From NCBI GenBank assembly GCA_000961655.1, contig LADR01000047.1, positions 186,001 through 250,000 on the forward strand: a stretch of 64,000 nucleotides of DNA, read 5' to 3'. The position numbers and the translations under genes are program-made. The DNA is from Desulfatitalea sp. BRH_c12 (GTDB taxonomy: Bacteria; Desulfobacterota; Desulfobacteria; Desulfobacterales; Desulfosarcinaceae). The notes under the pieces were generated by a model. That model was given only the letters and a program-made list of their open reading frames with translations, searched no databases and had not been told where the DNA came from. Positions 1 through 64,000 of this stretch are shown one piece after another (position 1 is the stretch's first letter; each line of letters starts with the position of its first letter).

Positions 1-176
1 GCGCGCTGGGTGTGGCTTTGCGCTGCAAAGAAGTTGATGGGGTCATCCAAGGCGGAATTCACCCGTTTGCCGCTGCTGAGCTTGGTTTGGGTGCTTTCCA
101 TCAGTTTGGAGGTGTTCTGCAGGCTGAAAAGGTTGGCCCGCATGCCGGAGGTCAGAGTGATGTTGTTCATTGCCAT
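1..176 (-). CDS. fliC: Flagellin, N-terminal part (runs off the left edge)
   Basis: Reading leftwards from ATG at 176, the first 58 codons give a typical flagellin D0/D1 start: MAMNNITLT, then TKLSSGKRVNSALDDP, the hallmark of the N-terminal coiled-coil that polymerises into the filament. A good ribosome site (AAAGGAA) lies 8-12 bases upstream. The rest of the gene lies outside the window. A sigma28-like promoter sits about 90 bases upstream (266-293, minus strand), as expected for a late filament gene. It is divergent from the regulator genes to its right. The only uncertainty is which flagellin copy this is, since many relatives carry several. Confidence 0.9.
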   Translation of the reverse strand, partial: MAMNNITLTSGMRANLFSLQNTSKLMESTQTKLSSGKRVNSALDDPINFFAAQSHTQR

Positions 177-265
177 GATTCGGTTGTTCCTTTCTGGAGT
201 GTAGGGACTCGGCATTCTGCCGAGAGTGGGATGAATGAACTTCTACAACGACGTCGTTGATAATG

Positions 266-293
266 CTATCGGATGCATTGCTGAGGAACTTTA
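266..293 (-). promoter_or_regulatory. Sigma28 (FliA)-type promoter of the flagellin gene
   Basis: On the minus strand the sequence is TAAAGTTC-N12-TCCGATAG. This is close to the sigma28 consensus TAAAGTTT-N11-GCCGATAA, with one extra spacer base. It reads towards the flagellin start 90 bases away. The same one-base-longer spacer occurs in the flgM promoter at 33510, which supports both calls. Confidence 0.65.
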
Positions 294-334
294 GGAAAAA
301 ATTAATTTAATTAGATTACCTTAAAAACTCAGAT

Positions 335-516
335 TCTGGTTATGCAGTTCGCTCAAGTGAAGACTATTGGAGAGTGTTAAGAGTAAAGTTTAAAGTGTAA
401 AGGGAGGTATTCTGCCGATTGATTTTTCCTGCATGCTTTGAGTATCTGACGTTCGCCATGTAACCTTATTATAACACCTCACAACCTATGTCTCACCTGA
501 ACGAAGTGGCCAACTA
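335..516. repeat. Copy 1 of a dispersed intergenic element with terminal inverted repeats
   Basis: The left 100 bases (about 335-432) are nearly the same as 27647-27750, and match 2930-3027 on the opposite strand. They share GGTTATGCAGTTCGCTCAAG and, further in, GTAAAGTTTAAAGTGTAAA. A weaker inverted match to the terminal repeat (TCACCTGAACGAA) near 492-504 suggests the far end, so the copy may be about 180 bases and partly decayed. It contains no ORF of note. The flagellin gene and the first regulator diverge around it. Confidence 0.7.
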
Positions 517-894
517 TGCAAACTATATAAGGTAGGCGGTCAAAAATGGTCAGTCGATTTGCATAATGCAAAACAATCCTTTTTAATGATTTTTCACACC
601 GCATCGAAGATGCTTTTCAACTGTTTAACGCCATTACGTCGTGACGCATTTGAGCATTAGACACACTGAATTGAACCCTTCGCGGGGAGTCCTTCCCATA
701 AGCGAAACTTAAGATCCGGATCTGAGGGTCCATAGGCCAAAAGAGGACGTCGGCTTGGATAATTTGCGAAATGCAAAATTCTTCCCATCTCTTAATAGGT
801 GCGAAATCCTGTTCCATGATCCAGAGTCACTACATCTGGCCCCTACACCAGCATCTTCATACCATATGCCCATTATTGAAATTTGTTACCTGTT
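517..894. other. Intergenic stretch, nothing recognised
   Basis: This AT-richer stretch lies between repeat copy 1 and the sigma54 promoter at 895. A 66-codon minus-strand frame (617-817) has no recognisable family or convincing ribosome site and is not called. The stretch would be the natural place for enhancer sites of the regulator encoded downstream, but no clear paired palindromes were found. Confidence 0.4.
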
Positions 895-911
895 TGGCAC
901 ATGCATTGCAT
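895..911 (+). promoter_or_regulatory. Sigma54 promoter of the first flagellar regulator
   Basis: TGGCAC-N5-TTGCAT is a near-perfect -24/-12 element (GG-N10-GC spacing). Transcription should start near 921. That makes GTG at 923 almost leaderless and favours ATG at 950 as the start of the regulator. Confidence 0.8.
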
Positions 912-949
912 GATGCTCAACGGTGATTTCACAGCGCAACCTATACCAG

Positions 950-2053
950 ATGGAGGAGACCTTGCAGAGCTTTGGTGTTGTTAACGGGACCTCAAATGCT
1001 GATCCGCAGATTGCTTCCAACGAAGGTTTTGGTGAACGTACTGGGTCTTCCGGTTCATTGGATGGCATCGGCTTCCAGGGCGTGATCGGGAAAAGTCGCG
1101 TCATGCGCGATGTCTTCCACCTGATCGAGCGCGTCGCCGACAGCGACAGCACGATATTAATCAATGGTGAAACCGGCACCGGCAAAGGGTTGGTGGCCAA
1201 GGCCATCCACGCGCGCTCCTATCGCAGGGACAAACCTTTTGTGGCTATCAATTGCGGGGCAATTCCTGAGAATCTGCTGGAAAGCGAGTTGTTCGGGCAT
1301 GTCAAAGGGGCCTTCACCGGCGCTACTTCCGCCAAGGTCGGTAAATTTGAAGTGGCCAACGGCGGCACGATTTTTCTGGATGAAATCGGCGATATGAGCC
1401 CCGATTTGCAGGTCAAGGTGCTCAAGGTGCTCGAGGAACGTGAGTTCGAGGCTGTGGGCGGCTGTAAATCGATCAAGGTGGATGTGCGCATTATCGCGGC
1501 GACCCATCGCGATTTGGAAGAAGAGGTTCAGAAGGGCAATTTCCGGGAAGATCTTTTCTACCGCTTGTATGTCATTCCCGTGCAACTGCCCGCCTTGAAA
1601 GATCGCTCGCTGGACATTCCCTTGCTGACCCATTATTTTTTGAACAAGTTGAACAAAGACAAGCATGCCCATATCAGCGGCATCAGCCCCAGCGCCATGG
1701 CGGCATTGATGCAGCATACTTGGCCGGGCAATGTCCGCGAATTGGCCAACATGCTTGAACGGCTGGTCGTGCTCAAGGCCGAAGGTGAACTTCGTGTGGG
1801 CGATCTGCCACCCAAGCTCAGGCAGAACCGTACGGAAGATGTTGCCTTGTCCGATTTGGTTGTGCCTACACCCGAATTCAGCGGCGAAGGCATCAATCTA
1901 AATACGGCCGTGAGCGAATTCGAAAAAAATTTGATCTACCAGTCTTTGGAAAAAACGGACTGGGTGAAAAACAAGGCTGCCAAATTGCTGCAAGTCAAGC
2001 GCACGACGTTGGTCGAAAAGATCAAGCGCTACGATTTGCAGAAATGTGCGTAG
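950..2053 (+). CDS. Sigma54-dependent flagellar transcription activator (FleQ/FlrA-like)
   Basis: The 367-residue enhancer-binding protein has a short N-terminal region, an AAA+ domain and a C-terminal Fis-type helix-turn-helix. Visible motifs are Walker A GETGTGKG (about residues 73-80), the sigma54-contact loop GAFTGA (about 120-125), Walker B FLDEIG (about 142-147) and the helix-turn-helix near [13 protein letters not shown], which closely resembles the FleQ terminus. There is no receiver domain, and the usual FleQ N-terminal domain is shortened to about 40 residues. GTG at 923 would add nine residues, but the sigma54 promoter at 895 argues for ATG 950. The stop codon directly abuts the next gene. 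It probably activates the sigma54 promoters of this locus, perhaps including its own. The family is certain; the exact name is less so. Confidence 0.9.
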
Positions 2054-2740
2054 ATGGATAAAGACCGGCCTTCTTCCTTCAGCATGCCGCAATCCTCATT
2101 CCGCGCGACAATGCCCGGTGCGGACGTGTCCGACAAGGCGCGTCCGTCGGATGCTGTCTTCCGACCGCTCTTTTGCGATCCGCAAGTTTCTTACGCGCAG
2201 GAAGCACCCTTGATGCAAGACCCTGAAAAGCTTTTGGCGGACGCGCATCAAAAGGGGTTGCAGGAGGGCATCGAAAACGGCGCTTTGGAAGCGCGCGCCA
2301 ACTTGCAGACCGCGATGCTTCCCGGTCTGACGGCTTTTGTCAAAACCCTCCAGGAACTCGGACGCACGGACGATGAGATACAGGCGCGTACGAGCGTACA
2401 TGTTACCGACCTGGCCCTGACGATCGTGACCAAAATTCTCGGCACCTCCAGCAGCATGGATGTAGCCGCATTGCGGCAATGTCTGCAAATTACGATGGGT
2501 CAGCCCCATGGCTTTACACTGAATGTGCATCCGGATGATTACGGCCTTATCCAGGATGTCCTGCAAGACGCCGGGCTGCCATGGCCTGAGCATCCGACGG
2601 TGACGCTTCAAGCAAATCCTGCCATTATAAAGGGCGAACTGCGCAGCGAAGATCGCAGCGAGCTTCGCCTGCAACGCGATGAACGCGTGGTAAAGGCGAT
2701 TTCTGATCTTTTTTCCCAACCAACTCGTCCCGGCGCGTAG
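2054..2740 (+). CDS. FliH-like flagellar export protein (stand-alone paralogue)
   Basis: The 228-residue protein begins on the base after the regulator's stop codon, so the two are co-transcribed and probably translationally coupled. From about residue 63 it follows the FliH/SctL plan: a Q/E-rich helix (AHQKGLQEGIENG), a helical middle (HVTDLALTIVTKILG) and a C-terminal domain with LNVHPDDYGLIQDVL and RDERVVKAI. FliH binds the export ATPase FliI and holds it at the C-ring. This copy lacks the GGC-IET-like motif of typical FliH. A second FliH domain is fused to FliI at 8535, so this one is either a partner of the fusion or a divergent paralogue with another job. Its place next to regulators is unusual for fliH. 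Confidence 0.7.
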   Translation: MDKDRPSSFSMPQSSFRATMPGADVSDKARPSDAVFRPLFCDPQVSYAQEAPLMQDPEKLLADAHQKGLQEGIENGALEARANLQTAMLPGLTAFVKTLQELGRTDDEIQARTSVHVTDLALTIVTKILGTSSSMDVAALRQCLQITMGQPHGFTLNVHPDDYGLIQDVLQDAGLPWPEHPTVTLQANPAIIKGELRSEDRSELRLQRDERVVKAISDLFSQPTRPGA

Positions 2741-2854
2741 TATTTCCAACAGGCGTCAACAAAGTGACAGCCGCACGCTCATCTTTCTCTCCGCCCCCCT
2801 GCAGCGTCTTATTTCAAAAACATCTTCCGGCGCTGATACAGCCTCCGGTGCTTG

Positions 2855-2870
2855 TGGCACGCTAATTGCC
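2855..2870 (+). promoter_or_regulatory. Sigma54 promoter upstream of the second regulator
   Basis: TGGCAC-N5-TTGCC has the correct GG-N10-GC spacing. The predicted start point (about 2882) falls just inside the inverted-repeat element that begins at 2878, so the leader of the downstream regulator would be mostly element sequence. Confidence 0.7.
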
Positions 2871-2877
2871 ATTTTGG

Positions 2878-3027
2878 GTTATCCAGTTCGCTCCAGTGAA
2901 CAATCGGCGAAGTGTATTCGAGTTTGGCACGGAGGAGGTGAGCATGTCAAATCGACAGAATGCCTCCCTTTACACTTTAAACTTTACTTAACACTTCGCC
3001 CATAATCACTTGCGCGGAGTGCATAAC
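2878..3027 (-). repeat. Copy 2 (full-length) of the terminal-inverted-repeat element
   Basis: The 150-base element has imperfect inverted ends of about 37 bases. The left end reads GTTATCCAGTTCGCTCCAG and ends GGCGAAGTGT. The right end, read on the minus strand, starts GTTATGCACTCCGCGCAAG and ends with the same GGCGAAGTGT. The interior on the minus strand matches copies 1 and 3. It has no coding capacity and no obvious target duplication. The structure fits a MITE or a large REP-like palindrome. It lies between the sigma54 promoter at 2855 and the regulator at 3090. Confidence 0.75.
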
Positions 3028-3089
3028 AAGGTTGCCATGTCAGCATCTTCACGGCCCTGGCGAATGCTCCAATGTTGTAGAGGAAATTG

Positions 3090-4442
3090 ATGGATAGTGC
3101 CACTATACTTATCGCGGAATCGGACAGATCGATTACGGAGCGCTTCGGCAAGCTGTTGAGTGCGCAAGGTCATCATGTGCACCAGGTGCCCCTTTCGCCG
3201 GATTGGGTGAACGCGTTGCAGGGGCGCGCGTGTGATCTCCTCATTGTGTCCGATCCCCTGCAACGTGTCAGTGGGTTGGATGTATTGGCTTCGCTCAAGC
3301 GCAGCCGTCTTGCGATTCCGGTGATTCTCATCGCCGCAAAAGGATCGGTACAGGCTGCCATCGCCTCTGTGCGCATGGGGGCTGGCGATTACTTGCTGAC
3401 TTCGGATGCGGATGAGCGGGTGTTGCAAAGCATCCTTAATGTTTTGAAACCAGCCTGCAGCGCCCCGCCGGCGAAAAAGGGCCCGGATATCGTCACCTGC
3501 GCGCCCGCCATGCGACACCTGCTCGATCTGGCCGGACGCATCGCACCATCGTCGGCCACTGTCTTGATACAGGGCGAAAGCGGTACCGGCAAAGAGGTGA
3601 TCGCTCGACACATTCATGCCTTGAGCTGCCGCCCGCAGCATGCTTTTGTGGCCCTGAATTGCGCTGCCTTGCCTGAAACCCTTGCGGAAAGCGAACTGTT
3701 CGGGCACGAACGGGGCGCTTTTACCGGCGCTTTGCAGCGCAAAACGGGCCGATTCGAACAGGCCCATGGCGGTACGCTCCTACTCGATGAAATCAGCGAG
3801 ATGTCGCTGCCGCTGCAAGCCAAGTTGCTGCGCGTGTTGCAGGAAAAAGAGGTCGATCGCATCGGGGGCCAAAAACCGATTCCCGTGGATGTTCGCGTGA
3901 TTGCCACGACCAACCGTGACTTGGGGGAGATGGTCGCCCAGGAGCGGTTCCGCAAAGATCTTTTTTATCGCTTGCGAATCATACCCCTGACGCTTCCGCC
4001 CTTGCGCGAGCGGCGTCAGGACATACCTCTGCTGGTAGAGTACTTTTTAAAAAAGTACTCTACCTCCGAAAATTTTCTGCCGCAATTCAGCGCCCCGGCT
4101 TTGAACACGATGATGACGTGGTCTTGGCCGGGCAACATCCGCGAGTTGGAAAACACGATCGAACGCGCCGTACTGATTGCCGGTGATGCCGTGATCGGGC
4201 CGGAATACTTGCTTCTGGATGAACCGGTCCCGGGAAAGGTGTCGACGGCTGGCGCGTGTCTGGTCGGCTTGACGGTCAAAGAACTGGAAGAGCGACTGAT
4301 CGTGCAGACCTTGCGCGAAGTCAACCAGAATCGCACCCACGCAGCTGAAATGCTCGGCATCAGCATACGCACATTGCGCAACAAACTGCGCGAATACCGT
4401 CAGGAAGGCGAAAATGTCACTGACTGCGCCGATGGTAGTTGA
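3090..4442 (+). CDS. Sigma54 activator with degenerate receiver domain (FlrC/FlbD-like)
   Basis: The 450-residue protein has NtrC-type order: receiver-like domain (1-120), AAA+ domain with Walker A GESGTGKE (163-170), GAFTGA (210-215) and Walker B LLLDEIS (231-237), then a C-terminal helix-turn-helix (HAAEMLGISIRTLRNKL). ATG 3090 is chosen because GAGGAAA sits 3-10 bases upstream; TTG at 3087 is the alternative. The receiver keeps the fold pattern but the phospho-acceptor column holds Ser54 (Asp is one residue later), and the conserved Lys after YL is Thr. No partner histidine kinase is nearby. It probably drives the flgB, motA and flgF operons without classical phosphorylation, perhaps gated by export or assembly proteins as for FlbD/FliX in Caulobacter. 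Confidence 0.9.
   Translation: MDSATILIAESDRSITERFGKLLSAQGHHVHQVPLSPDWVNALQGRACDLLIVSDPLQRVSGLDVLASLKRSRLAIPVILIAAKGSVQAAIASVRMGAGDYLLTSDADERVLQSILNVLKPACSAPPAKKGPDIVTCAPAMRHLLDLAGRIAPSSATVLIQGESGTGKEVIARHIHALSCRPQHAFVALNCAALPETLAESELFGHERGAFTGALQRKTGRFEQAHGGTLLLDEISEMSLPLQAKLLRVLQEKEVDRIGGQKPIPVDVRVIATTNRDLGEMVAQERFRKDLFYRLRIIPLTLPPLRERRQDIPLLVEYFLKKYSTSENFLPQFSAPALNTMMTWSWPGNIRELENTIERAVLIAGDAVIGPEYLLLDEPVPGKVSTAGACLVGLTVKELEERLIVQTLREVNQNRTHAAEMLGISIRTLRNKLREYRQEGENVTDCADGS
4035..4063. repeat. Perfect 29-base palindrome inside a coding region
   Basis: Two perfect 14-base arms (GTAGAGTACTTTTT and its complement) flank a single central base, inside the AAA+ domain of the second regulator. 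The reading frame is kept. In DNA it could form a cruciform and in RNA a strong hairpin. Confidence 0.85.
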
Positions 4443-4575
4443 TGCCGTACAGTAGGCAAGCTTTGCCGTACCCGTCGATCCTATGACGCTCACAACCTTT
4501 TTCTCCGTCCGGAACAGTCGATAATAATACAGATAGTTCAAGGAGTTGCATCGAAGAATAGACATTTAACTGCAC

Positions 4576-4591
4576 TGGTATGCTATTTGCT
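4576..4591 (+). promoter_or_regulatory. Sigma54 promoter of the flgB operon
   Basis: TGGTAT-N5-TTGCT has GG-N10-GC spacing, 35 bases before the flgB start. The predicted start point near 4602 leaves a short leader with the GGAGGA ribosome site at 4611. Confidence 0.7.
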
Positions 4592-4625
4592 CAGGTTCAG
4601 GTGACTACCAGGAGGATCGTTGAGT

Positions 4626-5057
4626 ATGGAGATTAAAACGCTTTTTGACGGAACGATCGACTTGGCGCAAAAGGCATTGGATTTGCGCTCGCGCCGGCAT
4701 GAATTGCTTTTATCCAATATCGCAAATGCAGACACACCCAACTACAAAGCTTTTGACATGCTGGTCGATGAGGCACTCGCAGCAAATAGTTCCCAAAGTG
4801 GGCCCACACGCTTGCAGCGCACCGACGCGGCCCATTTCCCGGCCGGAGGCAGCGGTGGCGTCAAGAATGACCCGGCAAGACTGCGGAACGTGAATGTATC
4901 CGCTCAGGTCACTCTCAGGGGCGACGGCAACACCGTGGATATGGACCGCGAAATGTCCGCCCTGGCTGAAAACCAACTGCACTACAAGGCCTCGACCCAG
5001 ATTTTATCCAAAAAATTTCAGAGACTGCGCAGCATCATTCAGGGAGGTAAAGGATAA
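4626..5057 (+). CDS. flgB: Flagellar proximal rod protein FlgB
   Basis: At 143 residues this is the normal size for FlgB. It carries the N-terminal rod-protein signature ELLLSNIANADTPNYKA and the C-terminal helix with ALAENQLHYKASTQILSKKF. It is a proximal rod subunit, exported through the flagellar gate and assembled on the MS ring with FlgC, FlgF and FliE. ATG 4626 is preferred because GGAGGA lies nine bases before it; a TTG at 4620 is in frame but too close. It is the first gene of a long collinear operon with flgC two bases downstream. Confidence 0.95.
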   Translation: MEIKTLFDGTIDLAQKALDLRSRRHELLLSNIANADTPNYKAFDMLVDEALAANSSQSGPTRLQRTDAAHFPAGGSGGVKNDPARLRNVNVSAQVTLRGDGNTVDMDREMSALAENQLHYKASTQILSKKFQRLRSIIQGGKG

Positions 5058-5059
5058 CC

Positions 5060-5497
5060 ATGAGTCTTCTTGACGCTTTGCAAACCAGTGCCACCGGCTT
5101 GAGCGCGCAGCGCTTACGCATGAACCTGATTTCAAGCAACCTGGCCAACATCAATACTACCCGGACGGCCGAAGGCGGTCCTTATAAACGCAAGGACGCT
5201 GTGTTTACGGCCAATCCCCAGTCTTCCGGGTTCAATGACGCCCTGGCACGCCAAATGGACCCCCAGCGCATCGAGGTTCTGGTTACCGAGATCCGCAATG
5301 ACGAACGCCCGCCGGTTTTGAAGTTCGATCCAGGCCATCCGGACGCCGATGGCGACGGCTTCGTGGCCTTGCCCAATGTGAATGTGGTCGAAGAGATGGT
5401 CAACATGATTTCGGCCAGCCGCAGCTATGAAGCCAATGTGACGGCCATCAAGGCAACCAAGGATATGGCGGCCGACGCCATCGATATAGGGAGATAA
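5060..5497 (+). CDS. flgC: Flagellar proximal rod protein FlgC
   Basis: The 145-residue protein starts with SATGLSAQRLRMNLISSNLAN, the rod/hook family signature. Near its end it has VNVVEEMVNMISASRSYEANV, typical of FlgC. It forms the proximal rod together with FlgB. It lies two bases after flgB and three before fliE, with AGGTAAAGGA as ribosome site, so it is part of the same transcript. Confidence 0.95.
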   Translation: MSLLDALQTSATGLSAQRLRMNLISSNLANINTTRTAEGGPYKRKDAVFTANPQSSGFNDALARQMDPQRIEVLVTEIRNDERPPVLKFDPGHPDADGDGFVALPNVNVVEEMVNMISASRSYEANVTAIKATKDMAADAIDIGR

Positions 5498-5500
5498 GCC

Positions 5501-5806
5501 ATGTCTGACATCAATCTCGCATCCATCGGTCCTGTTTCGGGCGTGAAGCCGGCCGCGGACGCACTTAAACCGAAAACAGCTGAACAGGGTACCTTCAGTG
5601 AATGGCTGTCGCAGTCGCTTTCCGAAGTCGACCATCTTCAGCAGATATCCGACAACGCCGCTCAGAAGCTGATCAGCGGCGAGAGCAAAGACATTCATGG
5701 CACCATGATCGCCATGCAGAAATCGGGTATCGCCTTGGATTTGGTCGTGGAAATACGCAACAAAGTCATCGCGGCCTATGAAGAAGTGAAGAGGATGCAG
5801 TTTTAA
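5501..5806 (+). CDS. fliE: Flagellar hook-basal body protein FliE
   Basis: The 101-residue protein has the FliE pattern: a variable N-terminus, then FSEWLSQSLSEVDHLQQ and a C-terminal helix ending VVEIRNKVIAAYEEVKRMQF. FliE links the MS ring to the rod and is the first axial substrate of the export gate. It follows flgC by three bases in the usual flgB-flgC-fliE order. Confidence 0.95.
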   Translation: MSDINLASIGPVSGVKPAADALKPKTAEQGTFSEWLSQSLSEVDHLQQISDNAAQKLISGESKDIHGTMIAMQKSGIALDLVVEIRNKVIAAYEEVKRMQF

Positions 5807-5881
5807 TTTAAACTTCACCACGGCGGATGGGTATAAACGAATCAACTATTTAATGAATAAACTCGACGAATCGACGGACCC

Positions 5882-7477
5882 ATGCAAAATTCGATTGCTG
5901 AAATTCTGAAACAGTTAAGGGCTATCATTCAGACCATGTCGGCCGGTAAAATGATGGCGCTTTTTTTGTTGGCGGCGACGACCACAGCAGGCATTGTGGT
6001 GCTGGTATCCTGGTCGGGCCGTCCGGATTTTGCACCCCTTTACAGCCAGATGAGTCCTGAAGATGCCAGTCAGGTCGTGGCGATGTTGAAGGAAAAAAAG
6101 ATTGCCTATCAACTGTCGCATGATGGCGGCACCATACACATTCCGCGCGAGCGCCTCTATGAAGTTCGCCTGGATCTGGCCTCGCAAGGCCTGCCGCGGG
6201 GCGGCATGGGGTTTGAGGTTTTCGACAACACCAAACTCGGCATGACCGAGTTCGTTCAGAACATCAACTATCAACGCGCATTGCAAGGCGAACTGGGCCG
6301 GACGATCAGCGGATTGAATGAAGTGGAAAGCGCGCGCATTCATATTGTCATGCCCGAGCGATCTCTTTTTATAGAGGATGAGGAACCGGCTTCGGCATCG
6401 GTCATTCTCAAATTGCGTCATGGCCGTTCAATTACCCCCCAACAGGTTCAGGGTATCATCCATCTGGTATCATCCAGTGTGCCACGCTTGAAGCCCGGCG
6501 ATGTTACGATCATCGATCAAGATGGCAACATGCTGGCCAATGATAGCAACCACCCCACGGTGGCCAAAAAGAGCGCCGATCATTTGGAGTTTCAGCAGAT
6601 CAAAGAACGCGCTTTGGAAAAACGCATCCTGAGCATGCTTGAAAAAGTGCTCGGGCGGGACAAAGCGATCGTTCGCGTGGCATGCGATCTGGATTTCGTG
6701 CAGCAGGAAAGAACCGAAGAGGTGTACTTGCCTGAAAATCAGGTGGTGCGCAGTGAACAACTGCTCAGTGAGGCCTCTTCGCAGGGCGACCCTGGCGCCA
6801 TTGGCATCCCCGGTTTGGCTGGCAACATCACTCGGCCGCAAGAGAACCCCAATAGCGCCAGTGCCAAAGGATTTCAGAAAGAGGACACGACACGCAATTA
6901 CGAGATTGGCAAAACCATCAGCCGCAAAATTATGCCAGTGGGTAATTTGCAACGCTTGTCCATAGCAGTGGTCGTGGATGGCACTTACAAGAAAGTGGTC
7001 ACCGGCAAAGGCAAAGAGGCGCGCGAGGAAACCCAATATGTCAGCCGCACGCCCGAAGAGATAACGGCTCTGGAGAACATTGTCAAAAGCGCCGTTAATT
7101 TCGATCCGGCCCGGGGCGACAAGGTCGAAATCGCCAATATTCCTTTCACAGCGCGTACCCTGGTCGATGAGGCCGAAACCGGTGGGATCGACTGGTGGGA
7201 CCAATTGTCGGGATTTAGCTCCATTTTTAAATACTTGGCGGTGGCCTTGTTCGTCGTATTCACCTTTATCTATGTGGTCCGGCCTTTGATCCGCTGGTTG
7301 ACTGAAACCACTTGGGAGGATGTTGAATTGCTCGAACATCTGCCGCGCACGCTCAGTGAACTGGAGAGTGAGTATGCCGGCCAGACTGACGTTTTTGTCA
7401 AACAAGCCGTCGAGGTGATCGAGAGCAAGCAGGAAGAATCACGCCAATTGATGCAGAAGTGGTTGAAGGAAACATAG
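5882..7477 (+). CDS. fliF: Flagellar MS-ring protein FliF
   Basis: The 531-residue protein is of standard length. It has an N-terminal membrane segment (about 23-44), two ring-building domains with FAPLYSQMSPEDA and LPRGGMGFEVFD, a periplasmic region with VEVDGTYK-like repeats, a second membrane segment (about 443-466, FVVFTFIYVV) and a cytoplasmic tail that binds FliG. It forms the MS ring on which the rotor and export gate are built. A 75-base gap separates it from fliE, without a clear promoter, so it likely belongs to the flgB operon. Confidence 0.97.
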   Translation: MQNSIAEILKQLRAIIQTMSAGKMMALFLLAATTTAGIVVLVSWSGRPDFAPLYSQMSPEDASQVVAMLKEKKIAYQLSHDGGTIHIPRERLYEVRLDLASQGLPRGGMGFEVFDNTKLGMTEFVQNINYQRALQGELGRTISGLNEVESARIHIVMPERSLFIEDEEPASASVILKLRHGRSITPQQVQGIIHLVSSSVPRLKPGDVTIIDQDGNMLANDSNHPTVAKKSADHLEFQQIKERALEKRILSMLEKVLGRDKAIVRVACDLDFVQQERTEEVYLPENQVVRSEQLLSEASSQGDPGAIGIPGLAGNITRPQENPNSASAKGFQKEDTTRNYEIGKTISRKIMPVGNLQRLSIAVVVDGTYKKVVTGKGKEAREETQYVSRTPEEITALENIVKSAVNFDPARGDKVEIANIPFTARTLVDEAETGGIDWWDQLSGFSSIFKYLAVALFVVFTFIYVVRPLIRWLTETTWEDVELLEHLPRTLSELESEYAGQTDVFVKQAVEVIESKQEESRQLMQKWLKET

Positions 7478-7551
7478 CCTGCGTTGCCGCAAGTGTAGGC
7501 TCTGTGGCCAAAAAATTCTTATGATCGTTCAAACTGAAGCTGCCTTAAGAT

Positions 7552-8535
7552 ATGGATGCGAAACAACTGACTGGTTCCGTGAAAGTGGCCATTTTGACGA
7601 GGGCGGTAGGGCCTGATGCGTCGCGCGCGATTCTTTCGCGATTTTCCGAACAAGAACGGGAATTGATCTACCGGTTGCAATCCCGGCTTGGTACGCTTCC
7701 CAAGGCGCTGGTCAATCGCGTGGCTCGCGAATTCATCGAAAAAACTGGGGTGCCGCTGCAGCTTCCCAATCAAAAGAGCACAGCGGCGCTGCCAGACAAC
7801 AGCGGCGAAGCGGCCAAAGATGCCAAGAAGGGGCCTGAAAAATCGACGCTGGAAGCGGTCCAGGATATCGAGCCCAACCAGCTGATTCAGCTGATCAAGG
7901 ACGAACATCCGCAAACGATCGCGCTTATATTGGTCCATCTCGAACCGTTTGTGGCCAGCGGTATTCTCAGCCGTTTGCCCGAGCAAGTCATGGCCGATGT
8001 GGCCTACCGCATTGCCAATTTAAAAAAAGTATTGGCGGGCATGGTCAAGGAAGTTGACAAAGTGTTCGAAGAAATCCTCAAAAACAAGGATCGTGTCTCG
8101 ACCCAAGAGGCCGGCGGTGTCGAGAGGCTGGCCGAACTTCTCAATCAGATCGATGGCACCCTCGTTGAACAGATTATTGATCAAATCGAAGAAAACGACC
8201 CCGATATGGCCGAAGAGATCAAGCAGATGATGTTTGTCTTCGAAGATGTCGTTCTGGTTGATGACAAAGGCTTGCAGAAAGTCTTGCGCAGCGTGGAATC
8301 ACAGGAATTGGCCGTAGCGTTGAAGGCGGCCTCCGACGATGTAAAAGAAAAGATTTTTCGCAATATGTCCCAGCGTGCCTCTGAAATCTTGAAAGAAGAG
8401 ATGGAAGTGACCGGTGCGGTCCGCATGAAAGATGTTACGGATGCCCAGCAAAAGATCACTCGCATCATTCAGGATATGGAACGCAAGGGGGAATTGATCA
8501 TCGCCGGACGTGGCGGGGAAGAGTTTGTGGGATAA
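7552..8535 (+). CDS. fliG: Flagellar motor switch protein FliG
   Basis: The 327-residue protein has the three FliG parts: the N-terminal FliF-binding domain, the middle domain with the FliM-binding EHPQ motif (EHPQTIALIL, about 122-131), and the C-terminal torque domain with FEDVVLVDDKGLQKVLR, which carries the charged residues that face the stator. The stop codon overlaps the next start by one base (TAATG), so translation is coupled to the FliH-FliI fusion. The ribosome site is weak, but the start agrees with family length. Confidence 0.97.
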   Translation: MDAKQLTGSVKVAILTRAVGPDASRAILSRFSEQERELIYRLQSRLGTLPKALVNRVAREFIEKTGVPLQLPNQKSTAALPDNSGEAAKDAKKGPEKSTLEAVQDIEPNQLIQLIKDEHPQTIALILVHLEPFVASGILSRLPEQVMADVAYRIANLKKVLAGMVKEVDKVFEEILKNKDRVSTQEAGGVERLAELLNQIDGTLVEQIIDQIEENDPDMAEEIKQMMFVFEDVVLVDDKGLQKVLRSVESQELAVALKAASDDVKEKIFRNMSQRASEILKEEMEVTGAVRMKDVTDAQQKITRIIQDMERKGELIIAGRGGEEFVG

Positions 8536-10490
8536 TGACAGAGAAAACCAAAACGTTCAGTTTCCCCGAATTTGAAAGCTTCGGCGGCAGCGCTCAGACG
8601 GTGGCCGATGCCCCGGACAGTCTGGTGCGGAAATTACGTACCGTGCGGGCAGATGGCTTTGCCCAGGGGCACGCCCAGGGACGCGACCAGACCCTTGCGC
8701 GCGAAAAAGACAAGCTGGCCCCGCTCGGCGATCTTCTATCACAGGCCAAAACATTGCTGGAAGCACAGCAGATCACCATTCGCAGCCTTTGTGAGGAAGA
8801 CACGGTCCGTCTGGCCCTGAATGTGGCCCGAAAGCTGATCGACTACCAAATGACGCAGCATCCCGATCTGAACGAAGGTATCCTGCGCCGGGCCATTGAG
8901 ATGGCTGCCGGACAAGAGCGCATCAAAATCAAAGCCAACCCGGTCGACTGCGCATTCATCCGTCGTATTCTGCCCGCGACAGTTTCCGATGCCGGTGCGA
9001 TGAACAACATTCAAATCATCTCGGATCCGAATCTGAACAAGGGCGGCTGTCTGATCGAAACCGATTTGGGCGTTATCGACGCGCGCATCGATCAGCAGAT
9101 AGCCACCATTGCGGAAAGCCTGTCCGCCGCGCTGGCCGAATCCAAAGCGGCCATCCATCGCAGCGGTGAAATGCCATCAACTTTGGACCAATACCGGCAA
9201 AAAGTACTAGCCACCGTGCCGATCCGCACCTACGGTCATGTGACCAAAGTGGTCGGTCTGGTCGTCGAGGCCAATGGGCCCATGGTGCAGCTGGGCTGCA
9301 TGTGCGACATTCACGGCAGTGCGAACGAGCGTCCGGTGGCCGCTGAAGTTCTGGGTTTCCGGGATCGAACAGTTCTGATGATGCCACTGGAAGATATTCG
9401 CAGCATCGGACCGGGCAGCCGTGTTGTGGCGCGCCAGGAAAAAGCCTCGGTGGCAGTGGGGGCATCCATCCTGGGACGTATCATCAATGGGTTGGGACAC
9501 CCCATCGACGGGCGCGGCCCGCTGCACACGGACTTGGAATACCCGCTTTATGCCAATCCCATCAATCCTTTGTTGCGTCAACGCATCCGCACGCCGCTGA
9601 ATTTGGGTATTCGCGCCATCAACGGACTGCTCACCGTCGGCTGTGGCCAGCGTATGGGGATTTTCGCCGGCTCGGGCGTCGGCAAGAGCGTTCTGATGGG
9701 GATGATCGCCCGTCAGAGCAGTGCCGATGTAAACGTGATCGCGTTGATCGGTGAGCGCGGCCGCGAATTGAACGATTTCATCGAAAAAGAGTTGGGCGAG
9801 CAGGGGTTGAAAAAGTCTGTGGTCGTCGTGGCAACCTCCGATCATCTGCCGTTGGTCCGGGTGCGCGGCGCGTTTGTCGCCACAGCCATTGCCGAGTATT
9901 TTCGCGATCAGGGATTGACCGTCAATTTGATGATGGACTCCTTGACCCGCTTTGCCATGGCCCAACGGGAGATCGGGCTGTCCCTGGGCGAACCGCCGAC
10001 CACCAAAGGCTACACGCCTTCCGTGTTGACCATGTTGCCCAAACTGCTTGAACGGGCCGGCACGTCCGAGCACGCTGGGAGCATCACCGGACTGTATACG
10101 GTGCTGGTGGAAGGCGATGACATGAACGAACCTATCGCCGATGCGGCGCGTTCTATCCTGGACGGGCACATTGTTCTGAGCCGCGAATTGGCGCATCAGA
10201 ACCATTATCCGGCGATCGACGTGCTGCACAGCATCAGCCGTGTCATGGACGATATCGCCAGTCTGCAGCACAAGAACAATGCCGGGCGGCTCAAGGAGAT
10301 GCTGGCGACCTTCCGCAAATCCGAGGATCTTATCAATATCGGTGCCTACGTTGCGGGCAGCAACGCGGGCATAGACCGGGCCATTGCCAAGATTGACCGG
10401 ATCAACGCTTATCTGCGACAGGATATCGGTGAAAACATCAGTTTCGAAGAGTGTCTGCACCAATTGGACACCATGATCAACGAACAGTGA
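8535..10490 (+). CDS. fliHI: FliH-FliI fusion: export ATPase with built-in regulator
   Basis: One uninterrupted 651-residue frame holds two proteins that are usually separate. Residues 1 to about 208 are FliH: QGHAQGRDQ helix, LALNVARKLIDYQ, and the C-terminal signature GGCLIETDLGVIDARIDQQI. Residues about 215-651 are FliI: LDQYRQKV start, Walker A GSGVGKS (379-385), ALIGERGRE, and SLGEPPTTKGYTPSV. FliI hydrolyses ATP to unload substrates at the export gate; FliH normally tethers and restrains it as a dimer. The junction joins the FliH C-domain to the FliI N-domain, which are the surfaces that normally touch. There is no stop or frameshift at the joint. fliJ follows ten bases later. A separate FliH-like gene lies at 2054. 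Confidence 0.95.
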   Translation: MTEKTKTFSFPEFESFGGSAQTVADAPDSLVRKLRTVRADGFAQGHAQGRDQTLAREKDKLAPLGDLLSQAKTLLEAQQITIRSLCEEDTVRLALNVARKLIDYQMTQHPDLNEGILRRAIEMAAGQERIKIKANPVDCAFIRRILPATVSDAGAMNNIQIISDPNLNKGGCLIETDLGVIDARIDQQIATIAESLSAALAESKAAIHRSGEMPSTLDQYRQKVLATVPIRTYGHVTKVVGLVVEANGPMVQLGCMCDIHGSANERPVAAEVLGFRDRTVLMMPLEDIRSIGPGSRVVARQEKASVAVGASILGRIINGLGHPIDGRGPLHTDLEYPLYANPINPLLRQRIRTPLNLGIRAINGLLTVGCGQRMGIFAGSGVGKSVLMGMIARQSSADVNVIALIGERGRELNDFIEKELGEQGLKKSVVVVATSDHLPLVRVRGAFVATAIAEYFRDQGLTVNLMMDSLTRFAMAQREIGLSLGEPPTTKGYTPSVLTMLPKLLERAGTSEHAGSITGLYTVLVEGDDMNEPIADAARSILDGHIVLSRELAHQNHYPAIDVLHSISRVMDDIASLQHKNNAGRLKEMLATFRKSEDLINIGAYVAGSNAGIDRAIAKIDRINAYLRQDIGENISFEECLHQLDTMINEQ

Positions 10491-10500
10491 CGAGATCATC

Positions 10501-10932
10501 ATGGGCTATCATTTCAAGTTGGAAGCACTGCGTCAATTTCGCCAATTCACAGAAGAGCGGCTGCAGAAAGAACTGGCCTTGGCCCAGCGTGTGTTGGAAC
10601 AGTCCGAGGCAATCTTGAACGACAGCATTGCCAAGCGGGAAAAAACGGAGGCGGCTTTCAGACAAACGCCCCAGGCGCCCTTGGCAGGAATGTACCGCCA
10701 CTTTCTGGAACGCGTTGCTGAAGACATCACATTGCAAAGCAGTAAAGTCCAGGCGGCGCGGACGGCCTGTGAAGAAAAGCGTGACGAATTGCTGACGGCC
10801 ATGAAAAAACGCAAGACGCTGGACCGCTTGAAAGAAAAAGGCCAGCAAGCCTTTACGGCGGACCTCAATGGCGCGGAAGAAAAGTTCGTTAATGAAATAG
10901 CACTCAATCGATATACGCGCAAAAGCGGATAA
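10501..10932 (+). CDS. fliJ: Flagellar export protein FliJ
   Basis: The 143-residue, nearly all-helical, highly charged protein starts MGYHFKLEALRQFRQFTEE, a typical FliJ opening, and continues as a long coiled coil. FliJ sits in the central hole of the FliI hexamer, promotes its assembly and contacts FlhA. It lies ten bases after the FliH-FliI fusion, in the conserved place for fliJ. Sequence conservation in this family is low, so the call rests on length, helix pattern and position. Confidence 0.9.
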   Translation: MGYHFKLEALRQFRQFTEERLQKELALAQRVLEQSEAILNDSIAKREKTEAAFRQTPQAPLAGMYRHFLERVAEDITLQSSKVQAARTACEEKRDELLTAMKKRKTLDRLKEKGQQAFTADLNGAEEKFVNEIALNRYTRKSG

Positions 10933-10944
10933 AGGGAAAAGCCG

Positions 10945-12300
10945 ATGCAATGCATGCTCAAGTTTCTGGAAGTGATGCCCCAAGAGCACGGCGCGGGACT
11001 TTGCGGTACGCAGAAAATGGCGGTCAAACTGCCAATTGGAAGCACCGGCCAGGCGGATGATCCGGCCGGTTTCGCCGATATGATGTCCGCCCTGATGCGC
11101 CTGACCGACGATCAGTTCAATCGTTCCCTGACGCAGGGCAGTTGGGTGCCCCTGCAAGGAGACGCCCAAGAAATGGTGCCGTTGATCGACCTGTCCGGGC
11201 AAACGTCCGAAGACAATGCCATGCGGCGGATGCTGTTGAACACATTGGGCGACGATAACATGGATGGCGCCGTTCTTAAACGTCATCTGCGCGCCATCGA
11301 TCCTCAGGGTGTGTTCAAAAATCCTATGAAAAATCCTATGGACAGCGCAATGCCAGGCCTGGATCTCGAAATAGGGGAGACGCCCGAAGACCTGATTGCC
11401 GTTGCAAAGGGATTGTCGTTTGATGCGCAAAGCGGCGGAGAGCAGACGACTGGAGCCACCGTACCCGGCCTTATGCCGGCTTTTGCCGGATCGTCGCCTG
11501 ACACCCATGGACTGCGCGCGGAAACCGCCGAACCATCGGCAGGTAACCGATCACCCGATGTCGATATGTTCGAGGATAAAAAAAAATACCTGGTGCCCGA
11601 TGACATGCCCAAACGCGGCGAATCGGCCCTAACCCCCCAAATGCAAGCTACCCAGGATCGTTTGGGGCAAAACAAAAGGGCCGAATCCGGCGACACCCTT
11701 TTCATGGCAGACGCAGACGGCGGCAATGGGGCGGCGGGCATACGCACCGATTCAACAGACGATGCCTTTCGTGCGGAAGCGCAGGCCCGCTTTGAAAAAA
11801 GCACCTTTCAGCCGGCTAAAGGCGTTGCAAATACGGGCCCCATAACGCAAGAGACCCAGACGGATGTTGTCCGTCAGATCGTTCAGCGGATGACACTGCA
11901 TACCGATGGCCGCCAATCTCACATGCAGATCAAGCTCAAACCGGCATTTTTAGGCAACCTGCATATGGATGTGTCCACTGAGAATCAGAATGTTATGATC
12001 CGGATGACCGCTGAGAATCACAGGGTCAAGGAGATCATCGAACAAAATATCCAGATTCTGAAAAATGAGCTGCAGCAGCATGGTTTGCAGATTCAAAAAA
12101 TTGACGTGTCCATCGCCCAGGATGGCGATACCTGGCGAAATGGCCAGCAGCAGTCCGCCTTTCGGCAAACCCATGACCAAACGCGCCAGGGACGCTCTTT
12201 CAATGGCGAGACGGCTCAGGAAGACGGCGAAGCCCTGGAGGGAAGCCGCCTGCGGGGCAGTGATCCCGGCATTCGGGGAGGCGTTGATTTCTTCGCATAA
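10945..12300 (+). CDS. fliK: Flagellar hook-length control protein FliK
   Basis: The 451-residue protein has a long, low-complexity, Gly/Asp/Ala-rich N-terminal and middle part and a conserved C-terminal hook-length domain (about 305-395) with MQIKLKPAFLGNLHMDV and LKNELQQHGLQIQKIDV. FliK is exported and acts as ruler, switching FlhB from rod/hook to filament substrates. The FliK switch partner FlhB is at 21190. The end is rich in Arg/Gly. It lies in the usual place between fliJ and flgD. Confidence 0.92.
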   Translation: MQCMLKFLEVMPQEHGAGLCGTQKMAVKLPIGSTGQADDPAGFADMMSALMRLTDDQFNRSLTQGSWVPLQGDAQEMVPLIDLSGQTSEDNAMRRMLLNTLGDDNMDGAVLKRHLRAIDPQGVFKNPMKNPMDSAMPGLDLEIGETPEDLIAVAKGLSFDAQSGGEQTTGATVPGLMPAFAGSSPDTHGLRAETAEPSAGNRSPDVDMFEDKKKYLVPDDMPKRGESALTPQMQATQDRLGQNKRAESGDTLFMADADGGNGAAGIRTDSTDDAFRAEAQARFEKSTFQPAKGVANTGPITQETQTDVVRQIVQRMTLHTDGRQSHMQIKLKPAFLGNLHMDVSTENQNVMIRMTAENHRVKEIIEQNIQILKNELQQHGLQIQKIDVSIAQDGDTWRNGQQQSAFRQTHDQTRQGRSFNGETAQEDGEALEGSRLRGSDPGIRGGVDFFA

Positions 12301-12354
12301 TACGGGGATTTTTCATTCACATGACCATGAACATTCAGTGAGAGGGCATTAACG

Positions 12355-13020
12355 ATGTCAATTTCCGGCCTTGAGCAGGTGAGCTCGCGCAGCGAAACGA
12401 CCAGCACATCTTCGAGCAAGCAGGTCATGGGCAAGGACGACTTTCTCCATTTGCTGGTGACGCAAATGCAGGCCCAGGACCCTCTCAACCCAATGGACAG
12501 CACGGCCTTTACCGCGCAACTGGCCCAGTTCAGCTCTCTGGAGCAATTGCAGAACATCAACAGCAGCCTGGGTACGCTCGGCACCTCTCAGGCGGTGATG
12601 ACCAACAGCCAGGCCGTTGGCTTTATCGGTAAAACCATCAAAGCCGTTGGCGACAGCATTGAAGTGCAAGACGGGCAAAGCCAGACGCTCCAGTTTGCCC
12701 TGAACAAGAATGCAGCAGGGCTATACGCCAAAATTTACGATGCCCAAGGCAACTTCGTGCGACAGATCGAAAAAGGCGCCACGGAAACCGGTGAGCACTC
12801 ACTGGCTTGGGATGGCCGGGACTATCTGGGTGGCAAAGTGCCGGACGGCACGTACACCTATGCGGTGGCCGCCATCGACGATTTGGGGAACTCGATCCCG
12901 CTGACCCAGTTCACGTCTGGCGAGGTCACAGGCGTTCACTTCCAAAACGGAGTCGCTTACCTGCAATGCGGAAGCCGGGAAGTGCCGATGGGAAATGTGG
13001 TGCAGGTGAGGGAGGAGTAG
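12355..13020 (+). CDS. flgD: Flagellar hook cap / assembly protein FlgD
   Basis: The 221-residue protein has the conserved FlgD N-terminus (MGKDDFLHLLVTQMQAQDP, then PMDSTAFTAQLAQFSSLEQL), followed by a FlgD Ig-like/Tudor part with YDAQGNFVRQIEKG and LAWDGRDYLGGKVPDGTY. It caps the growing hook and guides FlgE subunits. It sits between fliK and flgE, 54 bases after fliK. Confidence 0.95.
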   Translation: MSISGLEQVSSRSETTSTSSSKQVMGKDDFLHLLVTQMQAQDPLNPMDSTAFTAQLAQFSSLEQLQNINSSLGTLGTSQAVMTNSQAVGFIGKTIKAVGDSIEVQDGQSQTLQFALNKNAAGLYAKIYDAQGNFVRQIEKGATETGEHSLAWDGRDYLGGKVPDGTYTYAVAAIDDLGNSIPLTQFTSGEVTGVHFQNGVAYLQCGSREVPMGNVVQVREE

Positions 13021-13103
13021 AAAGGGAAAAGGGAAAAGATAAGGAATTCTGTCTTTTTGAAGATATCAATAAATAACCATCTAAAGGTGGAAGGAGCACT
13101 ACA

Positions 13104-14330
13104 ATGATAGGATCCCTCTATTCGGGAATTTCGGGTCTGAAAGCACAAACCAGCGCCATGGCCGTAATCGGCGACAACATCTCCAACGTGAACACAACCG
13201 GCTTCAAAACGTCGCGCGTCCAATTCGCCAACGTGTTCAACGCCACCCTTGGCCAAAGCAAAATGCAGATCGGCCGCGGCGTCACAATGAACGGTCTGGC
13301 GGCCAACTGGAACGCGGGTACCGTGGAGACGACCAATACGGTCACCGACTTGGCGATCAACGGCCAAGGCATGTATATCCTGCGCAATCCATCGAATAAT
13401 GGGCAGTACTATACGCGGGCCGGGCAGTTTGAGTTTGACGCCTCCAATATGCTGGTCAATGCGGACGGTCTGCAAGTGCAGGGCTATAACATCGACGCTG
13501 CCGGCAATATCGGGGCGCTGGGGGGTATTCGACTGCCTAATGGGATCAGTACGCCGCTGGCATCCACCGATCTGACCATGGACCTCAACCTGGATTCGGG
13601 CACGGTTGTAGGGGATACCTATGACACGACCGTTTCAGTGTACGATTCTCTGGGCAATTCGGTGGAGTTGAATTTCAATTACACCCGCACGGCCACCGGC
13701 TGGGATTGGCATGTTGTGCCTTCGACCGGCGTGGCCACACCGACCAGCGCCACCCCCAACTCCCTGGTTTTCGATGGCGGCGGCAATCTCGTCCCGGCCT
13801 CCTGTGTCCCGGCCAGTGCCAATTCCACGATTACCGTGACAGGTTTGGCGCCCGCCAATAACCTGTCGGTTGCCTGGAATTACCTGGATGCCCTTGGTGC
13901 GTCCGATGGTTCAATCACCGGTTTTTCCGGCGCATCGGTCAAGACGGCCCAAACCCAGAATGGCTATCCTTCCGGTATGCTGCAAGGCATTTCGGTCGAT
14001 GGCGATGGCGTCTTTACCGCTCTGTACTCCAATGGCACCATGAGCCCCTTTGCGCAGATCGCCCTGGCGGATTTTGCAAGCTACTCCGGTCTGTCCAAAC
14101 AAGGCAGCAACCTTTTCACGTCTTCATTGGCTTCCGGTCAGCCGGTCGTTTCCATGCCCAACACTGCCGGTGTGGGTGCTATTGCGCCCAGCAGCCTTGA
14201 AATGTCCAATGTAGACTTGGCCCAGGAGTTTGTCGCCCTGATTACGACCCAGCGCGCTTTCCAGGCAAACTCCAAGGTGATCACCACCAGCGATGAGGTG
14301 TTATCGGAGTTGATCAATATTAAACGCTAA
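13104..14330 (+). CDS. flgE: Flagellar hook protein FlgE
   Basis: The 408-residue protein starts MIGSLYSGISGLKAQTSAM with NISNVNTTGFKTSRVQF, the rod/hook family signature. It ends with VDLAQEFVALITTQRAFQANSK, the C-terminal helix that packs with the N-terminus. The Thr/Ser/Gly-rich middle is the exposed D1/D2 region. FlgE builds the hook, the universal joint. The ribosome site AAGGAG is at a normal distance. A hairpin after the gene (14342) probably ends this operon. Confidence 0.97.
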   Translation: MIGSLYSGISGLKAQTSAMAVIGDNISNVNTTGFKTSRVQFANVFNATLGQSKMQIGRGVTMNGLAANWNAGTVETTNTVTDLAINGQGMYILRNPSNNGQYYTRAGQFEFDASNMLVNADGLQVQGYNIDAAGNIGALGGIRLPNGISTPLASTDLTMDLNLDSGTVVGDTYDTTVSVYDSLGNSVELNFNYTRTATGWDWHVVPSTGVATPTSATPNSLVFDGGGNLVPASCVPASANSTITVTGLAPANNLSVAWNYLDALGASDGSITGFSGASVKTAQTQNGYPSGMLQGISVDGDGVFTALYSNGTMSPFAQIALADFASYSGLSKQGSNLFTSSLASGQPVVSMPNTAGVGAIAPSSLEMSNVDLAQEFVALITTQRAFQANSKVITTSDEVLSELINIKR

Positions 14331-14341
14331 TGTCCTTAAGT

Positions 14342-14385
14342 CCGTTGGCCCCTTTGCCCGTTTGCCCGGGTAGCGGGGCCAACGG
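14342..14385 (+). terminator. Hairpin after flgE, probable operon end
   Basis: Perfect 11-base arms (CCGTTGGCCCC and complement) enclose a 22-base loop, 11 bases after the flgE stop. There is no strong T-run after the stem, so it may stabilise the 3' end or slow the polymerase rather than act as a classical terminator. The remaining 14386-14604 shows no gene. Confidence 0.5.
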
Positions 14386-14604
14386 CTATTATGCTGCAAT
14401 CTCTATTACAAACCCGTCCCAATCCGCTTTTAGCACATTCATCGAACCCTCCGAGGACTAAAAAATGTCAAACCCTTGACGGCACCCCCCCGCTCTGCCT
14501 TTTTTGATCGCAGCATTCCATGTAACGAATAATGTACTTTAATTTAAAATGGTTATCTGTTGCTTGCCCGTCCTCTGCGCCCATGTCCCAGTCTTGCCGG
14601 GAGG

Positions 14605-14620
14605 TGGCACATTCCATGCT
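14605..14620 (+). promoter_or_regulatory. Sigma54 promoter of the motA-motB-motB-fliLMNOP operon
   Basis: TGGCAC-N5-ATGCT keeps the GG-N10-GC spacing; the -12 box reads ATGC rather than TTGC. The predicted start near 14631 is about 97 bases before motA. Confidence 0.6.
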
Positions 14621-14727
14621 ACCGTCACAAGCGTTCAGCTGCGTTTGACTTCCTGAATTCAGCCGATCCGAATGACGGCACGGCCGGCGAGTGAGCGGGC
14701 CGTATGGTGGGTAACAACGGGGGAAGC

Positions 14728-15498
14728 GTGGATTTAGCCACTTTACTAGGAATCATTGTCGCCAGTGTCCTCGTGCTCGTATCCATATTGATGGGTGGAT
14801 CGGGATCCTGGTTCATCAATGTGCCTGCGTTGATGATCGTTTTAGGCGGTACCATGGGGGCCACCTTGATCAACTATCCTTTGTCGGATGTGGTCAGCAT
14901 GTTCAAGGTCACCAAAAATGCTTTCCGGCACCGAACCCCCAATCCGCTGACATTGATCCCCTTGATGGTTGATTTTGCCAAGATAGCACGCAAGGACGGG
15001 ATGTTGTCCTTTGAACCCAATATCCGCGGCATTGAAGACCCTTTTTTAAGTCGGGGCATTCAGATGGCCGTGGACGGCCTTGAAGGCGATGCGATCGAGG
15101 AGGTGCTCAGCACCGAGATCATGTGGTTGGACGAACGCCATCGGCTCGGTGCCGAAATTTACACGACCATGGGCAGCTGCGCACCGGCCATAGGCATGCT
15201 GGGCACCATTATCGGCTTGGTGCAGATGCTTATGCAAATGAAAGATCCTTCGGCCATTGGCGCCCCTATGGCAGTTGCATTGCTGACCACATTTTATGGC
15301 ACACTTCTGGCAAATTTGCTGTTCCTGCCGATTGCCGGCAAACTCAAGGTGCGCAGTCGGCAGGAAATCCTGAACAAGCAGATGGTCCTGCACGGCATCC
15401 TGGCCATCCAGGCCGGCGACAACCACCGGATTGTGGCTGAAAAACTCAAGGCCTTTCTTTCGCCCAGCGCGCGAAGGACTAACGAAAGCGAGCAGTGA
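14728..15498 (+). CDS. motA: Flagellar stator protein MotA/PomA (first set)
   Basis: The 256-residue protein from GTG 14728 (GGGGGAAG just before it; the start MDLATLLGIIVAS matches other MotA/PomA). ATG at 14704 would add eight residues. It has four membrane segments, two near the N-terminus and two after residue 145 (GMLGTIIGLVQMLMQM and LLTTFYGTLLANLLFLP). MotA surrounds the MotB dimer and pushes on FliG. It is followed by two motB genes, one base and an overlap apart. The PomA-like start does not tell whether protons or sodium are used. Confidence 0.93.
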   Translation: MDLATLLGIIVASVLVLVSILMGGSGSWFINVPALMIVLGGTMGATLINYPLSDVVSMFKVTKNAFRHRTPNPLTLIPLMVDFAKIARKDGMLSFEPNIRGIEDPFLSRGIQMAVDGLEGDAIEEVLSTEIMWLDERHRLGAEIYTTMGSCAPAIGMLGTIIGLVQMLMQMKDPSAIGAPMAVALLTTFYGTLLANLLFLPIAGKLKVRSRQEILNKQMVLHGILAIQAGDNHRIVAEKLKAFLSPSARRTNESEQ

Positions 15499-15499
15499 G

Positions 15500-16210
15500 A
15501 TGGCCCGGCGAAACATCCAACGCCCATACCCATTATACGTTCTCAATAACGGATCGGGCTGGCAACTCATCTACACAGGATTCATTATGATCATGCTGTG
15601 CTTTTTTATCCTGCTCACTTCTTTTATTGCGCTGCAACCCTTCAAGATTACATCATTTGCAGACTCTTTCACGCAGGCGGTGACGATTCTGCCGTGGAGA
15701 AAAGGTATCCAGACTTCGGACACAGCCAGTGAGGCCGACCTGCAACTGCTTCCCAAAGCGGATGTCGCTGCCGAACTGTTTGAAAAAGTACGTTCGCTCA
15801 GCCGTGAAGAGGGGTTGCAGGACATTCAACTGCAACGCTCCGAAAAGGGCGTGGTGATGACATTGAAGGACCAACTGCTGTTCGACAGCGCGCAGGCTGA
15901 CTTTTCGAACGATGCTTTTCCCCGACTGGAAAAGATTGCGCGTCTGATTCGGCGCCTTCAAGTGCCGGTCGAAATCGGGGGCCATACCGACAACCAACCG
16001 ATTCAAACGGCACAATTCCGTTCGAACTGGGATCTGTCGACTGCGCGGGCCGTAAGGGTTTTGAGGTATTTGATCGAGGAGCAGCAAATCGAACCCCAAG
16101 GCTTGGCAGCAGTGGGATTTGCCGAATTTCATCCGGTGACACGCAACGATTCGCCCGAACAGCGCGCCATGAACCGGCGGGTCGAATTTGTCTTCCAAAA
16201 CGAACGATAA
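15500..16210 (+). CDS. MotB paralogue lacking the ion-binding Asp
   Basis: The 236-residue protein starts at ATG 15500, one base after the motA stop. It has a MotB layout: short cytoplasmic tail, one membrane helix (W21 to about residue 43, ending CFFILLTSF) and a C-terminal OmpA-like peptidoglycan-binding domain (GGHTDNQPIQT, SNWDLSTARA, NRRVEFVF). In MotB/PomB an invariant Asp six residues after the helix-start Trp carries the ion. Here that place is Gly27 (WQLIYTG). The peptidoglycan domain looks intact. A second MotB with Asp intact follows. It may form mixed stators with it or act as a non-conducting anchor. Confidence 0.9.
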   Translation: MARRNIQRPYPLYVLNNGSGWQLIYTGFIMIMLCFFILLTSFIALQPFKITSFADSFTQAVTILPWRKGIQTSDTASEADLQLLPKADVAAELFEKVRSLSREEGLQDIQLQRSEKGVVMTLKDQLLFDSAQADFSNDAFPRLEKIARLIRRLQVPVEIGGHTDNQPIQTAQFRSNWDLSTARAVRVLRYLIEEQQIEPQGLAAVGFAEFHPVTRNDSPEQRAMNRRVEFVFQNER

Positions 16211-16928
16211 GAGAGCCCCATTGCACAAGCAGCGATTTCGATCACCGGACAGCCGAACGGATGGGGCCACAAACAACTGGCTGACCACGTTCAATGATAT
16301 GATGACGTTGCTGCTGGTCTTTTTTGTCATGCTCTTTTCGATTGGCAGTTTGGATGAGGACAGTTTCAAGCAGTTTCAAAAAGGATTGCAGGGTGCAATG
16401 GGCATTGCGGAAACAGGGGGGTACGCATCTGAGGGCGTGATCAGCGTGCAGCAATCCCTGGTCGTCGAAGAAAATTCGACCGACAACATACAGGTTTTCG
16501 AAAGGCTCGCCGCCGATCACATTCTGGAAGCGGAATATTCCTGCGGCGGCATTCGCATCAAACTCAACAACGAATTGCTTTTTCAGTCCGGCAGCGCGCA
16601 TCTGACTGAAGAAGGCTTGCGGATTCTGGGCAAAATCAGCGCCCTGATCAATCCCATGCACCGTTATATCCGCGTTGAGGGGCATACTGACGATAGGCCT
16701 ATCGCCACGGTGCGTTACCCGTCCAACTGGGAGCTGTCGACCGACCGTGCCGTCAGCGTGATCACCTACTTTATCGACCAGGGTGACATTGCCCCGGCGC
16801 TATTGTCCGCAGCCGGTTACGGATCTTCCAAACCGCGGGCACTAAATGACTCGGAGGCCCACCGGGCGGCCAATCGAAGGGTCGAAATTATTTTAGGACG
16901 GCAGGATTCATTGGGACCTGATGCATAG
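16188..16928 (+). CDS. motB: Flagellar stator protein MotB (intact Asp)
   Basis: Up to 246 residues with TTG start at 16188, overlapping the previous gene by 23 bases; TTG at 16221 is an alternative start with AAGAGAG before it. The membrane helix begins WLTTFND and keeps the ion-binding Asp37, followed by LLLVFFVMLFS. The C-terminal OmpA-like domain has VEGHTDDRPIA and ANRRVEIIL. It anchors the stator to peptidoglycan and conducts ions with MotA. It is the second of two adjacent motB genes and is followed by fliL, which interacts with stators. Confidence 0.92.
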   Translation: MSSKTNDKRAPLHKQRFRSPDSRTDGATNNWLTTFNDMMTLLLVFFVMLFSIGSLDEDSFKQFQKGLQGAMGIAETGGYASEGVISVQQSLVVEENSTDNIQVFERLAADHILEAEYSCGGIRIKLNNELLFQSGSAHLTEEGLRILGKISALINPMHRYIRVEGHTDDRPIATVRYPSNWELSTDRAVSVITYFIDQGDIAPALLSAAGYGSSKPRALNDSEAHRAANRRVEIILGRQDSLGPDA

Positions 16929-16954
16929 GAATCACCCACGGGAGGGAAATCAAG

Positions 16955-17425
16955 ATGTCCAAAAAGGTACTTGCGTTGATCATAGGGTCGGTCCTGCTGA
17001 TTCTGGGGATTATGGGAGCCGGTTTTTACTTGATGTTGCAAAAAATGAATCAAAGCATCGCGCAAATTCAAATGCAGGCAGCTTCGGATCAGGAGGAGGA
17101 ACCAGAAGTGCTGGAACCTGCCATGGGTCCAATCTACAAAATGGATACCTTGATTGTGAACCTGGCCGATCAAGGAGGTAAGCGCTATTTGCGTGTGACC
17201 ATGGAGCTGGAGCTAAGCGCTCCTGAAGTCACCGCGGAGATCGACACGCGCCTGCCTCAGTTGCGCGACGCCATTCTGATGGTCCTGCCCAGCAAGCAAT
17301 ATTCGGATATCGGTACGACCGAAGGCAAAATCTTGTTGCGTGACGAACTGATCGTAAAGATCAATGGGATATTGAAAAAAGGTACGGTCAGCAAACTCTA
17401 CTTCACCGAATTTGTCGTTCAATAA
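16955..17425 (+). CDS. fliL: Flagellar basal body-associated protein FliL
   Basis: The 156-residue protein has an N-terminal membrane helix (about 6-27, ALIIGSVLLILGIMG) and a periplasmic domain with VNLADQGGKRYLRVTMELEL and LRDELIVKINGIL, typical of FliL. FliL forms a ring around the stator and supports torque at high load. It lies between motB and fliM, the classical position. A GGAGGG ribosome site precedes the start. Confidence 0.95.
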   Translation: MSKKVLALIIGSVLLILGIMGAGFYLMLQKMNQSIAQIQMQAASDQEEEPEVLEPAMGPIYKMDTLIVNLADQGGKRYLRVTMELELSAPEVTAEIDTRLPQLRDAILMVLPSKQYSDIGTTEGKILLRDELIVKINGILKKGTVSKLYFTEFVVQ

Positions 17426-17436
17426 CAGGATCGCAA

Positions 17437-18420
17437 ATGGCGGAACAAATACTATCCCAAGAAGAGATCGATGCGCTGCTCAATGCCATGGATACCGGAG
17501 AGGTCCAGGTCGAAGATGAGCAGCAACGAAAGGTCAAGGCGGAAGCGCGTCCATACGACCTGACCTCTCAGAGTCTCATGCTCAGGGACCAGTTCGATGC
17601 CCTTGACGAAGTCTATGATAAATTCGTCAATCTGCTGAATGTCGAGCTGACCGGGTCCTTGCAGCGCGCCATCGAAGTCAAGCAAATTTCAAAGGAGATC
17701 GTCAAGTTCGGGGAATTTTTGCATGCTTTTTCCAACCCCACCGGGTTCAGCATCTTCACCATGGAACCGCTCATCGGTGCTTCTTTGCTGGCGGCTGAGC
17801 CCAACCTTTGCTTTGCGCTGATCGATAGCATGTTCGGCGGCGTCGGCAAGCCACTGGCCAAAGTTCGCGAGTTTACCCAGATTGAACAACGCATGCTTTC
17901 CAAATTCTATGGCGAGGTTCTGTCGGAATTGGAAAAAGCCTGGCAGGTGGCATTCAATATCAAAGTGATCCAGAAGAAAACCGAAACAAAACCGGAATTC
18001 GTCAACCTGGTCAGCCCGGGGGATCTTGTTTTGATTTTCTCCTTTGCGATATCGGGCGAGGCGTTTTCGGGCAACATTCATATCTGCACACCATTTCTGA
18101 TGCTGGAGCCGGTCAAGAACAATCTGTCGTCGCGCTATATTCGTGAAAAGGACCGCGCGCATGCATTTCGGGCGCAATTGGCGGTCCTGCTCAAGGATAC
18201 CCAAGTGACCATGGTGGCCGAGCTGGGGCGCACCGTTTCGACCATCGGCCGCATTCTGGAACTGGAAAAAGACGATATTGTCAAAATCAATACAGGCCCG
18301 CAGGATTCGCTTGTCGTCAAGGTGGAAGGCACACCCAAATACTTGGGAATGCCCGGCACCGTCAAGGGCAATCGGGCTGTGCAGATTTCCGCACTCATCC
18401 AAAAGGACGAAGGGGAGTAA
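17437..18420 (+). CDS. fliM: Flagellar motor switch protein FliM
   Basis: The 327-residue protein begins with the CheY-P-binding peptide ILSQEEIDALLNAM. The middle CheC-like domain contains NPTGFSIFTMEPL and GGVGKPLAKVREFTQIEQRM. The C-terminal part is a SpoA domain that pairs with FliN. It forms the middle of the C-ring and mediates switching. It is followed by fliN after three bases. Chemotaxis genes themselves are not in the window, but the intact CheY-binding peptide implies they exist elsewhere. Confidence 0.97.
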   Translation: MAEQILSQEEIDALLNAMDTGEVQVEDEQQRKVKAEARPYDLTSQSLMLRDQFDALDEVYDKFVNLLNVELTGSLQRAIEVKQISKEIVKFGEFLHAFSNPTGFSIFTMEPLIGASLLAAEPNLCFALIDSMFGGVGKPLAKVREFTQIEQRMLSKFYGEVLSELEKAWQVAFNIKVIQKKTETKPEFVNLVSPGDLVLIFSFAISGEAFSGNIHICTPFLMLEPVKNNLSSRYIREKDRAHAFRAQLAVLLKDTQVTMVAELGRTVSTIGRILELEKDDIVKINTGPQDSLVVKVEGTPKYLGMPGTVKGNRAVQISALIQKDEGE

Positions 18421-18423
18421 TGT

Positions 18424-18822
18424 ATGGCGGCCAACAAGCCCACTGATATTGGACACGCAAGTGACGCCCGGCAGAAAACGCCGACCCAGAAACAGCCATT
18501 GTCCGGAAAATCCGACACGCATGCCTTTTCTGATTTGAAGGGCCCATCGGATGGCCAACGTCCGGCCAACCTGGACTTCATTCTGGATATACCCCTGGAA
18601 ATCACGGTTGAATTGGGCCGCACAAAAATGTTGATCCAGGATCTGCTCAAACTGGGGCAGGGGTCGGTGATCGAGTTGACCAAGGCGGCCGGCGAAACGT
18701 TGGAAATTCTGGCCAATAACCGCCTGATCGCCAAAGGGGATGTGGTGGTGATGAATGACAAGTACGGCATCCGCCTGACCGAAGTGATCAGCCCGGTGGA
18801 ACGTCTGGAGAGGCTGAAATGA
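18424..18822 (+). CDS. fliN: Flagellar motor switch protein FliN
   Basis: The 132-residue protein has a variable, polar N-terminus (1-45) and a C-terminal SpoA domain with LDIPLEITVELGRTKM, DLLKLGQGSVIELTK and NRLIAKGDVVVMNDKYGIR, all standard for FliN. It forms the base of the C-ring and docks FliH. fliO overlaps its end (ATGA), so translation is coupled. Confidence 0.96.
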   Translation: MAANKPTDIGHASDARQKTPTQKQPLSGKSDTHAFSDLKGPSDGQRPANLDFILDIPLEITVELGRTKMLIQDLLKLGQGSVIELTKAAGETLEILANNRLIAKGDVVVMNDKYGIRLTEVISPVERLERLK

Positions 18823-19232
18823 CCTATGCCCCCGATGTGACCGCGGCAATGATCAAAATGGTGCTCTCGCTGGCGGTCGTGCTGGCTCTCTTGTGGGGAC
18901 TTCAGCGCTGGGTACGGCATGCGCGCCCGGGCGGCGTCGGCGGCCGGGAACGTCTGATCACTGTGCTGGGCAACCATTATCTGGGCCCCAAAAAATCGAT
19001 CGCGCTGGTCAAGGTGCCTGGCACGGTTCTGGTTGTGGGGATCGGCACGGAGCAGATCACCTTGTTGACACGCATCGACGACCCTGTTGTGTTGGCGGAT
19101 TTGGCGGTGTCTGCGGAAACTGCTGGCGGCGCCGGATTCAGGGAACAGTTGCAGCGCATGATCCAACCGTTGTCGCAAAAATTCACGCCTGCCGACACGC
19201 TGGGCAAAGCTGACGAGAGTCGAAAACGATGA
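18819..19232 (+). CDS. fliO: Flagellar export gate assembly protein FliO
   Basis: The 137-residue protein has one membrane helix near the N-terminus (about 12-31, MVLSLAVVLALLWGL) and a small cytoplasmic domain with IALVKVPGTVLVVGIG. FliO helps build the FliP-FliR core of the gate. It overlaps fliN and fliP by four bases each, the usual tight coupling. Sequence conservation is low in FliO; position supports the call. Confidence 0.9.
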   Translation: MTYAPDVTAAMIKMVLSLAVVLALLWGLQRWVRHARPGGVGGRERLITVLGNHYLGPKKSIALVKVPGTVLVVGIGTEQITLLTRIDDPVVLADLAVSAETAGGAGFREQLQRMIQPLSQKFTPADTLGKADESRKR

Positions 19233-20005
19233 TGTTTTGGCGCAAACACCCGCGTATGTGGCTGGCGCTTTTGGTCTTGCTCTGTCTTGTGATGCCGCAA
19301 TGGGCGGCCGCCGCACCACCGGTCGATCCCGGCAACTTGTTGCGCATCGACATGGCGCAAACGGAAGATCCGGGCAAGGTCAGCGTGACCATGCAGATCT
19401 TTCTGCTGCTCACCGTGCTCTCGCTGGCACCCTCGATTCTCATCATGGTGACATGCTTTACGCGCATTGCCATTGTGCTCTCATTGCTGCGGCAGGCAAT
19501 CGGCTCCAACCAGCTGCCGCCCAATCAGATTATTGTCGGGTTAACCTTGTTTTTGACATTTTTCATCATGACCCCGGTGTGGCAGACGGTGAACGAGGAG
19601 GCACTCACGCCCTATTTGAACAATCAGCTCTCCTCGGTCGAGGCGCTGAAAAAAGCCGAAAAACCTATTCGCGCCTTCATGCTCAAACACACGCGTGAAA
19701 AAGACTTGTCTTTGCTGATGGACATCGCCAAGCGGTCGCGGCCGAAGAACATCGACGAGGTTCCGACCACGGTGCTGGTGCCTTCGTTTATCATCAGCGA
19801 ACTGAAAACCGCGTTCCAGATCGGCTTTATGCTCTACATACCCTTTCTGATCATCGACATGGTGGTCGCCAGTGTGTTGCTATCGATGGGCATGATGATG
19901 CTGCCGCCAGTGATGGTGTCGCTGCCGTTCAAATTGATGATCTTCGTCCTGGCCGATGGATGGTATCTGATCGTCGGATCCCTGGTGAAAAGTTTCGCAC
20001 CCTAG
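19229..20005 (+). CDS. fliP: Flagellar export gate protein FliP
   Basis: The 258-residue protein has a cleavable-looking signal sequence (ending about AAAAP, residue 29) and four membrane segments. Signatures include LSLAPSILIMVTCFTRI and FMLYIPFLIIDMVVASVLL. It forms the pentameric core of the export channel with FliQ and FliR. It overlaps fliO. A 94-base gap with no gene follows before fliQ. Confidence 0.97.
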   Translation: MMFWRKHPRMWLALLVLLCLVMPQWAAAAPPVDPGNLLRIDMAQTEDPGKVSVTMQIFLLLTVLSLAPSILIMVTCFTRIAIVLSLLRQAIGSNQLPPNQIIVGLTLFLTFFIMTPVWQTVNEEALTPYLNNQLSSVEALKKAEKPIRAFMLKHTREKDLSLLMDIAKRSRPKNIDEVPTTVLVPSFIISELKTAFQIGFMLYIPFLIIDMVVASVLLSMGMMMLPPVMVSLPFKLMIFVLADGWYLIVGSLVKSFAP

Positions 20006-20099
20006 CCCCTCTATCAGAAGCATGCACGCATAGGGTGCAGGAAAGCGTTTTTGATCAGTATACTTAACCCACCGGCGCAGCCGGCCGAGAGGTAGATCC

Positions 20100-20369
20100 A
20101 TGACCCCCGAGTTCGTTACCAGTTATTTTCTGGAAGCTATCAAAACCGCGCTGATGCTGGCCGCCCCCATGCTGGCGGTCGGACTGGCCGTGGGTGTTCT
20201 GGTGAGTATGTTTCAAGCCGCTACCCAAATTAATGAAATGACCCTGGTCTTCGTACCCAAAATACTGGGGGTGGCCTTGGCCCTGCTGGTTTTTTTCCCC
20301 TGGATGCTCAAGGTCATCACTGAATTCATGCGGCATAACATTGTCAATATCGCCATGTATTTGCATTGA
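20100..20369 (+). CDS. fliQ: Flagellar export gate protein FliQ
   Basis: The 89-residue protein has two membrane helices and the FliQ motifs AAPMLAVGLAVGVLVSMFQA and TQINEMTLVFVPKI. Four copies surround the FliP-FliR core. It lies between fliP and fliR, as in nearly all flagellar loci. Confidence 0.97.
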   Translation: MTPEFVTSYFLEAIKTALMLAAPMLAVGLAVGVLVSMFQAATQINEMTLVFVPKILGVALALLVFFPWMLKVITEFMRHNIVNIAMYLH

Positions 20370-20399
20370 AGTTGAATGTGAGACGTAGAAAGTTGACAG

Positions 20400-21179
20400 A
20401 TGTTACTTTTCAATTTGCCAATGGAACAGATCCAACTTTTTCTTTTCGTGCTTGTGCGCGTGGGGGCGGTTCTGTTTTCAATTCCTTTTCTCGAGGCGCG
20501 CAACATACCGGTTCTGGTGAAAGTGAGCCTTGCCATGGCATTCAGTATGATGATCATGCCCCAGTTGACGGTGGTCGTTCCCGATCTGATCGGCGATCCA
20601 TTTGCCCTGGCCTTAGGCGTGGCATCGGAGGCAGCCATCGGCATGATTATCGGTTTGACTGTGCAGCTTCTGTTCGCGGGGGTCCAGTTGGCCGGCCAAC
20701 TGGCCGGTTTTCAGATGGGGTTCGCCATCGCCAACGTGGTCGATCCCGCTTCCAGCCTGCAAATTCCCATTTTATCGCAGTTCTTGAACTTGTTTGCCCT
20801 GATGATTTTTTTCAGTGTCAATGCACATTACTATTTCATCAAAGCCCTCATGGATGCTTTCGAACTCATCCCTCCCATGGGAGCGCATTTTGATGCCAGA
20901 CTGGTGGAATTGATCGTGGGCATGGCCGGCAATATCTTCGTGGTCGCTATTAAAGTGGGCGCGCCGGTCATTATAGCGCTGCTGCTGGCCAATGTAGCCC
21001 TTGGCTTGACGGCCCGCACCGTGCCGCAAATGCAGATTTTCATGGTGGCCATGCCACTGCAGATCGCACTGGGGTTGATCTTTCTGAGTTTTTCCCTGCC
21101 ATTTGTCGCATCGTTTATGGAGGGTGCTTGCAAGGACCTGGGAACAACCATCATCGGCATCATTCGATTACTGCGGTGA
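20400..21179 (+). CDS. fliR: Flagellar export gate protein FliR
   Basis: The 259-residue, very hydrophobic protein has six membrane segments and FliR motifs such as FSIPFLEARNIPV, GQLAGFQMGFAIANVVDP and LALGLIFLSFSLPF. It completes the export channel and interacts with FlhB. ATG 20400 has a weak ribosome site; ATG 20421 (seven residues shorter) is possible. flhB starts ten bases after the stop. Confidence 0.95.
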   Translation: MLLFNLPMEQIQLFLFVLVRVGAVLFSIPFLEARNIPVLVKVSLAMAFSMMIMPQLTVVVPDLIGDPFALALGVASEAAIGMIIGLTVQLLFAGVQLAGQLAGFQMGFAIANVVDPASSLQIPILSQFLNLFALMIFFSVNAHYYFIKALMDAFELIPPMGAHFDARLVELIVGMAGNIFVVAIKVGAPVIIALLLANVALGLTARTVPQMQIFMVAMPLQIALGLIFLSFSLPFVASFMEGACKDLGTTIIGIIRLLR

Positions 21180-21189
21180 AAGGCGCTTC

Positions 21190-22254
21190 ATGGCTGAAAA
21201 CGATCAGGAAAAAACCGAGCCCGCAACCGGAAAAAAGCGCGAAGAAGCCCGTAAAAAAGGGCAGGTGGCCCAAAGCCGGGAAATACCTTCGGTACTCGTT
21301 TTGCTAAGCGCTTTTTCGGTTTTTTACTTCGCCGGCAGTTGGATGTTTTCCCAAACGACCGATCTGGCACGAACGCTTTTTCTGCAAATGGCACACTGGG
21401 GCGCAACCAGTGAAGATGCGCATGTCATGTTCTGGTATCTTTTTCAGAGAATCGTCTTGATCCTGGCGCCTTTGGTCTGTGTGGTGGCCATTGCCGGTGT
21501 GGTCGGCAACGTGGCGCAGTTCGGTTTCATGATTGTCGAAAATGTCTTGACCCCCAAATTTTCAAAACTGAATCCCATTGCAGGCCTTAAGCGGGTTTTC
21601 TCAGTACGCGGCCTGGTCGAATTGTTAAAATCGATTCTTAAAATCATCATTATCGGAGGCATTTCCTACGCGACCCTCAAGGGTGAAATGGATCAGATAC
21701 CAGGTTTGGTCGACCAGGATGTCTGGTCGATTCTCTCTTTTTTCGGCCGTGTTGCGCTCAAAATGGGATTTTACACCTGCCTGGTGCTGATCGTGCTGGC
21801 GGGCATGGATTACCTGTTTCAACTCTGGAAACACGAGCGCGATCTGCGCATGTCCAAGCAGGAGATCAAGGATGAGAACAAGCAGCGCGAAGGCGATCCT
21901 GCCATCCGCGCACGCATCCGGTCCGCCCAACGGGAAATGGCGATGCGCCGCATGATGCAGTCTGTGCCGGAGGCCACCGTGATCATCACCAACCCGACCC
22001 ATTTGGCGATCGCCATTCAATTCGACCGCGGCATGTATGCGCCCAAAGTCTTGGCCAAGGGCGCGGACCGAGTGGCCGCACGCATCCGCGAAGTTGCCAA
22101 CGAAAGCAACATTCCGATCATCGAGCAGAAGGGGTTGGCACGCATCTTATACAAAGAGGTCGAAATCGGACAATTCATCCCCGCCGATCTTTACCATGCC
22201 GTGGCTGAAATTTTGGCCTACGTGTACCGGTTGAAGGGATTGGTCAGCGCGTAG
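21190..22254 (+). CDS. flhB: Flagellar export switch protein FlhB
   Basis: The 354-residue protein starts MAENDQEKTEPATGKKREEA, a standard FlhB opening, has four membrane segments and a cytoplasmic C-domain with the self-cleavage site NPTH (about residue 265) in IITNPTHLAIAI. FlhB switches substrate class when FliK signals hook completion. ATG 21190 gives the family-typical N-terminus; longer in-frame starts lie inside fliR and are unlikely. Confidence 0.97.
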   Translation: MAENDQEKTEPATGKKREEARKKGQVAQSREIPSVLVLLSAFSVFYFAGSWMFSQTTDLARTLFLQMAHWGATSEDAHVMFWYLFQRIVLILAPLVCVVAIAGVVGNVAQFGFMIVENVLTPKFSKLNPIAGLKRVFSVRGLVELLKSILKIIIIGGISYATLKGEMDQIPGLVDQDVWSILSFFGRVALKMGFYTCLVLIVLAGMDYLFQLWKHERDLRMSKQEIKDENKQREGDPAIRARIRSAQREMAMRRMMQSVPEATVIITNPTHLAIAIQFDRGMYAPKVLAKGADRVAARIREVANESNIPIIEQKGLARILYKEVEIGQFIPADLYHAVAEILAYVYRLKGLVSA

Positions 22255-22386
22255 TTACCCACCATTTTCCCCGCCGAAATCTTGACGCTCTTCGAGCCGA
22301 TCCACGGCCCGAGCGGATTCCCAGCGCGGCATGAAAAATGCTTAATTGTGGCAGACTGTCTGAATAAACCGTTTCGGAAGGATGTC

Positions 22387-24498
22387 ATGGCTATTGCGCA
22401 AACCAATGCATTAAACGGACGCTTCGCGTTCATCAGCAATAACTCCGACGTCGCGCTGGGTTTTGCGACCATGTGCATCCTGTTGGTTATGATCATTCCC
22501 ATTCCGACGATCATTCTTGATCTTTTTCTGACGCTCAACATCACACTGGCTTTGATGATCCTGCTGGTGGGCATGTATGTCCTCAAGCCTTTGGAATTTT
22601 CTGCTTTTCCATCTGTTTTGCTGCTGGTGACACTGTTTCGCCTATCGCTCAATATCGCTTCCACCCGTTTAATTCTGCTGCGCGGCGGCGAGGGCACGCA
22701 AGCGGCCGGCAAAGTGATTATGGCCTTCGGTGATTTCGTGGTCGGCGGCAATTATGTCGTTGGTCTGATCGTATTCATCATCCTGGTGGTCATTAATTTC
22801 GTGGTCATCACCAAAGGCGCCGGACGCATCGCCGAGGTAGCCGCACGGTTTACGCTGGATGCCATGCCGGGCAAACAGATGAGCATCGACGCGGATCTGA
22901 ATGCCGGGTTGATCGATGAGCACCAGGCGCGCGACCGCCGCCAATTGATTGCCAAAGAGTCCGAATATTACGGCGCCATGGACGGCGCCAACAAATTCGT
23001 GCGCGGCGATGCCATCGCGGGTATCATCATCACCTTGGTCAATATCGTGGCAGGCTTTGCCATCGGCGTTTTTCAAAACGATATGAGTTTCGCCGAGGCG
23101 GCGCGCAACTACACCTTGTTGACGGTCGGGGACGGTTTGGTCAGCCAGGTTCCGGCCCTGATCATTTCCACGGCAGCCGGTATCGTGGTCAGCCGGGCAG
23201 GCTCTGAAAGCCACATGGGCCAGGAAATTGGCGCGCAACTGTTTGCAAAACCGCGCGCCTTGGCTGTGGCAGGCGTTATCCTGTTCGTTTTTGGATTGAT
23301 TCCCGGCCTGCCCACCATGCCTTTTTTCATCATGGCGCTGTTGGTCGGCGGGGTGGCGTATCTCTTATTCCAAAGCGACCGGCAAAATCGTCAGGATGCC
23401 TCGGTCGCGGCTGAAGAAACCCAAGCCGACGATGCCAAAGAATCGAATGAAATGTTCAAGCCCCTTCCGCCACTGGACATCCTGGGGTTGGAAATCGGCT
23501 ACGGCCTGATTCCGCTGGTGGACAGTCAACAAGATGGCGAACTGCTTGAGCGCATCAAATCGATTCGCCGCCAGATCATCCAGGAGCTCGGCATTGTGGT
23601 GCCTTCCATTCATATCCAGGACAACATGCAACTTAAACCAGGAGAGTACATCATCAAGCTCAAAGGCAACGAGGTGGCCCGCGGTGATCTGATGCTCAAT
23701 AATTTCCTGGCCATGAACCCGGGCAATGCCGAGGAAGGTTTACGCGGCATTGCCACCAAGGAACCCACCTACGGCATCGATGCCATGTGGATCAAAGAGC
23801 GTCAGCGCGAGGAGGCCATCGCCAAGGGCTACACCGTGGTGGATCTGGCCACGGTGATGACGACCCACATTTCCGAACTGATCCGACGGCACGCCCATGA
23901 ACTGCTCGGCCGCCAGGAGGTGCAGGTACTTCTCGATGCGCTGAAAGAAACCCATCCCAAAGCGGTCGATGAACTTGTACCCAACCAATTGTCGCTGGGC
24001 GGCGTGGTACGTGTATTGCAAAACCTGCTCATGGAACAGGTTTCCATTCGCGATTTGTTGACCATCGTCGAGGCCATGGCCGACTGGGCACCTTCGGTCA
24101 AACAACTGGATGTCCTCACCGAGCATGTCCGCCAAGCCATGGCCCGCACCATCACCCGGCAATATAAGACGCCCGAGGGCGAGATCGTGGCGGTATCACT
24201 GGGCCAGGCAGCCGAACGGAGCATCGCCGAAGCGCTGCAACGGACCGATCACGGAGATTATCTGGCCATGGACCCGCGCACTGCCCAACGCCTCATGCAC
24301 CGGCTTGCCGAACAGTTGGACAAATATGCCAAGCGCGGTCTTCAGCCCCTGGTGCTGTGCTCGGGACAAATTCGGATCCATGTCAAAAAATTGGTCGATC
24401 GTTTTATTCCCCAACTGGTCGTGCTTTCTTATGAAGAAATTCTGCCGAATGTTCGCATTCAATCCTTGGGAGTAGCGGAGCTGACGGATGAAGATTAA
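22387..24498 (+). CDS. flhA: Flagellar export gate protein FlhA
   Basis: The 703-residue protein is of normal length, with about eight membrane segments in the first half, the FHIPEP-family motif region (LFRLSLNIASTRLIL, VVITKGAGRIAEVAARFTLD, MPGKQMSIDADLNAG) and a large cytoplasmic C-domain that forms a nonameric ring for chaperone docking. ATG 22387 is preferred: GGAAGG lies just before it and the upstream 35 codons have no family match. It overlaps flhF by 11 bases. Confidence 0.97.
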   Translation: MAIAQTNALNGRFAFISNNSDVALGFATMCILLVMIIPIPTIILDLFLTLNITLALMILLVGMYVLKPLEFSAFPSVLLLVTLFRLSLNIASTRLILLRGGEGTQAAGKVIMAFGDFVVGGNYVVGLIVFIILVVINFVVITKGAGRIAEVAARFTLDAMPGKQMSIDADLNAGLIDEHQARDRRQLIAKESEYYGAMDGANKFVRGDAIAGIIITLVNIVAGFAIGVFQNDMSFAEAARNYTLLTVGDGLVSQVPALIISTAAGIVVSRAGSESHMGQEIGAQLFAKPRALAVAGVILFVFGLIPGLPTMPFFIMALLVGGVAYLLFQSDRQNRQDASVAAEETQADDAKESNEMFKPLPPLDILGLEIGYGLIPLVDSQQDGELLERIKSIRRQIIQELGIVVPSIHIQDNMQLKPGEYIIKLKGNEVARGDLMLNNFLAMNPGNAEEGLRGIATKEPTYGIDAMWIKERQREEAIAKGYTVVDLATVMTTHISELIRRHAHELLGRQEVQVLLDALKETHPKAVDELVPNQLSLGGVVRVLQNLLMEQVSIRDLLTIVEAMADWAPSVKQLDVLTEHVRQAMARTITRQYKTPEGEIVAVSLGQAAERSIAEALQRTDHGDYLAMDPRTAQRLMHRLAEQLDKYAKRGLQPLVLCSGQIRIHVKKLVDRFIPQLVVLSYEEILPNVRIQSLGVAELTDED

Positions 24499-25942
24499 AC
24501 GATTTGAAGCGCCCAGCATGGCAGAGGCCCTGCGTATGATCAAAAAGGAGTTTGGCGACGATGCGGTCATTTTATCCGCCAAAAATCAGAAAAAATCCAA
24601 TGGGTTCTTCGGCGCGAGTTCCGGCACCCAAGTGGTTGTGACAGCGGCCATCGATCCGACATCGGCCAAACAGGCGCTGCAGGATCGCCGTCCGGACGAT
24701 GTGCTGCCCCAACAGACCGATCGGCCTGCCGACCCCAGCAGGCCGATGGATGGCATCGCCCGTATGCTGCAACGTTTCACCCCGATCACGCGTACCGGCC
24801 AGAAAAAACTGCAACCCAAATTTGTCCGCCTGATGAACGAAACCCTGGAATCAACAGCCCAGGCGACGACCGAAGCGCCAGAACGGACCATTTACGAGCA
24901 CTTGCGCGCGCAGGGACTGTCGCGCGCAGTCGCCTCCGAGCTGGCCGACAAAATAGTTGATTTGAACGAGCAGGACACGCCGCTCGAAGATGGTTCGGTC
25001 GTAGCCCTGTCACAGATCATCGAAGCCAAAGGATGGGTGGCACCCACACGGCCCAGGCATGACCGCAGGCAGCGCATCATTGTGCTGGTCGGGCCCAACG
25101 GCGCCGGCAAAACCACCATGGCCGCCAAATTAGCGGCACAAGCCGTTTTACGCGCCAATGAACCGGTCGCGCTGCTGAGCCTGGACGATCAGCGCATCGC
25201 CGGCACCGCCGAATTGCAAAAATATGCCGACATCATGGGCTTGCCTTTTGAAACAGCCAGCGTGCCCGAACAGCTCTCAGCTGCCATGAAGAATCTGTCG
25301 CACACGCCGCTAGTCGTGGTGGACACCCCGGGTATCGCCCCCAACGACACCGCCCGGCAGGAAGCACTGTCGCGCATGCTCAAGACGCTGCCCGCAGCGG
25401 AAGTACATCTGCTGATCAACGCCGGTGCGCAGCAAATGGTGATCTCCCGAACCATAGACGTTTACAAGCAGGTCGGAATCAACCGCTTACTGCCTACCCA
25501 TTTGGATTGGTGCAGACATCTCGGCGCGTTTGTCAATCAAATGCACGCTTATCCCTGGCCGATCACCTTCCTGGGCACCGGACCCCAGGTGCCCGACGGT
25601 CTTGAATCGCTGACCAGCCGCCGGATGGCGGCCATGCTTCTGGCGCGTGCGGATGACGCGGCTTGCCAGGCGGAGCCCGAACCGGCGGTGACGATGACCC
25701 GGCGCCAGTCGGCACCCGGACTACAGGGGCAGTATGTGGCCAATCGCAATTCGGATATATTTCACGATCGTGCGTGCAAGTCGGTTCAACGCATCAACAA
25801 CGACAATGCGGTGATTTTCAAAGATCCCACAGATGCGATGCAACAAGGATACAAACCATGCCGAATGTGCTGCATGGCGCTTTTCGCTCCCAAACCAATA
25901 GATCGTCTGGCATCCCTCCGCTTCGCCAGCAGCAGGAATTGA
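24488..25942 (+). CDS. flhF: FlhF GTPase with C-terminal Ada-type metal-binding domain
   Basis: The 484-residue protein starts MKIKRFEAPSMAEALRMIKKEF, the FlhF B-domain, and has an SRP-type NG domain (about 115-390) with P-loop GPNGAGKTT (202-210). FlhF places the flagellum at the pole. Two points are odd. The G4 motif, normally TKLD, reads THLD (about 337-340), and DTAGR reads DTPGI. After residue 410 there is an extra domain: H426, C430, C458, C461 in FHDRAC ... GYKPCRMCC, the pattern of Ada/ComEC-linked zinc modules (YHxxxC ... GYxPCxxC). The frame is open through the joint. flhG follows one base after the stop. Confidence 0.93.
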   Translation: MKIKRFEAPSMAEALRMIKKEFGDDAVILSAKNQKKSNGFFGASSGTQVVVTAAIDPTSAKQALQDRRPDDVLPQQTDRPADPSRPMDGIARMLQRFTPITRTGQKKLQPKFVRLMNETLESTAQATTEAPERTIYEHLRAQGLSRAVASELADKIVDLNEQDTPLEDGSVVALSQIIEAKGWVAPTRPRHDRRQRIIVLVGPNGAGKTTMAAKLAAQAVLRANEPVALLSLDDQRIAGTAELQKYADIMGLPFETASVPEQLSAAMKNLSHTPLVVVDTPGIAPNDTARQEALSRMLKTLPAAEVHLLINAGAQQMVISRTIDVYKQVGINRLLPTHLDWCRHLGAFVNQMHAYPWPITFLGTGPQVPDGLESLTSRRMAAMLLARADDAACQAEPEPAVTMTRRQSAPGLQGQYVANRNSDIFHDRACKSVQRINNDNAVIFKDPTDAMQQGYKPCRMCCMALFAPKPIDRLASLRFASSRN

Positions 25943-25943
25943 T

Positions 25944-26834
25944 ATGACACGCAATGACGCTTCGACGAAAATCATACGTTTGGATGAACGCAAAGCCGTT
26001 TCTTCCGAACCGGTCGCCAGGGGACGAAGGATGGGGAAAACACCCAAGATCATCGCAATCACCAGCGGCAAGGGCGGGGTCGGCAAAACCAACATCGTCG
26101 CTAATCTTGGCTTCACCCTGCGGCGTTTCGGCAAAAAAGTACTGATCTTCGATGCCGATTTAGGGCTCGGTAATTTGGACGTGCTGCTCGGCCTGACCCC
26201 TCAGTACAATCTGTCGCATGTCATCCGAGGTGAAAAGCATTTGTCCGAAGTCATCGTAACCGGACCGGGTGGGTTGAAAATTTTACCGGCGGCATCCGGA
26301 ATTCAGGATCTGACTTCCCTGACGAAGCAGGAGCGCTACCTGGTATTCAGTCAGTTGGATGAATTTTTGCATGAATTTGATATCATGCTCATCGATACGG
26401 CTGCCGGCATCTCTTCGAATGTGCTCTATTTCAATATCAACTCCGACGAAATTCTCATCGTGGCCACGCCTGAACCCACGTCGATCACCGACGCCTATGC
26501 CATGATGAAAGTATTATCGGTCAAATACAGCACCGATCACTTCAAGCTGGTGGTCAATGCAGCCGCCAGCGTCCAGGAAGCCGATGATGTGTTTCGGCAG
26601 TTGAATCTCGTGGCCGACCGCTTCCTCAATATTTCCATGGAATATTACGGTTGTATTCTGCTGGATGAAAACATCAGAAAAGGCGTTCGTCAGCAACGGG
26701 CCGTGACCGAAATGGCACCCCTGGCTGTCGCCAGCCGCAATTTTGTTGCCTTGGCGCGCAAGATCGCCAGCACGCCGGCCCCTGAAAGACGCAGTGGCAC
26801 CACGCATTGGAGCATGACCGAAATGCCGAGATAG
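25944..26834 (+). CDS. flhG: Flagellum number/site ATPase FlhG (FleN, MinD family)
   Basis: The 296-residue ParA/MinD-type ATPase has the deviant Walker A SGKGGVGKTN (about 42-51), DADLGLGNLDVLLG and VIRGEKHLSEVIV-type FlhG signatures. It limits flagellar number by antagonising the FleQ/FlhF pathway. The N-terminal tail (about 30 residues) should hold the DQAxxLR motif that activates FlhF; only a weak NDASTKIIRL is seen. It lies between flhF and fliA in the conserved order. Confidence 0.95.
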   Translation: MTRNDASTKIIRLDERKAVSSEPVARGRRMGKTPKIIAITSGKGGVGKTNIVANLGFTLRRFGKKVLIFDADLGLGNLDVLLGLTPQYNLSHVIRGEKHLSEVIVTGPGGLKILPAASGIQDLTSLTKQERYLVFSQLDEFLHEFDIMLIDTAAGISSNVLYFNINSDEILIVATPEPTSITDAYAMMKVLSVKYSTDHFKLVVNAAASVQEADDVFRQLNLVADRFLNISMEYYGCILLDENIRKGVRQQRAVTEMAPLAVASRNFVALARKIASTPAPERRSGTTHWSMTEMPR

Positions 26835-26874
26835 CACGGCCCATCGTTGAACCGATGCCATCGGGGAGAAAAAA

Positions 26875-27633
26875 ATGCCAGTGTCTGAAACCCAAATCAA
26901 AAAACTGAACAAGGATGATTTTAGTTTGCGCAATGAAATTGTTGCCGAATATCTTCCTTACGTTAATCGCATCGTCAACCGGATTGCCACGCATCTGCCC
27001 CCCACGGTGGATGTGGACGATCTGGTCAATGTTGGCATCATCGGCTTGATCCAGGCCATTGAGCGCTACGATCCCACGCGCGACAATAAATTCATGACCT
27101 ATGCGGTTTTCCGGATAAAGGGCGCGGTGCTCAGTGAGTTGCGTTCCCGCGATTTTCTGGGCCGCACGACCCGCAAAAAGATACGGACCCTGGAAAAGGC
27201 CTACTTAAAGTTGGAGCAGCAACTGGGCCGGGAAGTGCATGACGAAGAGGTGGCCGAAGAGATGGAAATGGACCTGGATCAATTCTACCAAGTCAAACGC
27301 ATGTCGAGCATTTCTTTTGTCAGTTTTGAGGAAATGGGATGCACGTCAAGAGAAGAAAAAGAAACGCTGCTCAACTACCTGGCCAACAATGATGGGGAAA
27401 ACGCTTTGGCGTTGACCACCATCAAGGAAGTCAAGGCGACGCTTGCCCGGCATATCGAGTCGCTGCCCGAAAAAGAGCGTCTGGTGGTATCAATGTATTA
27501 CAGTGACGAAATGACCATGAAAGAGATCGGTCTGGCCCTGGAAATCACCGAATCCCGGGTCTCGCAGATTCATTCCCAAGCGGTGCTGCGCCTGCGCAAC
27601 AAACTGCGCAAAGATGGCTTGTTAGAGGAATGA
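26875..27633 (+). CDS. fliA: Flagellar sigma factor FliA (sigma28)
   Basis: The 252-residue sigma70-family protein has region 2 with VDVDDLVNVGIIGLIQAIERYD and FMTYAVFRIKGAVLSELRSRD, region 3 (REVHDEEVAEEMEM) and region 4 with MKEIGLALEITESRVSQIHSQA. It transcribes late genes; sigma28-like sites precede flagellin, flgM and the second motAB. The anti-sigma factor FlgM is encoded at 33629. It is the last gene of the flhA-flhF-flhG-fliA run. Confidence 0.97.
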   Translation: MPVSETQIKKLNKDDFSLRNEIVAEYLPYVNRIVNRIATHLPPTVDVDDLVNVGIIGLIQAIERYDPTRDNKFMTYAVFRIKGAVLSELRSRDFLGRTTRKKIRTLEKAYLKLEQQLGREVHDEEVAEEMEMDLDQFYQVKRMSSISFVSFEEMGCTSREEKETLLNYLANNDGENALALTTIKEVKATLARHIESLPEKERLVVSMYYSDEMTMKEIGLALEITESRVSQIHSQAVLRLRNKLRKDGLLEE

Positions 27634-27646
27634 TAAAACAGTGAAA

Positions 27647-27750
27647 TCTGGTTATGCAGTTCGCTCAAGTGATTATTGGCGAAGGGTTAAGTGTAAAGTT
27701 TAAAGTGTAAAAGGAGGCATTCTTTCGATTTGATATGCTCACCTCAAACC
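27647..27750 (+). repeat. Copy 3 (partial) of the terminal-inverted-repeat element
   Basis: About 100 bases match copy 1 (335-432) and, on the other strand, copy 2. It starts GGTTATGCAGTTCGCTCAAG and ends at the point CTCACCTC, where copy 2 goes on into its other end. The second inverted end is not seen here. It starts 14 bases after the fliA stop. Confidence 0.75.
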
Positions 27751-27831
27751 AAATAATTAAATACATTAAGTATGTGCTTGATGACATACGGTGGAATCCC
27801 ACTGTCAACGCCCATGAAAACCGAATTAGAC

Positions 27832-27859
27832 CCTTTTTTGTAAACAGATCTACAAAAAG
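27832..27859 (+). terminator. A/T-rich hairpin before the small membrane protein gene
   Basis: CTTTTTTGTA pairs with TACAAAAAG around an eight-base loop. It directly precedes the ribosome site (GAGGAG at 27861). It could end read-through from fliA or mask the ribosome site. Confidence 0.35.
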
Positions 27860-27874
27860 TGAGGAGAAAACGCG

Positions 27875-28408
27875 ATGCTGAATCTCACCATCCCCTTGTG
27901 GCTCTTGTTGACGGCGGCAGGACTGCCGTCCGTGTGCCTGGTGATGCTGGTGCTACGTTTGATGCACATCAAAGCAGTCAAAGGCAAACACTTGGCCCAT
28001 CTTGCCGCAACCAAAGAGATATCCCGTCCTGAAGGCTTTTCCGTTCAAATTCATCAACAAATCCTCGAACAGCAAATCGATGCTGTGTTCAATGCCCTGG
28101 GTACAATTATGGAAACCGAACGGGTCAAATTGAAGGTCTTGGTCAAACACTCCTGGCCGGCCTTCGATGTCAACCCGGTTTCAAAAATCTCCCCTGTCGA
28201 GACGGTTGCCCCCTTGTCCGCTGCCGAAGAAGATCCGCCGGAAAGTCTTCCGAGCAGCCCTTCGATCTCAGGCCTCAAAGCAGAGGGTTTGACCTCAGAA
28301 GAAATTGCACGCCATCTGGGTCTGTCGCACTCGGAAGTGGCATTGGCTTTAAAAATGAAAGCCGGCCGCAAAAACATCTCAGGCTGCCAAATGCGAGCGG
28401 TAGCCTAG
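27875..28408 (+). CDS. Small membrane-anchored protein with C-terminal helix-turn-helix-like motif
   Basis: The 177-residue protein has one N-terminal membrane segment (about 6-27), a helical cytoplasmic part, a Pro/Ser-rich linker (about 110-133) and a C-terminal GLTSEEIARHLGLSHSEVALAL, which looks like a short helix-turn-helix. Proteins with this plan (DUF2802/DUF6115-like) are often found near fliA or flhG in flagellar loci. The function is unknown. It lies between fliA and the sigma54-driven flgF operon. Confidence 0.75.
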   Translation: MLNLTIPLWLLLTAAGLPSVCLVMLVLRLMHIKAVKGKHLAHLAATKEISRPEGFSVQIHQQILEQQIDAVFNALGTIMETERVKLKVLVKHSWPAFDVNPVSKISPVETVAPLSAAEEDPPESLPSSPSISGLKAEGLTSEEIARHLGLSHSEVALALKMKAGRKNISGCQMRAVA

Positions 28409-28492
28409 GCAAATGTTGCCGGGTAATTGACGCTCCGGCTGGACCTGCTTTCGAACCGATTGGATTTACATGCTAAATTATACAAAGAAGTA

Positions 28493-28508
28493 TGGCATGG
28501 GGGTTGCA
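28493..28508 (+). promoter_or_regulatory. Sigma54 promoter of the flgF-flgG operon
   Basis: TGGCAT-N5-TTGCAA has exact GG-N10-GC spacing, 39 bases before the flgF start. It is among the best matches in the window. Confidence 0.8.
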
Positions 28509-28546
28509 AATCTCGGTTTAGAAGACGTTAACCTGAAAGGACAGTC

Positions 28547-29302
28547 ATGAGCGGAACCATTTACCAAGCAGCGGCTGGCGCATTGTTGCAGCAAATGCGA
28601 CTCGATATGCTGAGCAACAATCTGGCCAATATCAATACAGCGGGATATAAGGCCGACGCACCGGTTTTTCGACTGCCTCCCAATGATCTTCCAGAAGTAC
28701 AGGCACCTGCCGGCCTTGCCGTCACACCCAGTGGTATCTCCCCGTACGCTCCCCCCCTGGAAGCCCGCACCGATTTTACGTCCGGATCGCTTGAACGGAC
28801 AGGCAATCCTTTGGATGTCGCCATTGTCGGACGCGGCTTTTTCGAGGTTCAGGCTCCCGAAGGGTCCCGTTTCACCCGCAAAGGCAATTTGACCGTCAAC
28901 GACCAAGGGACACTGGCCACAGCCGAAGGATGGCCGCTTATGGGGCAGGGGGGTGAAATCGCCGTGGATGGCAGCCGCGTCGAAATCAATGGCGCGGGCG
29001 ACGTGTTTGTGGACGGTCAGATGGTGGACACGCTGCGCATCGTAGAATTCGAAGCCCCCGATCAACTTCGTAAAACCGGTTATACCTTCTTTGTTCCCCA
29101 AGAGGGCGTCATGCCGCGGACTGTTGAGGAAGGTACGACGCAAATCGCTCAGGGGTATGTGGAATCTTCCAATGTGGATCCCATTCGCACCATGACTGAA
29201 ATGATCGAAACGCTGCGCGTGTTCGAGTCCTACCAGCGTATCATGCGCACCGCCGACGAAGCGACTGCTAAAACCGTGAACGAAGTAGGCGCCCGTGCGT
29301 GA
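28547..29302 (+). CDS. flgF: Flagellar proximal rod protein FlgF
   Basis: The 251-residue protein has LDMLSNNLANINTAGYKADA near its start and ESSNVDPIRTMTEMIETLR with FESYQRIM at its end, the rod family signatures. FlgF is the proximal rod subunit encoded just before flgG. It is the first gene of the distal rod/ring operon. Confidence 0.95.
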   Translation: MSGTIYQAAAGALLQQMRLDMLSNNLANINTAGYKADAPVFRLPPNDLPEVQAPAGLAVTPSGISPYAPPLEARTDFTSGSLERTGNPLDVAIVGRGFFEVQAPEGSRFTRKGNLTVNDQGTLATAEGWPLMGQGGEIAVDGSRVEINGAGDVFVDGQMVDTLRIVEFEAPDQLRKTGYTFFVPQEGVMPRTVEEGTTQIAQGYVESSNVDPIRTMTEMIETLRVFESYQRIMRTADEATAKTVNEVGARA

Positions 29303-29384
29303 GGATAGCTTCAAGAATTGAACGGGCGGCTTTGAAGCCTAAAAGACGTCACTTCATATACATGTGTGAAAAAGGAGTCTTCTA

Positions 29385-30173
29385 ATGATTCGCAGTCTTT
29401 GGACCGCAGCTTCAGGAATGCAAACCCAAACCATCAATATCGATGTCATTGCTAACAATCTATCCAACGTCAATACGGCCGGGTTTAAACGCAGTCGGGC
29501 TGAGTTCCAGGACCTTTTATACGAAACCATGCGACCGCCGGGGGTCACTTCTTCCGACGGCAGCCAGGTGCCCACTGGTATTCAGATTGGTCATGGCTGC
29601 CGAACCGTTGCCACCCATAAATTGTTTATCCAGGGAGATTTTCAACATACCCAGAACGAGCTGGATATGGCTATCGAGGGACAGGGATTTTTTCAAATCA
29701 TTCAACCCAACGGTGAAATTGCTTACAGTCGCGCAGGCAATTTCAAAATCGACAGCGAGGGGCGCATCGTCACGGCAGATGGCTACCTGATGGAACCTGA
29801 AATTACGGTGCCGAACGACACCATCGCCTTGTCGATCAGTACGGATGGCACGGTTTCCGTTTTGCAGGCAGGACAGGCCGAACCGACCGACGTGGGTGCT
29901 ATTCAATTGGCTCATTTCGTCAATCCGGCCGGCTTGAACAGCATTGGGCGCAGCTTGTATATGCGCACCGAAGCCTCGGGAGACGCGATTACCGGCACCC
30001 CTGGCGAAGAGGGCTACGGCACGATCGCGCAAGGATATCTCGAGATGTCCAACGTGAGCGTCGTCGATGAAATGGTGAATATGATCACTGCCCAGCGCGC
30101 TTATGAAATCAACAGCAAGGCCATTCAGGCTGCGGATGATATGCTGCAGACAGCCAATAATATCAAGCGGTAA
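29385..30173 (+). CDS. flgG: Flagellar distal rod protein FlgG
   Basis: The 262-residue protein starts [20 protein letters not shown], the canonical FlgG opening, and ends [20 protein letters not shown]. It forms the distal rod that passes the P and L rings. It lies 82 bases after flgF with AAAGGAG as ribosome site. Confidence 0.97.
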
Positions 30174-30232
30174 AGCGAAGATAGAATTTGTTGTGGCAGT
30201 TCAGGAACGTTTTAAGTGAAGGTATTGTGTCT

Positions 30233-31234
30233 ATGATTTTTCGATCCTCATACGTGCATTTTCTCTGGCCCGGTCTTCTGGCGGGTATGTTTTGCTGGAC
30301 GCTCCTATTGGGTGGCGCCGCGGCATCCGGAGATAAGCCTGTGCGGATTGTTCTGCATGCTGAGGCGGCCGTTGATGGGGAGATGATTTTGCTGGGGCGG
30401 ATTGCCGAATTGAATGGCTTTGACAGTAGTCGTCTTGAACAGCTTAAAGGCATGGAAATCGGCCGCGCGCCCCTGCCGGGGCAATCGTTTACGATCCACC
30501 CCAGTCAGATCGAACGACGTTTGAAGCAAAGCAGCATCGCTGCCGATGCCTACAGCATTTCCGATCAGGGTCCCATACGGGTGGTGCGCAACGCTACAGC
30601 CGTTACGGCCGAGCAAATCCAAGAAACCGTAAAAATTTTCATTGAGACGCACGCACCCTGGTCGAAGGCGCAGATGAAAATTCGTCCGATACAGTACAGC
30701 CAGGAGCATGCCCTTCCGGTCGGCCACTTGACCCTTCAGGCGACGGCGCCGAAACACACGGACTGGCTGGGGGGCATTGTCTTCAGCGTGCAGATGCAGA
30801 TAGACCATCAAACCATCAAACGGGTTTTCGTACCGGCATACGTCGAAGTTTGGCAAGATGTCGTTCTGGCCGCCAAGCCACTGGGTCGCAATCAACCTGT
30901 CTTAGCCAGTGACCTCAAAATAACGCGGATGAACATGGCGCGTGTGCCTGCCAATGCCGTTCTGCGAACGGATCAAGCGATAGGCCGCAGCGCCAACCGT
31001 TCGATCGCCATCAACAGTATCCTGCGGTTCGATCAGATCGATACGCCACCGGTTGTGCGCAGGGGCGACAGAGTGCAGGTCCTGGCCCAGAGCGCGCTGT
31101 TGACCGCAACCACCCAGGGGGTGGCCCAGGAAAACGGTGTCGCGGGCGATTCGATCCGGGTGATGAATTTAGGGTCCAAAAAGAGTCTGCAAGCCCGGGT
31201 CGTTGACGCCCAGACCGTCAGAGTCGATTTTTGA
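30233..31234 (+). CDS. flgA: P-ring assembly chaperone FlgA
   Basis: The 333-residue protein has an N-terminal signal segment (about 8-32, LLAGMFCWTLLLGGAAA) and a C-terminal SAF/FlgA domain with RNQPVLASDLKITRM, VVRRGDRVQVLAQS and DSIRVMNLGSKKSLQARVVD. It helps FlgI polymerise in the periplasm. ATG 30233 is taken; GTG 30227 is nearly as likely by ribosome-site distance. It lies between flgG and flgH, the common order. Confidence 0.93.
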   Translation: MIFRSSYVHFLWPGLLAGMFCWTLLLGGAAASGDKPVRIVLHAEAAVDGEMILLGRIAELNGFDSSRLEQLKGMEIGRAPLPGQSFTIHPSQIERRLKQSSIAADAYSISDQGPIRVVRNATAVTAEQIQETVKIFIETHAPWSKAQMKIRPIQYSQEHALPVGHLTLQATAPKHTDWLGGIVFSVQMQIDHQTIKRVFVPAYVEVWQDVVLAAKPLGRNQPVLASDLKITRMNMARVPANAVLRTDQAIGRSANRSIAINSILRFDQIDTPPVVRRGDRVQVLAQSALLTATTQGVAQENGVAGDSIRVMNLGSKKSLQARVVDAQTVRVDF

Positions 31235-31253
31235 ACGTTGGAAGGACGTAAAC

Positions 31254-31997
31254 ATGGGCAACACACCGATTTTGGTCAAAGCATGCATGTGGATAAAAAG
31301 GGGAGCGATCGCATTGCCCCTGTGCATGGTGATTAGCGGATGCGCGAGCGCGCCGGGGCCATCGTCGCCCCCCATGGCCGAGGTGACCGCGGCAATGCAA
31401 TACGATCCTGTCAGACCCGAAAGATCCACCCCCACCGATGGATCGCTGTTCGATGAACGGGCGGCATTGAGTGAAATGTTTATCAATCCCAAGGCGCGCA
31501 GAATCGGTGACATTGTGACCATCAAAATCGAGGAAAGCGCCAGCGCCAGCAACAAGGCCGCCACGACCACCGATCGCAGTTCGTCCATGTCGGCCGGCGT
31601 TGATGCGCTGTTCGGTACGGAAAAACATTTTGCCAAGCACAACCCCTTTTTCAATCCGTTTGGAAGTGTCAAGGGCGGCATTGACAGTGAATTCGAAGGT
31701 ACCGGCACAACGCAACGCAGCGGGGATCTAAATGCCTATATGACCGCTCGTGTGGCCGATGTGCTCCCCAACGGCAACCTGGTCATCGAAGGCAACCGCG
31801 AGGTGCGGGTCAATGCGGAGAATCAACTGATTACCTTGACCGGCGTCGTCCGGCCGCGCGACATTTCTGCGCAAAACATTATCCGGTCAACCTATATCGC
31901 CGATGCGCGTATCGCATACAGCGGCACGGGCGTCATCAACGACCGGCAGCGTCCGGGATGGCTTACGCGCGTTTTCGACACCGTGTGGCCGTTTTGA
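31254..31997 (+). CDS. flgH: Flagellar L-ring lipoprotein FlgH
   Basis: The 247-residue protein has a lipoprotein signal ending VISGC (Cys about 27) and the FlgH core: GSLFDERAALSEMFINPKARRIGDIVTIKIEES is split by typical spacing, then VLPNGNLVIEGNREVRVN and GVVRPRDISAQN. It forms the outer-membrane ring, so the cell is Gram-negative. ATG 31254 follows GGAAGGA. Confidence 0.96.
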   Translation: MGNTPILVKACMWIKRGAIALPLCMVISGCASAPGPSSPPMAEVTAAMQYDPVRPERSTPTDGSLFDERAALSEMFINPKARRIGDIVTIKIEESASASNKAATTTDRSSSMSAGVDALFGTEKHFAKHNPFFNPFGSVKGGIDSEFEGTGTTQRSGDLNAYMTARVADVLPNGNLVIEGNREVRVNAENQLITLTGVVRPRDISAQNIIRSTYIADARIAYSGTGVINDRQRPGWLTRVFDTVWPF

Positions 31998-32052
31998 ACA
32001 AGTGCAAAGATGGTGGAACCGTGTCGATGATGAATGCTAGGATGGGTGCACT

Positions 32053-33177
32053 GTGAAGATGAAGACAATCCGAAAATTTATAGGCTTTCAGGGTGCAGTA
32101 TCGGTGTGCATGGCCCTGGTACTGTGGGCGGCGCCCTCGGAGGCTGTGCGTATTAAGGATATTGCATCGTTCAAAGGGGTGCGCAGCAATCAGTTGGTCG
32201 GCTACGGATTGGTGGTCGGTTTGAACGGCACCGGCGATGGCAATAAGTCCAGCTTTACGATTCAGTCGATGGTCAGCATGATGGAAAAAATGGGCGTGAC
32301 CGTGAATGCCAATGAGATCAAGGTCAAAAACGTCGCCGCAGTGATGGTGACGGCCGATCTGCCGCCGTTTGCCACGACCGGCAGCCAGATCGATGCCTTG
32401 GTCAGTTCCATTGGCGATGCTCAGAATCTTCAGGGTGGCACATTGTTGTTGACCCCGCTTAAGGCGATCAACGGGGACGTTTACGCGATGGCACAAGGGC
32501 CGGTCAATACAGGCGGTTTCTCAGCTGAAGGGGCGGGCGCCAGCGTAAGCAAGAATTTTCCGACGGTCGGGCGGCTCATAGGTGGGGCAACCGTTGAAAA
32601 AGAAATCAATGTCGATTTCAATGGCCGCACATCGTTGACCTTGAGCTTGCAAAGCCCCGACTTTACGACTGCGGCGCGGGTCACCGATGCGATCAACGCA
32701 TCCTTCGATGAAAGCATCGCCTCGGCCAACGATGCAGGCACCGTGCAACTGATAGTGCCACCCGCCTACAGCGGCAACATCGTCAAGATGGTGGCCATGA
32801 TCGAAAAAATCGAAGTCACTCCTGATCAAACGGCCCGTGTCATCATCAATGAACGCACCGGAACGGTCGTGATGGGCGAAAATGTACGCATCTCTACCAT
32901 TGCTATTGCCCATGGCAATTTGAGTGTGGTGATCAAAGAAAACCCGGTGGTTTTCCAACCCGAACCTTTTTCAAAGGGTGAAACGGTCGTCGCACTGGAT
33001 ACCCATCTGGATGTCGACGAAGGGCAGGCGCAGCTGGTCACATTGCAGACAGGTGCCAGCATTGGGGATGTGGTCAAGGCGCTCAATGCTTTGGGCGTAT
33101 CGCCCCGCGACCTGATCGCCATTTTTCAGGCGATCAAATCCGCCGGTGCCCTGCAAGCTGATTTGGAGGTGATCTGA
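32053..33177 (+). CDS. flgI: Flagellar P-ring protein FlgI
   Basis: The 374-residue protein has a signal sequence (about 1-30, ending PSEA) and the strongly conserved core VRIKDIASFKGVRSNQL, GYGLVVGLNGTGD and VAAVMVTADLPPFA. It forms the periplasmic P ring around the rod. GTG 32053 is taken; ATG 32059 is two codons later. The stop overlaps the next start by one base. Confidence 0.97.
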   Translation: MKMKTIRKFIGFQGAVSVCMALVLWAAPSEAVRIKDIASFKGVRSNQLVGYGLVVGLNGTGDGNKSSFTIQSMVSMMEKMGVTVNANEIKVKNVAAVMVTADLPPFATTGSQIDALVSSIGDAQNLQGGTLLLTPLKAINGDVYAMAQGPVNTGGFSAEGAGASVSKNFPTVGRLIGGATVEKEINVDFNGRTSLTLSLQSPDFTTAARVTDAINASFDESIASANDAGTVQLIVPPAYSGNIVKMVAMIEKIEVTPDQTARVIINERTGTVVMGENVRISTIAIAHGNLSVVIKENPVVFQPEPFSKGETVVALDTHLDVDEGQAQLVTLQTGASIGDVVKALNALGVSPRDLIAIFQAIKSAGALQADLEVI

Positions 33178-33506
33178 TGCCCATTGACTTTAATCCCAAT
33201 GCCACATGGATTCGGGCGGGTTCGAAAACGGACGCCGGCCCGCAGGGCATGGGCCGACCCGCCAATTTGGAGAAAACCTGCCAGGAATTCGAATCGCTCT
33301 TTGTGAACTACATGCTGCAGCAGATGCGGCGGACCGTACCTGAGGACAGTCTGTTCGGCGGGGGCCGGGCCGAGGAGATGTATACCTCTATGATGGATGG
33401 CGAGCTGGCCAGATCCATCGCTCATCAGGGTGGGTTGGGATTGGCCGCGGTGCTTTTTCAACAATTGAAACGGCAGGCGGAGGACGGCAACAGCGAGGAT
33501 CGATAA
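33177..33506 (+). CDS. flgJ: Rod-binding protein FlgJ, short form without muramidase
   Basis: The 109-residue protein corresponds only to the N-terminal rod-binding domain of FlgJ: CQEFESLFVNYMLQQMR, DSLFGGGRAEEMYTSMMD and IAHQGGLGLAAVLFQQL. The C-terminal peptidoglycan hydrolase found in enteric FlgJ is missing, as in many Desulfobacterota, so a separate enzyme must open the wall. It is translationally coupled to flgI. Confidence 0.93.
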   Translation: MPIDFNPNATWIRAGSKTDAGPQGMGRPANLEKTCQEFESLFVNYMLQQMRRTVPEDSLFGGGRAEEMYTSMMDGELARSIAHQGGLGLAAVLFQQLKRQAEDGNSEDR

Positions 33507-33509
33507 AAC

Positions 33510-33537
33510 TAAAGTTTAGGAGGATTGGGGTCGATAA
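33510..33537 (+). promoter_or_regulatory. Sigma28 promoter of the flgM-flgN-flgK-flgL group
   Basis: TAAAGTTT-N12-GTCGATAA, 91 bases before flgM. The -35 box is perfect, and the -10 differs from GCCGATAA at one base. The spacer is one base longer than in enteric bacteria, as in the flagellin promoter. Confidence 0.7.
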
Positions 33538-33628
33538 CTCCAACAGGCAGTCTCTATTGCTATGTGCGATGCGACAAATCGGCACAGTCGGATAGCAACT
33601 TAAAGAGGGTGCAAGAAGGAGATTCTCA

Positions 33629-33958
33629 ATGAATATTCATTCCAATGGCCCGGCCATCCACCTGAACGCTTATGTCAATCAGGTTCGCCAGCAACAACAA
33701 ACGGCCGAGTCCGCCGCTGCTCAACCAACCGCGGGACAGGCGGACACAGTGAATTTTTCGGCTCAGGCCCGTGAAGCCCAAAAGGCCGTTCAATCTTTGC
33801 AAATCACCTCGGATGTGCGCACGGACAAGGTCGAAAAGGTAAAGATGGAAGTGGACAAAGGCACGTACAAAGTGGTGGGCGCCCAGGTGGCGACCGATAT
33901 GCTGCGCGAAACGCTTGAAAATAACCTGGTATTGCAAAAAGTAAATTCACGCGTCTGA
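33629..33958 (+). CDS. flgM: Anti-sigma28 factor FlgM
   Basis: The 109-residue protein has a polar Gln/Ala-rich N-terminal half and a C-terminal sigma-binding part with VRTDKVEKVKMEVDKGTYKV and TDMLRETLENN, typical of FlgM. It holds FliA until it is exported through the completed hook. Its own sigma28-type promoter makes a feedback loop. flgN, flgK and flgL follow. Confidence 0.93.
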   Translation: MNIHSNGPAIHLNAYVNQVRQQQQTAESAAAQPTAGQADTVNFSAQAREAQKAVQSLQITSDVRTDKVEKVKMEVDKGTYKVVGAQVATDMLRETLENNLVLQKVNSRV

Positions 33959-34074
33959 CACGCGTCATCCCGGAGAATATTTCGGATTTATCGACGGTGA
34001 CACCATGGCGTCAGGCGCTCCAAAGTAGCTGTAATGGATGTTGCGACTGCTCAGCGATGAAAGGCTGAAACGCT

Positions 34075-34578
34075 ATGGATCGAATGATCGAAAAATTGAT
34101 CGAGGTGCTGCGGAAAACCGAATCCTGTTACGATGGCATGATGGCGATCATCGCGCAGGAAAAAGCGGCTGCATTGCGTTCAAATCTTACCCTGCTCACG
34201 TCGGCTCACGACGAAAAACAGCGAATGCTGTCACAACTGGATTCACTGGAGCAACAGCGAGCCCAACTGATGCGGGATATTGCCGCATCGTTGCAGTTGC
34301 CCGTTGAAATCCTGACGCTTTCCTCTCTTGCCGCCCAAGTGACCGCTCCCTATGATCGGAAGCTTGCACTGCGTAAAGATGCCTTAAACAGCGTCCTGCG
34401 CAAAGTGCAGCATGCCAATGAAGAGTGCTGCCGGATAGTTGAACACTGCCTTAAACTGGTTCAAAATACGCTCGGGTTTTTCAGCCATTGGACCCAACGG
34501 TCGCAAGTATACTGCCCCTCAGGTGACATTTATGCGGGCGCTGACACCGGGGGGCGTTTGTTGTCCGGGAATATTTAA
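34075..34578 (+). CDS. flgN: Flagellar export chaperone FlgN
   Basis: The 167-residue helical protein starts MDRMIEKLIEVLRKTESCYDG and has EKQRMLSQLDSLEQQR and LRKVQHANEECCRIVEHCLKL, in line with FlgN, the chaperone of the hook-filament junction proteins FlgK and FlgL that are encoded right after it. Family conservation is low; size and place (flgM-flgN-flgK) support it. Confidence 0.88.
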   Translation: MDRMIEKLIEVLRKTESCYDGMMAIIAQEKAAALRSNLTLLTSAHDEKQRMLSQLDSLEQQRAQLMRDIAASLQLPVEILTLSSLAAQVTAPYDRKLALRKDALNSVLRKVQHANEECCRIVEHCLKLVQNTLGFFSHWTQRSQVYCPSGDIYAGADTGGRLLSGNI

Positions 34579-34634
34579 GGTCTATCTTGTAACTTTTCAT
34601 TTTCAACGCCGGCCAAGCCGGCATAGGTGAGAAC

Positions 34635-36023
34635 ATGCCCAATATCACAGGTCTGCTTTACATCGGCCGCAATGCGCTGCTGACACAACAAAAGGCCATC
34701 GATATCACCGGCAACAATATTGCCAATGTCAATACGCCCGGGTATTGCCGACAACGGCTGAATATGGCGCAGGGCGCGCCGATTCGCGATCAGAACGGCA
34801 CCATGAGTACCGGTGTGGCGGCTCAGCAAAAAATTCAACGTTTTCACGATACGTTCATCACGGCTCAGCTCAATGGTGAAAACGAAAGCCTGGGACGCTG
34901 GGAGGCGCAGAAAATCGCCCTTGAAAAGATCGAAGTATTGTTCGATGAGGTTTCCGGATACGGCCTCAGTGAAGCCATGTCGGATTACTGGAACGCCTGG
35001 CATGATTTAACCAACAACCCCGCGGGCCATGTGGAGCGAACCAGTCTCTTGTCGGCCGGCCAATTTCTGTCGACTACCTTCAATCAACTCAGCAGCAATA
35101 TGGACATGGTGCGCGATGACATTAACACCAACATCAAGAATACCGTCAACGACATCAACCAAATGGCCACTCAGATCGCCGAATTGAACCGCAAGGTTTC
35201 TCAAGTAGAGGTAAGCGGCCATAATGCCAACGACTACCGGGACCAAAGGGATCAGTTGGTGTACGATTTGGCCAAGCTGATCGACATCGACAGCTTCGAA
35301 GATGGCGATGGCAATGTCACCGTCATGATCGGTGGCGGAAAACCACTGGTCGAAAGCACCTTCACATGGCAACTTTCGACGGCGGATGCCGGCGGTGCCA
35401 CGCATATCAACTGGAACGACAGTTCCGGCGCGGCCGTGGACATCACCGATAGAATCGCTGCCGGCGAGCTCAAAGGGTGGATTTACGCACGCGATGATGT
35501 GATCAGCGACTACATGTCGCGCCTGGACACACTGGCCGGCACCATTATCAGCGAGGTGAACGCCCTGCACGACGCTGATGATGCGCTGGCTGGCATCCAG
35601 AACCCGTTTTTCAACGGGACAGATGCCTCGAACATATCAGTAAACAGCGCCATCGAGGCGGATACCGGGCTCATAGCCGCTAACGCCGACCCTACCGTCC
35701 CGATAGGAGACAATGCCAAAGCCATGGCCATCGCCGAATTGCAGAATGCCATGACCATGGCAGGGGGCACCTCTACATTCGACGATTTTTACATCGGTTT
35801 GGTCGGCGACATCGGCAATGATGTGCGCCGTGCGGATTTGAACTACGATCATCAAAACAACATGATTCAGCATCTGCGAAACTACCGCGAGGAAGTTTCC
35901 GGGGTTTCCCTGGACGAAGAAATGGTCGACCTGATAAAGTTCCAACATGCATACAATGCCGCCGCCCGGTTGATCACCACGACCGATGAAATGATGGAAA
36001 CGATAATCGCCATGGCCCGTTAA
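34635..36023 (+). CDS. flgK: Hook-filament junction protein FlgK
   Basis: The 462-residue protein starts MPNITGLLYIGRNALLTQQK with NNIANVNTPGYCRQR, the FlgK signature, and ends VSLDEEMVDLIKFQHAYNAAARL. It is the first junction ring between hook and filament. It is on the shorter side for FlgK, with a reduced outer domain. A GC-rich inverted repeat (GCCGGC) lies just before its ribosome site. Confidence 0.96.
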   Translation: MPNITGLLYIGRNALLTQQKAIDITGNNIANVNTPGYCRQRLNMAQGAPIRDQNGTMSTGVAAQQKIQRFHDTFITAQLNGENESLGRWEAQKIALEKIEVLFDEVSGYGLSEAMSDYWNAWHDLTNNPAGHVERTSLLSAGQFLSTTFNQLSSNMDMVRDDINTNIKNTVNDINQMATQIAELNRKVSQVEVSGHNANDYRDQRDQLVYDLAKLIDIDSFEDGDGNVTVMIGGGKPLVESTFTWQLSTADAGGATHINWNDSSGAAVDITDRIAAGELKGWIYARDDVISDYMSRLDTLAGTIISEVNALHDADDALAGIQNPFFNGTDASNISVNSAIEADTGLIAANADPTVPIGDNAKAMAIAELQNAMTMAGGTSTFDDFYIGLVGDIGNDVRRADLNYDHQNNMIQHLRNYREEVSGVSLDEEMVDLIKFQHAYNAAARLITTTDEMMETIIAMAR

Positions 36024-36046
36024 CGGTCCTTTTGCCAGGAGAGTTT

Positions 36047-36895
36047 ATGCGCATCAGCAATGCCATGATAGCCGACAATATCAAATCTTACCTGTCCATG
36101 CACACGGAACGTCTGGTCAAAACGCAGGAGCAGATCGCCAGCGGCAAACGGATCAATCGCGCCTCGGATGACCCCATCGGCATGAGCCGGGCCCTCGGAT
36201 ATCGAAAAACCATAGCGAGCCTGGAGCAGTACAATGCCAATATCACGGACGCCAAGTTCCACGTCGAAACTGTCGAAGATATATTGGGTGGGATCACCGA
36301 TCTTTTGCGGGATGCCAAGGCCATTGCCTCCGACCCGAAGCCGGACGGGCGTGCTGAGATGGCGGACATGGTGGTTGCTATTCGCGAACAAGTTCTGCAA
36401 ATGGCCAACTCGCGTGTCAACGGCAACTATGTATTTGCCGGCGACCGGACAGATGTCAAACCTTTCGATGGCACGGCCTATCAGGGTGATAATGGCACCA
36501 AAGATTATATGATCGGAGAAGGGTTGTTTGTAAATTTCGAGGCGGACGGAGAACAGATTTTCGGGAATGTCTTCGACGTTCTGAATGATTTGGAAGACGG
36601 ACTCAGAAACGAAAGCAACGCCGACATTACGGCGCAACTCCCACTCATCGAAGATATCATTGCCGGCATCGCCACTGTCCGCGCCGGCAATGCCGGCAAA
36701 TATAAACGCCTGGAAGCCACCGAAAATTTCAACAGCCGCTTTACCGTCAACACGGAAAGTTTGCTCTCGCGAACGGAAGACACCGATATCGCAGCGGCTG
36801 CCATTGATCTAAAAATCCAGGAAACCGCTTATCAAAGCACCTTGGCAACCGCCGCCAAAATCGTGCAGCCCAGCCTGATCGATTACCTCAAATAA
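36047..36895 (+). CDS. flgL: Hook-filament junction protein FlgL
   Basis: The 282-residue flagellin-like protein has N-terminal MRISNAMIADNIKSYLS with QEQIASGKRINRASDDP and a C-terminal helix DIAAAAIDLKIQETAYQSTL. It is the second junction protein. ATG 36047 has AGGAGAG before it; the upstream TTG in the same frame is less likely. It ends the flgMNKL group. Confidence 0.95.
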   Translation: MRISNAMIADNIKSYLSMHTERLVKTQEQIASGKRINRASDDPIGMSRALGYRKTIASLEQYNANITDAKFHVETVEDILGGITDLLRDAKAIASDPKPDGRAEMADMVVAIREQVLQMANSRVNGNYVFAGDRTDVKPFDGTAYQGDNGTKDYMIGEGLFVNFEADGEQIFGNVFDVLNDLEDGLRNESNADITAQLPLIEDIIAGIATVRAGNAGKYKRLEATENFNSRFTVNTESLLSRTEDTDIAAAAIDLKIQETAYQSTLATAAKIVQPSLIDYLK

Positions 36896-37016
36896 TCGTT
36901 ACGCGTAATGGTGTGCGTTGATGGGGCGATTCCGTAAGTAATGTCAGCCCGCTCACGGTCACCCCCATACCTGTATTTTACTTCACCGAAGTGGATAACC
37001 AGAGATGTGACCCCAT

Positions 37017-37775
37017 TTACTGTCTCGACGAATTTAGCGTTTGAGGCCGAACGACCGGCGGCAGGTTGCTCAAAACAATTTCCACGCGTCGGTTTTTTTC
37101 CCTGCCGCGCGCTGTCGTATTGTCTTCGATCGGACGGTATTCACCAAATCCCATGGTAGATACGCGCTGTGGATCGATCTGCGAGTTGGCCAACATGTAT
37201 TCCGCCACGGCCGCGGCGCGGGCCGTCGAAAGACGCAGATTGGATTTGAAGGGGCCGCTGTGGACCGGGACGTTGTCGGTGTGCCCGGCAATGACAATAT
37301 GCCCGTGGTCCTTTTCCAGTACTCGGGCCACTTTGACCAATAAAGGTTTGAGTTTTTCACGGACGTCATCTTTGCCGGAATCGAAGGTGCTTTCTCCCAT
37401 CAGGCGGATGACAATCTCATTTTCCGAGGATTCCAGAGAGATCTGATCTTTATACTCCGACAACTCCGAGGAGATCATCTCGTCAATTTCCCTGCCCAAG
37501 TCGTCGCGAATGCGTGTCTCTATAATCTCCTGATCGAAATCCCGGGCGATAATCTTCATCCCTTTGGGGATTTCCATGACACGCACTTTGCGCTGAACCC
37601 CGAAAGCTTTTTCCATGGAACCGGCGACCTGTTTGTACTTTTGACGATCCATTTCAGAAAAGGAGAGCAGCAATACGAAAAAGCACAACAGCAAGCTCAT
37701 CAAATCGCCGAAAGTCACCACCCATGTAGGGGCGCCCTTATCGACGTTAGGGGGGTCGTCCGACAACATGCCCAT
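37017..37775 (-). CDS. motB: Flagellar stator protein MotB/PomB (second set)
   Basis: The 252-residue protein has the membrane helix WVVTFGDLMSLLLCFFVLLLSF with the ion-binding Asp24 intact, and a C-terminal OmpA-like domain (VIAGHTDNVPVHSGPF, SNLRLSTARA, NRRVEIVLS). The sequence after Asp (DLMSLLLCFFVLLLSF) is like sodium-type PomB, but this does not prove the ion. It starts directly after motA on the same strand. It is convergent with flgL. Confidence 0.95.
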   Translation of the reverse strand: MGMLSDDPPNVDKGAPTWVVTFGDLMSLLLCFFVLLLSFSEMDRQKYKQVAGSMEKAFGVQRKVRVMEIPKGMKIIARDFDQEIIETRIRDDLGREIDEMISSELSEYKDQISLESSENEIVIRLMGESTFDSGKDDVREKLKPLLVKVARVLEKDHGHIVIAGHTDNVPVHSGPFKSNLRLSTARAAAVAEYMLANSQIDPQRVSTMGFGEYRPIEDNTTARGREKNRRVEIVLSNLPPVVRPQTLNSSRQ

Positions 37776-38573
37776 TTATTGGATGTCCGCTCCTTTTTTG
37801 GGGGCCTCGGTGGCCGCTTCATTTTTGGGAACACGCTGCTTGGGCGTTAGGAAAATCCGCAAGCATTCCTCCAGCACCAGAGGTGATACACCCCGATTGA
37901 TGCCGAGCGCCGCCTCGACGATGATGCTTTTGTTGAGTTTTTCCTGGCCGCTGCGCAGACTCAACTTTTCCGCAAGGGGCAGACAGATAAAATTGGCCAA
38001 CAAGGCGCCGTACAAGGTCGTCAGCAATGCGACGGCCATGGACGGTCCGATAGTCGAAGGATCATCCATGGAACTGAGCATCTGCACCAGTCCGATCAAC
38101 GTGCCGATCATACCGAAAGCAGGGGCGCTTTCGCCCATGGCTTTAAAAACGTTCTGGCCGAGCGTGTGTCGCTGAATCGTCAGCCGGATATCCTTGTTCA
38201 GCATATCTTCGATCAGGGTTTCATCATATCCATCGGACAGGTAGCGCAACGCTTTGGACGCAAAAGGATCGGTGGCAACCTCCTTTTCGAGTGCGATCAG
38301 GCCTTCCTTTTTGGCGATGCGCGTAAAATTGACCATTTCCTCGATGATCGCCTCAGGGTCGGACATCTTGACCAGAAAGGCCTTCATGGCCACTTGCATA
38401 GATCCAATGACATCGCTCATTTTGAATTTGATGAAAGTGACGGCGAGCGTGCCGCCGAGGACCAGCAGCATGCTGGGGATGTTGATGAACATCGTCAAAC
38501 TTCCGCCGAGTAAAAGGGCGGAAAAGATGAGAAGGGAACCGCCGACCAGACCTATAATGGTTCCTAAATCCAT
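37776..38573 (-). CDS. motA: Flagellar stator protein MotA/PomA (second set)
   Basis: The 265-residue protein starts MDLGTIIGLVGGSLLIFSALL, as PomA does, and has four membrane segments with AFGMIGTLIGLVQMLSSMDD and VALLTTLYGALLANFICLPLAEK. It forms with the following MotB a second stator unit besides the set at 14728. Upstream on the minus strand there is a sigma28-like site (38641-38667), so this set is probably a late gene, while the first set is sigma54-driven. Confidence 0.95.
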   Translation of the reverse strand: MDLGTIIGLVGGSLLIFSALLLGGSLTMFINIPSMLLVLGGTLAVTFIKFKMSDVIGSMQVAMKAFLVKMSDPEAIIEEMVNFTRIAKKEGLIALEKEVATDPFASKALRYLSDGYDETLIEDMLNKDIRLTIQRHTLGQNVFKAMGESAPAFGMIGTLIGLVQMLSSMDDPSTIGPSMAVALLTTLYGALLANFICLPLAEKLSLRSGQEKLNKSIIVEAALGINRGVSPLVLEECLRIFLTPKQRVPKNEAATEAPKKGADIQ

Positions 38574-38640
38574 GCTTGTTCCTTGTGGTTAAACGAATCA
38601 AAAGCAGATACGTCAAACAGAGACTGTCAGACTGAGTTGA

Positions 38641-38667
38641 ATATCGGTAGCCATTCCCCAACACTTA
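38641..38667 (-). promoter_or_regulatory. Candidate sigma28 promoter of the second motAB
   Basis: On the minus strand TAAGTGTT-N11-ACCGATAT partly fits TAAAGTTT-N11-GCCGATAA and lies 68 bases before the motA start. It is weaker than the flagellin and flgM sites. Confidence 0.45.
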
Positions 38668-38824
38668 AATGAATAAGGTGCAATAGGCTCCTATTTCCAT
38701 TGAGCTCAAGTCGCCTGAAAAAGAGACGATAGGTAACGCAGACCAAATCATCTTAGACGACGTGGTTTTCATTTTTCCTGAACCGGCTTCGCCGGCAATA
38801 CCGCAACAGCGGGAAGGGTGGGCA

Positions 38825-39745
38825 ATGAAGGCAGAAAGTGGTGGACAATACCATTTGCAAGCAGAGGCATTGGCCAAACAGATGCGGATCGCCACGGTGA
38901 CCGACATGATGCAGTACCTTGAAACCCTTCAGGAACTGCCGACACTTTCATCAGTGGCCATGCGGGTCAACGGGATGCTTATGAATACCGATACGACCGC
39001 TCATGATCTTGCGCAAGTGATCGAAAAAGACCAGTCCATCGCGAGCAAATTACTCAAACTGGCCAATTCATCTTTTTTCGGATTCAGTTCCAGAGTCTCC
39101 AGTGTCGCACATGCAGTAATGATTCTCGGGTTCAACAGCGTGCGCAATGCGGTATTGTCCATGGCTGTGATCGATGCCTTTAGCCTGAAACACCATCGGC
39201 AAAGCGGGTTCGATCTGACAAGTTTTTGGCGCCATTCCATCAGCGTGGCCGTCATCGGCAGATATCTCGGAAATGCCACCAAAGGTCGCGGCATTGAGAA
39301 TGTGTTTACAGCAGGCATCCTGCACGACATCGGCAAGGTCGTCATGGCCATCTATTTTCCGGAAAGATTTATCGAACTAAAGCAAAGCATGGACGAGGAA
39401 GCGGCCAGTTGTATGAACACGGAGCATCAATTTTTTCCTATTGGACACAGTGCCATGGGTGCATTTCTCGTACGCTGCTGGAATCTACCGGTTGATCTGG
39501 TCGCTGCCATCGCGCAACATCATCATCCCGAACTGCTGCCGAGGGAGGATGACTTGTTGCCCCTGGTACATGCGGCGGACGCCATCGTGAATATTTACCT
39601 TGAAAAAAATGGGGATGCTGAACAGTGGCCGATTTGTCAAAGCGCCTGGCGTTTGCTCGGTGATAAAATCCAAAACGTGCATGAGTGGTTACCCGCAATC
39701 GAAGAAGAAATTCAGCATGCATGCCAGGTCATTTTGGACAACTGA
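38825..39745 (+). CDS. HDOD-domain signalling protein
   Basis: The 306-residue protein has an HDOD domain (about 35-235): LQELPTLSSVAMRVNGML, DQSIASKLLKLANSSFFGF and the HD-like AGILHDIGKVVM. HDOD proteins are found in signalling and motility contexts and many have no known enzyme activity. ATG 38825 is preceded by GGGAAGGG. It is divergent from the second motAB, so the two may share a control region. Confidence 0.85.
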   Translation: MKAESGGQYHLQAEALAKQMRIATVTDMMQYLETLQELPTLSSVAMRVNGMLMNTDTTAHDLAQVIEKDQSIASKLLKLANSSFFGFSSRVSSVAHAVMILGFNSVRNAVLSMAVIDAFSLKHHRQSGFDLTSFWRHSISVAVIGRYLGNATKGRGIENVFTAGILHDIGKVVMAIYFPERFIELKQSMDEEAASCMNTEHQFFPIGHSAMGAFLVRCWNLPVDLVAAIAQHHHPELLPREDDLLPLVHAADAIVNIYLEKNGDAEQWPICQSAWRLLGDKIQNVHEWLPAIEEEIQHACQVILDN

Positions 39746-39762
39746 ACGAAGCCGAAAAAGGA

Positions 39763-40512
39763 TTAGACCTGATTGATACTGGCAGCCATGAATCCGGCGC
39801 CAAAACCATTGTCGATGTTCACCACGGCCACATTGGAACTGCAACTGCTGAGCATTCCAAAAAGCGCAGTAAGACCGCCGAGGCTGACGCCATAGCCGAC
39901 GCTGGTCGGCACCGCAATGACCGGTCGCCGCACCATACCAGCTACCACGCTGGGCAAAGCCCCTTCCATACCGGCCACCACAATAAGCACACGGGCCTCT
40001 TCGAGCAGGTCCTTGTGCGCAAGCAACCGGTGAATGCCAGCAACCCCGACATCAAATACCGATTTGACAACGTTGCCCATGGCGTCGGCGGTTAGAATCG
40101 CTTCCCGCGCCACCGGAATGTCGGAAGTCCCGGCTGAAAGCACCAAAATGGTTCCCTGGCCGCTTTTGGGCAGGGGAGGACGCTGCCAAACGATCATGCG
40201 CGCGGGCTGATCATAAACGGCATCCGGAAAATGATCCATTACGGTCGCAGCCTTGGCCGCGTCCGTGCGCGTGACCAGAATGACCTGCTCCTGCTGTTTC
40301 ATTTTTTTCATGATGCCCACGATATGCTCCGCGGTTTTGCCTTCGCCGAAAATCACTTCGGGAAAGCCCTTGCGCAGGCTCCGGTGATGATCTATATGGG
40401 CATATTCGATATCTTCCAGGGCCAGATCGATCAGGCTTGCATGCGCCGTTTCCACACTGATCTGGCCACTGGCCACGGATTTAAGCATTTTTGTCAATAT
40501 GTTATGGTTCAT
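39763..40512 (-). CDS. larB: LarB, pyridinium-3,5-biscarboxylic acid mononucleotide synthase
   Basis: The 249-residue protein has the LarB C-domain similar to PurE: VLSAGTSDIPVAREA, VVAGMEGALPSVVAGMV and PVIAVPTSVGYGVSLGG, with IDNGFGAG near the end. LarB carboxylates and hydrolyses nicotinic acid adenine dinucleotide, the first step to the nickel-pincer cofactor of lactate racemase-type enzymes. larC, larE and larA are not in the window. The short N-domain is typical of the family. Confidence 0.93.
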   Translation of the reverse strand: MNHNILTKMLKSVASGQISVETAHASLIDLALEDIEYAHIDHHRSLRKGFPEVIFGEGKTAEHIVGIMKKMKQQEQVILVTRTDAAKAATVMDHFPDAVYDQPARMIVWQRPPLPKSGQGTILVLSAGTSDIPVAREAILTADAMGNVVKSVFDVGVAGIHRLLAHKDLLEEARVLIVVAGMEGALPSVVAGMVRRPVIAVPTSVGYGVSLGGLTALFGMLSSCSSNVAVVNIDNGFGAGFMAASINQV

Positions 40513-40639
40513 GCAATCGCTCCTTGCATAAATAGTATAAGCCTATCGGGTGTATGCCAAACATTGCCGTGCGGTCAATGCATTTATAAATGGGGCTGCT
40601 TGAAGAAAGATCTTCTGGCACGCACTCAAAGGATTTTCA

Positions 40640-41374
40640 ATGAAAGTTGTCGCTGTCATCCCATCACGCTATAGTTCCACACGCTTCGAAGGCAAACCGT
40701 TGGCCTTGATCGCGGGCAAACCCATGATTCATTGGGTCTATGAACGCGCAACACTGGCGTCTAAAATTTCAGAGGTGGTGGTCGCCACCGACGATGCGCG
40801 CATTGTCCAGGCCGTCCGCGCATTTGGCGGTCGCGTAGTGATGACCTCCTCGGCACACCGCTCCGGAACCGACCGTGTGGCTGAGGTTGCCCACCAAATG
40901 GGCCTGCATTCCGAAGATATTGTCATCAACATTCAAGGCGACCAACCCCTGGTCCATCCCGCCTGTTTTGACGCTGTGGTGGAGCCGTTGCTTCAAGAAC
41001 CCGAGCTGCCCATGAGCACCCTGGCGTTTCCCATTGTGGACCGAGGTGAATACACCAATCCCAAAGACTGCAAAGTCGTCATGAATCAGCAGGGCTACGC
41101 CCTATATTTCTCAAGGGCGGCCATTCCCCTGGCCCGCGATGGGGGGGAGGACTTTCCGGTTTACAAGCACCTGGGCGTGTACGCTTACAGAATTCGTTTT
41201 CTGGAAAGTTTCGCAAAGTTGCCAAGCGGGCAGCTCGAGCAAATAGAAAAGCTCGAACAACTAAGAGCTTTGGAATACGGCTATGCAATCAAAGTGGTAG
41301 AGTCCCCGTATGATTCGCCGGAGGTGGACCTGCCTGAAGATATCCTGCGCATTGAATTGCTGATCCGGTCCTGA
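40640..41374 (+). CDS. kdsB: 3-deoxy-manno-octulosonate cytidylyltransferase KdsB
   Basis: The 244-residue protein has the nucleotidyltransferase opening VIPSRYSSTRFEGKPL, then VVVATDDARI, SAHRSGTDRVAEVA and INIQGDQPLV, and ends LEQLRALEYGYAIKV with VDLPEDI. It makes CMP-Kdo for the lipid A-core of LPS, again indicating a Gram-negative cell. A strong hairpin at 41441 ends the transcript. Confidence 0.97.
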   Translation: MKVVAVIPSRYSSTRFEGKPLALIAGKPMIHWVYERATLASKISEVVVATDDARIVQAVRAFGGRVVMTSSAHRSGTDRVAEVAHQMGLHSEDIVINIQGDQPLVHPACFDAVVEPLLQEPELPMSTLAFPIVDRGEYTNPKDCKVVMNQQGYALYFSRAAIPLARDGGEDFPVYKHLGVYAYRIRFLESFAKLPSGQLEQIEKLEQLRALEYGYAIKVVESPYDSPEVDLPEDILRIELLIRS

Positions 41375-41440
41375 CTCTTTTTTTAGACGAACCCCTGTTT
41401 CCACGGGCAGGATTCAGATGGGCTGCGATCGTACAGTTGT

Positions 41441-41477
41441 GAAGGGCAACCATGCATTTGCAGCATGGTTGCCCTTC
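41441..41477 (+). terminator. Strong terminator after kdsB
   Basis: Perfect 15-base arms (GAAGGGCAACCATGC and complement) enclose a seven-base loop, followed by GCTTTTCT. It also lies just beyond the end of the convergent stress-protein gene and could serve both strands. Confidence 0.8.
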
Positions 41478-41500
41478 GCTTTTCTATTCGACCTGTGAAC

Positions 41501-42049
41501 CTATTTATTGCCTGTCTTGGGAGGGACCAGCATGACCGGTATATCCGTCGCTCGAAGAACTTTTTTCAGTATGTTTTCGCCGCTGGCATCCGCAAAAAGT
41601 TTTCGCCGGCGATGTGCCATGACGATCATGTCGCACGATTCCACTTCGGCCAGTCGCACGATCTCTTCGGAAATGGATGCGGCCTCTACCACAAAATCCC
41701 TTACCTGCAGCGGCTTTGGACTATCCAGACACGCTTTTGCCTCACTGAACAATGCGTGAATCTTCTCGCCCATGGCATGGGCTTCAGTTCTTTTACCAAT
41801 CAGCACGTTGCGCGCGTTCTGCGATTTTTTTTGTTCCATTTCCTTGTACAGGTCATCGCCGAGGCCGATTTTCAGCACCTCGGTGTTGAAGGCCGGTTCT
41901 TGCTTGAGAATGTGTACTACCAACAGTTCGCCTTCCAGCCTGTCGGCCAATGCGACGGCCATCCCGAATGCATTGCGCGCCGTTTCACTCAAATCGGTTG
42001 CAAAGAGGATTTTTTTAAGGACCGGTATCACGATGCAGTCTCCAATCAT
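41501..42049 (-). CDS. Universal stress protein (UspA family)
   Basis: The 182-residue protein has the Usp fold pattern: VLKKILFATDLSETARNAFG at the start, VVHILKQEP, and ILKKVLRATDIPVMLVPP at the end. The usual ATP-binding GxxG-x9-GS region reads AHRRRKLFADASGEN, so ATP binding is doubtful. The start could be ATG 42049 or a GTG six codons later. It follows dctM on the same strand after 27 bases and may be co-transcribed with the transporter, a common pairing (TRAP-Usp). Confidence 0.88.
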   Translation of the reverse strand: MIGDCIVIPVLKKILFATDLSETARNAFGMAVALADRLEGELLVVHILKQEPAFNTEVLKIGLGDDLYKEMEQKKSQNARNVLIGKRTEAHAMGEKIHALFSEAKACLDSPKPLQVRDFVVEAASISEEIVRLAEVESCDMIVMAHRRRKLFADASGENILKKVLRATDIPVMLVPPKTGNK

Positions 42050-42076
42050 AAAGTTTTCATTGATGTCCCATCGGGC

Positions 42077-43393
42077 TTAAAATTTAAGCTGGGACGGCAG
42101 CCATAGGATAATATCGGGAAATATCATGCACAATGCCAGCAGCAATACGACCAACAATACAAAAGGAATGACCGAACGGTAGATCTGCTGCATGTTGATT
42201 CCGTGGGGGGTTGCCATGGCTTTCATGTAAAAGAGATTGAAGCCGAAAGGCGGCGTGATGTAGCCAAGCTCCATATTGATGACAAACATGATACCGAACC
42301 AGATCGGGTCAAAACCCAATTGGGCAATGATCGGCATGAAGACCGGAATGCAGATGACGATAATACCACCAGGGTCCATGAAACAGCCCAGGACAATCAG
42401 CGTAAGCTGCATGGCCACCATCATTACCCAGCGGTTGACCTCCAAGGCAGTGAAGAAGGAGGCCACCATGTCCGCGGCCCCCATGGCACTGTAAATGTGC
42501 GAAAAAGAGACAGCACCCAAAAAAATCCACATGATCATCGCCGACATCCGGCAAGTGCCGGTGAGCGATTCGTGCAACACTTTCCACGAAAAACGTTTAT
42601 TGATGATCAGGACGATCAAAGCGCCCATCGCGCCAATGGCCGATGCTTCCATGGCAGTACAAACTCCCAGGTACATGAGCCCCAGTACCAGCATAATCAA
42701 GAACACCGGGGCAATCACGGAGAGCAGGCTTTTGATTTTGGCTGCGAAGGAGGAATCCTCATCAGCGGGTACGGCCGGCCCGAGTTGGGGATTGATAATG
42801 CAGCGAATACCGATATAAGCGACAAAAAATACGGTCAGCAGGACACCCGGAATCAGGCCGGCCGCGAACATCTTGCCCACCGATGCGCCGGTGAGATAGG
42901 CGTAAACGATCATGAGAACACTAGGTGGAATCAAGATACCCAGTGTGCCACCGGCTGAAATACAGCCCACGGCGATTTCCTTGCTGTACCCGCGTTTGAG
43001 CATCGAGGGCAGGGCGATCATGCCCATGGTGACCGTGCCCACGGCGCTGATGCCCGACATGGCGCCGAAAATGGCACAGATGGCGACCGTTCCCATGGCC
43101 AGACCACCTCTGATGCGGCCGAACCACACATACATCATCTGGAAAAGGTCTTCGGCGATCCCCGACCGCTGCAGCAGGTTGGCCATTAATACGAAGAGCG
43201 GAATGGCGATGAGAATGGCGCTGGTCCACTGGTTATAGGCTGTGGCGGCAATCATATACAATGCATCGACACCCATGTGCCAAGTGATGAACACAATGGA
43301 TACGGCGCCGAAAGAAAAAACCAGCGGCACGCCGAGCGCTAAAAAAAGGACAAGCAATCCGAAAAAGAGTAAAGTGGTCAAGCCGAGAGTCAT
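42077..43393 (-). CDS. dctM: TRAP transporter large membrane subunit DctM
   Basis: The 438-residue, very hydrophobic protein has about 12 membrane segments and DctM motifs: GLAMGTVAICAIFGAMSGIS, AGGTLGILIPPSVLMIVYA and MELGYITPPFGFNLFYMKA. It couples sodium flow to uptake of the substrate delivered by the binding protein. It is downstream of dctQ and dctP on the minus strand. Confidence 0.96.
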   Translation of the reverse strand: MTLGLTTLLFFGLLVLFLALGVPLVFSFGAVSIVFITWHMGVDALYMIAATAYNQWTSAILIAIPLFVLMANLLQRSGIAEDLFQMMYVWFGRIRGGLAMGTVAICAIFGAMSGISAVGTVTMGMIALPSMLKRGYSKEIAVGCISAGGTLGILIPPSVLMIVYAYLTGASVGKMFAAGLIPGVLLTVFFVAYIGIRCIINPQLGPAVPADEDSSFAAKIKSLLSVIAPVFLIMLVLGLMYLGVCTAMEASAIGAMGALIVLIINKRFSWKVLHESLTGTCRMSAMIMWIFLGAVSFSHIYSAMGAADMVASFFTALEVNRWVMMVAMQLTLIVLGCFMDPGGIIVICIPVFMPIIAQLGFDPIWFGIMFVINMELGYITPPFGFNLFYMKAMATPHGINMQQIYRSVIPFVLLVVLLLALCMIFPDIILWLPSQLKF

Positions 43394-43428
43394 TGTTCAC
43401 TGTCTCCTGCAATATCTGTGTTTACACT

Positions 43429-43944
43429 TTAAAGATGAGAGGGTTTGTCCCCGCCGGCAAGAAATATGACCTCCCTGATCAACTTGGCAGTGCCTTGAAG
43501 TAAAATCAGAAATGCTCCGATCGGGATGGTCACCTTTGATGGAAAGAGGGGAAAGGGGACGATGCTGAAGGACTCCTCATTGCTGGCCCAGGATTCCCAT
43601 GCCATAAGGCCGCTTTTCCATAGCAGGATAAGAACGACAGCGTAAAAACAGACCGAAGTGACAATGTTGATCAGCGCCTTGCGTTTAGGACTGAACTTCT
43701 CATAGAAGATCTCCACGTTCACGTGGGCGTTGTGCGACATGACATAGCCGCCGGTGAGGGCTATATACGCACACATGACGTACTGGTTGATTTCCAGCAC
43801 CCAGATGGTCGGATTGTTAAAAACATAGCGGGCGAATACTTCATAGCAAAAGGTGAACATCATAAAAAGGATGGCGTAAGAGACAATCCTGCCGGTCCAT
43901 TCGTTCACTAAATCGATGTATTTCAAAATACGTTGTATTTGCAT
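43429..43944 (-). CDS. dctQ: TRAP transporter small membrane subunit DctQ
   Basis: The 171-residue protein has four membrane segments and typical DctQ features: FCYEVFARYVFNNPTIWV, AYIALTGGYVMSHNAHVNVE and a Trp-rich third segment. It forms the membrane complex with DctM, 35 bases downstream. A stem-loop separates it from dctP. Confidence 0.93.
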   Translation of the reverse strand: MQIQRILKYIDLVNEWTGRIVSYAILFMMFTFCYEVFARYVFNNPTIWVLEINQYVMCAYIALTGGYVMSHNAHVNVEIFYEKFSPKRKALINIVTSVCFYAVVLILLWKSGLMAWESWASNEESFSIVPFPLFPSKVTIPIGAFLILLQGTAKLIREVIFLAGGDKPSHL

Positions 43945-44065
43945 TGTCGGATAAGATCCTTTTCCATGCTAGAATAGGAGCATTGGAGCGTCAGCGGGCG
44001 CTTCGTGCGTTCGGTGTCTGCAATATGCGCGATTACCTTCATTGCAACCAGACGTGAAACGCCGA

Positions 44066-44096
44066 GCCTCCCTGCGCGGAAATGTCGCAGGGAGGC
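44066..44096 (-). terminator. Stem-loop between dctP and dctQ
   Basis: Perfect 11-base arms (GCCTCCCTGCG and complement) enclose a nine-base loop, 46 bases after the dctP stop, without a long T-run. Such a structure often stabilises the binding-protein mRNA or lowers expression of the membrane genes. Confidence 0.55.
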
Positions 44097-44141
44097 AATG
44101 AAAACGGCTTATGTTTCAAAACTACGCATTATTTCAAGATA

Positions 44142-45197
44142 TTATTTTGCTGCGACTTTTTCGGCATTATAGGCTTTGAGCAATTCGACCACTTTGGCAT
44201 TGGTCGGAGACCTTTTGGCAACGCCGTCCCAGATTCTGGTGCCCATTTCCTTCAATTTGGCAACATCTTCCGCGGAAAGTGTATGTACCTGGATACCGTG
44301 CTTATCCGGATTGGCAACCAACTCTTTTTCCTGCGGCCCTTCATTATCCATATACCATTTGTTCTGCAGCACGGCGCCTTCTCTGACAATCGCTTGAAGC
44401 TCGGGATTCAACTGGCTCCACGCTTTGGCAGATACGAAGATGTCGGCGGTCGGGGCTCCCAACACAGGCGGTAAAACGATGTGTTTAGCGACTTCCTTGA
44501 ATTTCATGGTATTCAGTGCAAGATAGGGAAAAATCGTTCCGTCGACGGTACCTTGCTGCAAGGCCAGGTACTGGTCTTCATTGGGCAGGGACACCGGCGC
44601 ACCGCCAAGCATTTGGACGAGACTGCCGAAAAATCCGAAGGAACGGATTTTCTTGCCCTTGAAGTCATCGAGGCTTTTGACCGGGAAGGTTGTCATGTAA
44701 CCGTAGGAGGTGCCGGCGCCGTTGTACAGCAATTCGATTTTTTTGGCGCGGTAGGCTTCCTGAATAAGTTTGAAGGCTTCGCCGTCTTTATACTCGTACC
44801 AGAATTTATTCAGATCGGCTTCATCCTCCAGACCGAAAGGCAAACCGAATTCAACCAGACCTTCGGGAACTTTGGCGGAGTTGTAGATGCCCGATGAGGC
44901 AGCCATGTCGAGAACGCCGTTGCTGACCGCATCGAAAACTTCCATTGTGCCGACGATTTCACCGGGTCCGAATAGTTTTATATCCAATTGCCCGTTGGAT
45001 TTTTCTTTGATCATTGCGCACATCTTTTGCAGAGCGGGGTGTCTGCCCGTGCTGGTGGCCCATACCGACTGAAGGCGCCAGACGATCGGCTTTTCGGCTG
45101 CCAAAGCGATATCCGCAACTCCGGTAAAGCAAATCCCCAACAATAGCGCCAGACTCCATGTCAAAACCCTTCTAAACTGTTTTTTGCTTTGCACCAT
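44142..45197 (-). CDS. dctP: TRAP transporter solute-binding protein DctP
   Basis: The 351-residue protein has a signal peptide (about 1-34, LTWSLALLLGICFTG, cut near ALAAE) and a DctP fold with VWRLQSVWATSTGRHPAL, FGFFGSLVQMLGGAPVSL and QQGTVDGTIFPYLAL. ATG 45197 has AGGAGG just upstream; the longer frame is discarded. The substrate is a carboxylate, not predictable here; the mandelate/keto-acid type of family is possible. The tandem TetR regulator is divergent. Confidence 0.94.
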   Translation of the reverse strand: MVQSKKQFRRVLTWSLALLLGICFTGVADIALAAEKPIVWRLQSVWATSTGRHPALQKMCAMIKEKSNGQLDIKLFGPGEIVGTMEVFDAVSNGVLDMAASSGIYNSAKVPEGLVEFGLPFGLEDEADLNKFWYEYKDGEAFKLIQEAYRAKKIELLYNGAGTSYGYMTTFPVKSLDDFKGKKIRSFGFFGSLVQMLGGAPVSLPNEDQYLALQQGTVDGTIFPYLALNTMKFKEVAKHIVLPPVLGAPTADIFVSAKAWSQLNPELQAIVREGAVLQNKWYMDNEGPQEKELVANPDKHGIQVHTLSAEDVAKLKEMGTRIWDGVAKRSPTNAKVVELLKAYNAEKVAAK

Positions 45198-45812
45198 CTT
45201 CGCCTCCTGATACCTATTAAAATTTGGCCGGATCTCACCGGCATTGTTGACCACGTAGCGTTCACTCTACGCGGCAAATCGCTTTTCGACCGGACACACT
45301 GACGCACATCGGCGTTCATCCCTGACCACTCGCGGCAAGATCCGCGAAAAGCGGAGCCCTTCAAACTTGATTCAGGGTACTCCCGTCCGACATCGTCCCG
45401 TCCGATACTGGCAGCGGAGCACGACAGGGGGAAAGATGAATCGGATGTTGGTATGATGTTTGTCACAGCCCTGGACATAGCCACTTCTCACTGATTCCTG
45501 CTACATTGACCGCTCATCGAATACCTGTTAGTGCGGGGGTTGAAAACCAATATTCGAATGCGATTATTAACGCAATGTTCAATCATCTTGCAAGAAAAAT
45601 AAAAGCCGTAATATTTATGAACATCATTAACCATTTGTTATCTAAAGATAAAAAAAATAGGCGGGATTATTGGTCAGTATATTGGATTGAAATTTACTGG
45701 TTTCGTGGTATGCTTTTTTAAGGATGGGCGGCCCCCTCCCATTTGCAGCTCCCATCAGCGCGGCGAAATTCAGAAATGGTCAATATACGAATTGGGTGGA
45801 AAAGGAACCGGT
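45198..45812. other. Divergent control region between dctP and the TetR-type gene
   Basis: This 615-base stretch has no credible gene. Its right half is AT-rich. Candidate operators are CGTAG-N8-CTACG (45254-45271) and the quasi-palindrome TGCG-N8-CGCA (45559-45574). No sigma54 site was found for dctP. An in-frame stretch before 45813 is the upstream part of the TetR frame without a ribosome site. Confidence 0.4.
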
Positions 45813-47033
45813 ATGATTGAATGCAGCACGAAAGATCAAATCATCAAAGCGGCCGTGGATATTATGGCCCGAAAGGGCAAGGATTCCTCGATTGTCGAAA
45901 TCGCCGCTGCTGCCGGCGTCAACGTATCGCATATTTACCACTATTTCAAAAATAAGGAAGACCTGCTCTTCCATTCGATCGGCGCGTACATAAGACCCCG
46001 CATTCCCATCTTTGAGATGAAACTTCAAGGGATTCGAGAGCCGATGAGTCTTTTGACCAAATTGATATGGGAGCAGCAACATTACCATAAAGAACACCCC
46101 AACTACGCCAAATTTTCACTTTTCGAATGCCGTTCACGCCAAAATTTCTTTCATCACGAAGCGTTTTCCTATGTTTTTTATTGGGCGCGCATAATGAAAA
46201 AAATATTGAAAGACGGTCAAAAAGAAGGAATTTTTTCGCGCGCTATCTCTGCAACCGTCGCTCGCGATACAATCCAGGGATTATTAGATATTGAAGATAT
46301 TTTGTATTTTGCGGGTCGCCAGGAAGAACCCCCCTTTAACCATTACGATGCCATTTTGGACTTGCTGCTGCCCATGATTGTCGAAGATGGTCTTGCAGAA
46401 GGGGAAAGCGGCTCGAAGTCGGAAGTCGTGATCCAATCAGCTGAGACGTTGTTTGCTGAAAAAGGATATGCCCGCTCGACGACGCTTGAGATTGCCAAAA
46501 TGTCCTGCATCGCCGAACGCACCCTCTATGACTATTTTGAAAATAAAGAAGACATTCTCTTCTCGACACTGCAATATCGCTTTAAGGGCCATATAAGGGA
46601 TTGTGCGGATATTTTTCATATCACCCGGCCGATTGGCAAACTCAGGCAATTTATTTATCATTGGTTCACCATTTACCTGCGCCAACCCCATTTTGTAAAG
46701 ACGTTCGTTTTAGATGGCATTTTCAACCCAAACTTTTATCACTCCAAAGCCTATGCTGATTTTGAAAGCTTCATGCAGGTCATCGATGACATCCTCGCAG
46801 AGGGAAAAACAGACGGCAGCATTGCAAGTCGCCTCGACAACAGACTCTTTAAAAATATGTTCCTGGGGATATTCACACAGACCATGCTAAGATGGTATTT
46901 CTCAGCTGAAAGAAGTCTTCAATTTGATATGGCGGCCTGGATTAACGAAGTCACGTTGCTGCTAACCCGTGCCGTACAAACGCGAAATCCGCCGCAGGCG
47001 CGACCACTTTCTGGCACTAGCGGTCGAGATTAA
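45813..47033 (+). CDS. Double TetR-family regulator (two repressors fused)
   Basis: The 406-residue protein is twice the usual length. It contains two TetR DNA-binding domains: residues about 6-52 (AAAAGVNVSHIYHYFKNKEDLLF) and about 203-250 (IAKMSCIAERTLYDYFENKEDILF), each followed by a helical ligand-type region. ATG 45813 has AAGGAA ten bases upstream; earlier in-frame starts lack one. It is divergent from the TRAP genes and is the likely regulator of them, so the ligand may be the transported acid. A tandem of this type could bind two half-sites as one chain. Confidence 0.88.
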   Translation: MIECSTKDQIIKAAVDIMARKGKDSSIVEIAAAAGVNVSHIYHYFKNKEDLLFHSIGAYIRPRIPIFEMKLQGIREPMSLLTKLIWEQQHYHKEHPNYAKFSLFECRSRQNFFHHEAFSYVFYWARIMKKILKDGQKEGIFSRAISATVARDTIQGLLDIEDILYFAGRQEEPPFNHYDAILDLLLPMIVEDGLAEGESGSKSEVVIQSAETLFAEKGYARSTTLEIAKMSCIAERTLYDYFENKEDILFSTLQYRFKGHIRDCADIFHITRPIGKLRQFIYHWFTIYLRQPHFVKTFVLDGIFNPNFYHSKAYADFESFMQVIDDILAEGKTDGSIASRLDNRLFKNMFLGIFTQTMLRWYFSAERSLQFDMAAWINEVTLLLTRAVQTRNPPQARPLSGTSGRD

Positions 47034-47103
47034 TCGACAATTCTACCTCTCGACGCACAGTGAGTCTGCGCCGCGCCATTTGAGAGTTAAAAGGCATGGG
47101 CGA

Positions 47104-47994
47104 TTACTGCGTAATCGGCTGTTCAACGATTCTCGGAGTCGTGCCCGACGGTGAGGTGGTACTGCCAGACGAGTTGGGCGCAGCCGGTGCAGTGGGTTGC
47201 GCTGTGGACGGTCTCTCTGCACCACGCCGGGCGAGTTGGTTTTCCAATATTCTGATTTTTGTCTGGAGAGCTTCGATCTGCGCTTTGATCGAATTTTCGA
47301 GCTTCAGATTTTCGAGCTTCAGGGCGAGGTCCAGAGCCGGTTTGTCGATCTTCTTCTGATCGATCTCCGTCATCTTTCTATCAAGCCCACTGAGTTGCTG
47401 ACCGGCCGAGGAAACGGTACGATTGAGATCATCCATCTGCTGTTTAAGCGCCTGACTGATCGCAGCCATCTGTTCGCCGGCTTGGTTGGAGGCGTCCACG
47501 ACGCCGTTGATCTGTTTGACCAGTTCAGCCTTCGTCGCATTGAACTCAGATTTGGTCGCATTGAACTCCTTGCTTCCTACAGCATTCTGGCGCATCTCTT
47601 TGAGGGCGTCATTCATTTTACCCAGTTGCACCTGGATCGCGGCGGAAGCCTGCGTGCTTTGCTCGGTCATCTTTTCCATGACCTCTTCAATCTTGGCCTG
47701 CCGTACCGACAAAGATGAAAAACGCGATTCCAGATCGCTGGAAAGCTTTCTGAATTCAATCGCGCCGATATCTTCGGTTTGGGTCACGCGCTTTTTGATA
47801 TCCAAATAGGTGATAACCAGCACGATAACGATCAGGACAGGAATCAAAATGGAAATGAGCGTTACCCGCTGACTTATTTTTTCGAGTTTCAGCTCATTGA
47901 TTTCCGGCGGAAGCGCTGATTCTTCACGATCGACAGGTTCTTTGTCCAGCCGCAATTTGAACTGGCTGATGTTGTCTTCTTCTTCGTGGTTCAT
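47104..47994 (-). CDS. Membrane-anchored coiled-coil protein, unknown function
   Basis: The 296-residue protein has a polar N-terminus, one membrane helix (about 44-62, LISILIPVLIVIVLVITYL), a long heptad-rich coiled coil (about 70-250) and a Pro/Ser/Thr-rich tail. The coil contains a short tandem (EFNATKSEFNATKAEL). No known family is recognised. ATG 47994 or 48009 are both possible. It lies between the TetR gene (convergent) and guaA (same strand). Confidence 0.75.
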   Translation of the reverse strand: MNHEEEDNISQFKLRLDKEPVDREESALPPEINELKLEKISQRVTLISILIPVLIVIVLVITYLDIKKRVTQTEDIGAIEFRKLSSDLESRFSSLSVRQAKIEEVMEKMTEQSTQASAAIQVQLGKMNDALKEMRQNAVGSKEFNATKSEFNATKAELVKQINGVVDASNQAGEQMAAISQALKQQMDDLNRTVSSAGQQLSGLDRKMTEIDQKKIDKPALDLALKLENLKLENSIKAQIEALQTKIRILENQLARRGAERPSTAQPTAPAAPNSSGSTTSPSGTTPRIVEQPITQ

Positions 47995-48069
47995 GGGGAT
48001 CCATTCCAAATGAGCACCTGATCCGGTTTTGCCGGAGTGTTGGGTGGTTGTAAAAGGACGAGTGTTTTA

Positions 48070-49599
48070 CTACTCCCACTCAATGGTGCTGGGAGGTTTT
48101 GAACTGATGTCGTAGACGACTCGGTTGACACCGTTCACTTCGTTGATGATCCGATTGGAGATGCGGCCGAGCAAGCGATGGGGCAGCTTGGCCCAGTCAG
48201 CGGTCATGGCATCCCGGCTGGTCACTGCGCGTAAGGCCACGATATCCTCATATGTGCGACTGTCTCCCATGATTCCGACGCTCTTGATCGGCAACAGCAC
48301 CGCAAACGATTGCCACACCTTGCGATAGTAGCCAGCTGCCTTGATCTCTTCGATTAATACGGCATCCACATCGCGAAGCACCTTCAATCGTTTTTCCGTA
48401 ACTGCGCCCATAATACGGATGGCCAAGCCCGGACCGGGGAAAGGTTGGCGCCAGACAAGATCCGGTTCCAATCCGAGTTGCGCGCCTAGTTTGCGCACTT
48501 CGTCTTTAAACAAGTACTGCAGCGGCTCGACCAGTTTGAGCTTCATGCGCTTGGGCAGTCCGCCCACATTGTGGTGCGATTTGATGATGGCGCTGGGGCC
48601 GCCGAAAGCCGAGCGTGATTCAATGATATCCGGGTACAAGGTCCCTTGAGCCAGGAACTCGGCCCCTTTGATCTTGCATGCTTCAGCTTCGAAAACATCC
48701 ATGAAAACCTTACCGATTATTTTGCGTTTCTTCTCCGGATCGGCTACATTGGCCAGGGCTTTCAAAAACAACTTGGCTGCATTGACAAAGCGGATATTGA
48801 TTTTTAGATGTTCTTTAAAGGTCAGTTTGAGCTTAGCGGCCTCATTTTTGCGAAGCAGCCCGTTGTCGACAAAAATGCAGGTCAGGTTTGCGCCGATGGC
48901 TTTATGAATCAGCAGGGCGGTCACGGAGGAATCCACTCCGCCGCTCAGCCCCAGGATCACTTTGCGGTCACCGACTTTTTCGCGGATTTCGGACACTGTC
49001 TGTTTCGCAAAGGCGCGCATGGTCCAGTTGCGCTTGCATCCGCATACAGTAAAAAGGAAGTTGTGCAGGATCTGCTTGCCCTTGGTGGTGTGAACCACTT
49101 CCGGGTGGAATTGAAGGCCGAAAAGTCTGCGGCTTTCATCAGCCATGGCTGCGACCGGGGTATTGTCGGTCTTGGCGGAGATGCTGAAACCGGGTGGCAG
49201 GGCTGAGATGCTGTCGCCATGGCTCATCCACACTTGGCTTTTATCGGGGATATCTTTAAAAATGTTGTCCTTGTGTTCAAGCAGCAGTTCGGCAAATCCG
49301 TATTCCCGTTTGAGGGCGCGTTGGACTTTGCCTCCCAGCGTGTCGACCATGTATTGCATGCCGTAACAGATGCCCAGAACAGGTATGCCCAATTCCAGAA
49401 TACGACTGTCGATGCGCGGACAATGCTCTTCGTAGATGCTGCAAGGGCCACCGGACAGGATAATGCCCTGCAAATTCATTTCCTGAATGCGCTCAATGGG
49501 AATGGTGGGGGGTTCGATAATGCAGTATACACCGCATTCACGAACGCGCCGGGCAATGAGTTGATTGAATTGCGAACCGAAATCGATGATCAGTATCAT
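48070..49599 (-). CDS. guaA: GMP synthase, glutamine-hydrolysing (GuaA)
   Basis: The 509-residue protein has an N-terminal glutamine amidotransferase domain with GICYGMQYM (Cys78), a PP-loop ATP domain with [11 protein letters not shown], and a C-terminal dimer domain ending PPSTIEWE. It converts XMP to GMP with glutamine and ATP. ATG 49599 gives the family start [20 protein letters not shown]; the longer frame is rejected. Confidence 0.98.
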
Positions 49600-49757
49600 G
49601 AAGGGCCTTTTACGATTATATGCAATGAACAAAAGTAGTTAAACCGTTGCGTAATCCTCATGAATATGGTAGAGACGCCCAAAAATGTCAATCATTTTTG
49701 CACAGGTATCATTAAAGTCAGGCTTTGCGGTAATTTGCATCATACGGGTGAAGGCGA

Positions 49758-50531
49758 ATGATCGTTCAAATATACGAGATTCAAACACCGGGTGAAGCCC
49801 GGGCCATGATCGATCTGGGAGTGGATCACATCGGCAGCGTACTGGTGTCCGCCGAGCATTGGCAGGATGCGGTCATCAGGCAAACCGTTGCTACCGTGCA
49901 GGCCGCAGGGCGCAAAAGCAGCTTAATTCCCCTGTTTTGCGATCCAGACCGGATCGCGCGGGTCATTGACTTTTACCGGCCCGATATCATCCATTTCTGT
50001 GACGCACTTCCCATGGATGTCGATGGCCCGGAGATGACCGCCATCGTTGAACGTCAGAAACGGTTGCGAGACCAATTCCCCGAAATCGCCATCATGCGCT
50101 CGATTCCCATCGCCCGCTCGGCGTGGTGCGAACAGGTACCTTCACTGGCAATGGCCGAACGCCTTGAACTTTACAGTGATTGGTTTTTAACCGACACCAT
50201 CCTGCTACAAGACCAAGGCATCGGTCTCGGCGATCAGCCAGTGAATGGATTTGTCGGCATCACCGGTCAAACCTGCGATTGGGCAATCGCCCGTAGCCTG
50301 GTTCAATCCAGTCGCATTCCAGTGATTCTGGCCGGCGGCATCGGCCCCTTGAATGTCGCAGAAGGCATCCTGCAGGTGCAACCGGCCGGCGTAGACAGCT
50401 GTACACTGACCAATGCCGTCGGCGCGAGCGGCCAAACGATACGTTTTAAAAAAAATCCGGACAAAGTTGCGGCTATGGTATCCGCAGCTCGGGTGGCCGG
50501 CTCCAAAAAAGTATTATCCGCTTCGCGATAG
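49758..50531 (+). CDS. Phosphoribosylanthranilate isomerase-like barrel protein, catalytic Cys lost
   Basis: The 257-residue protein has a TrpF-like beta/alpha-barrel plan: GVDHIGSVLVS near the start, IPVILAGGIGPLNVAEGI (phosphate-binding loop) and AGVDSCTLTN near the end. The TrpF opening VKICGL, which carries the general-base Cys, reads VQIYEI here. The family is clear but TrpF activity is not likely. No other trp genes are nearby. It is divergent from guaA. Confidence 0.7.
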   Translation: MIVQIYEIQTPGEARAMIDLGVDHIGSVLVSAEHWQDAVIRQTVATVQAAGRKSSLIPLFCDPDRIARVIDFYRPDIIHFCDALPMDVDGPEMTAIVERQKRLRDQFPEIAIMRSIPIARSAWCEQVPSLAMAERLELYSDWFLTDTILLQDQGIGLGDQPVNGFVGITGQTCDWAIARSLVQSSRIPVILAGGIGPLNVAEGILQVQPAGVDSCTLTNAVGASGQTIRFKKNPDKVAAMVSAARVAGSKKVLSASR

Positions 50532-50790
50532 GGTGGCGCTGGTATACTCTCGCCAGAGCGCACAGGGTAAAACAAGATACTGAATTTATTCCCTGTGATC
50601 TCTGGGTAAATTTTAGAATTAAGAGCTCAACTTTCGGGATTGGCGTGAGGTGATCCGGGCGGGTGGTCCGCGCCACAGTCAGCCACGAGCCTCACCTGAG
50701 CGGAATGGCGTGTGGCGATTAAGACTATCCCACAGTGAGTACACGATGCTCGATTCAAAAAAAATGACACGAAATTAAGGAGATTGATAC

Positions 50791-51351
50791 ATGTTGGAAA
50801 GTGGCGATTTGCGTAAAGGTTCAAAAATCGAAATCGACGGTGAACCTTATGTCATCGTTCAGTTCGAATTCGTCAAGCCCGGGAAGGGCCAGGCGCTTTA
50901 CAAATGTAAATTGAAAAACATGATCACCGGTGCGCAATTCGATCGCACCTATCGCTCGGGCGAAAAATTCATGCCCGCCGATCTGGAAGAGGTAACCATG
51001 GAATACCTCTACTACGACGGTCAGAGCTACTGCTTCATGAACAATACGAATTACGAGCAGGAGATGTTGTCCGCCGATCAGGTCGGAGACGCCAAGAGCC
51101 TGCTCAAGGAAAACACGGTGTGTGACGTGCTGCTTTTTCAGGGCAGGGCGATCGGCATTACATTGCCCAACTTCGTTGAACTGCGCATTACCCAGGCTGA
51201 GCCTTGGGCCAAGGGGGATACGGCCGGTGGCAGCACCAAGCCGGCCACGCTGGAGACCGGTCATGTTGTGCAAGTGCCGCCTTTTGTCAATGAGGGTGAA
51301 GTCGTACGGATCGATACCCGCACCGGAGAATATGTCGAACGCGTGAAATAA
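50791..51351 (+). CDS. efp: Translation elongation factor P
   Basis: The 186-residue protein is a complete EF-P: MLESGDLRKGSKIEIDGEPY, tip loop FVKPGKGQALYK with Lys32, and C-terminal GITLPNFVELRI with DTRTGEYVERVK. EF-P relieves stalling at poly-proline. Modification enzymes are not in the window. The start has AAGGAG upstream. The 259 bases before it contain partly paired GC-rich repeats (50645-50695). Confidence 0.97.
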   Translation: MLESGDLRKGSKIEIDGEPYVIVQFEFVKPGKGQALYKCKLKNMITGAQFDRTYRSGEKFMPADLEEVTMEYLYYDGQSYCFMNNTNYEQEMLSADQVGDAKSLLKENTVCDVLLFQGRAIGITLPNFVELRITQAEPWAKGDTAGGSTKPATLETGHVVQVPPFVNEGEVVRIDTRTGEYVERVK

Positions 51352-51407
51352 GGACGGTAGGCAACGACGTACATGACGCGATCGCTTCCCATTCTTTCAG
51401 ATCGCTT

Positions 51408-51601
51408 TCACGGAGACGCAAGCACGATATCCCCATAGTAGGCAGTGGTTTTTTCCTGGGTGTTATCGGTGTCGGTCATCAGTCCGATGCCGATAACGTG
51501 CGGCGGCTGCCTGCCGAAAGCACGCTGATAATCTTCTACGATATTGCGTTGCTCCGCCAGCCATAACCGGCGGATGCATTGCCGCTGCGCACCACAATCA
51601 T
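51408..51601 (-). pseudogene. Remnant of a DUF3047 protein, frameshifted
   Basis: On the minus strand, translation from 51601 gives MIVVRSGNASAGYGW in one frame, then after a shift LAEQRNIVEDYQRAFG, HVIGIGLMTDTDNTQEK and TAYYGDIVLASP-stop in another. These are the C-terminal DUF3047 hallmarks as I recall them. A stop codon lies just before the ATG, and no N-terminal part remains. It is a broken gene end. Confidence 0.6.
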
Positions 51602-51650
51602 CTATGGATGATTGTTCACATCAAGGGAGTCGGCATAGTCACATCTTGCA

Positions 51651-52907
51651 TCAGTGGGCCGCCTGCAAGGGCATTTCAGAAGGGGCGCTCTCTATCTGGC
51701 GCACAATGTACTCTTTTATTCGATTCCCGTCCATGGAGTGAACGATCACACTGAAATCGCCCAGGATGATCTCCTCGTTAACGCTGGGAATACGGCCGAT
51801 CTGCTCGAGCACATACCCTGAAAAGGTGTCATACTCGACGGAATCGGGGATATTCATGCCGATCTTTTCATTGACCTCTTCAATATCGGTTTTACCGATT
51901 ACGCTCCACTCTTTGTTTTTGCGTTTGGTGATCAGTCGCTCTTCTTTGTCGGTTTCATCGCGAATTTCGCCGACCAGTTCTTCGAGGGCATCTTCGAGGG
52001 TAATCAGTCCGGAAACGCCACCATGTTCATCGACCACAATCGCCATATGATTTTTACGTTTTTTGAATTGCTGCATCAGTGAATCCAGCTTTTTGTGCTC
52101 TGGAACGAAATAGGGCGTTCGCATTAAATGCCGCACATCCGGCATGTCCTTGTTCTTGGCATGATAGGCCAGGACATCCTTGACGTTGAGAATCCCCACG
52201 ACATTATCGATGGTATTTTCGATAACCGGTATGCGCGTGAAGCCGGAATCGGCAATGGCCTGCAAATCCAGTGGTTCATCGGCTTCGATGACAAACATAT
52301 CCGCGCGCGGTGTCATGATTTCAGATGCATTGGTATCATCGAATTCAAAGATGCGATGGATCAGTTTCTGTTCAGCTTCCTTGATTTCGCCCTCTTCACG
52401 CACCACCTCGACAAAAGAGATCAGTTCTTCTTCGCTGATCGAGGGCACCCTTTTGATGCGTCCAGACCATTTGGGGATTAAATTCAGGATGACTACAAAA
52501 GGCATAAAAGCCAAATAAAACCAATAGATTGGGAAGATAATGACACGCGCGATCATCACATTGTTGCGCGTAGCGATCGACTTAGGAAATACCTCGCCGA
52601 ACACCAGGATCAAAAAGGTCATCGCACCGATGGCCACGCTGATCGCGTAATTGGGGAAAAGATATTGGGTCAGTTGGGTAGCCAAGATCGCTGCGGACAC
52701 GTTGACCAGATTGTTGCCGATCAAAATGGTGGCCAGCAGACGTTGCGGATCTTTTTTCATCTTACCGATCAACAGGTTGGCCTTGCCTTTTTGTTTTGCA
52801 AGAAAACCTGCTTTGCTTCGGCTGATAGAAAACAAAGCGCCTTCCGCCAACGAAAAAAAGGCTGACAAAACGAGCAGAAAAACTAAAAAAAGAACCTGTT
52901 GCGTCAT
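51651..52907 (-). CDS. CNNM/CorC-type transporter or hemolysin-family protein
   Basis: The 418-residue protein has an N-terminal DUF21 membrane domain (about 1-140; FFSLAEGALFSISRSK), two CBS domains (about 190-310; SGLITLEDALEELVGEI) and a CorC/HlyC C-domain (about 325-405; WSVIGKTDIEEVNEKIG). It may move Mg2+/Co2+. The DUF3047 remnant sits just after it on the same strand. Confidence 0.93.
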   Translation of the reverse strand: MTQQVLFLVFLLVLSAFFSLAEGALFSISRSKAGFLAKQKGKANLLIGKMKKDPQRLLATILIGNNLVNVSAAILATQLTQYLFPNYAISVAIGAMTFLILVFGEVFPKSIATRNNVMIARVIIFPIYWFYLAFMPFVVILNLIPKWSGRIKRVPSISEEELISFVEVVREEGEIKEAEQKLIHRIFEFDDTNASEIMTPRADMFVIEADEPLDLQAIADSGFTRIPVIENTIDNVVGILNVKDVLAYHAKNKDMPDVRHLMRTPYFVPEHKKLDSLMQQFKKRKNHMAIVVDEHGGVSGLITLEDALEELVGEIRDETDKEERLITKRKNKEWSVIGKTDIEEVNEKIGMNIPDSVEYDTFSGYVLEQIGRIPSVNEEIILGDFSVIVHSMDGNRIKEYIVRQIESAPSEMPLQAAH

Positions 52908-53223
52908 GATCGACCGCTTTCTGAAAAGTGGGCGCAGGTGTGCCAGGACAGGACCGAAGGGGTGAGGAAGGGTCGGTCAGTCAAACCAGAGTTATTTTTT
53001 GGGAAATGATAAGGTATAGTCCCGCCGGATAAATGGGGGTCGTCGTCCAAGACTTGCTTTTTCCTCCTGAGAAGGGCACAGTGCCCTATGTGTTATTGCA
53101 TTTAAAACGTTTCTATATCAAAGATTTCCATCTTTTCAAGTAAAAACGCGAACCGCACTCGGCTTGCCGACCGCAATATCGGCATGGTCCTATCGTTTCA
53201 TTAACCTAAACATTTTACGCCCG
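52908..53223. other. Divergent intergenic region, nothing recognised
   Basis: This lies between the CorC-type gene and the helicase fusion. It shows no conserved site. The in-frame TTG start of the helicase at 53164 falls in it but has no family support. Confidence 0.4.
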
Positions 53224-56160
53224 ATGCAAAAATCAAGTCCCTCCCATTCAGAAAAAGCGACTTCCGCAGGCGTTCCCGCAAAGATTTCCGCCAGCGAATA
53301 CGTTGAATCCATGATCACATCCCCACAGTTCGGCCCGCAGGTGGCCGACCGGCATTACACTCCCGGACGGCCTTCTCAATGGCACCCGTTGCCTGCGCAC
53401 CTGCCGGACACGATAGCAGTCATGTTGCGGCGACTGGGCTTTGCCCAGCTTTACAGTCACCAAATGGAAGCATTGACAGCCATCGCCACCGGTCAGCCCA
53501 CCGTAGTGGCCACGCCAACAGCCAGTGGCAAGACGCTCATTTACAATTTACCCCTTTTTCAAGCGATCGTTAAAGATGCGAATGCCCGCGCACTTTACCT
53601 TTTTCCGCTCAAGGCACTGGCCCAGGATCAACTGAAGACTTTCCGGCACTGGTCGGACATGCTTGACGGTGCAACCCCCCAGGCAGCCATCTATGATGGC
53701 GACACAACTGCCTATCAGCGCAGGAAGATCAGGCAGCACCCTCCCAATGCCGTGATGACCAATCCGGAAATGGTCCATTTGGCCCTGCTGCCTTTTCATG
53801 ATCGGTGGGGCACCTTTTTCAAGCATCTGCAATTCATCGTGATCGACGAGGTACACACGTATCGCGGCATGTTGGGGGCGCACATGGCTCAGGTTCTGCG
53901 CCGTTTGCGACGCATTTGCGACTATTATGGCGCTTCGCCGACATTTATATGCACTTCGGCTACCTTGGCCAACCCCGGTCAGTTGGCCGAACAGCTCATT
54001 GGCGTTCCGGTGAAAACCATTTTGGAAAGCGGCGCGCCCCTGGGCGGCCGCCATATTGTGCTCATAGACCCTTTGCAGAGCACGTCAGCGACGGCCATTT
54101 CCCTTTTGAAGGCGGCGCTGGCCCGGCAATTGCGGACCATCGTTTACACGCAATCGCGCAAGATGGCTGAATTAATAGCGATATGGGCACAACACAGCAG
54201 CGGTCGCTGGGCTGACAGAATCAGCGTGTATCGGGCCGGATTGATGCCTGAAGAACGCCGCGCTATCGAAGAGCGCCTTAAAAGCGGCGATTTGCTGGCG
54301 GTCGTCAGCACCAGCGCATTAGAACTGGGGATCGATATCGGACACTTGGATATCTGTATCCTGGTCGGATACCCAGGCTCCATGGTATCCACATGGCAGC
54401 GCAGCGGCCGGGTAGGGCGCCAAGGCCAGGAAGCGGTACTGGTTCTGATTGCGGCCGAAAACGCTCTCGACCGCTACTTTATTGCCAACCCGCAGGCTTT
54501 CCGCCAAGGCAAGGCGGAAAAGGCGGTCGTCAACCCGTTCAACCGCGTGGCGCTTAAAGCCCATCTGGAATGTGCGGCGGCCGAATTGCCTTTGGCGTGC
54601 AACGATCCATGGCTGGCGATTGCCGATGTGAAATCGGCACTGGCGCAACTCGAAAGCGACGGGATGGTCCTTCGGACAGCCGATGGCGCAAGTCTCCACA
54701 GTCAACGACAAAGACCCCATCGCTTTGTCAATTTACGCGGTGGGGGTGAAAAGTATCGTATTCTTGACACGGCCGACGGCGTCGATATCGGCGAAATGGA
54801 TGGGCACCGTCTCTTTCGCGAGACGCATCTCGGCGCCGTATACCTGCACCATGGCAAAACCTATCTGGTGCAATCGCTTGACTTGCCGCGACATATCATT
54901 CACGTGCGGCCTGTTGCCAATCTGAATTACTATACCCGCGTACGCGCCACCGCGGATGTGACTATTCTGGACGTTCGCATGCGCCAGACGATCGGTCATT
55001 GCCAGGTATGCAGCGGTATGTTGGAAGTAATCGATCATATCTCAGGGTATGATCAGGTGCGCAGTTCGGATGGCAAGGTCCTCGCGCGGTTGCCTCTGGA
55101 GGTGCAGCCGACACGTTTCGAAACCCAAGCGCTCTGGTGGGATGTGCCTGATGATATCTGCGCGTTCATTTCGGCCCGGAAATTTGATGTCATGGGCGCA
55201 TTGCATGCTGCCGAACATGCAGCCATCAGCATCATGCCGCTGCTGGTTTCAGCTGACCGCAACGATATCGGCGGGATGTCCACGTCGTTTCATCCGCAGG
55301 TGGGTGCCGCCGCCATTTTCATTTACGATGGTGTACCCGGCGGTGCCGGCTTCAGCGAGGAGGCTTATAAACAGGCCGCGGAATTGCTGTACCATACGCA
55401 AAAAGCGATTCAGAGATGCACGTGCCGCGCAGGCTGCCCCGGATGCGTGCACTCGCCTAAATGCGGATCGGGCAACCATCCGATCGACAAAGCCGGCGCG
55501 GTCGCTCTTTTGCACCAGCTGCGCCGGCCATTGGCCGCCGATCAGGTGCGGCAGATCAGCCTCCCTACAACCGCTCCGCTGTCACAAAAAGCACCCGGCG
55601 ACCCATGGCAAAGTCGCCGCTATGGGGTCTTTGATCTGGAAACGCAGCTTTCGGCGGAAGAGGCGGGCGGCTGGCACCAGGCTCACCGCATGAAGATCAG
55701 TTGCGGCATTGTCTATGATGGTGAAAAAAACGATTTTACGGTCTACACCGAAGATCGGATCGAGGCCCTGATCGATCATTTGAAAAGTTTTGAACAGGTT
55801 ATTGGTTTTAACAGCCGGCGCTTCGACTACAAAGTCCTTTCAGGTTACAGTCGTTTTGATTTTGAGAAACTGCCCAGCCTGGATTTACTCGAAGAGGTGC
55901 ACCGGTGTCTCGGGTTCAGACGCTCTTTGGATCATCTGGCTGAAGCCACCCTGGGCGTTCGCAAAAACGGCAGCGGTCTGGATGCTTTGCAGTGGTGGCA
56001 GCAGGGGTGCATGGATAAGATCATAGATTACTGCCGCATGGACGTATGTCTGACCCGCGATTTATACTTGTTTGCCCGTGAAAAAGGGTATCTGCTTTTT
56101 CGCGCGAACAATGGAACGAAATACAGGGTTCCATTAGGCGCTATCAACCGAAAAAGATAG
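53224..56160 (+). CDS. DEAH helicase fused to RNase H-like exonuclease (MrfA-MrfB fusion)
   Basis: The 978-residue protein contains a YprA/MrfA-type helicase: motif I TPTASGKT (about 97-104), DEVH (208-211), SALELGIDIG, QRSGRVGRQGQ, then the DUF1998/MZB region with the four-Cys cluster CTCRAGCPGC-x5-C (732-747). From about residue 800 an RNase H-like DnaQ exonuclease follows: FDLET (Asp804, Glu806), FNSRRFD (Asp868) and CRMD (Asp940), like YprB/MrfB. In Bacillus subtilis MrfA and MrfB are two genes for repair of mitomycin-type lesions. ATG 53224 is chosen; TTG 53164 adds an unsupported tail. Helicase and nuclease are one open frame. Confidence 0.9.
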   Translation: MQKSSPSHSEKATSAGVPAKISASEYVESMITSPQFGPQVADRHYTPGRPSQWHPLPAHLPDTIAVMLRRLGFAQLYSHQMEALTAIATGQPTVVATPTASGKTLIYNLPLFQAIVKDANARALYLFPLKALAQDQLKTFRHWSDMLDGATPQAAIYDGDTTAYQRRKIRQHPPNAVMTNPEMVHLALLPFHDRWGTFFKHLQFIVIDEVHTYRGMLGAHMAQVLRRLRRICDYYGASPTFICTSATLANPGQLAEQLIGVPVKTILESGAPLGGRHIVLIDPLQSTSATAISLLKAALARQLRTIVYTQSRKMAELIAIWAQHSSGRWADRISVYRAGLMPEERRAIEERLKSGDLLAVVSTSALELGIDIGHLDICILVGYPGSMVSTWQRSGRVGRQGQEAVLVLIAAENALDRYFIANPQAFRQGKAEKAVVNPFNRVALKAHLECAAAELPLACNDPWLAIADVKSALAQLESDGMVLRTADGASLHSQRQRPHRFVNLRGGGEKYRILDTADGVDIGEMDGHRLFRETHLGAVYLHHGKTYLVQSLDLPRHIIHVRPVANLNYYTRVRATADVTILDVRMRQTIGHCQVCSGMLEVIDHISGYDQVRSSDGKVLARLPLEVQPTRFETQALWWDVPDDICAFISARKFDVMGALHAAEHAAISIMPLLVSADRNDIGGMSTSFHPQVGAAAIFIYDGVPGGAGFSEEAYKQAAELLYHTQKAIQRCTCRAGCPGCVHSPKCGSGNHPIDKAGAVALLHQLRRPLAADQVRQISLPTTAPLSQKAPGDPWQSRRYGVFDLETQLSAEEAGGWHQAHRMKISCGIVYDGEKNDFTVYTEDRIEALIDHLKSFEQVIGFNSRRFDYKVLSGYSRFDFEKLPSLDLLEEVHRCLGFRRSLDHLAEATLGVRKNGSGLDALQWWQQGCMDKIIDYCRMDVCLTRDLYLFAREKGYLLFRANNGTKYRVPLGAINRKR

Positions 56161-56163
56161 TGT

Positions 56164-57960
56164 TCAACACACCAACCCTAAACGTTGATCGTACATTTTG
56201 CCGACCCCGTATTCCTTGCGGCGCATAAAGCGTTCCTTGGCCGGTCCGATGAGCTGCATTTCAGGGTGCCTTTGCTGCACGTCCACGGCAATGGCCATCT
56301 CCTTGGTACAGCCCGTGCTGTAGGTGGCGTCTTTGCCTACCCATTCAGGTGGAATTTTCTGCTTCATCAATTCAAAGGCGGTCACGATATCGTCATAGGT
56401 CTGGAAGCGCCAAATATCGATCTGGCCGCTGCGCTGGACAATTTCCCACATGTACATCAAATCGTCCGCATCCATGCCGGGTTCGTAGTAATCGGAAGGG
56501 TTGATGATGAAGGTCATGGCCGACTGTTTTTTCAAATGATCGACAAAGAGCGACATGATGTGCTTGGCCATTTTGATTTTACCCGGAAGCGACCCGATGA
56601 TGCCACTGTAGAAAATTACGGTCATGCCCTTGTTTTTAGCCGTTTTCATCTGGTCGATGATGGCGTTGGCCTTGCGTTCCAAATCATGATGGGAAAATTT
56701 GATCACTGCCGGATGGCGGAGTTTGAACAGAATGGAAACGCTGCCATCCGCACCGGGGGCAATGCTGAATATGTCCTGCGTAAAATGAAAATGGGTATCG
56801 AAAAATCGCCGCCGTTGATCCTCTCCGCGGGAGATAACGCTGTCTACCTCTTTGAAGATACGTGCAAAAGTCGTCGAAACCAGCAAGAGGTTCAGGTTTT
56901 CGTTGGTCCCGTCCGACAATGCCAGAACGGGGACGTCACCCCGCAAGGTCCGCACCAGATCATTTTTGTTCAGACGCGGGTCTTCAATGATGACGGCGTG
57001 CTCCATGCCATTGCGCAAGACAGGGTCATTGAAAATATCCAGAATGTTCGTTTTGGTATACAGCGGCCCTTTTTTGAAGGCGACGATCACTTTGTTGCCA
57101 TGGGCTACCAGCAATCGAATGATGGCCAAATCCACCACCACTTCTCCGGCTTCATCGGCTAGCCATAAGATCTTGCGTCTTTTGGGCGTTCGTTGACGGC
57201 CGAATCCCAGAAATTCGAGCAGCGGCTTGATGCCGTCACCGGTCATTTTCTTACCGAAACAGGTTAGAAAATCCGCAACGCCAAACTCTTTTGGAAGCGC
57301 TTTTTCCCATAATTCTGGTGAATTGGCGAGGCACAACATACGTTGAAATTCCAGGGCCGCGATTTGGGACTTGATATCGTCCAGGGTCTTGGGGGGATTG
57401 TTCAAGGAGGCCATATCCACGTGATTCAACGCCTGGTGAAATGCGGGAGTATCCAGCAGGGCATGGGCCCGGCAGTTGCGTTCAGCTTTTTCAACCATAT
57501 ACGGGTCATCGATGTGCGTGCGATTCAGGTACATCCGCATCAGACGTTTTTCCAGCCGGGAAGGAATCATGATTTCATCACGCGTTTCGTGTTGGTATTT
57601 GTTGATCACCAGTGATTCCAGATAGGTTTTTTCCCAGGGGTCTTCTATTTGCCTTTCGATCAGCGTCAGCAGGCGCTGCAGCGCCTTGTTGTATTCTTTT
57701 TGAATGTGGGCCGAATTGTTGCGGTTCATGATAGCATCGAACATCTTATCCGAGCAGGGATAGTAACGCTCATTCGCTTCGGTGTACACCATGAAGCGTA
57801 CCTGCTCGTCCGTGGCCGCAATTTCGGGATTACTGAAATAATCCAGATGATTTTCAATATAAAAGGAGGTGAACCAGGCATCCTTTTGGGGGCTCTGCCC
57901 CGGCTCGTACAGGTAAGGGGTCGTTTTGGGCATCTGTTTTGGGGCGCGGGCGCGGGCCAT
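56164..57960 (-). CDS. DUF89 (ARMT1-like) domain protein, 598 residues
   Basis: The long N-terminal helical part (about 1-250) and the central region contain the DUF89 phosphatase/metal motifs in modified form: LADEAGEVVVDLAII (about 268-281, like DNAGE), ALSDGTNENL (349-352) and VISRGEDQ (376-381, like ISKGQGN). DUF89 proteins are metal-dependent phosphatases that remove damaged sugar phosphates. The first Asn is Glu here. ATG 57960 has AAGGAG before it. It ends four bases after the helicase gene, convergent. Confidence 0.75.
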   Translation of the reverse strand: MARARAPKQMPKTTPYLYEPGQSPQKDAWFTSFYIENHLDYFSNPEIAATDEQVRFMVYTEANERYYPCSDKMFDAIMNRNNSAHIQKEYNKALQRLLTLIERQIEDPWEKTYLESLVINKYQHETRDEIMIPSRLEKRLMRMYLNRTHIDDPYMVEKAERNCRAHALLDTPAFHQALNHVDMASLNNPPKTLDDIKSQIAALEFQRMLCLANSPELWEKALPKEFGVADFLTCFGKKMTGDGIKPLLEFLGFGRQRTPKRRKILWLADEAGEVVVDLAIIRLLVAHGNKVIVAFKKGPLYTKTNILDIFNDPVLRNGMEHAVIIEDPRLNKNDLVRTLRGDVPVLALSDGTNENLNLLLVSTTFARIFKEVDSVISRGEDQRRRFFDTHFHFTQDIFSIAPGADGSVSILFKLRHPAVIKFSHHDLERKANAIIDQMKTAKNKGMTVIFYSGIIGSLPGKIKMAKHIMSLFVDHLKKQSAMTFIINPSDYYEPGMDADDLMYMWEIVQRSGQIDIWRFQTYDDIVTAFELMKQKIPPEWVGKDATYSTGCTKEMAIAVDVQQRHPEMQLIGPAKERFMRRKEYGVGKMYDQRLGLVC

Positions 57961-58145
57961 TCGAAACTCCTTTTTCAGATCGGCGAAAGTTGGAATGTAT
58001 GCTGAAACGCAGTTTAGCAGCAACAACACGCTTGCGGCAAGAAAATCCGCAGTGCCTGTAATGCTTTTTAACATCCGCTGAACATCTGGCACGCAAATGA
58101 ACATTCGGGTTTTAAAATTCCGGCGATCCGAATACGAGGTTCGGC

Positions 58146-58835
58146 TTAGATGCTATACTGGGTTGGGTCGGGCACGCCGGCCTCCTGAAAACCTTTTCGA
58201 CGCAGGACACAACTGTCGCAGCGACCACAGGCCAGGCCGGCCGGCGAGGGATCGTAGCAACTGTGGGTCAGTGCGTAATCGACGCCCAGGGCGGCACCTG
58301 TCTGAATGATTTGCGCCTTGGTCATGTGGATCAACGGTGTGTGGATGCGAACGGCCATATGCCCCTGCACGGCCGCTTTGGTGGCCAGATTGGCCATGGC
58401 TTGATAGGCTTGTATGAATGCTGGTCGGCAGTCGGGATAGCCACTGTAATCGACGGCATTGACGCCGATCACGATATCACTTGCGGCGAGGACTTCGGCC
58501 CATGCCAGGCCGTATGAAAGAAAAATCGTGTTGCGCGCCGGCACATAGGTCACGGGGATATCGTTTTCGACATCACTGATCTCTCGTTCTTTGGGCACGG
58601 CCATATCCGTGGTCAAGGCCGAACCGCCAATGGCTCCCATATCGATTTTCAGAACCAGATGTTTATCGACGTTGAAAAATACCGCGACGCGCCCGGCCGC
58701 TGCCAATTCACAGCGATGGCGCTGGCCATAATCGAAGCTCAAACTGAAGAGGGTAAATCCCTCTTGGGCCGCAATGGCCATGGCTGTGGTAGAATCGATG
58801 CCGCCGCTGGATAAAACCACTGCTTTTTTTTTCAT
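58146..58835 (-). CDS. queC: 7-cyano-7-deazaguanine synthase QueC
   Basis: The 229-residue protein has the PP-loop LSSGGIDS (about 8-15), [27 protein letters not shown] and a zinc site at the end ([21 protein letters not shown]). It turns 7-carboxy-7-deazaguanine into preQ0 for queuosine. ATG 58835 gives the normal start [12 protein letters not shown]. It is downstream of queE on the same strand. Confidence 0.97.
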
Positions 58836-58932
58836 GCGTGATACCTTTTGTGATGAACTCGTAAAATTGTCGTTTTTCCTTTTCTCTCGAGCGAAGCCAA
58901 AGATCAATAATCTTCGGAAATTTCGGTGGCAA

Positions 58933-59577
58933 CTACACCCCTCTTGGGACGGTCGGCCAGATGTACTTGTGTAGCTGAATCTGCAAGCGGGCCTCTACAT
59001 GGGCATCGAGTATCCATCGCGCCAGCTTGTCGACCGGAAGCAGCGGATGCGCCGCTGAAAAAAGGATATGGCCCGCCGGAATTTTTTTTAGAAGATCCGT
59101 TGCGGCAGCCCGTGCGAAATCGAAATCGCCTTTGTCGGCGATGACGAACTTTACTTGGTCCTCCGCACTTAGGCAGTCCACATTGGACCACCGATTATGA
59201 TCCTGCATGCCACTGGAAGGCCCTTTGAAATCCACAATTTTTATACAGCGTCGATCCAGGTGCCCGATGTCCAGGCTGCCATTGGTCTCCAAGGTTACCA
59301 GAAAGCCTGTTTCGATGAGAGCCGAGATGAGTGCGGGCGTCTGCGACTGCATCAATGGTTCACCGCCGGTAATCGTCACCCGTGGACAGCCAAAGGTTTT
59401 TACATGTGCCACGACAGCGTCAACTGGCCAGGGCGCGCCCTCTGTGTAGGCGTACTCGGTGTCACAATAGCGGCAGCGCAAATTGCAGCCGGTCAAACGT
59501 ACGAAGGTAAACGGCAGCCCGGTCCAGGATGATTCACCCTGCAGGCTATGGAAAATTTCATTAATAATCAAGGCCAT
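58933..59577 (-). CDS. queE: 7-carboxy-7-deazaguanine synthase QueE
   Basis: The 214-residue radical-SAM protein has the cluster motif [12 protein letters not shown] (Cys31, 35, 38; CxxxCxxC), the opening [18 protein letters not shown] and [10 protein letters not shown]. It makes the deazaguanine ring used by QueC. The pair queE-queC forms a short operon; queD and queF are elsewhere. Confidence 0.96.
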
Positions 59578-59796
59578 GTCGTTAATTCAATGATTCGATA
59601 ATCTGTTGATTTGTTAAATAGTTGATTCATTGCGTCGGTCGTTTGAAATAAGGGCGTACATATCCGTTCGTTGCCTGCGATCATAAACGATGTTAATTTG
59701 AATTGAAAGCTTCCTTGAATGGACAGATCAACAATTCTACCACTTAATTAAAGAGACAACGAATCTTCCAATAATGATTAAAAAAAATGAGGTACC

Positions 59797-61047
59797 ATGA
59801 ATCGTATCTTTAAACTTAAGAATACTATTCAGCCGTATGCGTGGGGTTCGCGAACGGCTATTGCCGAACTGCTGGGGCATCCCACGCCATCGGATCATCC
59901 GCAGGCCGAACTATGGATGGGCGCGCATTCGAAAGCGCCTTCGAAAGTGTGGTGCCAGGATCGCTGGCAAAACCTGGACCTCATGATCGACCAGAATCCG
60001 AAAGCTGCCTTGGGCGAAGAGGGTGTCGTCCGTTTTGGACCACACTTGCCTTTCCTGTTCAAAATTCTGGCTGTAGAACAACCGCTTTCCATTCAGGCGC
60101 ATCCCAGCAAGGCGTTGGCCCGTGAAGGCTTTGCGCGTGAAGATGCGCAAGGTATCTCTCTTTCCGCAGCCCATCGCAATTACAAGGATGATCAACATAA
60201 ACCCGAAATGGTGTGCGCGTTGACATCCTTTTTCGCGCTGTGTGGATTTCGTTCAGCCCAGCAAATCGCAGAATTGATCACCCCTGTGTGGCCGGCGCGG
60301 TATAGAGAATCGTTGTCCAGCCTGAAATCTTCGAAAAACGAAGCGGCCATTCGCGAATTTTTCGTTTACCTGATGCGGCTGGATAAAAAAAGAAGCAGTG
60401 AATTGCTGTCGGATATCGCGTCAGCGGCCGAACGATTGCGCGACCAACATACTGTGTACGATTGGATAGTGCGCCTGAAACGTTATTACCCTGATGATAT
60501 TGGTATCTTGTCGCCGATTCTACTTCATTTGATAGCATTGAAGCCAGGACAGGCGCTTTTCCTCCCGGCTGGGCGTTTGCATGCCTACTTGAAAGGTGCG
60601 GCCATCGAAATAATGGCCAACTCGGACAATGTTCTGCGAGGCGGTTTGACCCCTAAGCATGTGGATGTCGATGAACTGCTGCGGGCGGTCGATTTTGCGT
60701 CACACGCGCCAACCGTATTGACCCCGCACCCGCTCGGTTGTGAACACATATACCCGGATGTGGCGGACGAATTCAGGTTGTCTGCACTCCACGTCCGATC
60801 TACGCAGGGCTTTCGCGATCGTAATGGGCGGAAAGGCCCAGAGATTCTCCTGTGCATGGAGGGGACAGCCCAATGCCTGTGGCCCGGGAGCAGCAAAGGG
60901 CTGGCCATTCGAAAAGGGGAATCCGTTTTCATTCCGGCCGCTGTGCATAATTACGAACTAATAGGGGAGGCAAGATTTTACAAAGCCGGTGTGGGCAATG
61001 CCATGCAAAGGAAACCGATACCGGCTTCGCCGACCATTGAAGTTTAA
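59797..61047 (+). CDS. manA: Mannose-6-phosphate isomerase, type I (ManA)
   Basis: The 416-residue protein has PMI type I motifs: QPYAWGSRTAIAELLG, LSIQAHPSKALA, DDQHKPEM and LFLPAGRLHAYLKGAAIEIM with SDNVLRGGLTPKH. Zn-binding Gln/His/Glu/His are seen in these segments. It interconverts fructose-6-P and mannose-6-P for sugar nucleotides. Its left region (59578-59796) is AT-rich and shows no gene. Confidence 0.96.
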   Translation: MNRIFKLKNTIQPYAWGSRTAIAELLGHPTPSDHPQAELWMGAHSKAPSKVWCQDRWQNLDLMIDQNPKAALGEEGVVRFGPHLPFLFKILAVEQPLSIQAHPSKALAREGFAREDAQGISLSAAHRNYKDDQHKPEMVCALTSFFALCGFRSAQQIAELITPVWPARYRESLSSLKSSKNEAAIREFFVYLMRLDKKRSSELLSDIASAAERLRDQHTVYDWIVRLKRYYPDDIGILSPILLHLIALKPGQALFLPAGRLHAYLKGAAIEIMANSDNVLRGGLTPKHVDVDELLRAVDFASHAPTVLTPHPLGCEHIYPDVADEFRLSALHVRSTQGFRDRNGRKGPEILLCMEGTAQCLWPGSSKGLAIRKGESVFIPAAVHNYELIGEARFYKAGVGNAMQRKPIPASPTIEV

Positions 61048-61268
61048 GTGAAAAGGGTAACAGGGCGATATAGACGTATACACCATGGGGTGTTCCTGTC
61101 AGAGCGCTTGAGGGATCTATCCGTAATCTCTTTTCATTGCTCAAGAAAGGCAGAAAGCGCCATAAAAATTGCTTCTCAGGAGGATCTTTGCTAAATGAGA
61201 GTCAGTTGATGTTTGCAAATCGTTTACTGTTCGACATGCATACTCCGCATCGTTGCATAAGGTTCTAA

Positions 61269-62246
61269 ATGAAAGAAAATTTCCCGATTCTCGTTGTGGA
61301 CGACGATATTGTTTCCCGTGCGGTTGTGCAAAAATACCTCCACAAAGCCGGTTTCGAAGTTGTTTGCGCCGGCAATGGGAAAGAGGCTCTCACAGTTTTA
61401 GAAGAACAGTTCTGCCCCATCGTCCTTACTGACTGGATGATGCCAGAAATCAATGGGCCCGAATTATGTCGTCTGATTCGTGAAAAACAGACGGTCGGAT
61501 ACATTTTTATCATTCTCATGTCAGCACGAGACTCCAAAAACGATATTGTCTCCGGATTGGAATCCGGGGCAGACGATTATTTGACCAAACCTGTTCATCC
61601 TGCTGAACTGGTCGCCCGGATTAAAACCGGCATTCGAATATTAAGCCTGGAACAATCCTTGCGAAATGCCAATGAAGAGATTCGCATCCTCTCCATCACC
61701 GACCCATTGACCGGATGTTACAACAGAACGTATTTGGGTGAGCGCTTCGCAAAGGAGTTGAGCCGGTCACAACGGTATAAACATTCCCTGTCCGTTTTGC
61801 TGGCGGATATCGATTTCTTTAAAAAAGTCAACGATACGTATGGGCATCAAGCGGGCGACATAATCCTTAAGGCATTTTCCAAATGCATCATGGCACAAGT
61901 GCGGGAAGACGTTGATTGGGTTGTACGGTTTGGTGGTGAAGAATTTTTAATCGTTTTGCCTGAAACCGATTGCATCGGTGCCACGGTTGTGGCCGAACGA
62001 TTACGATCGGCAATTTACCAGTTGGCTATCCCCTGCGAACAGGCAACAGTGCACATAACCGCCAGTTTCGGAGGTGCCTCCGCCTGTTTTACGCAAAAAA
62101 GCGATCTTGATATCACTGTAGAACAGTTGATCGATCGGGCCGATGAGCAATTGTATCGTGCCAAAAGGGAAGGGCGCAACCGCGTGCATGTCACCGAGAC
62201 CCTGGCGAGATCGTGCAATCATCCTCCCTGCGTTGACCGGTCATAA
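61269..62246 (+). CDS. Response regulator with GGDEF diguanylate cyclase domain
   Basis: The 325-residue protein has a complete receiver domain (Asp55 in VLTDWMMPE, Lys107 in YLTKP) and a GGDEF domain with FGGEEF (222-226), preceded by ITDPLTGCYNR and LADIDFFKKVND. It should make cyclic di-GMP when phosphorylated. The RxxD inhibitory site before GGEEF reads EDVD, so feedback inhibition is doubtful. The end overlaps the convergent gene by 28 bases. Confidence 0.94.
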   Translation: MKENFPILVVDDDIVSRAVVQKYLHKAGFEVVCAGNGKEALTVLEEQFCPIVLTDWMMPEINGPELCRLIREKQTVGYIFIILMSARDSKNDIVSGLESGADDYLTKPVHPAELVARIKTGIRILSLEQSLRNANEEIRILSITDPLTGCYNRTYLGERFAKELSRSQRYKHSLSVLLADIDFFKKVNDTYGHQAGDIILKAFSKCIMAQVREDVDWVVRFGGEEFLIVLPETDCIGATVVAERLRSAIYQLAIPCEQATVHITASFGGASACFTQKSDLDITVEQLIDRADEQLYRAKREGRNRVHVTETLARSCNHPPCVDRS

Positions 62247-63559
62247 ATTTGGGTGACGGCTTGTGCGCCGATATCCGCCTCAGCAGGCGCATTCTTATCG
62301 ACGGTCAGGTCACGAATGCGTGAAAAACAATTTGAAATAAAAATTTGCCGATTGTTGTCTTTGCGAAAAATTCCGAATCGAATACTCTTTAAATCATGCC
62401 GGGGCACTTGATCGATCAGATTTTTAGTGGCCCAGATCTGTCCGTTGACCGCAATTGAAGACAAATAACCGGCTACTTGCATCGCTTCGCCAAGCGGCAT
62501 TAAATTTTCGCCCAACGCCGATTGAATCATCAAAACATGCTCGCTTCCCGCGCTCATACCAATATTCAGATCGATATCGTGCAGCCATCCTTTACGGATC
62601 TTCCATTCGCGGCCGAGTTCGTTCATCCGAGCCTTGAGGGCCATTGCGCATTGGATTACCGATAAGGGCGAATTGTCCGATCCGGCTTCTACCGGCAGGA
62701 AAAATGTGATCAGTCGGTTGCCATTATAGTGGCCCACGACACCGCGATACTCCTCGATGGTCTCGATGGCGATGCGCCATAATCGCTGGAGCAGGCAGCT
62801 GTATTCCTCGTCCAGCATTTCGGTCCGCAGTGTGTCATCATTGTTGAGCCTTGCCGCAAGAACAAAAAACGAGACTTTGACGGGTTGGGGATGGTTGCGT
62901 AGCATTCGGACCCGCTGTTCCAAATCTGCGACCACCGCCGATCTTCGATACATTTCCTGTGCCCGTTCGAACACCAGCAAGCGCCCTTGATCGAAATTGG
63001 TACCCACCACCCAATACTCCACCATCGAACCGTCGTTATAAATCTGCGGCAGGCAATTTTTGAGCGGAACAGCCGGCGGAGTTGTCGGCAGCTCGGCCAG
63101 AAGGGATATGAATACGTTGCGCTGGTCCTCTTCGAGGCGTTCACCAGCCATGCGCTCAAGGTCATCCAATGGCATTGCAGAATGGGCCTGGGTGACAAAA
63201 TAGATCACCCACTGCTTCCAGTTTTCAACGCTTTGCTGAAAACGGAGGTTAAAAAGAAGATCGAAAAGATGCAGATCAGCCGGCAAAGTGTCGACTGAAT
63301 CATCGGTCAAATGCCACAGCTGAACTTTCGCCGCAGTGTTCTGCCAGACGATGGTCAGTGCGTTGTCGATCAGTATCGCGGGCGCTTGAATATGTTGCGG
63401 CGACAGAACCGGACAGGATGCTGGGGTGCTGGCAAGGTCCGCATCGACGGGCGGCTCCGTGCCATGATCGAGATCCTGCATTTCCGGATAGTCATTGGAT
63501 TCGAATTTGCGCGCGATGGCTTTCAACGGATGAATGGATGAGCCAAATTGATCACTCAT
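62219..63559 (-). CDS. PAS-like plus class III cyclase-like protein, degenerate
   Basis: The 446-residue protein has a PAS-like part (about 58-200, AILIDNALTIVWQNT), a helical connector (about 200-225) and a C-terminal class III nucleotide cyclase-like domain (about 226-425). The metal-binding Asp sites of cyclases are not kept: the first is in a segment reading SFFVLAARLNN, and the GDG motif reads NGNR. It may bind a nucleotide or partner but is probably not an active cyclase. It is convergent with and overlaps the GGDEF regulator by 28 bases. Confidence 0.7.
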   Translation of the reverse strand: MSDQFGSSIHPLKAIARKFESNDYPEMQDLDHGTEPPVDADLASTPASCPVLSPQHIQAPAILIDNALTIVWQNTAAKVQLWHLTDDSVDTLPADLHLFDLLFNLRFQQSVENWKQWVIYFVTQAHSAMPLDDLERMAGERLEEDQRNVFISLLAELPTTPPAVPLKNCLPQIYNDGSMVEYWVVGTNFDQGRLLVFERAQEMYRRSAVVADLEQRVRMLRNHPQPVKVSFFVLAARLNNDDTLRTEMLDEEYSCLLQRLWRIAIETIEEYRGVVGHYNGNRLITFFLPVEAGSDNSPLSVIQCAMALKARMNELGREWKIRKGWLHDIDLNIGMSAGSEHVLMIQSALGENLMPLGEAMQVAGYLSSIAVNGQIWATKNLIDQVPRHDLKSIRFGIFRKDNNRQIFISNCFSRIRDLTVDKNAPAEADIGAQAVTQIYDRSTQGG

Positions 63560-63598
63560 TATGCCTGCTCCCGAGTAAGACGCTCCCGTTCAGTGTCA

Positions 63599-63622
63599 GC
63601 AACGATCTTGTTGGCAACGATC
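63599..63622. repeat. Nine-base direct repeat in divergent control region
   Basis: GCAACGATC occurs twice with six bases between, a 15-base period. It lies between the cyclase-like gene and the partial gene at the right edge and could be a regulator site. Confidence 0.35.
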
Positions 63623-63745
63623 CGAGTTCTATATTATGTTCGTGATTTAGAAGTTGAATGTGTACGACAATTCGATGAACCACCATACTTTGTCAAGCAA
63701 AATCAGCCGAAAAGAAATTCTTTTGAAGGGTGTGCAAGGAAAAAA

Positions 63746-64000
63746 ATGAATGATTACCAACAGGAACAATGGGACGCCCTGCTGAAAGCGCGCTTGGGGC
63801 TGACACGCTTAAGTAGCGTCGACATCGACGCTTTAATGGTCGCGATCGACATTTATATGGCATTCCGCCATCAAGTGGATGATTTCCAAAGCGTACACTT
63901 TACGGACCAATGTACCCGAAGCTGTTTCGAAAACCATCGCAGTGCCTGCTGCAGCAAGGATGGGATCGTTACCTTCTGGGGCGACGTCGTCATCAATACC
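63746..64000 (+). CDS. Cys-rich hypothetical protein, N-terminal part (runs off the right edge)
   Basis: From ATG 63746 (AAGGA 6-10 bases upstream) 85 codons are open to the window end. The protein starts MNDYQQEQWDALL and has the cysteine stretch CTRSCFENHRSACCSKDG, which may bind a metal, followed by ITVF-like hydrophobic residues. No family was recognised. Confidence 0.6.
   Translation, partial: MNDYQQEQWDALLKARLGLTRLSSVDIDALMVAIDIYMAFRHQVDDFQSVHFTDQCTRSCFENHRSACCSKDGIVTFWGDVVINT

Follow-up and report, generated by a model that had tools for sequence, protein, structure and literature searches.

A C-terminal Ada-like module on FlhF and an FlhG without the enhancer motif suggest that the FlhF-FlhG switch was rebuilt in one lineage of Desulfosarcina-like bacteria

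FlhF is the GTPase that places the bacterial flagellum. In the parts of the published descriptions that were available, it consists of B, N and G domains only (PMC12713375, PMC12826062). Its N-terminal region in Shewanella is the FliG interaction domain and binds FliG, according to the accessible text of PMC11236974. The partner protein FlhG carries an enhancer helix motif, DQAxxLR, whose co-catalytic glutamine stimulates FlhF (PMC12826062, available in part), and Pseudomonas FleN is described as lacking this motif in the available text of PMC12713375. The same portion of that paper describes no zinc module on P. aeruginosa FlhF, and the word zinc has zero occurrences in the main texts of PMC12826062, PMC11236974 and PMC12713375. 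Within the literature searched, whose coverage was partial, no description of an Ada-like tail on FlhF was found. Here we describe such a tail, and we propose, with a probability of about one half, that it would act as a docking domain with a structural zinc, within a rewired FlhF-FlhG switch in which FlhF would serve as a tether. The tuning of FlhF and FlhG for different flagellation patterns is an open question, for which the bacterial clade described below constitutes a natural experiment.

The window analyzed, a stretch of 64,000 nucleotides from Desulfatitalea sp. BRH_c12 (contig LADR01000047.1), contains the gene order flhA-flhF-flhG-fliA, and all flhF and flhG features given below in window coordinates lie on the plus strand. 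The start of flhF (24488..25942, 484 aa) falls within the end of flhA (TIGR01398), a single base separates the end of flhF from the start of flhG (25944..26834), and fliA (TIGR02479) follows flhG at 26875-27633. The flhF product is an SRP-type GTPase with a C-terminal Ada-like module, scoring 189.6 bits with the FlhF equivalog model TIGR03499 (cut-off 174.15) and 92 bits with the SRP54 GTPase domain, and its predicted structure has the NG-domain fold, with 2px0 as the best Foldseek match (E 1.6e-18) and 8r9r as a further instance of the FlhF fold. It has the N-terminal region, the NG-domain fold, the GTPase P-loop and the gene order in common with FlhF as defined by TIGR03499, but adds a C-terminal linker (about aa 387-414, 25646..25729), poorly conserved, and the Ada-like module (about aa 415-463, 25730..25876), and several of its GTPase motif residues are relaxed. 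The segment aa 1-56 (24488..24655) is placed as the start of the B domain by position with the Shewanella FliG interaction domain, and the G domain covers about aa 194-386 (25067..25645). The product of the adjoining gene, a MinD-type ATPase, matches TIGR01969 and TIGR01968, both below cut-off, and is named FlhG because of these matches to MinD models and its place directly after flhF.

Several lines of evidence bear on the identity of the tail. PF02805 (Ada_Zn_binding) matches aa 416-461 (25733-25870) at 23.8 bits in the whole protein, narrowly above the cut-off of 23, and at 27.5-27.8 bits in the tail alone. A single-sequence search of the PDB with the tail found E. coli N-Ada weakly (E 0.008), while a profile of 29 FlhF tails found it at E 5e-7, together with no protein other than Ada among the four sequences at E up to 1. 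When the tail was modeled by itself (mean pLDDT 73.3), the top three Foldseek matches were N-Ada structures (E 0.005 to 0.04, probability 1.00), and the remaining nine had a probability of 0.06 or less. The model of full-length FlhF (mean pLDDT 79.5, pTM 0.56) has pLDDT values of 78-92 in the module blocks at 411-460 and of 74 at 461-470, and values below 50 in the linker at 391-411. PF02805 also matched every one of the 29 tails (E up to 0.01), and in the alignment of these 29, 12 of 59 columns are invariant.

The predicted metal ligands form two pairs, H426-x3-C430 (25763..25777) and C458-x2-C461 (25859..25870), with the full spacing H426-x3-C430-x27-C458-x2-C461-C462, and in the N-Ada alignment they fall on the residues we take to be Cys38 and Cys42, and Cys69 and Cys72, of Ada. 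The set His, Cys, Cys, Cys is present in all 66 distinct module-bearing FlhFs fetched, and conservation in separate genomes rules out a chance pattern or an assembly error. Sequence and predicted fold show that the tail belongs to the Ada N-terminal fold, has a predicted His-Cys-Cys-Cys ligand set and is joined to the GTPase domain by a linker of predicted flexibility; we infer that it holds zinc. The earlier note, made from the letters of the window alone, had proposed an Ada-type module at the C-terminus of FlhF, which the profile score, the predicted N-Ada fold and the conservation in relatives bear out. Its pattern H..C...GYxPCxxC gives the first spacing incorrectly, the actual one being H-x3-C. 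Of the checks it had named, a search of the tail with Ada_Zn_binding (27.5 bits for the tail alone), a survey of desulfobacterial FlhF tails and a structure prediction supported the module, and the tail has both a profile match and Cys and His residues conserved in relatives, contrary to the outcome that would have refuted the note. As a whole, its interpretation is supported in part, and it makes no mention of the altered FlhG described below.

Compared with N-Ada (PF02805; PDB 1adn, 1u8b), the FlhF module has the same predicted fold, the same spacing and three of the four ligands, but it harbors His at Cys38, is followed by neither a helix-turn-helix nor a repair domain, and is fused to a GTPase. 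Because the residue aligned with the methyl acceptor Cys38 is His in 66/66 distinct module FlhFs, Ada chemistry is not expected, and an Ada-type repair activity was rejected. The genome of the window contains two PF02805 matches above cut-off, namely FlhF and a 527-aa protein of the Ada-AlkA repair type (96.2 bits), which has a Cys-form module and Ada_Zn_binding, helix-turn-helix and AlkA domains. A third match, below cut-off (21.8 bits), is an SNase-type nuclease of 224 aa (L003:967-1641), located about 34 kb upstream of the window, with a His-form Ada-like module at its C-terminus. Eight Ada-like modules carried by SNase proteins, some of them encoded in further genomes (L003, L050, L051, L138-L142), are 30-41% identical to the window module; the SNase domain was found in 8/8 of these proteins and PF02805, at E up to 0.01, in 7/8. 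The ligand motifs FH-x3-C and PC-x2-C are common to them and to the FlhF module; their host protein, however, is a nuclease, and they carry Gly-Asn (Gly-Asp in L139) where the FlhFs nearly always carry Ala-Asn. The predicted His-Cys-Cys-Cys site would thus resemble that of the SNase-type modules and not the phosphotriester-repair site, and the FlhF module may derive from a nuclease of the L003 kind. With FlhF, the Ada-type module gains a host protein outside DNA repair.

N-Ada being the closest solved relative and all eight related modules examined being located on SNase-type nucleases, the module could bind nucleic acid as N-Ada does, and FlhF would then regulate flagellar genes through contact with DNA or tie the flagellar pole to the chromosome. 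Residue 431, which follows the second ligand, is Lys or Arg in 61/66 of the modules, R459 is conserved at 90% or more in 27 module FlhFs, and Campylobacter FlhF has been reported to bind promoters (PMC7105676, available in part). Nevertheless, we consider this explanation unlikely, as the Ada methyl-acceptor Cys is a His in the module, the charge of the window module is only +2 (7 K/R, 5 D/E), and no helix-turn-helix follows the module, whereas one is present in the genome's Ada-AlkA type protein.

The distribution of the module was examined in several samples. A search of 60 genomes, comprising that of the window and its relatives, matched FlhF or another GTPase related to it in every genome, and 29 of the 30 best loci of this search that were fetched end in the module, the thirtieth (L021) being cut by a contig end; this set leans towards the module because the query included it. 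In a sample of the order, the module model matched at E up to 1e-4 in 126 of 194 genomes and with at least 60 bits in 43, in all 43 within the FlhF ORF. One of these ORFs (G383) is only 99 aa long, and its identity as FlhF rests on the module and the adjoining flhG. With the FlhF-tail model, FlhF modules in the order sample scored 60 to 106 bits, and other modules among the matches listed, mostly in ORFs of 200-300 aa, scored 58.6 bits or less. In an even sample of the phylum (247 genomes), FlhF was found above the model cut-off in 101 genomes, and an FlhF with the module in three (G000, G287, G218; E up to 1e-14). Scores thus separate FlhF cleanly from the other modules listed for the order, but not across the phylum: there, a 242-aa ORF (G143:C1:127356-127505) scored 68 bits with the FlhF-tail model, between the FlhFs of G287 (82.1) and G218 (67.1). 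Lastly, one contig scan with a narrow pattern yielded 70 stretches, with 24 loci confirmed; their titles were desulfobacterial or deltaproteobacterial throughout, the named hosts including Desulfatitalea alkaliphila, Desulfosarcina widdelii, D. alkanivorans, D. cetonica and an endosymbiont of Olavius algarvensis.

The best conserved parts of FlhF are aa 1-56 and the module. Averaged over all pairs of 27 module FlhFs, identity reaches 0.61 for aa 1-56 and 0.57 for the module, compared with 0.37 for the G domain, 0.20 for the last 21 residues and 0.11 for the linker. Since conservation is highest at the two ends of FlhF, we favor a role as a tether that carries a zinc docking module. GTPase positions were compared between 24 DQA-class FlhFs and 61 module FlhFs. 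The DQA-class proteins are uniform (24/24) in having Arg at 236, Gln at 242, Lys at 338, Glu at 341 and Gln at 366, whereas these residues occur in 50, 29, 32, 46 and 14 of the 61 module FlhFs, respectively. Both groups retain the P-loop glycines and lysine, D279 and D340 without exception. The window FlhF itself keeps the P-loop GxxGxGK, D233, R236, D279-T280 and D340, and is changed at 242, 338, 341 and 366 (E242, H338, W341, P366). Its G4 motif (25496-25510) reads THLDW where DQA-class FlhFs mostly read TKxDE, and His at the G4 Lys position is found in 19/61 module FlhFs.

FlhF and the adjoining FlhG were compared in 104 loci. As in the canonical FlhF-FlhG switch, the two genes of the window lineage are adjacent and FlhG is of the MinD type with GKGGVGKT; the window-lineage FlhG, however, lacks the enhancer motif and has another N-terminal motif. 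DQAxxL, searched as [DN][QE]AxxL, is present in 0/69 loci with the module (66 distinct), the enhancer motif DQAxxLR being absent from the FlhG N-terminus in all of them, and in 25 of 34 module-less loci with a readable FlhG, the tail-less loci being a hand-picked, non-random set of eight from the order and 26 from the phylum list, from which 28 had been drawn before the module was looked for. The nine tail-less loci without DQAxxL comprise seven that also lack the alternative motif described next (L110, L115, L120, L126, L129, L133, L135) and two that have it (L116, L131). The missing enhancer motif is a feature in common with Pseudomonas FleN, as described in the available part of PMC12713375.

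The N-terminal motif of the window FlhG is KIIRL (aa 9-13, 25968..25982), which belongs to a KVIxL type searched as [KQNRAD][IV][IV]x[LIMF]. It is present in 69/69 module loci, where it takes the form [KNQR][VI][VI]x[LIMF], a full count that is partly by construction because the pattern was designed with the sequences in view, and in three other loci (L116, L131 and the DQA-class locus L130). Shuffled FlhG N-termini contain the pattern in 1.5% of cases. The first residue of the motif stands at the nearest Met+8 in 49/66 distinct loci, and the third place after that residue is occupied by Arg or Lys in 55/66. Because L116 and L131 have the motif without the module, the two are not strictly tied to each other.

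Trees of 94 FlhFs without their tails and of 94 FlhGs without their N-termini, constructed by a quick method with SH-aLRT support, each recovered one clade of 63 rows, consisting of 61 module rows, L116 and L131, with a support of 99. This agreement between the trees makes one event, and not repeated covariation, the probable origin of the module and of the altered FlhG, which are thus two features of one lineage. A test of covariation between the module and the FlhG change (tree including tails) contained two independent pairs only and was not significant. The evidence for a stable coexistence of the module and the altered FlhG is thus good, and that for a dependence of one on the other is weak. 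L116 and L131 are FlhFs of the module clade without the module, and their FlhGs keep the KVIxL-type motif and lack DQAxxL; they may represent losses or early branches before the gain of the module, and a grouping of the module rows together without them was not rejected (AU p 0.239 for FlhF, 0.234 for FlhG). A free-standing module in the genomes of L116 and L131 was looked for in a search of six genomes that included these two. The matches consisted of the FlhF of G287, five ORFs of 207-266 aa (L138-L142) and a weak one within a 923-aa ORF; the five small ORFs are all of the SNase type, and no free-standing module was recognized among the FlhF and SNase-type matches. The FlhF-like proteins of L110 and L115 are very divergent and sit on a long branch (2.59 changes per column, tree including tails); these loci have neither DQAxxL in FlhG nor the module.

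A single clade, with two members that lack the module, would also be expected if a nuclease-type module had been fused once and kept as a neutral hitch-hiker, without a specific role, while FlhG changed for unrelated reasons. We regard this as rather unlikely in view of the higher identity of the module than of the GTPase domain, the strict conservation of the ligands, and the occurrence of module-bearing FlhF in 43 of the 194 genomes of the order. The joint occurrence of the module and the missing FlhG helix motif, in 66/66 distinct loci, would likewise fit an internal regulator of GTP hydrolysis, in which the module turns back onto the GTPase domain or dimer of its own FlhF and takes the place of the FlhG enhancer helix. 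The packing of the module cannot be read from the model because of the low linker pLDDT and the overall pTM of 0.56, no Gln is found among the invariant module columns, and L116 and L131 lack both the helix motif and the module, which makes such a regulator quite unlikely. Least probable of all is a metal or redox sensor whose zinc is lost, or whose cysteines react, on changed conditions so that FlhF stops placing flagella: the site is rich in cysteine and the named hosts include Desulfosarcina and Desulfatitalea, which are anaerobes, but the extra Cys after the last ligand (C462 in the window) is present in only 32/66 and absent in 34/66, which weakens a general thiol switch based on the CC pair, and a His-Cys3 site within a compact fold would more typically hold structural zinc.

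The docking domain in a rewired switch is consistent with the N-Ada profile and fold link, the invariant ligands, the conservation of both FlhF ends over the G domain, the contrast in DQAxxL between loci with and without the module, the KVIxL-type motif and the relaxed GTPase residues. In the mechanism we propose, FlhG of the window lineage lacks the enhancer helix motif that supplies the co-catalytic glutamine and has the short KVIxL-type motif at its N-terminus, and FlhF, with several GTPase motif residues relaxed and its N-terminus and C-terminal module under strong selection, would depend less on stimulated GTP hydrolysis. FlhF would then be mainly a two-ended tether, its N-terminus holding FliG and its zinc module holding a polar or regulatory partner, for which a landmark protein or FlhG are candidates. 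Against this stands that the association is probably one event, which shared descent alone could explain; that L116 and L131 of the clade pair the FlhG motif with an FlhF without the module; that DQAxxL is missing without the module or the motif in seven other loci and, according to the available text of PMC12713375, in Pseudomonas FleN; and that the motif pattern is post hoc and also matches the DQA-class locus L130.

Our results suggest that a well-known bacterial switch has been rebuilt in one lineage of Desulfosarcina-like bacteria. More tentatively, and with considerable doubt, this lineage may represent a second class of FlhF-FlhG switch, in which the glutamine-donating helix of FlhG was abandoned, control passed to the zinc module of FlhF binding FlhG (via KVIxL) or a polar landmark, and placement would proceed by docking and not by stimulated GTP hydrolysis. 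The proposal provides specific residues for testing an FlhF without stimulated GTP hydrolysis, namely H426, C430, C458 and C461 of FlhF and KIIRL of FlhG. A search of the genome for the FimV C-terminus and DUF2802 (FipA) gave no match at E up to 0.001, and as the controls matched in only 1/14 (FimV) and 0/14 (DUF2802), absence is not established. Directly 3' of fliA, the window encodes a 177-aa protein (27875-28408, plus strand) with a hydrophobic N-terminus, whose C-terminal stretch matches DUF2802 of the FipA family weakly (14.5 bits, E 0.04, cut-off 33.5), other helix-turn-helix families scoring equally weakly. Its place after flhF-flhG-fliA is reminiscent of Vibrio FipA.
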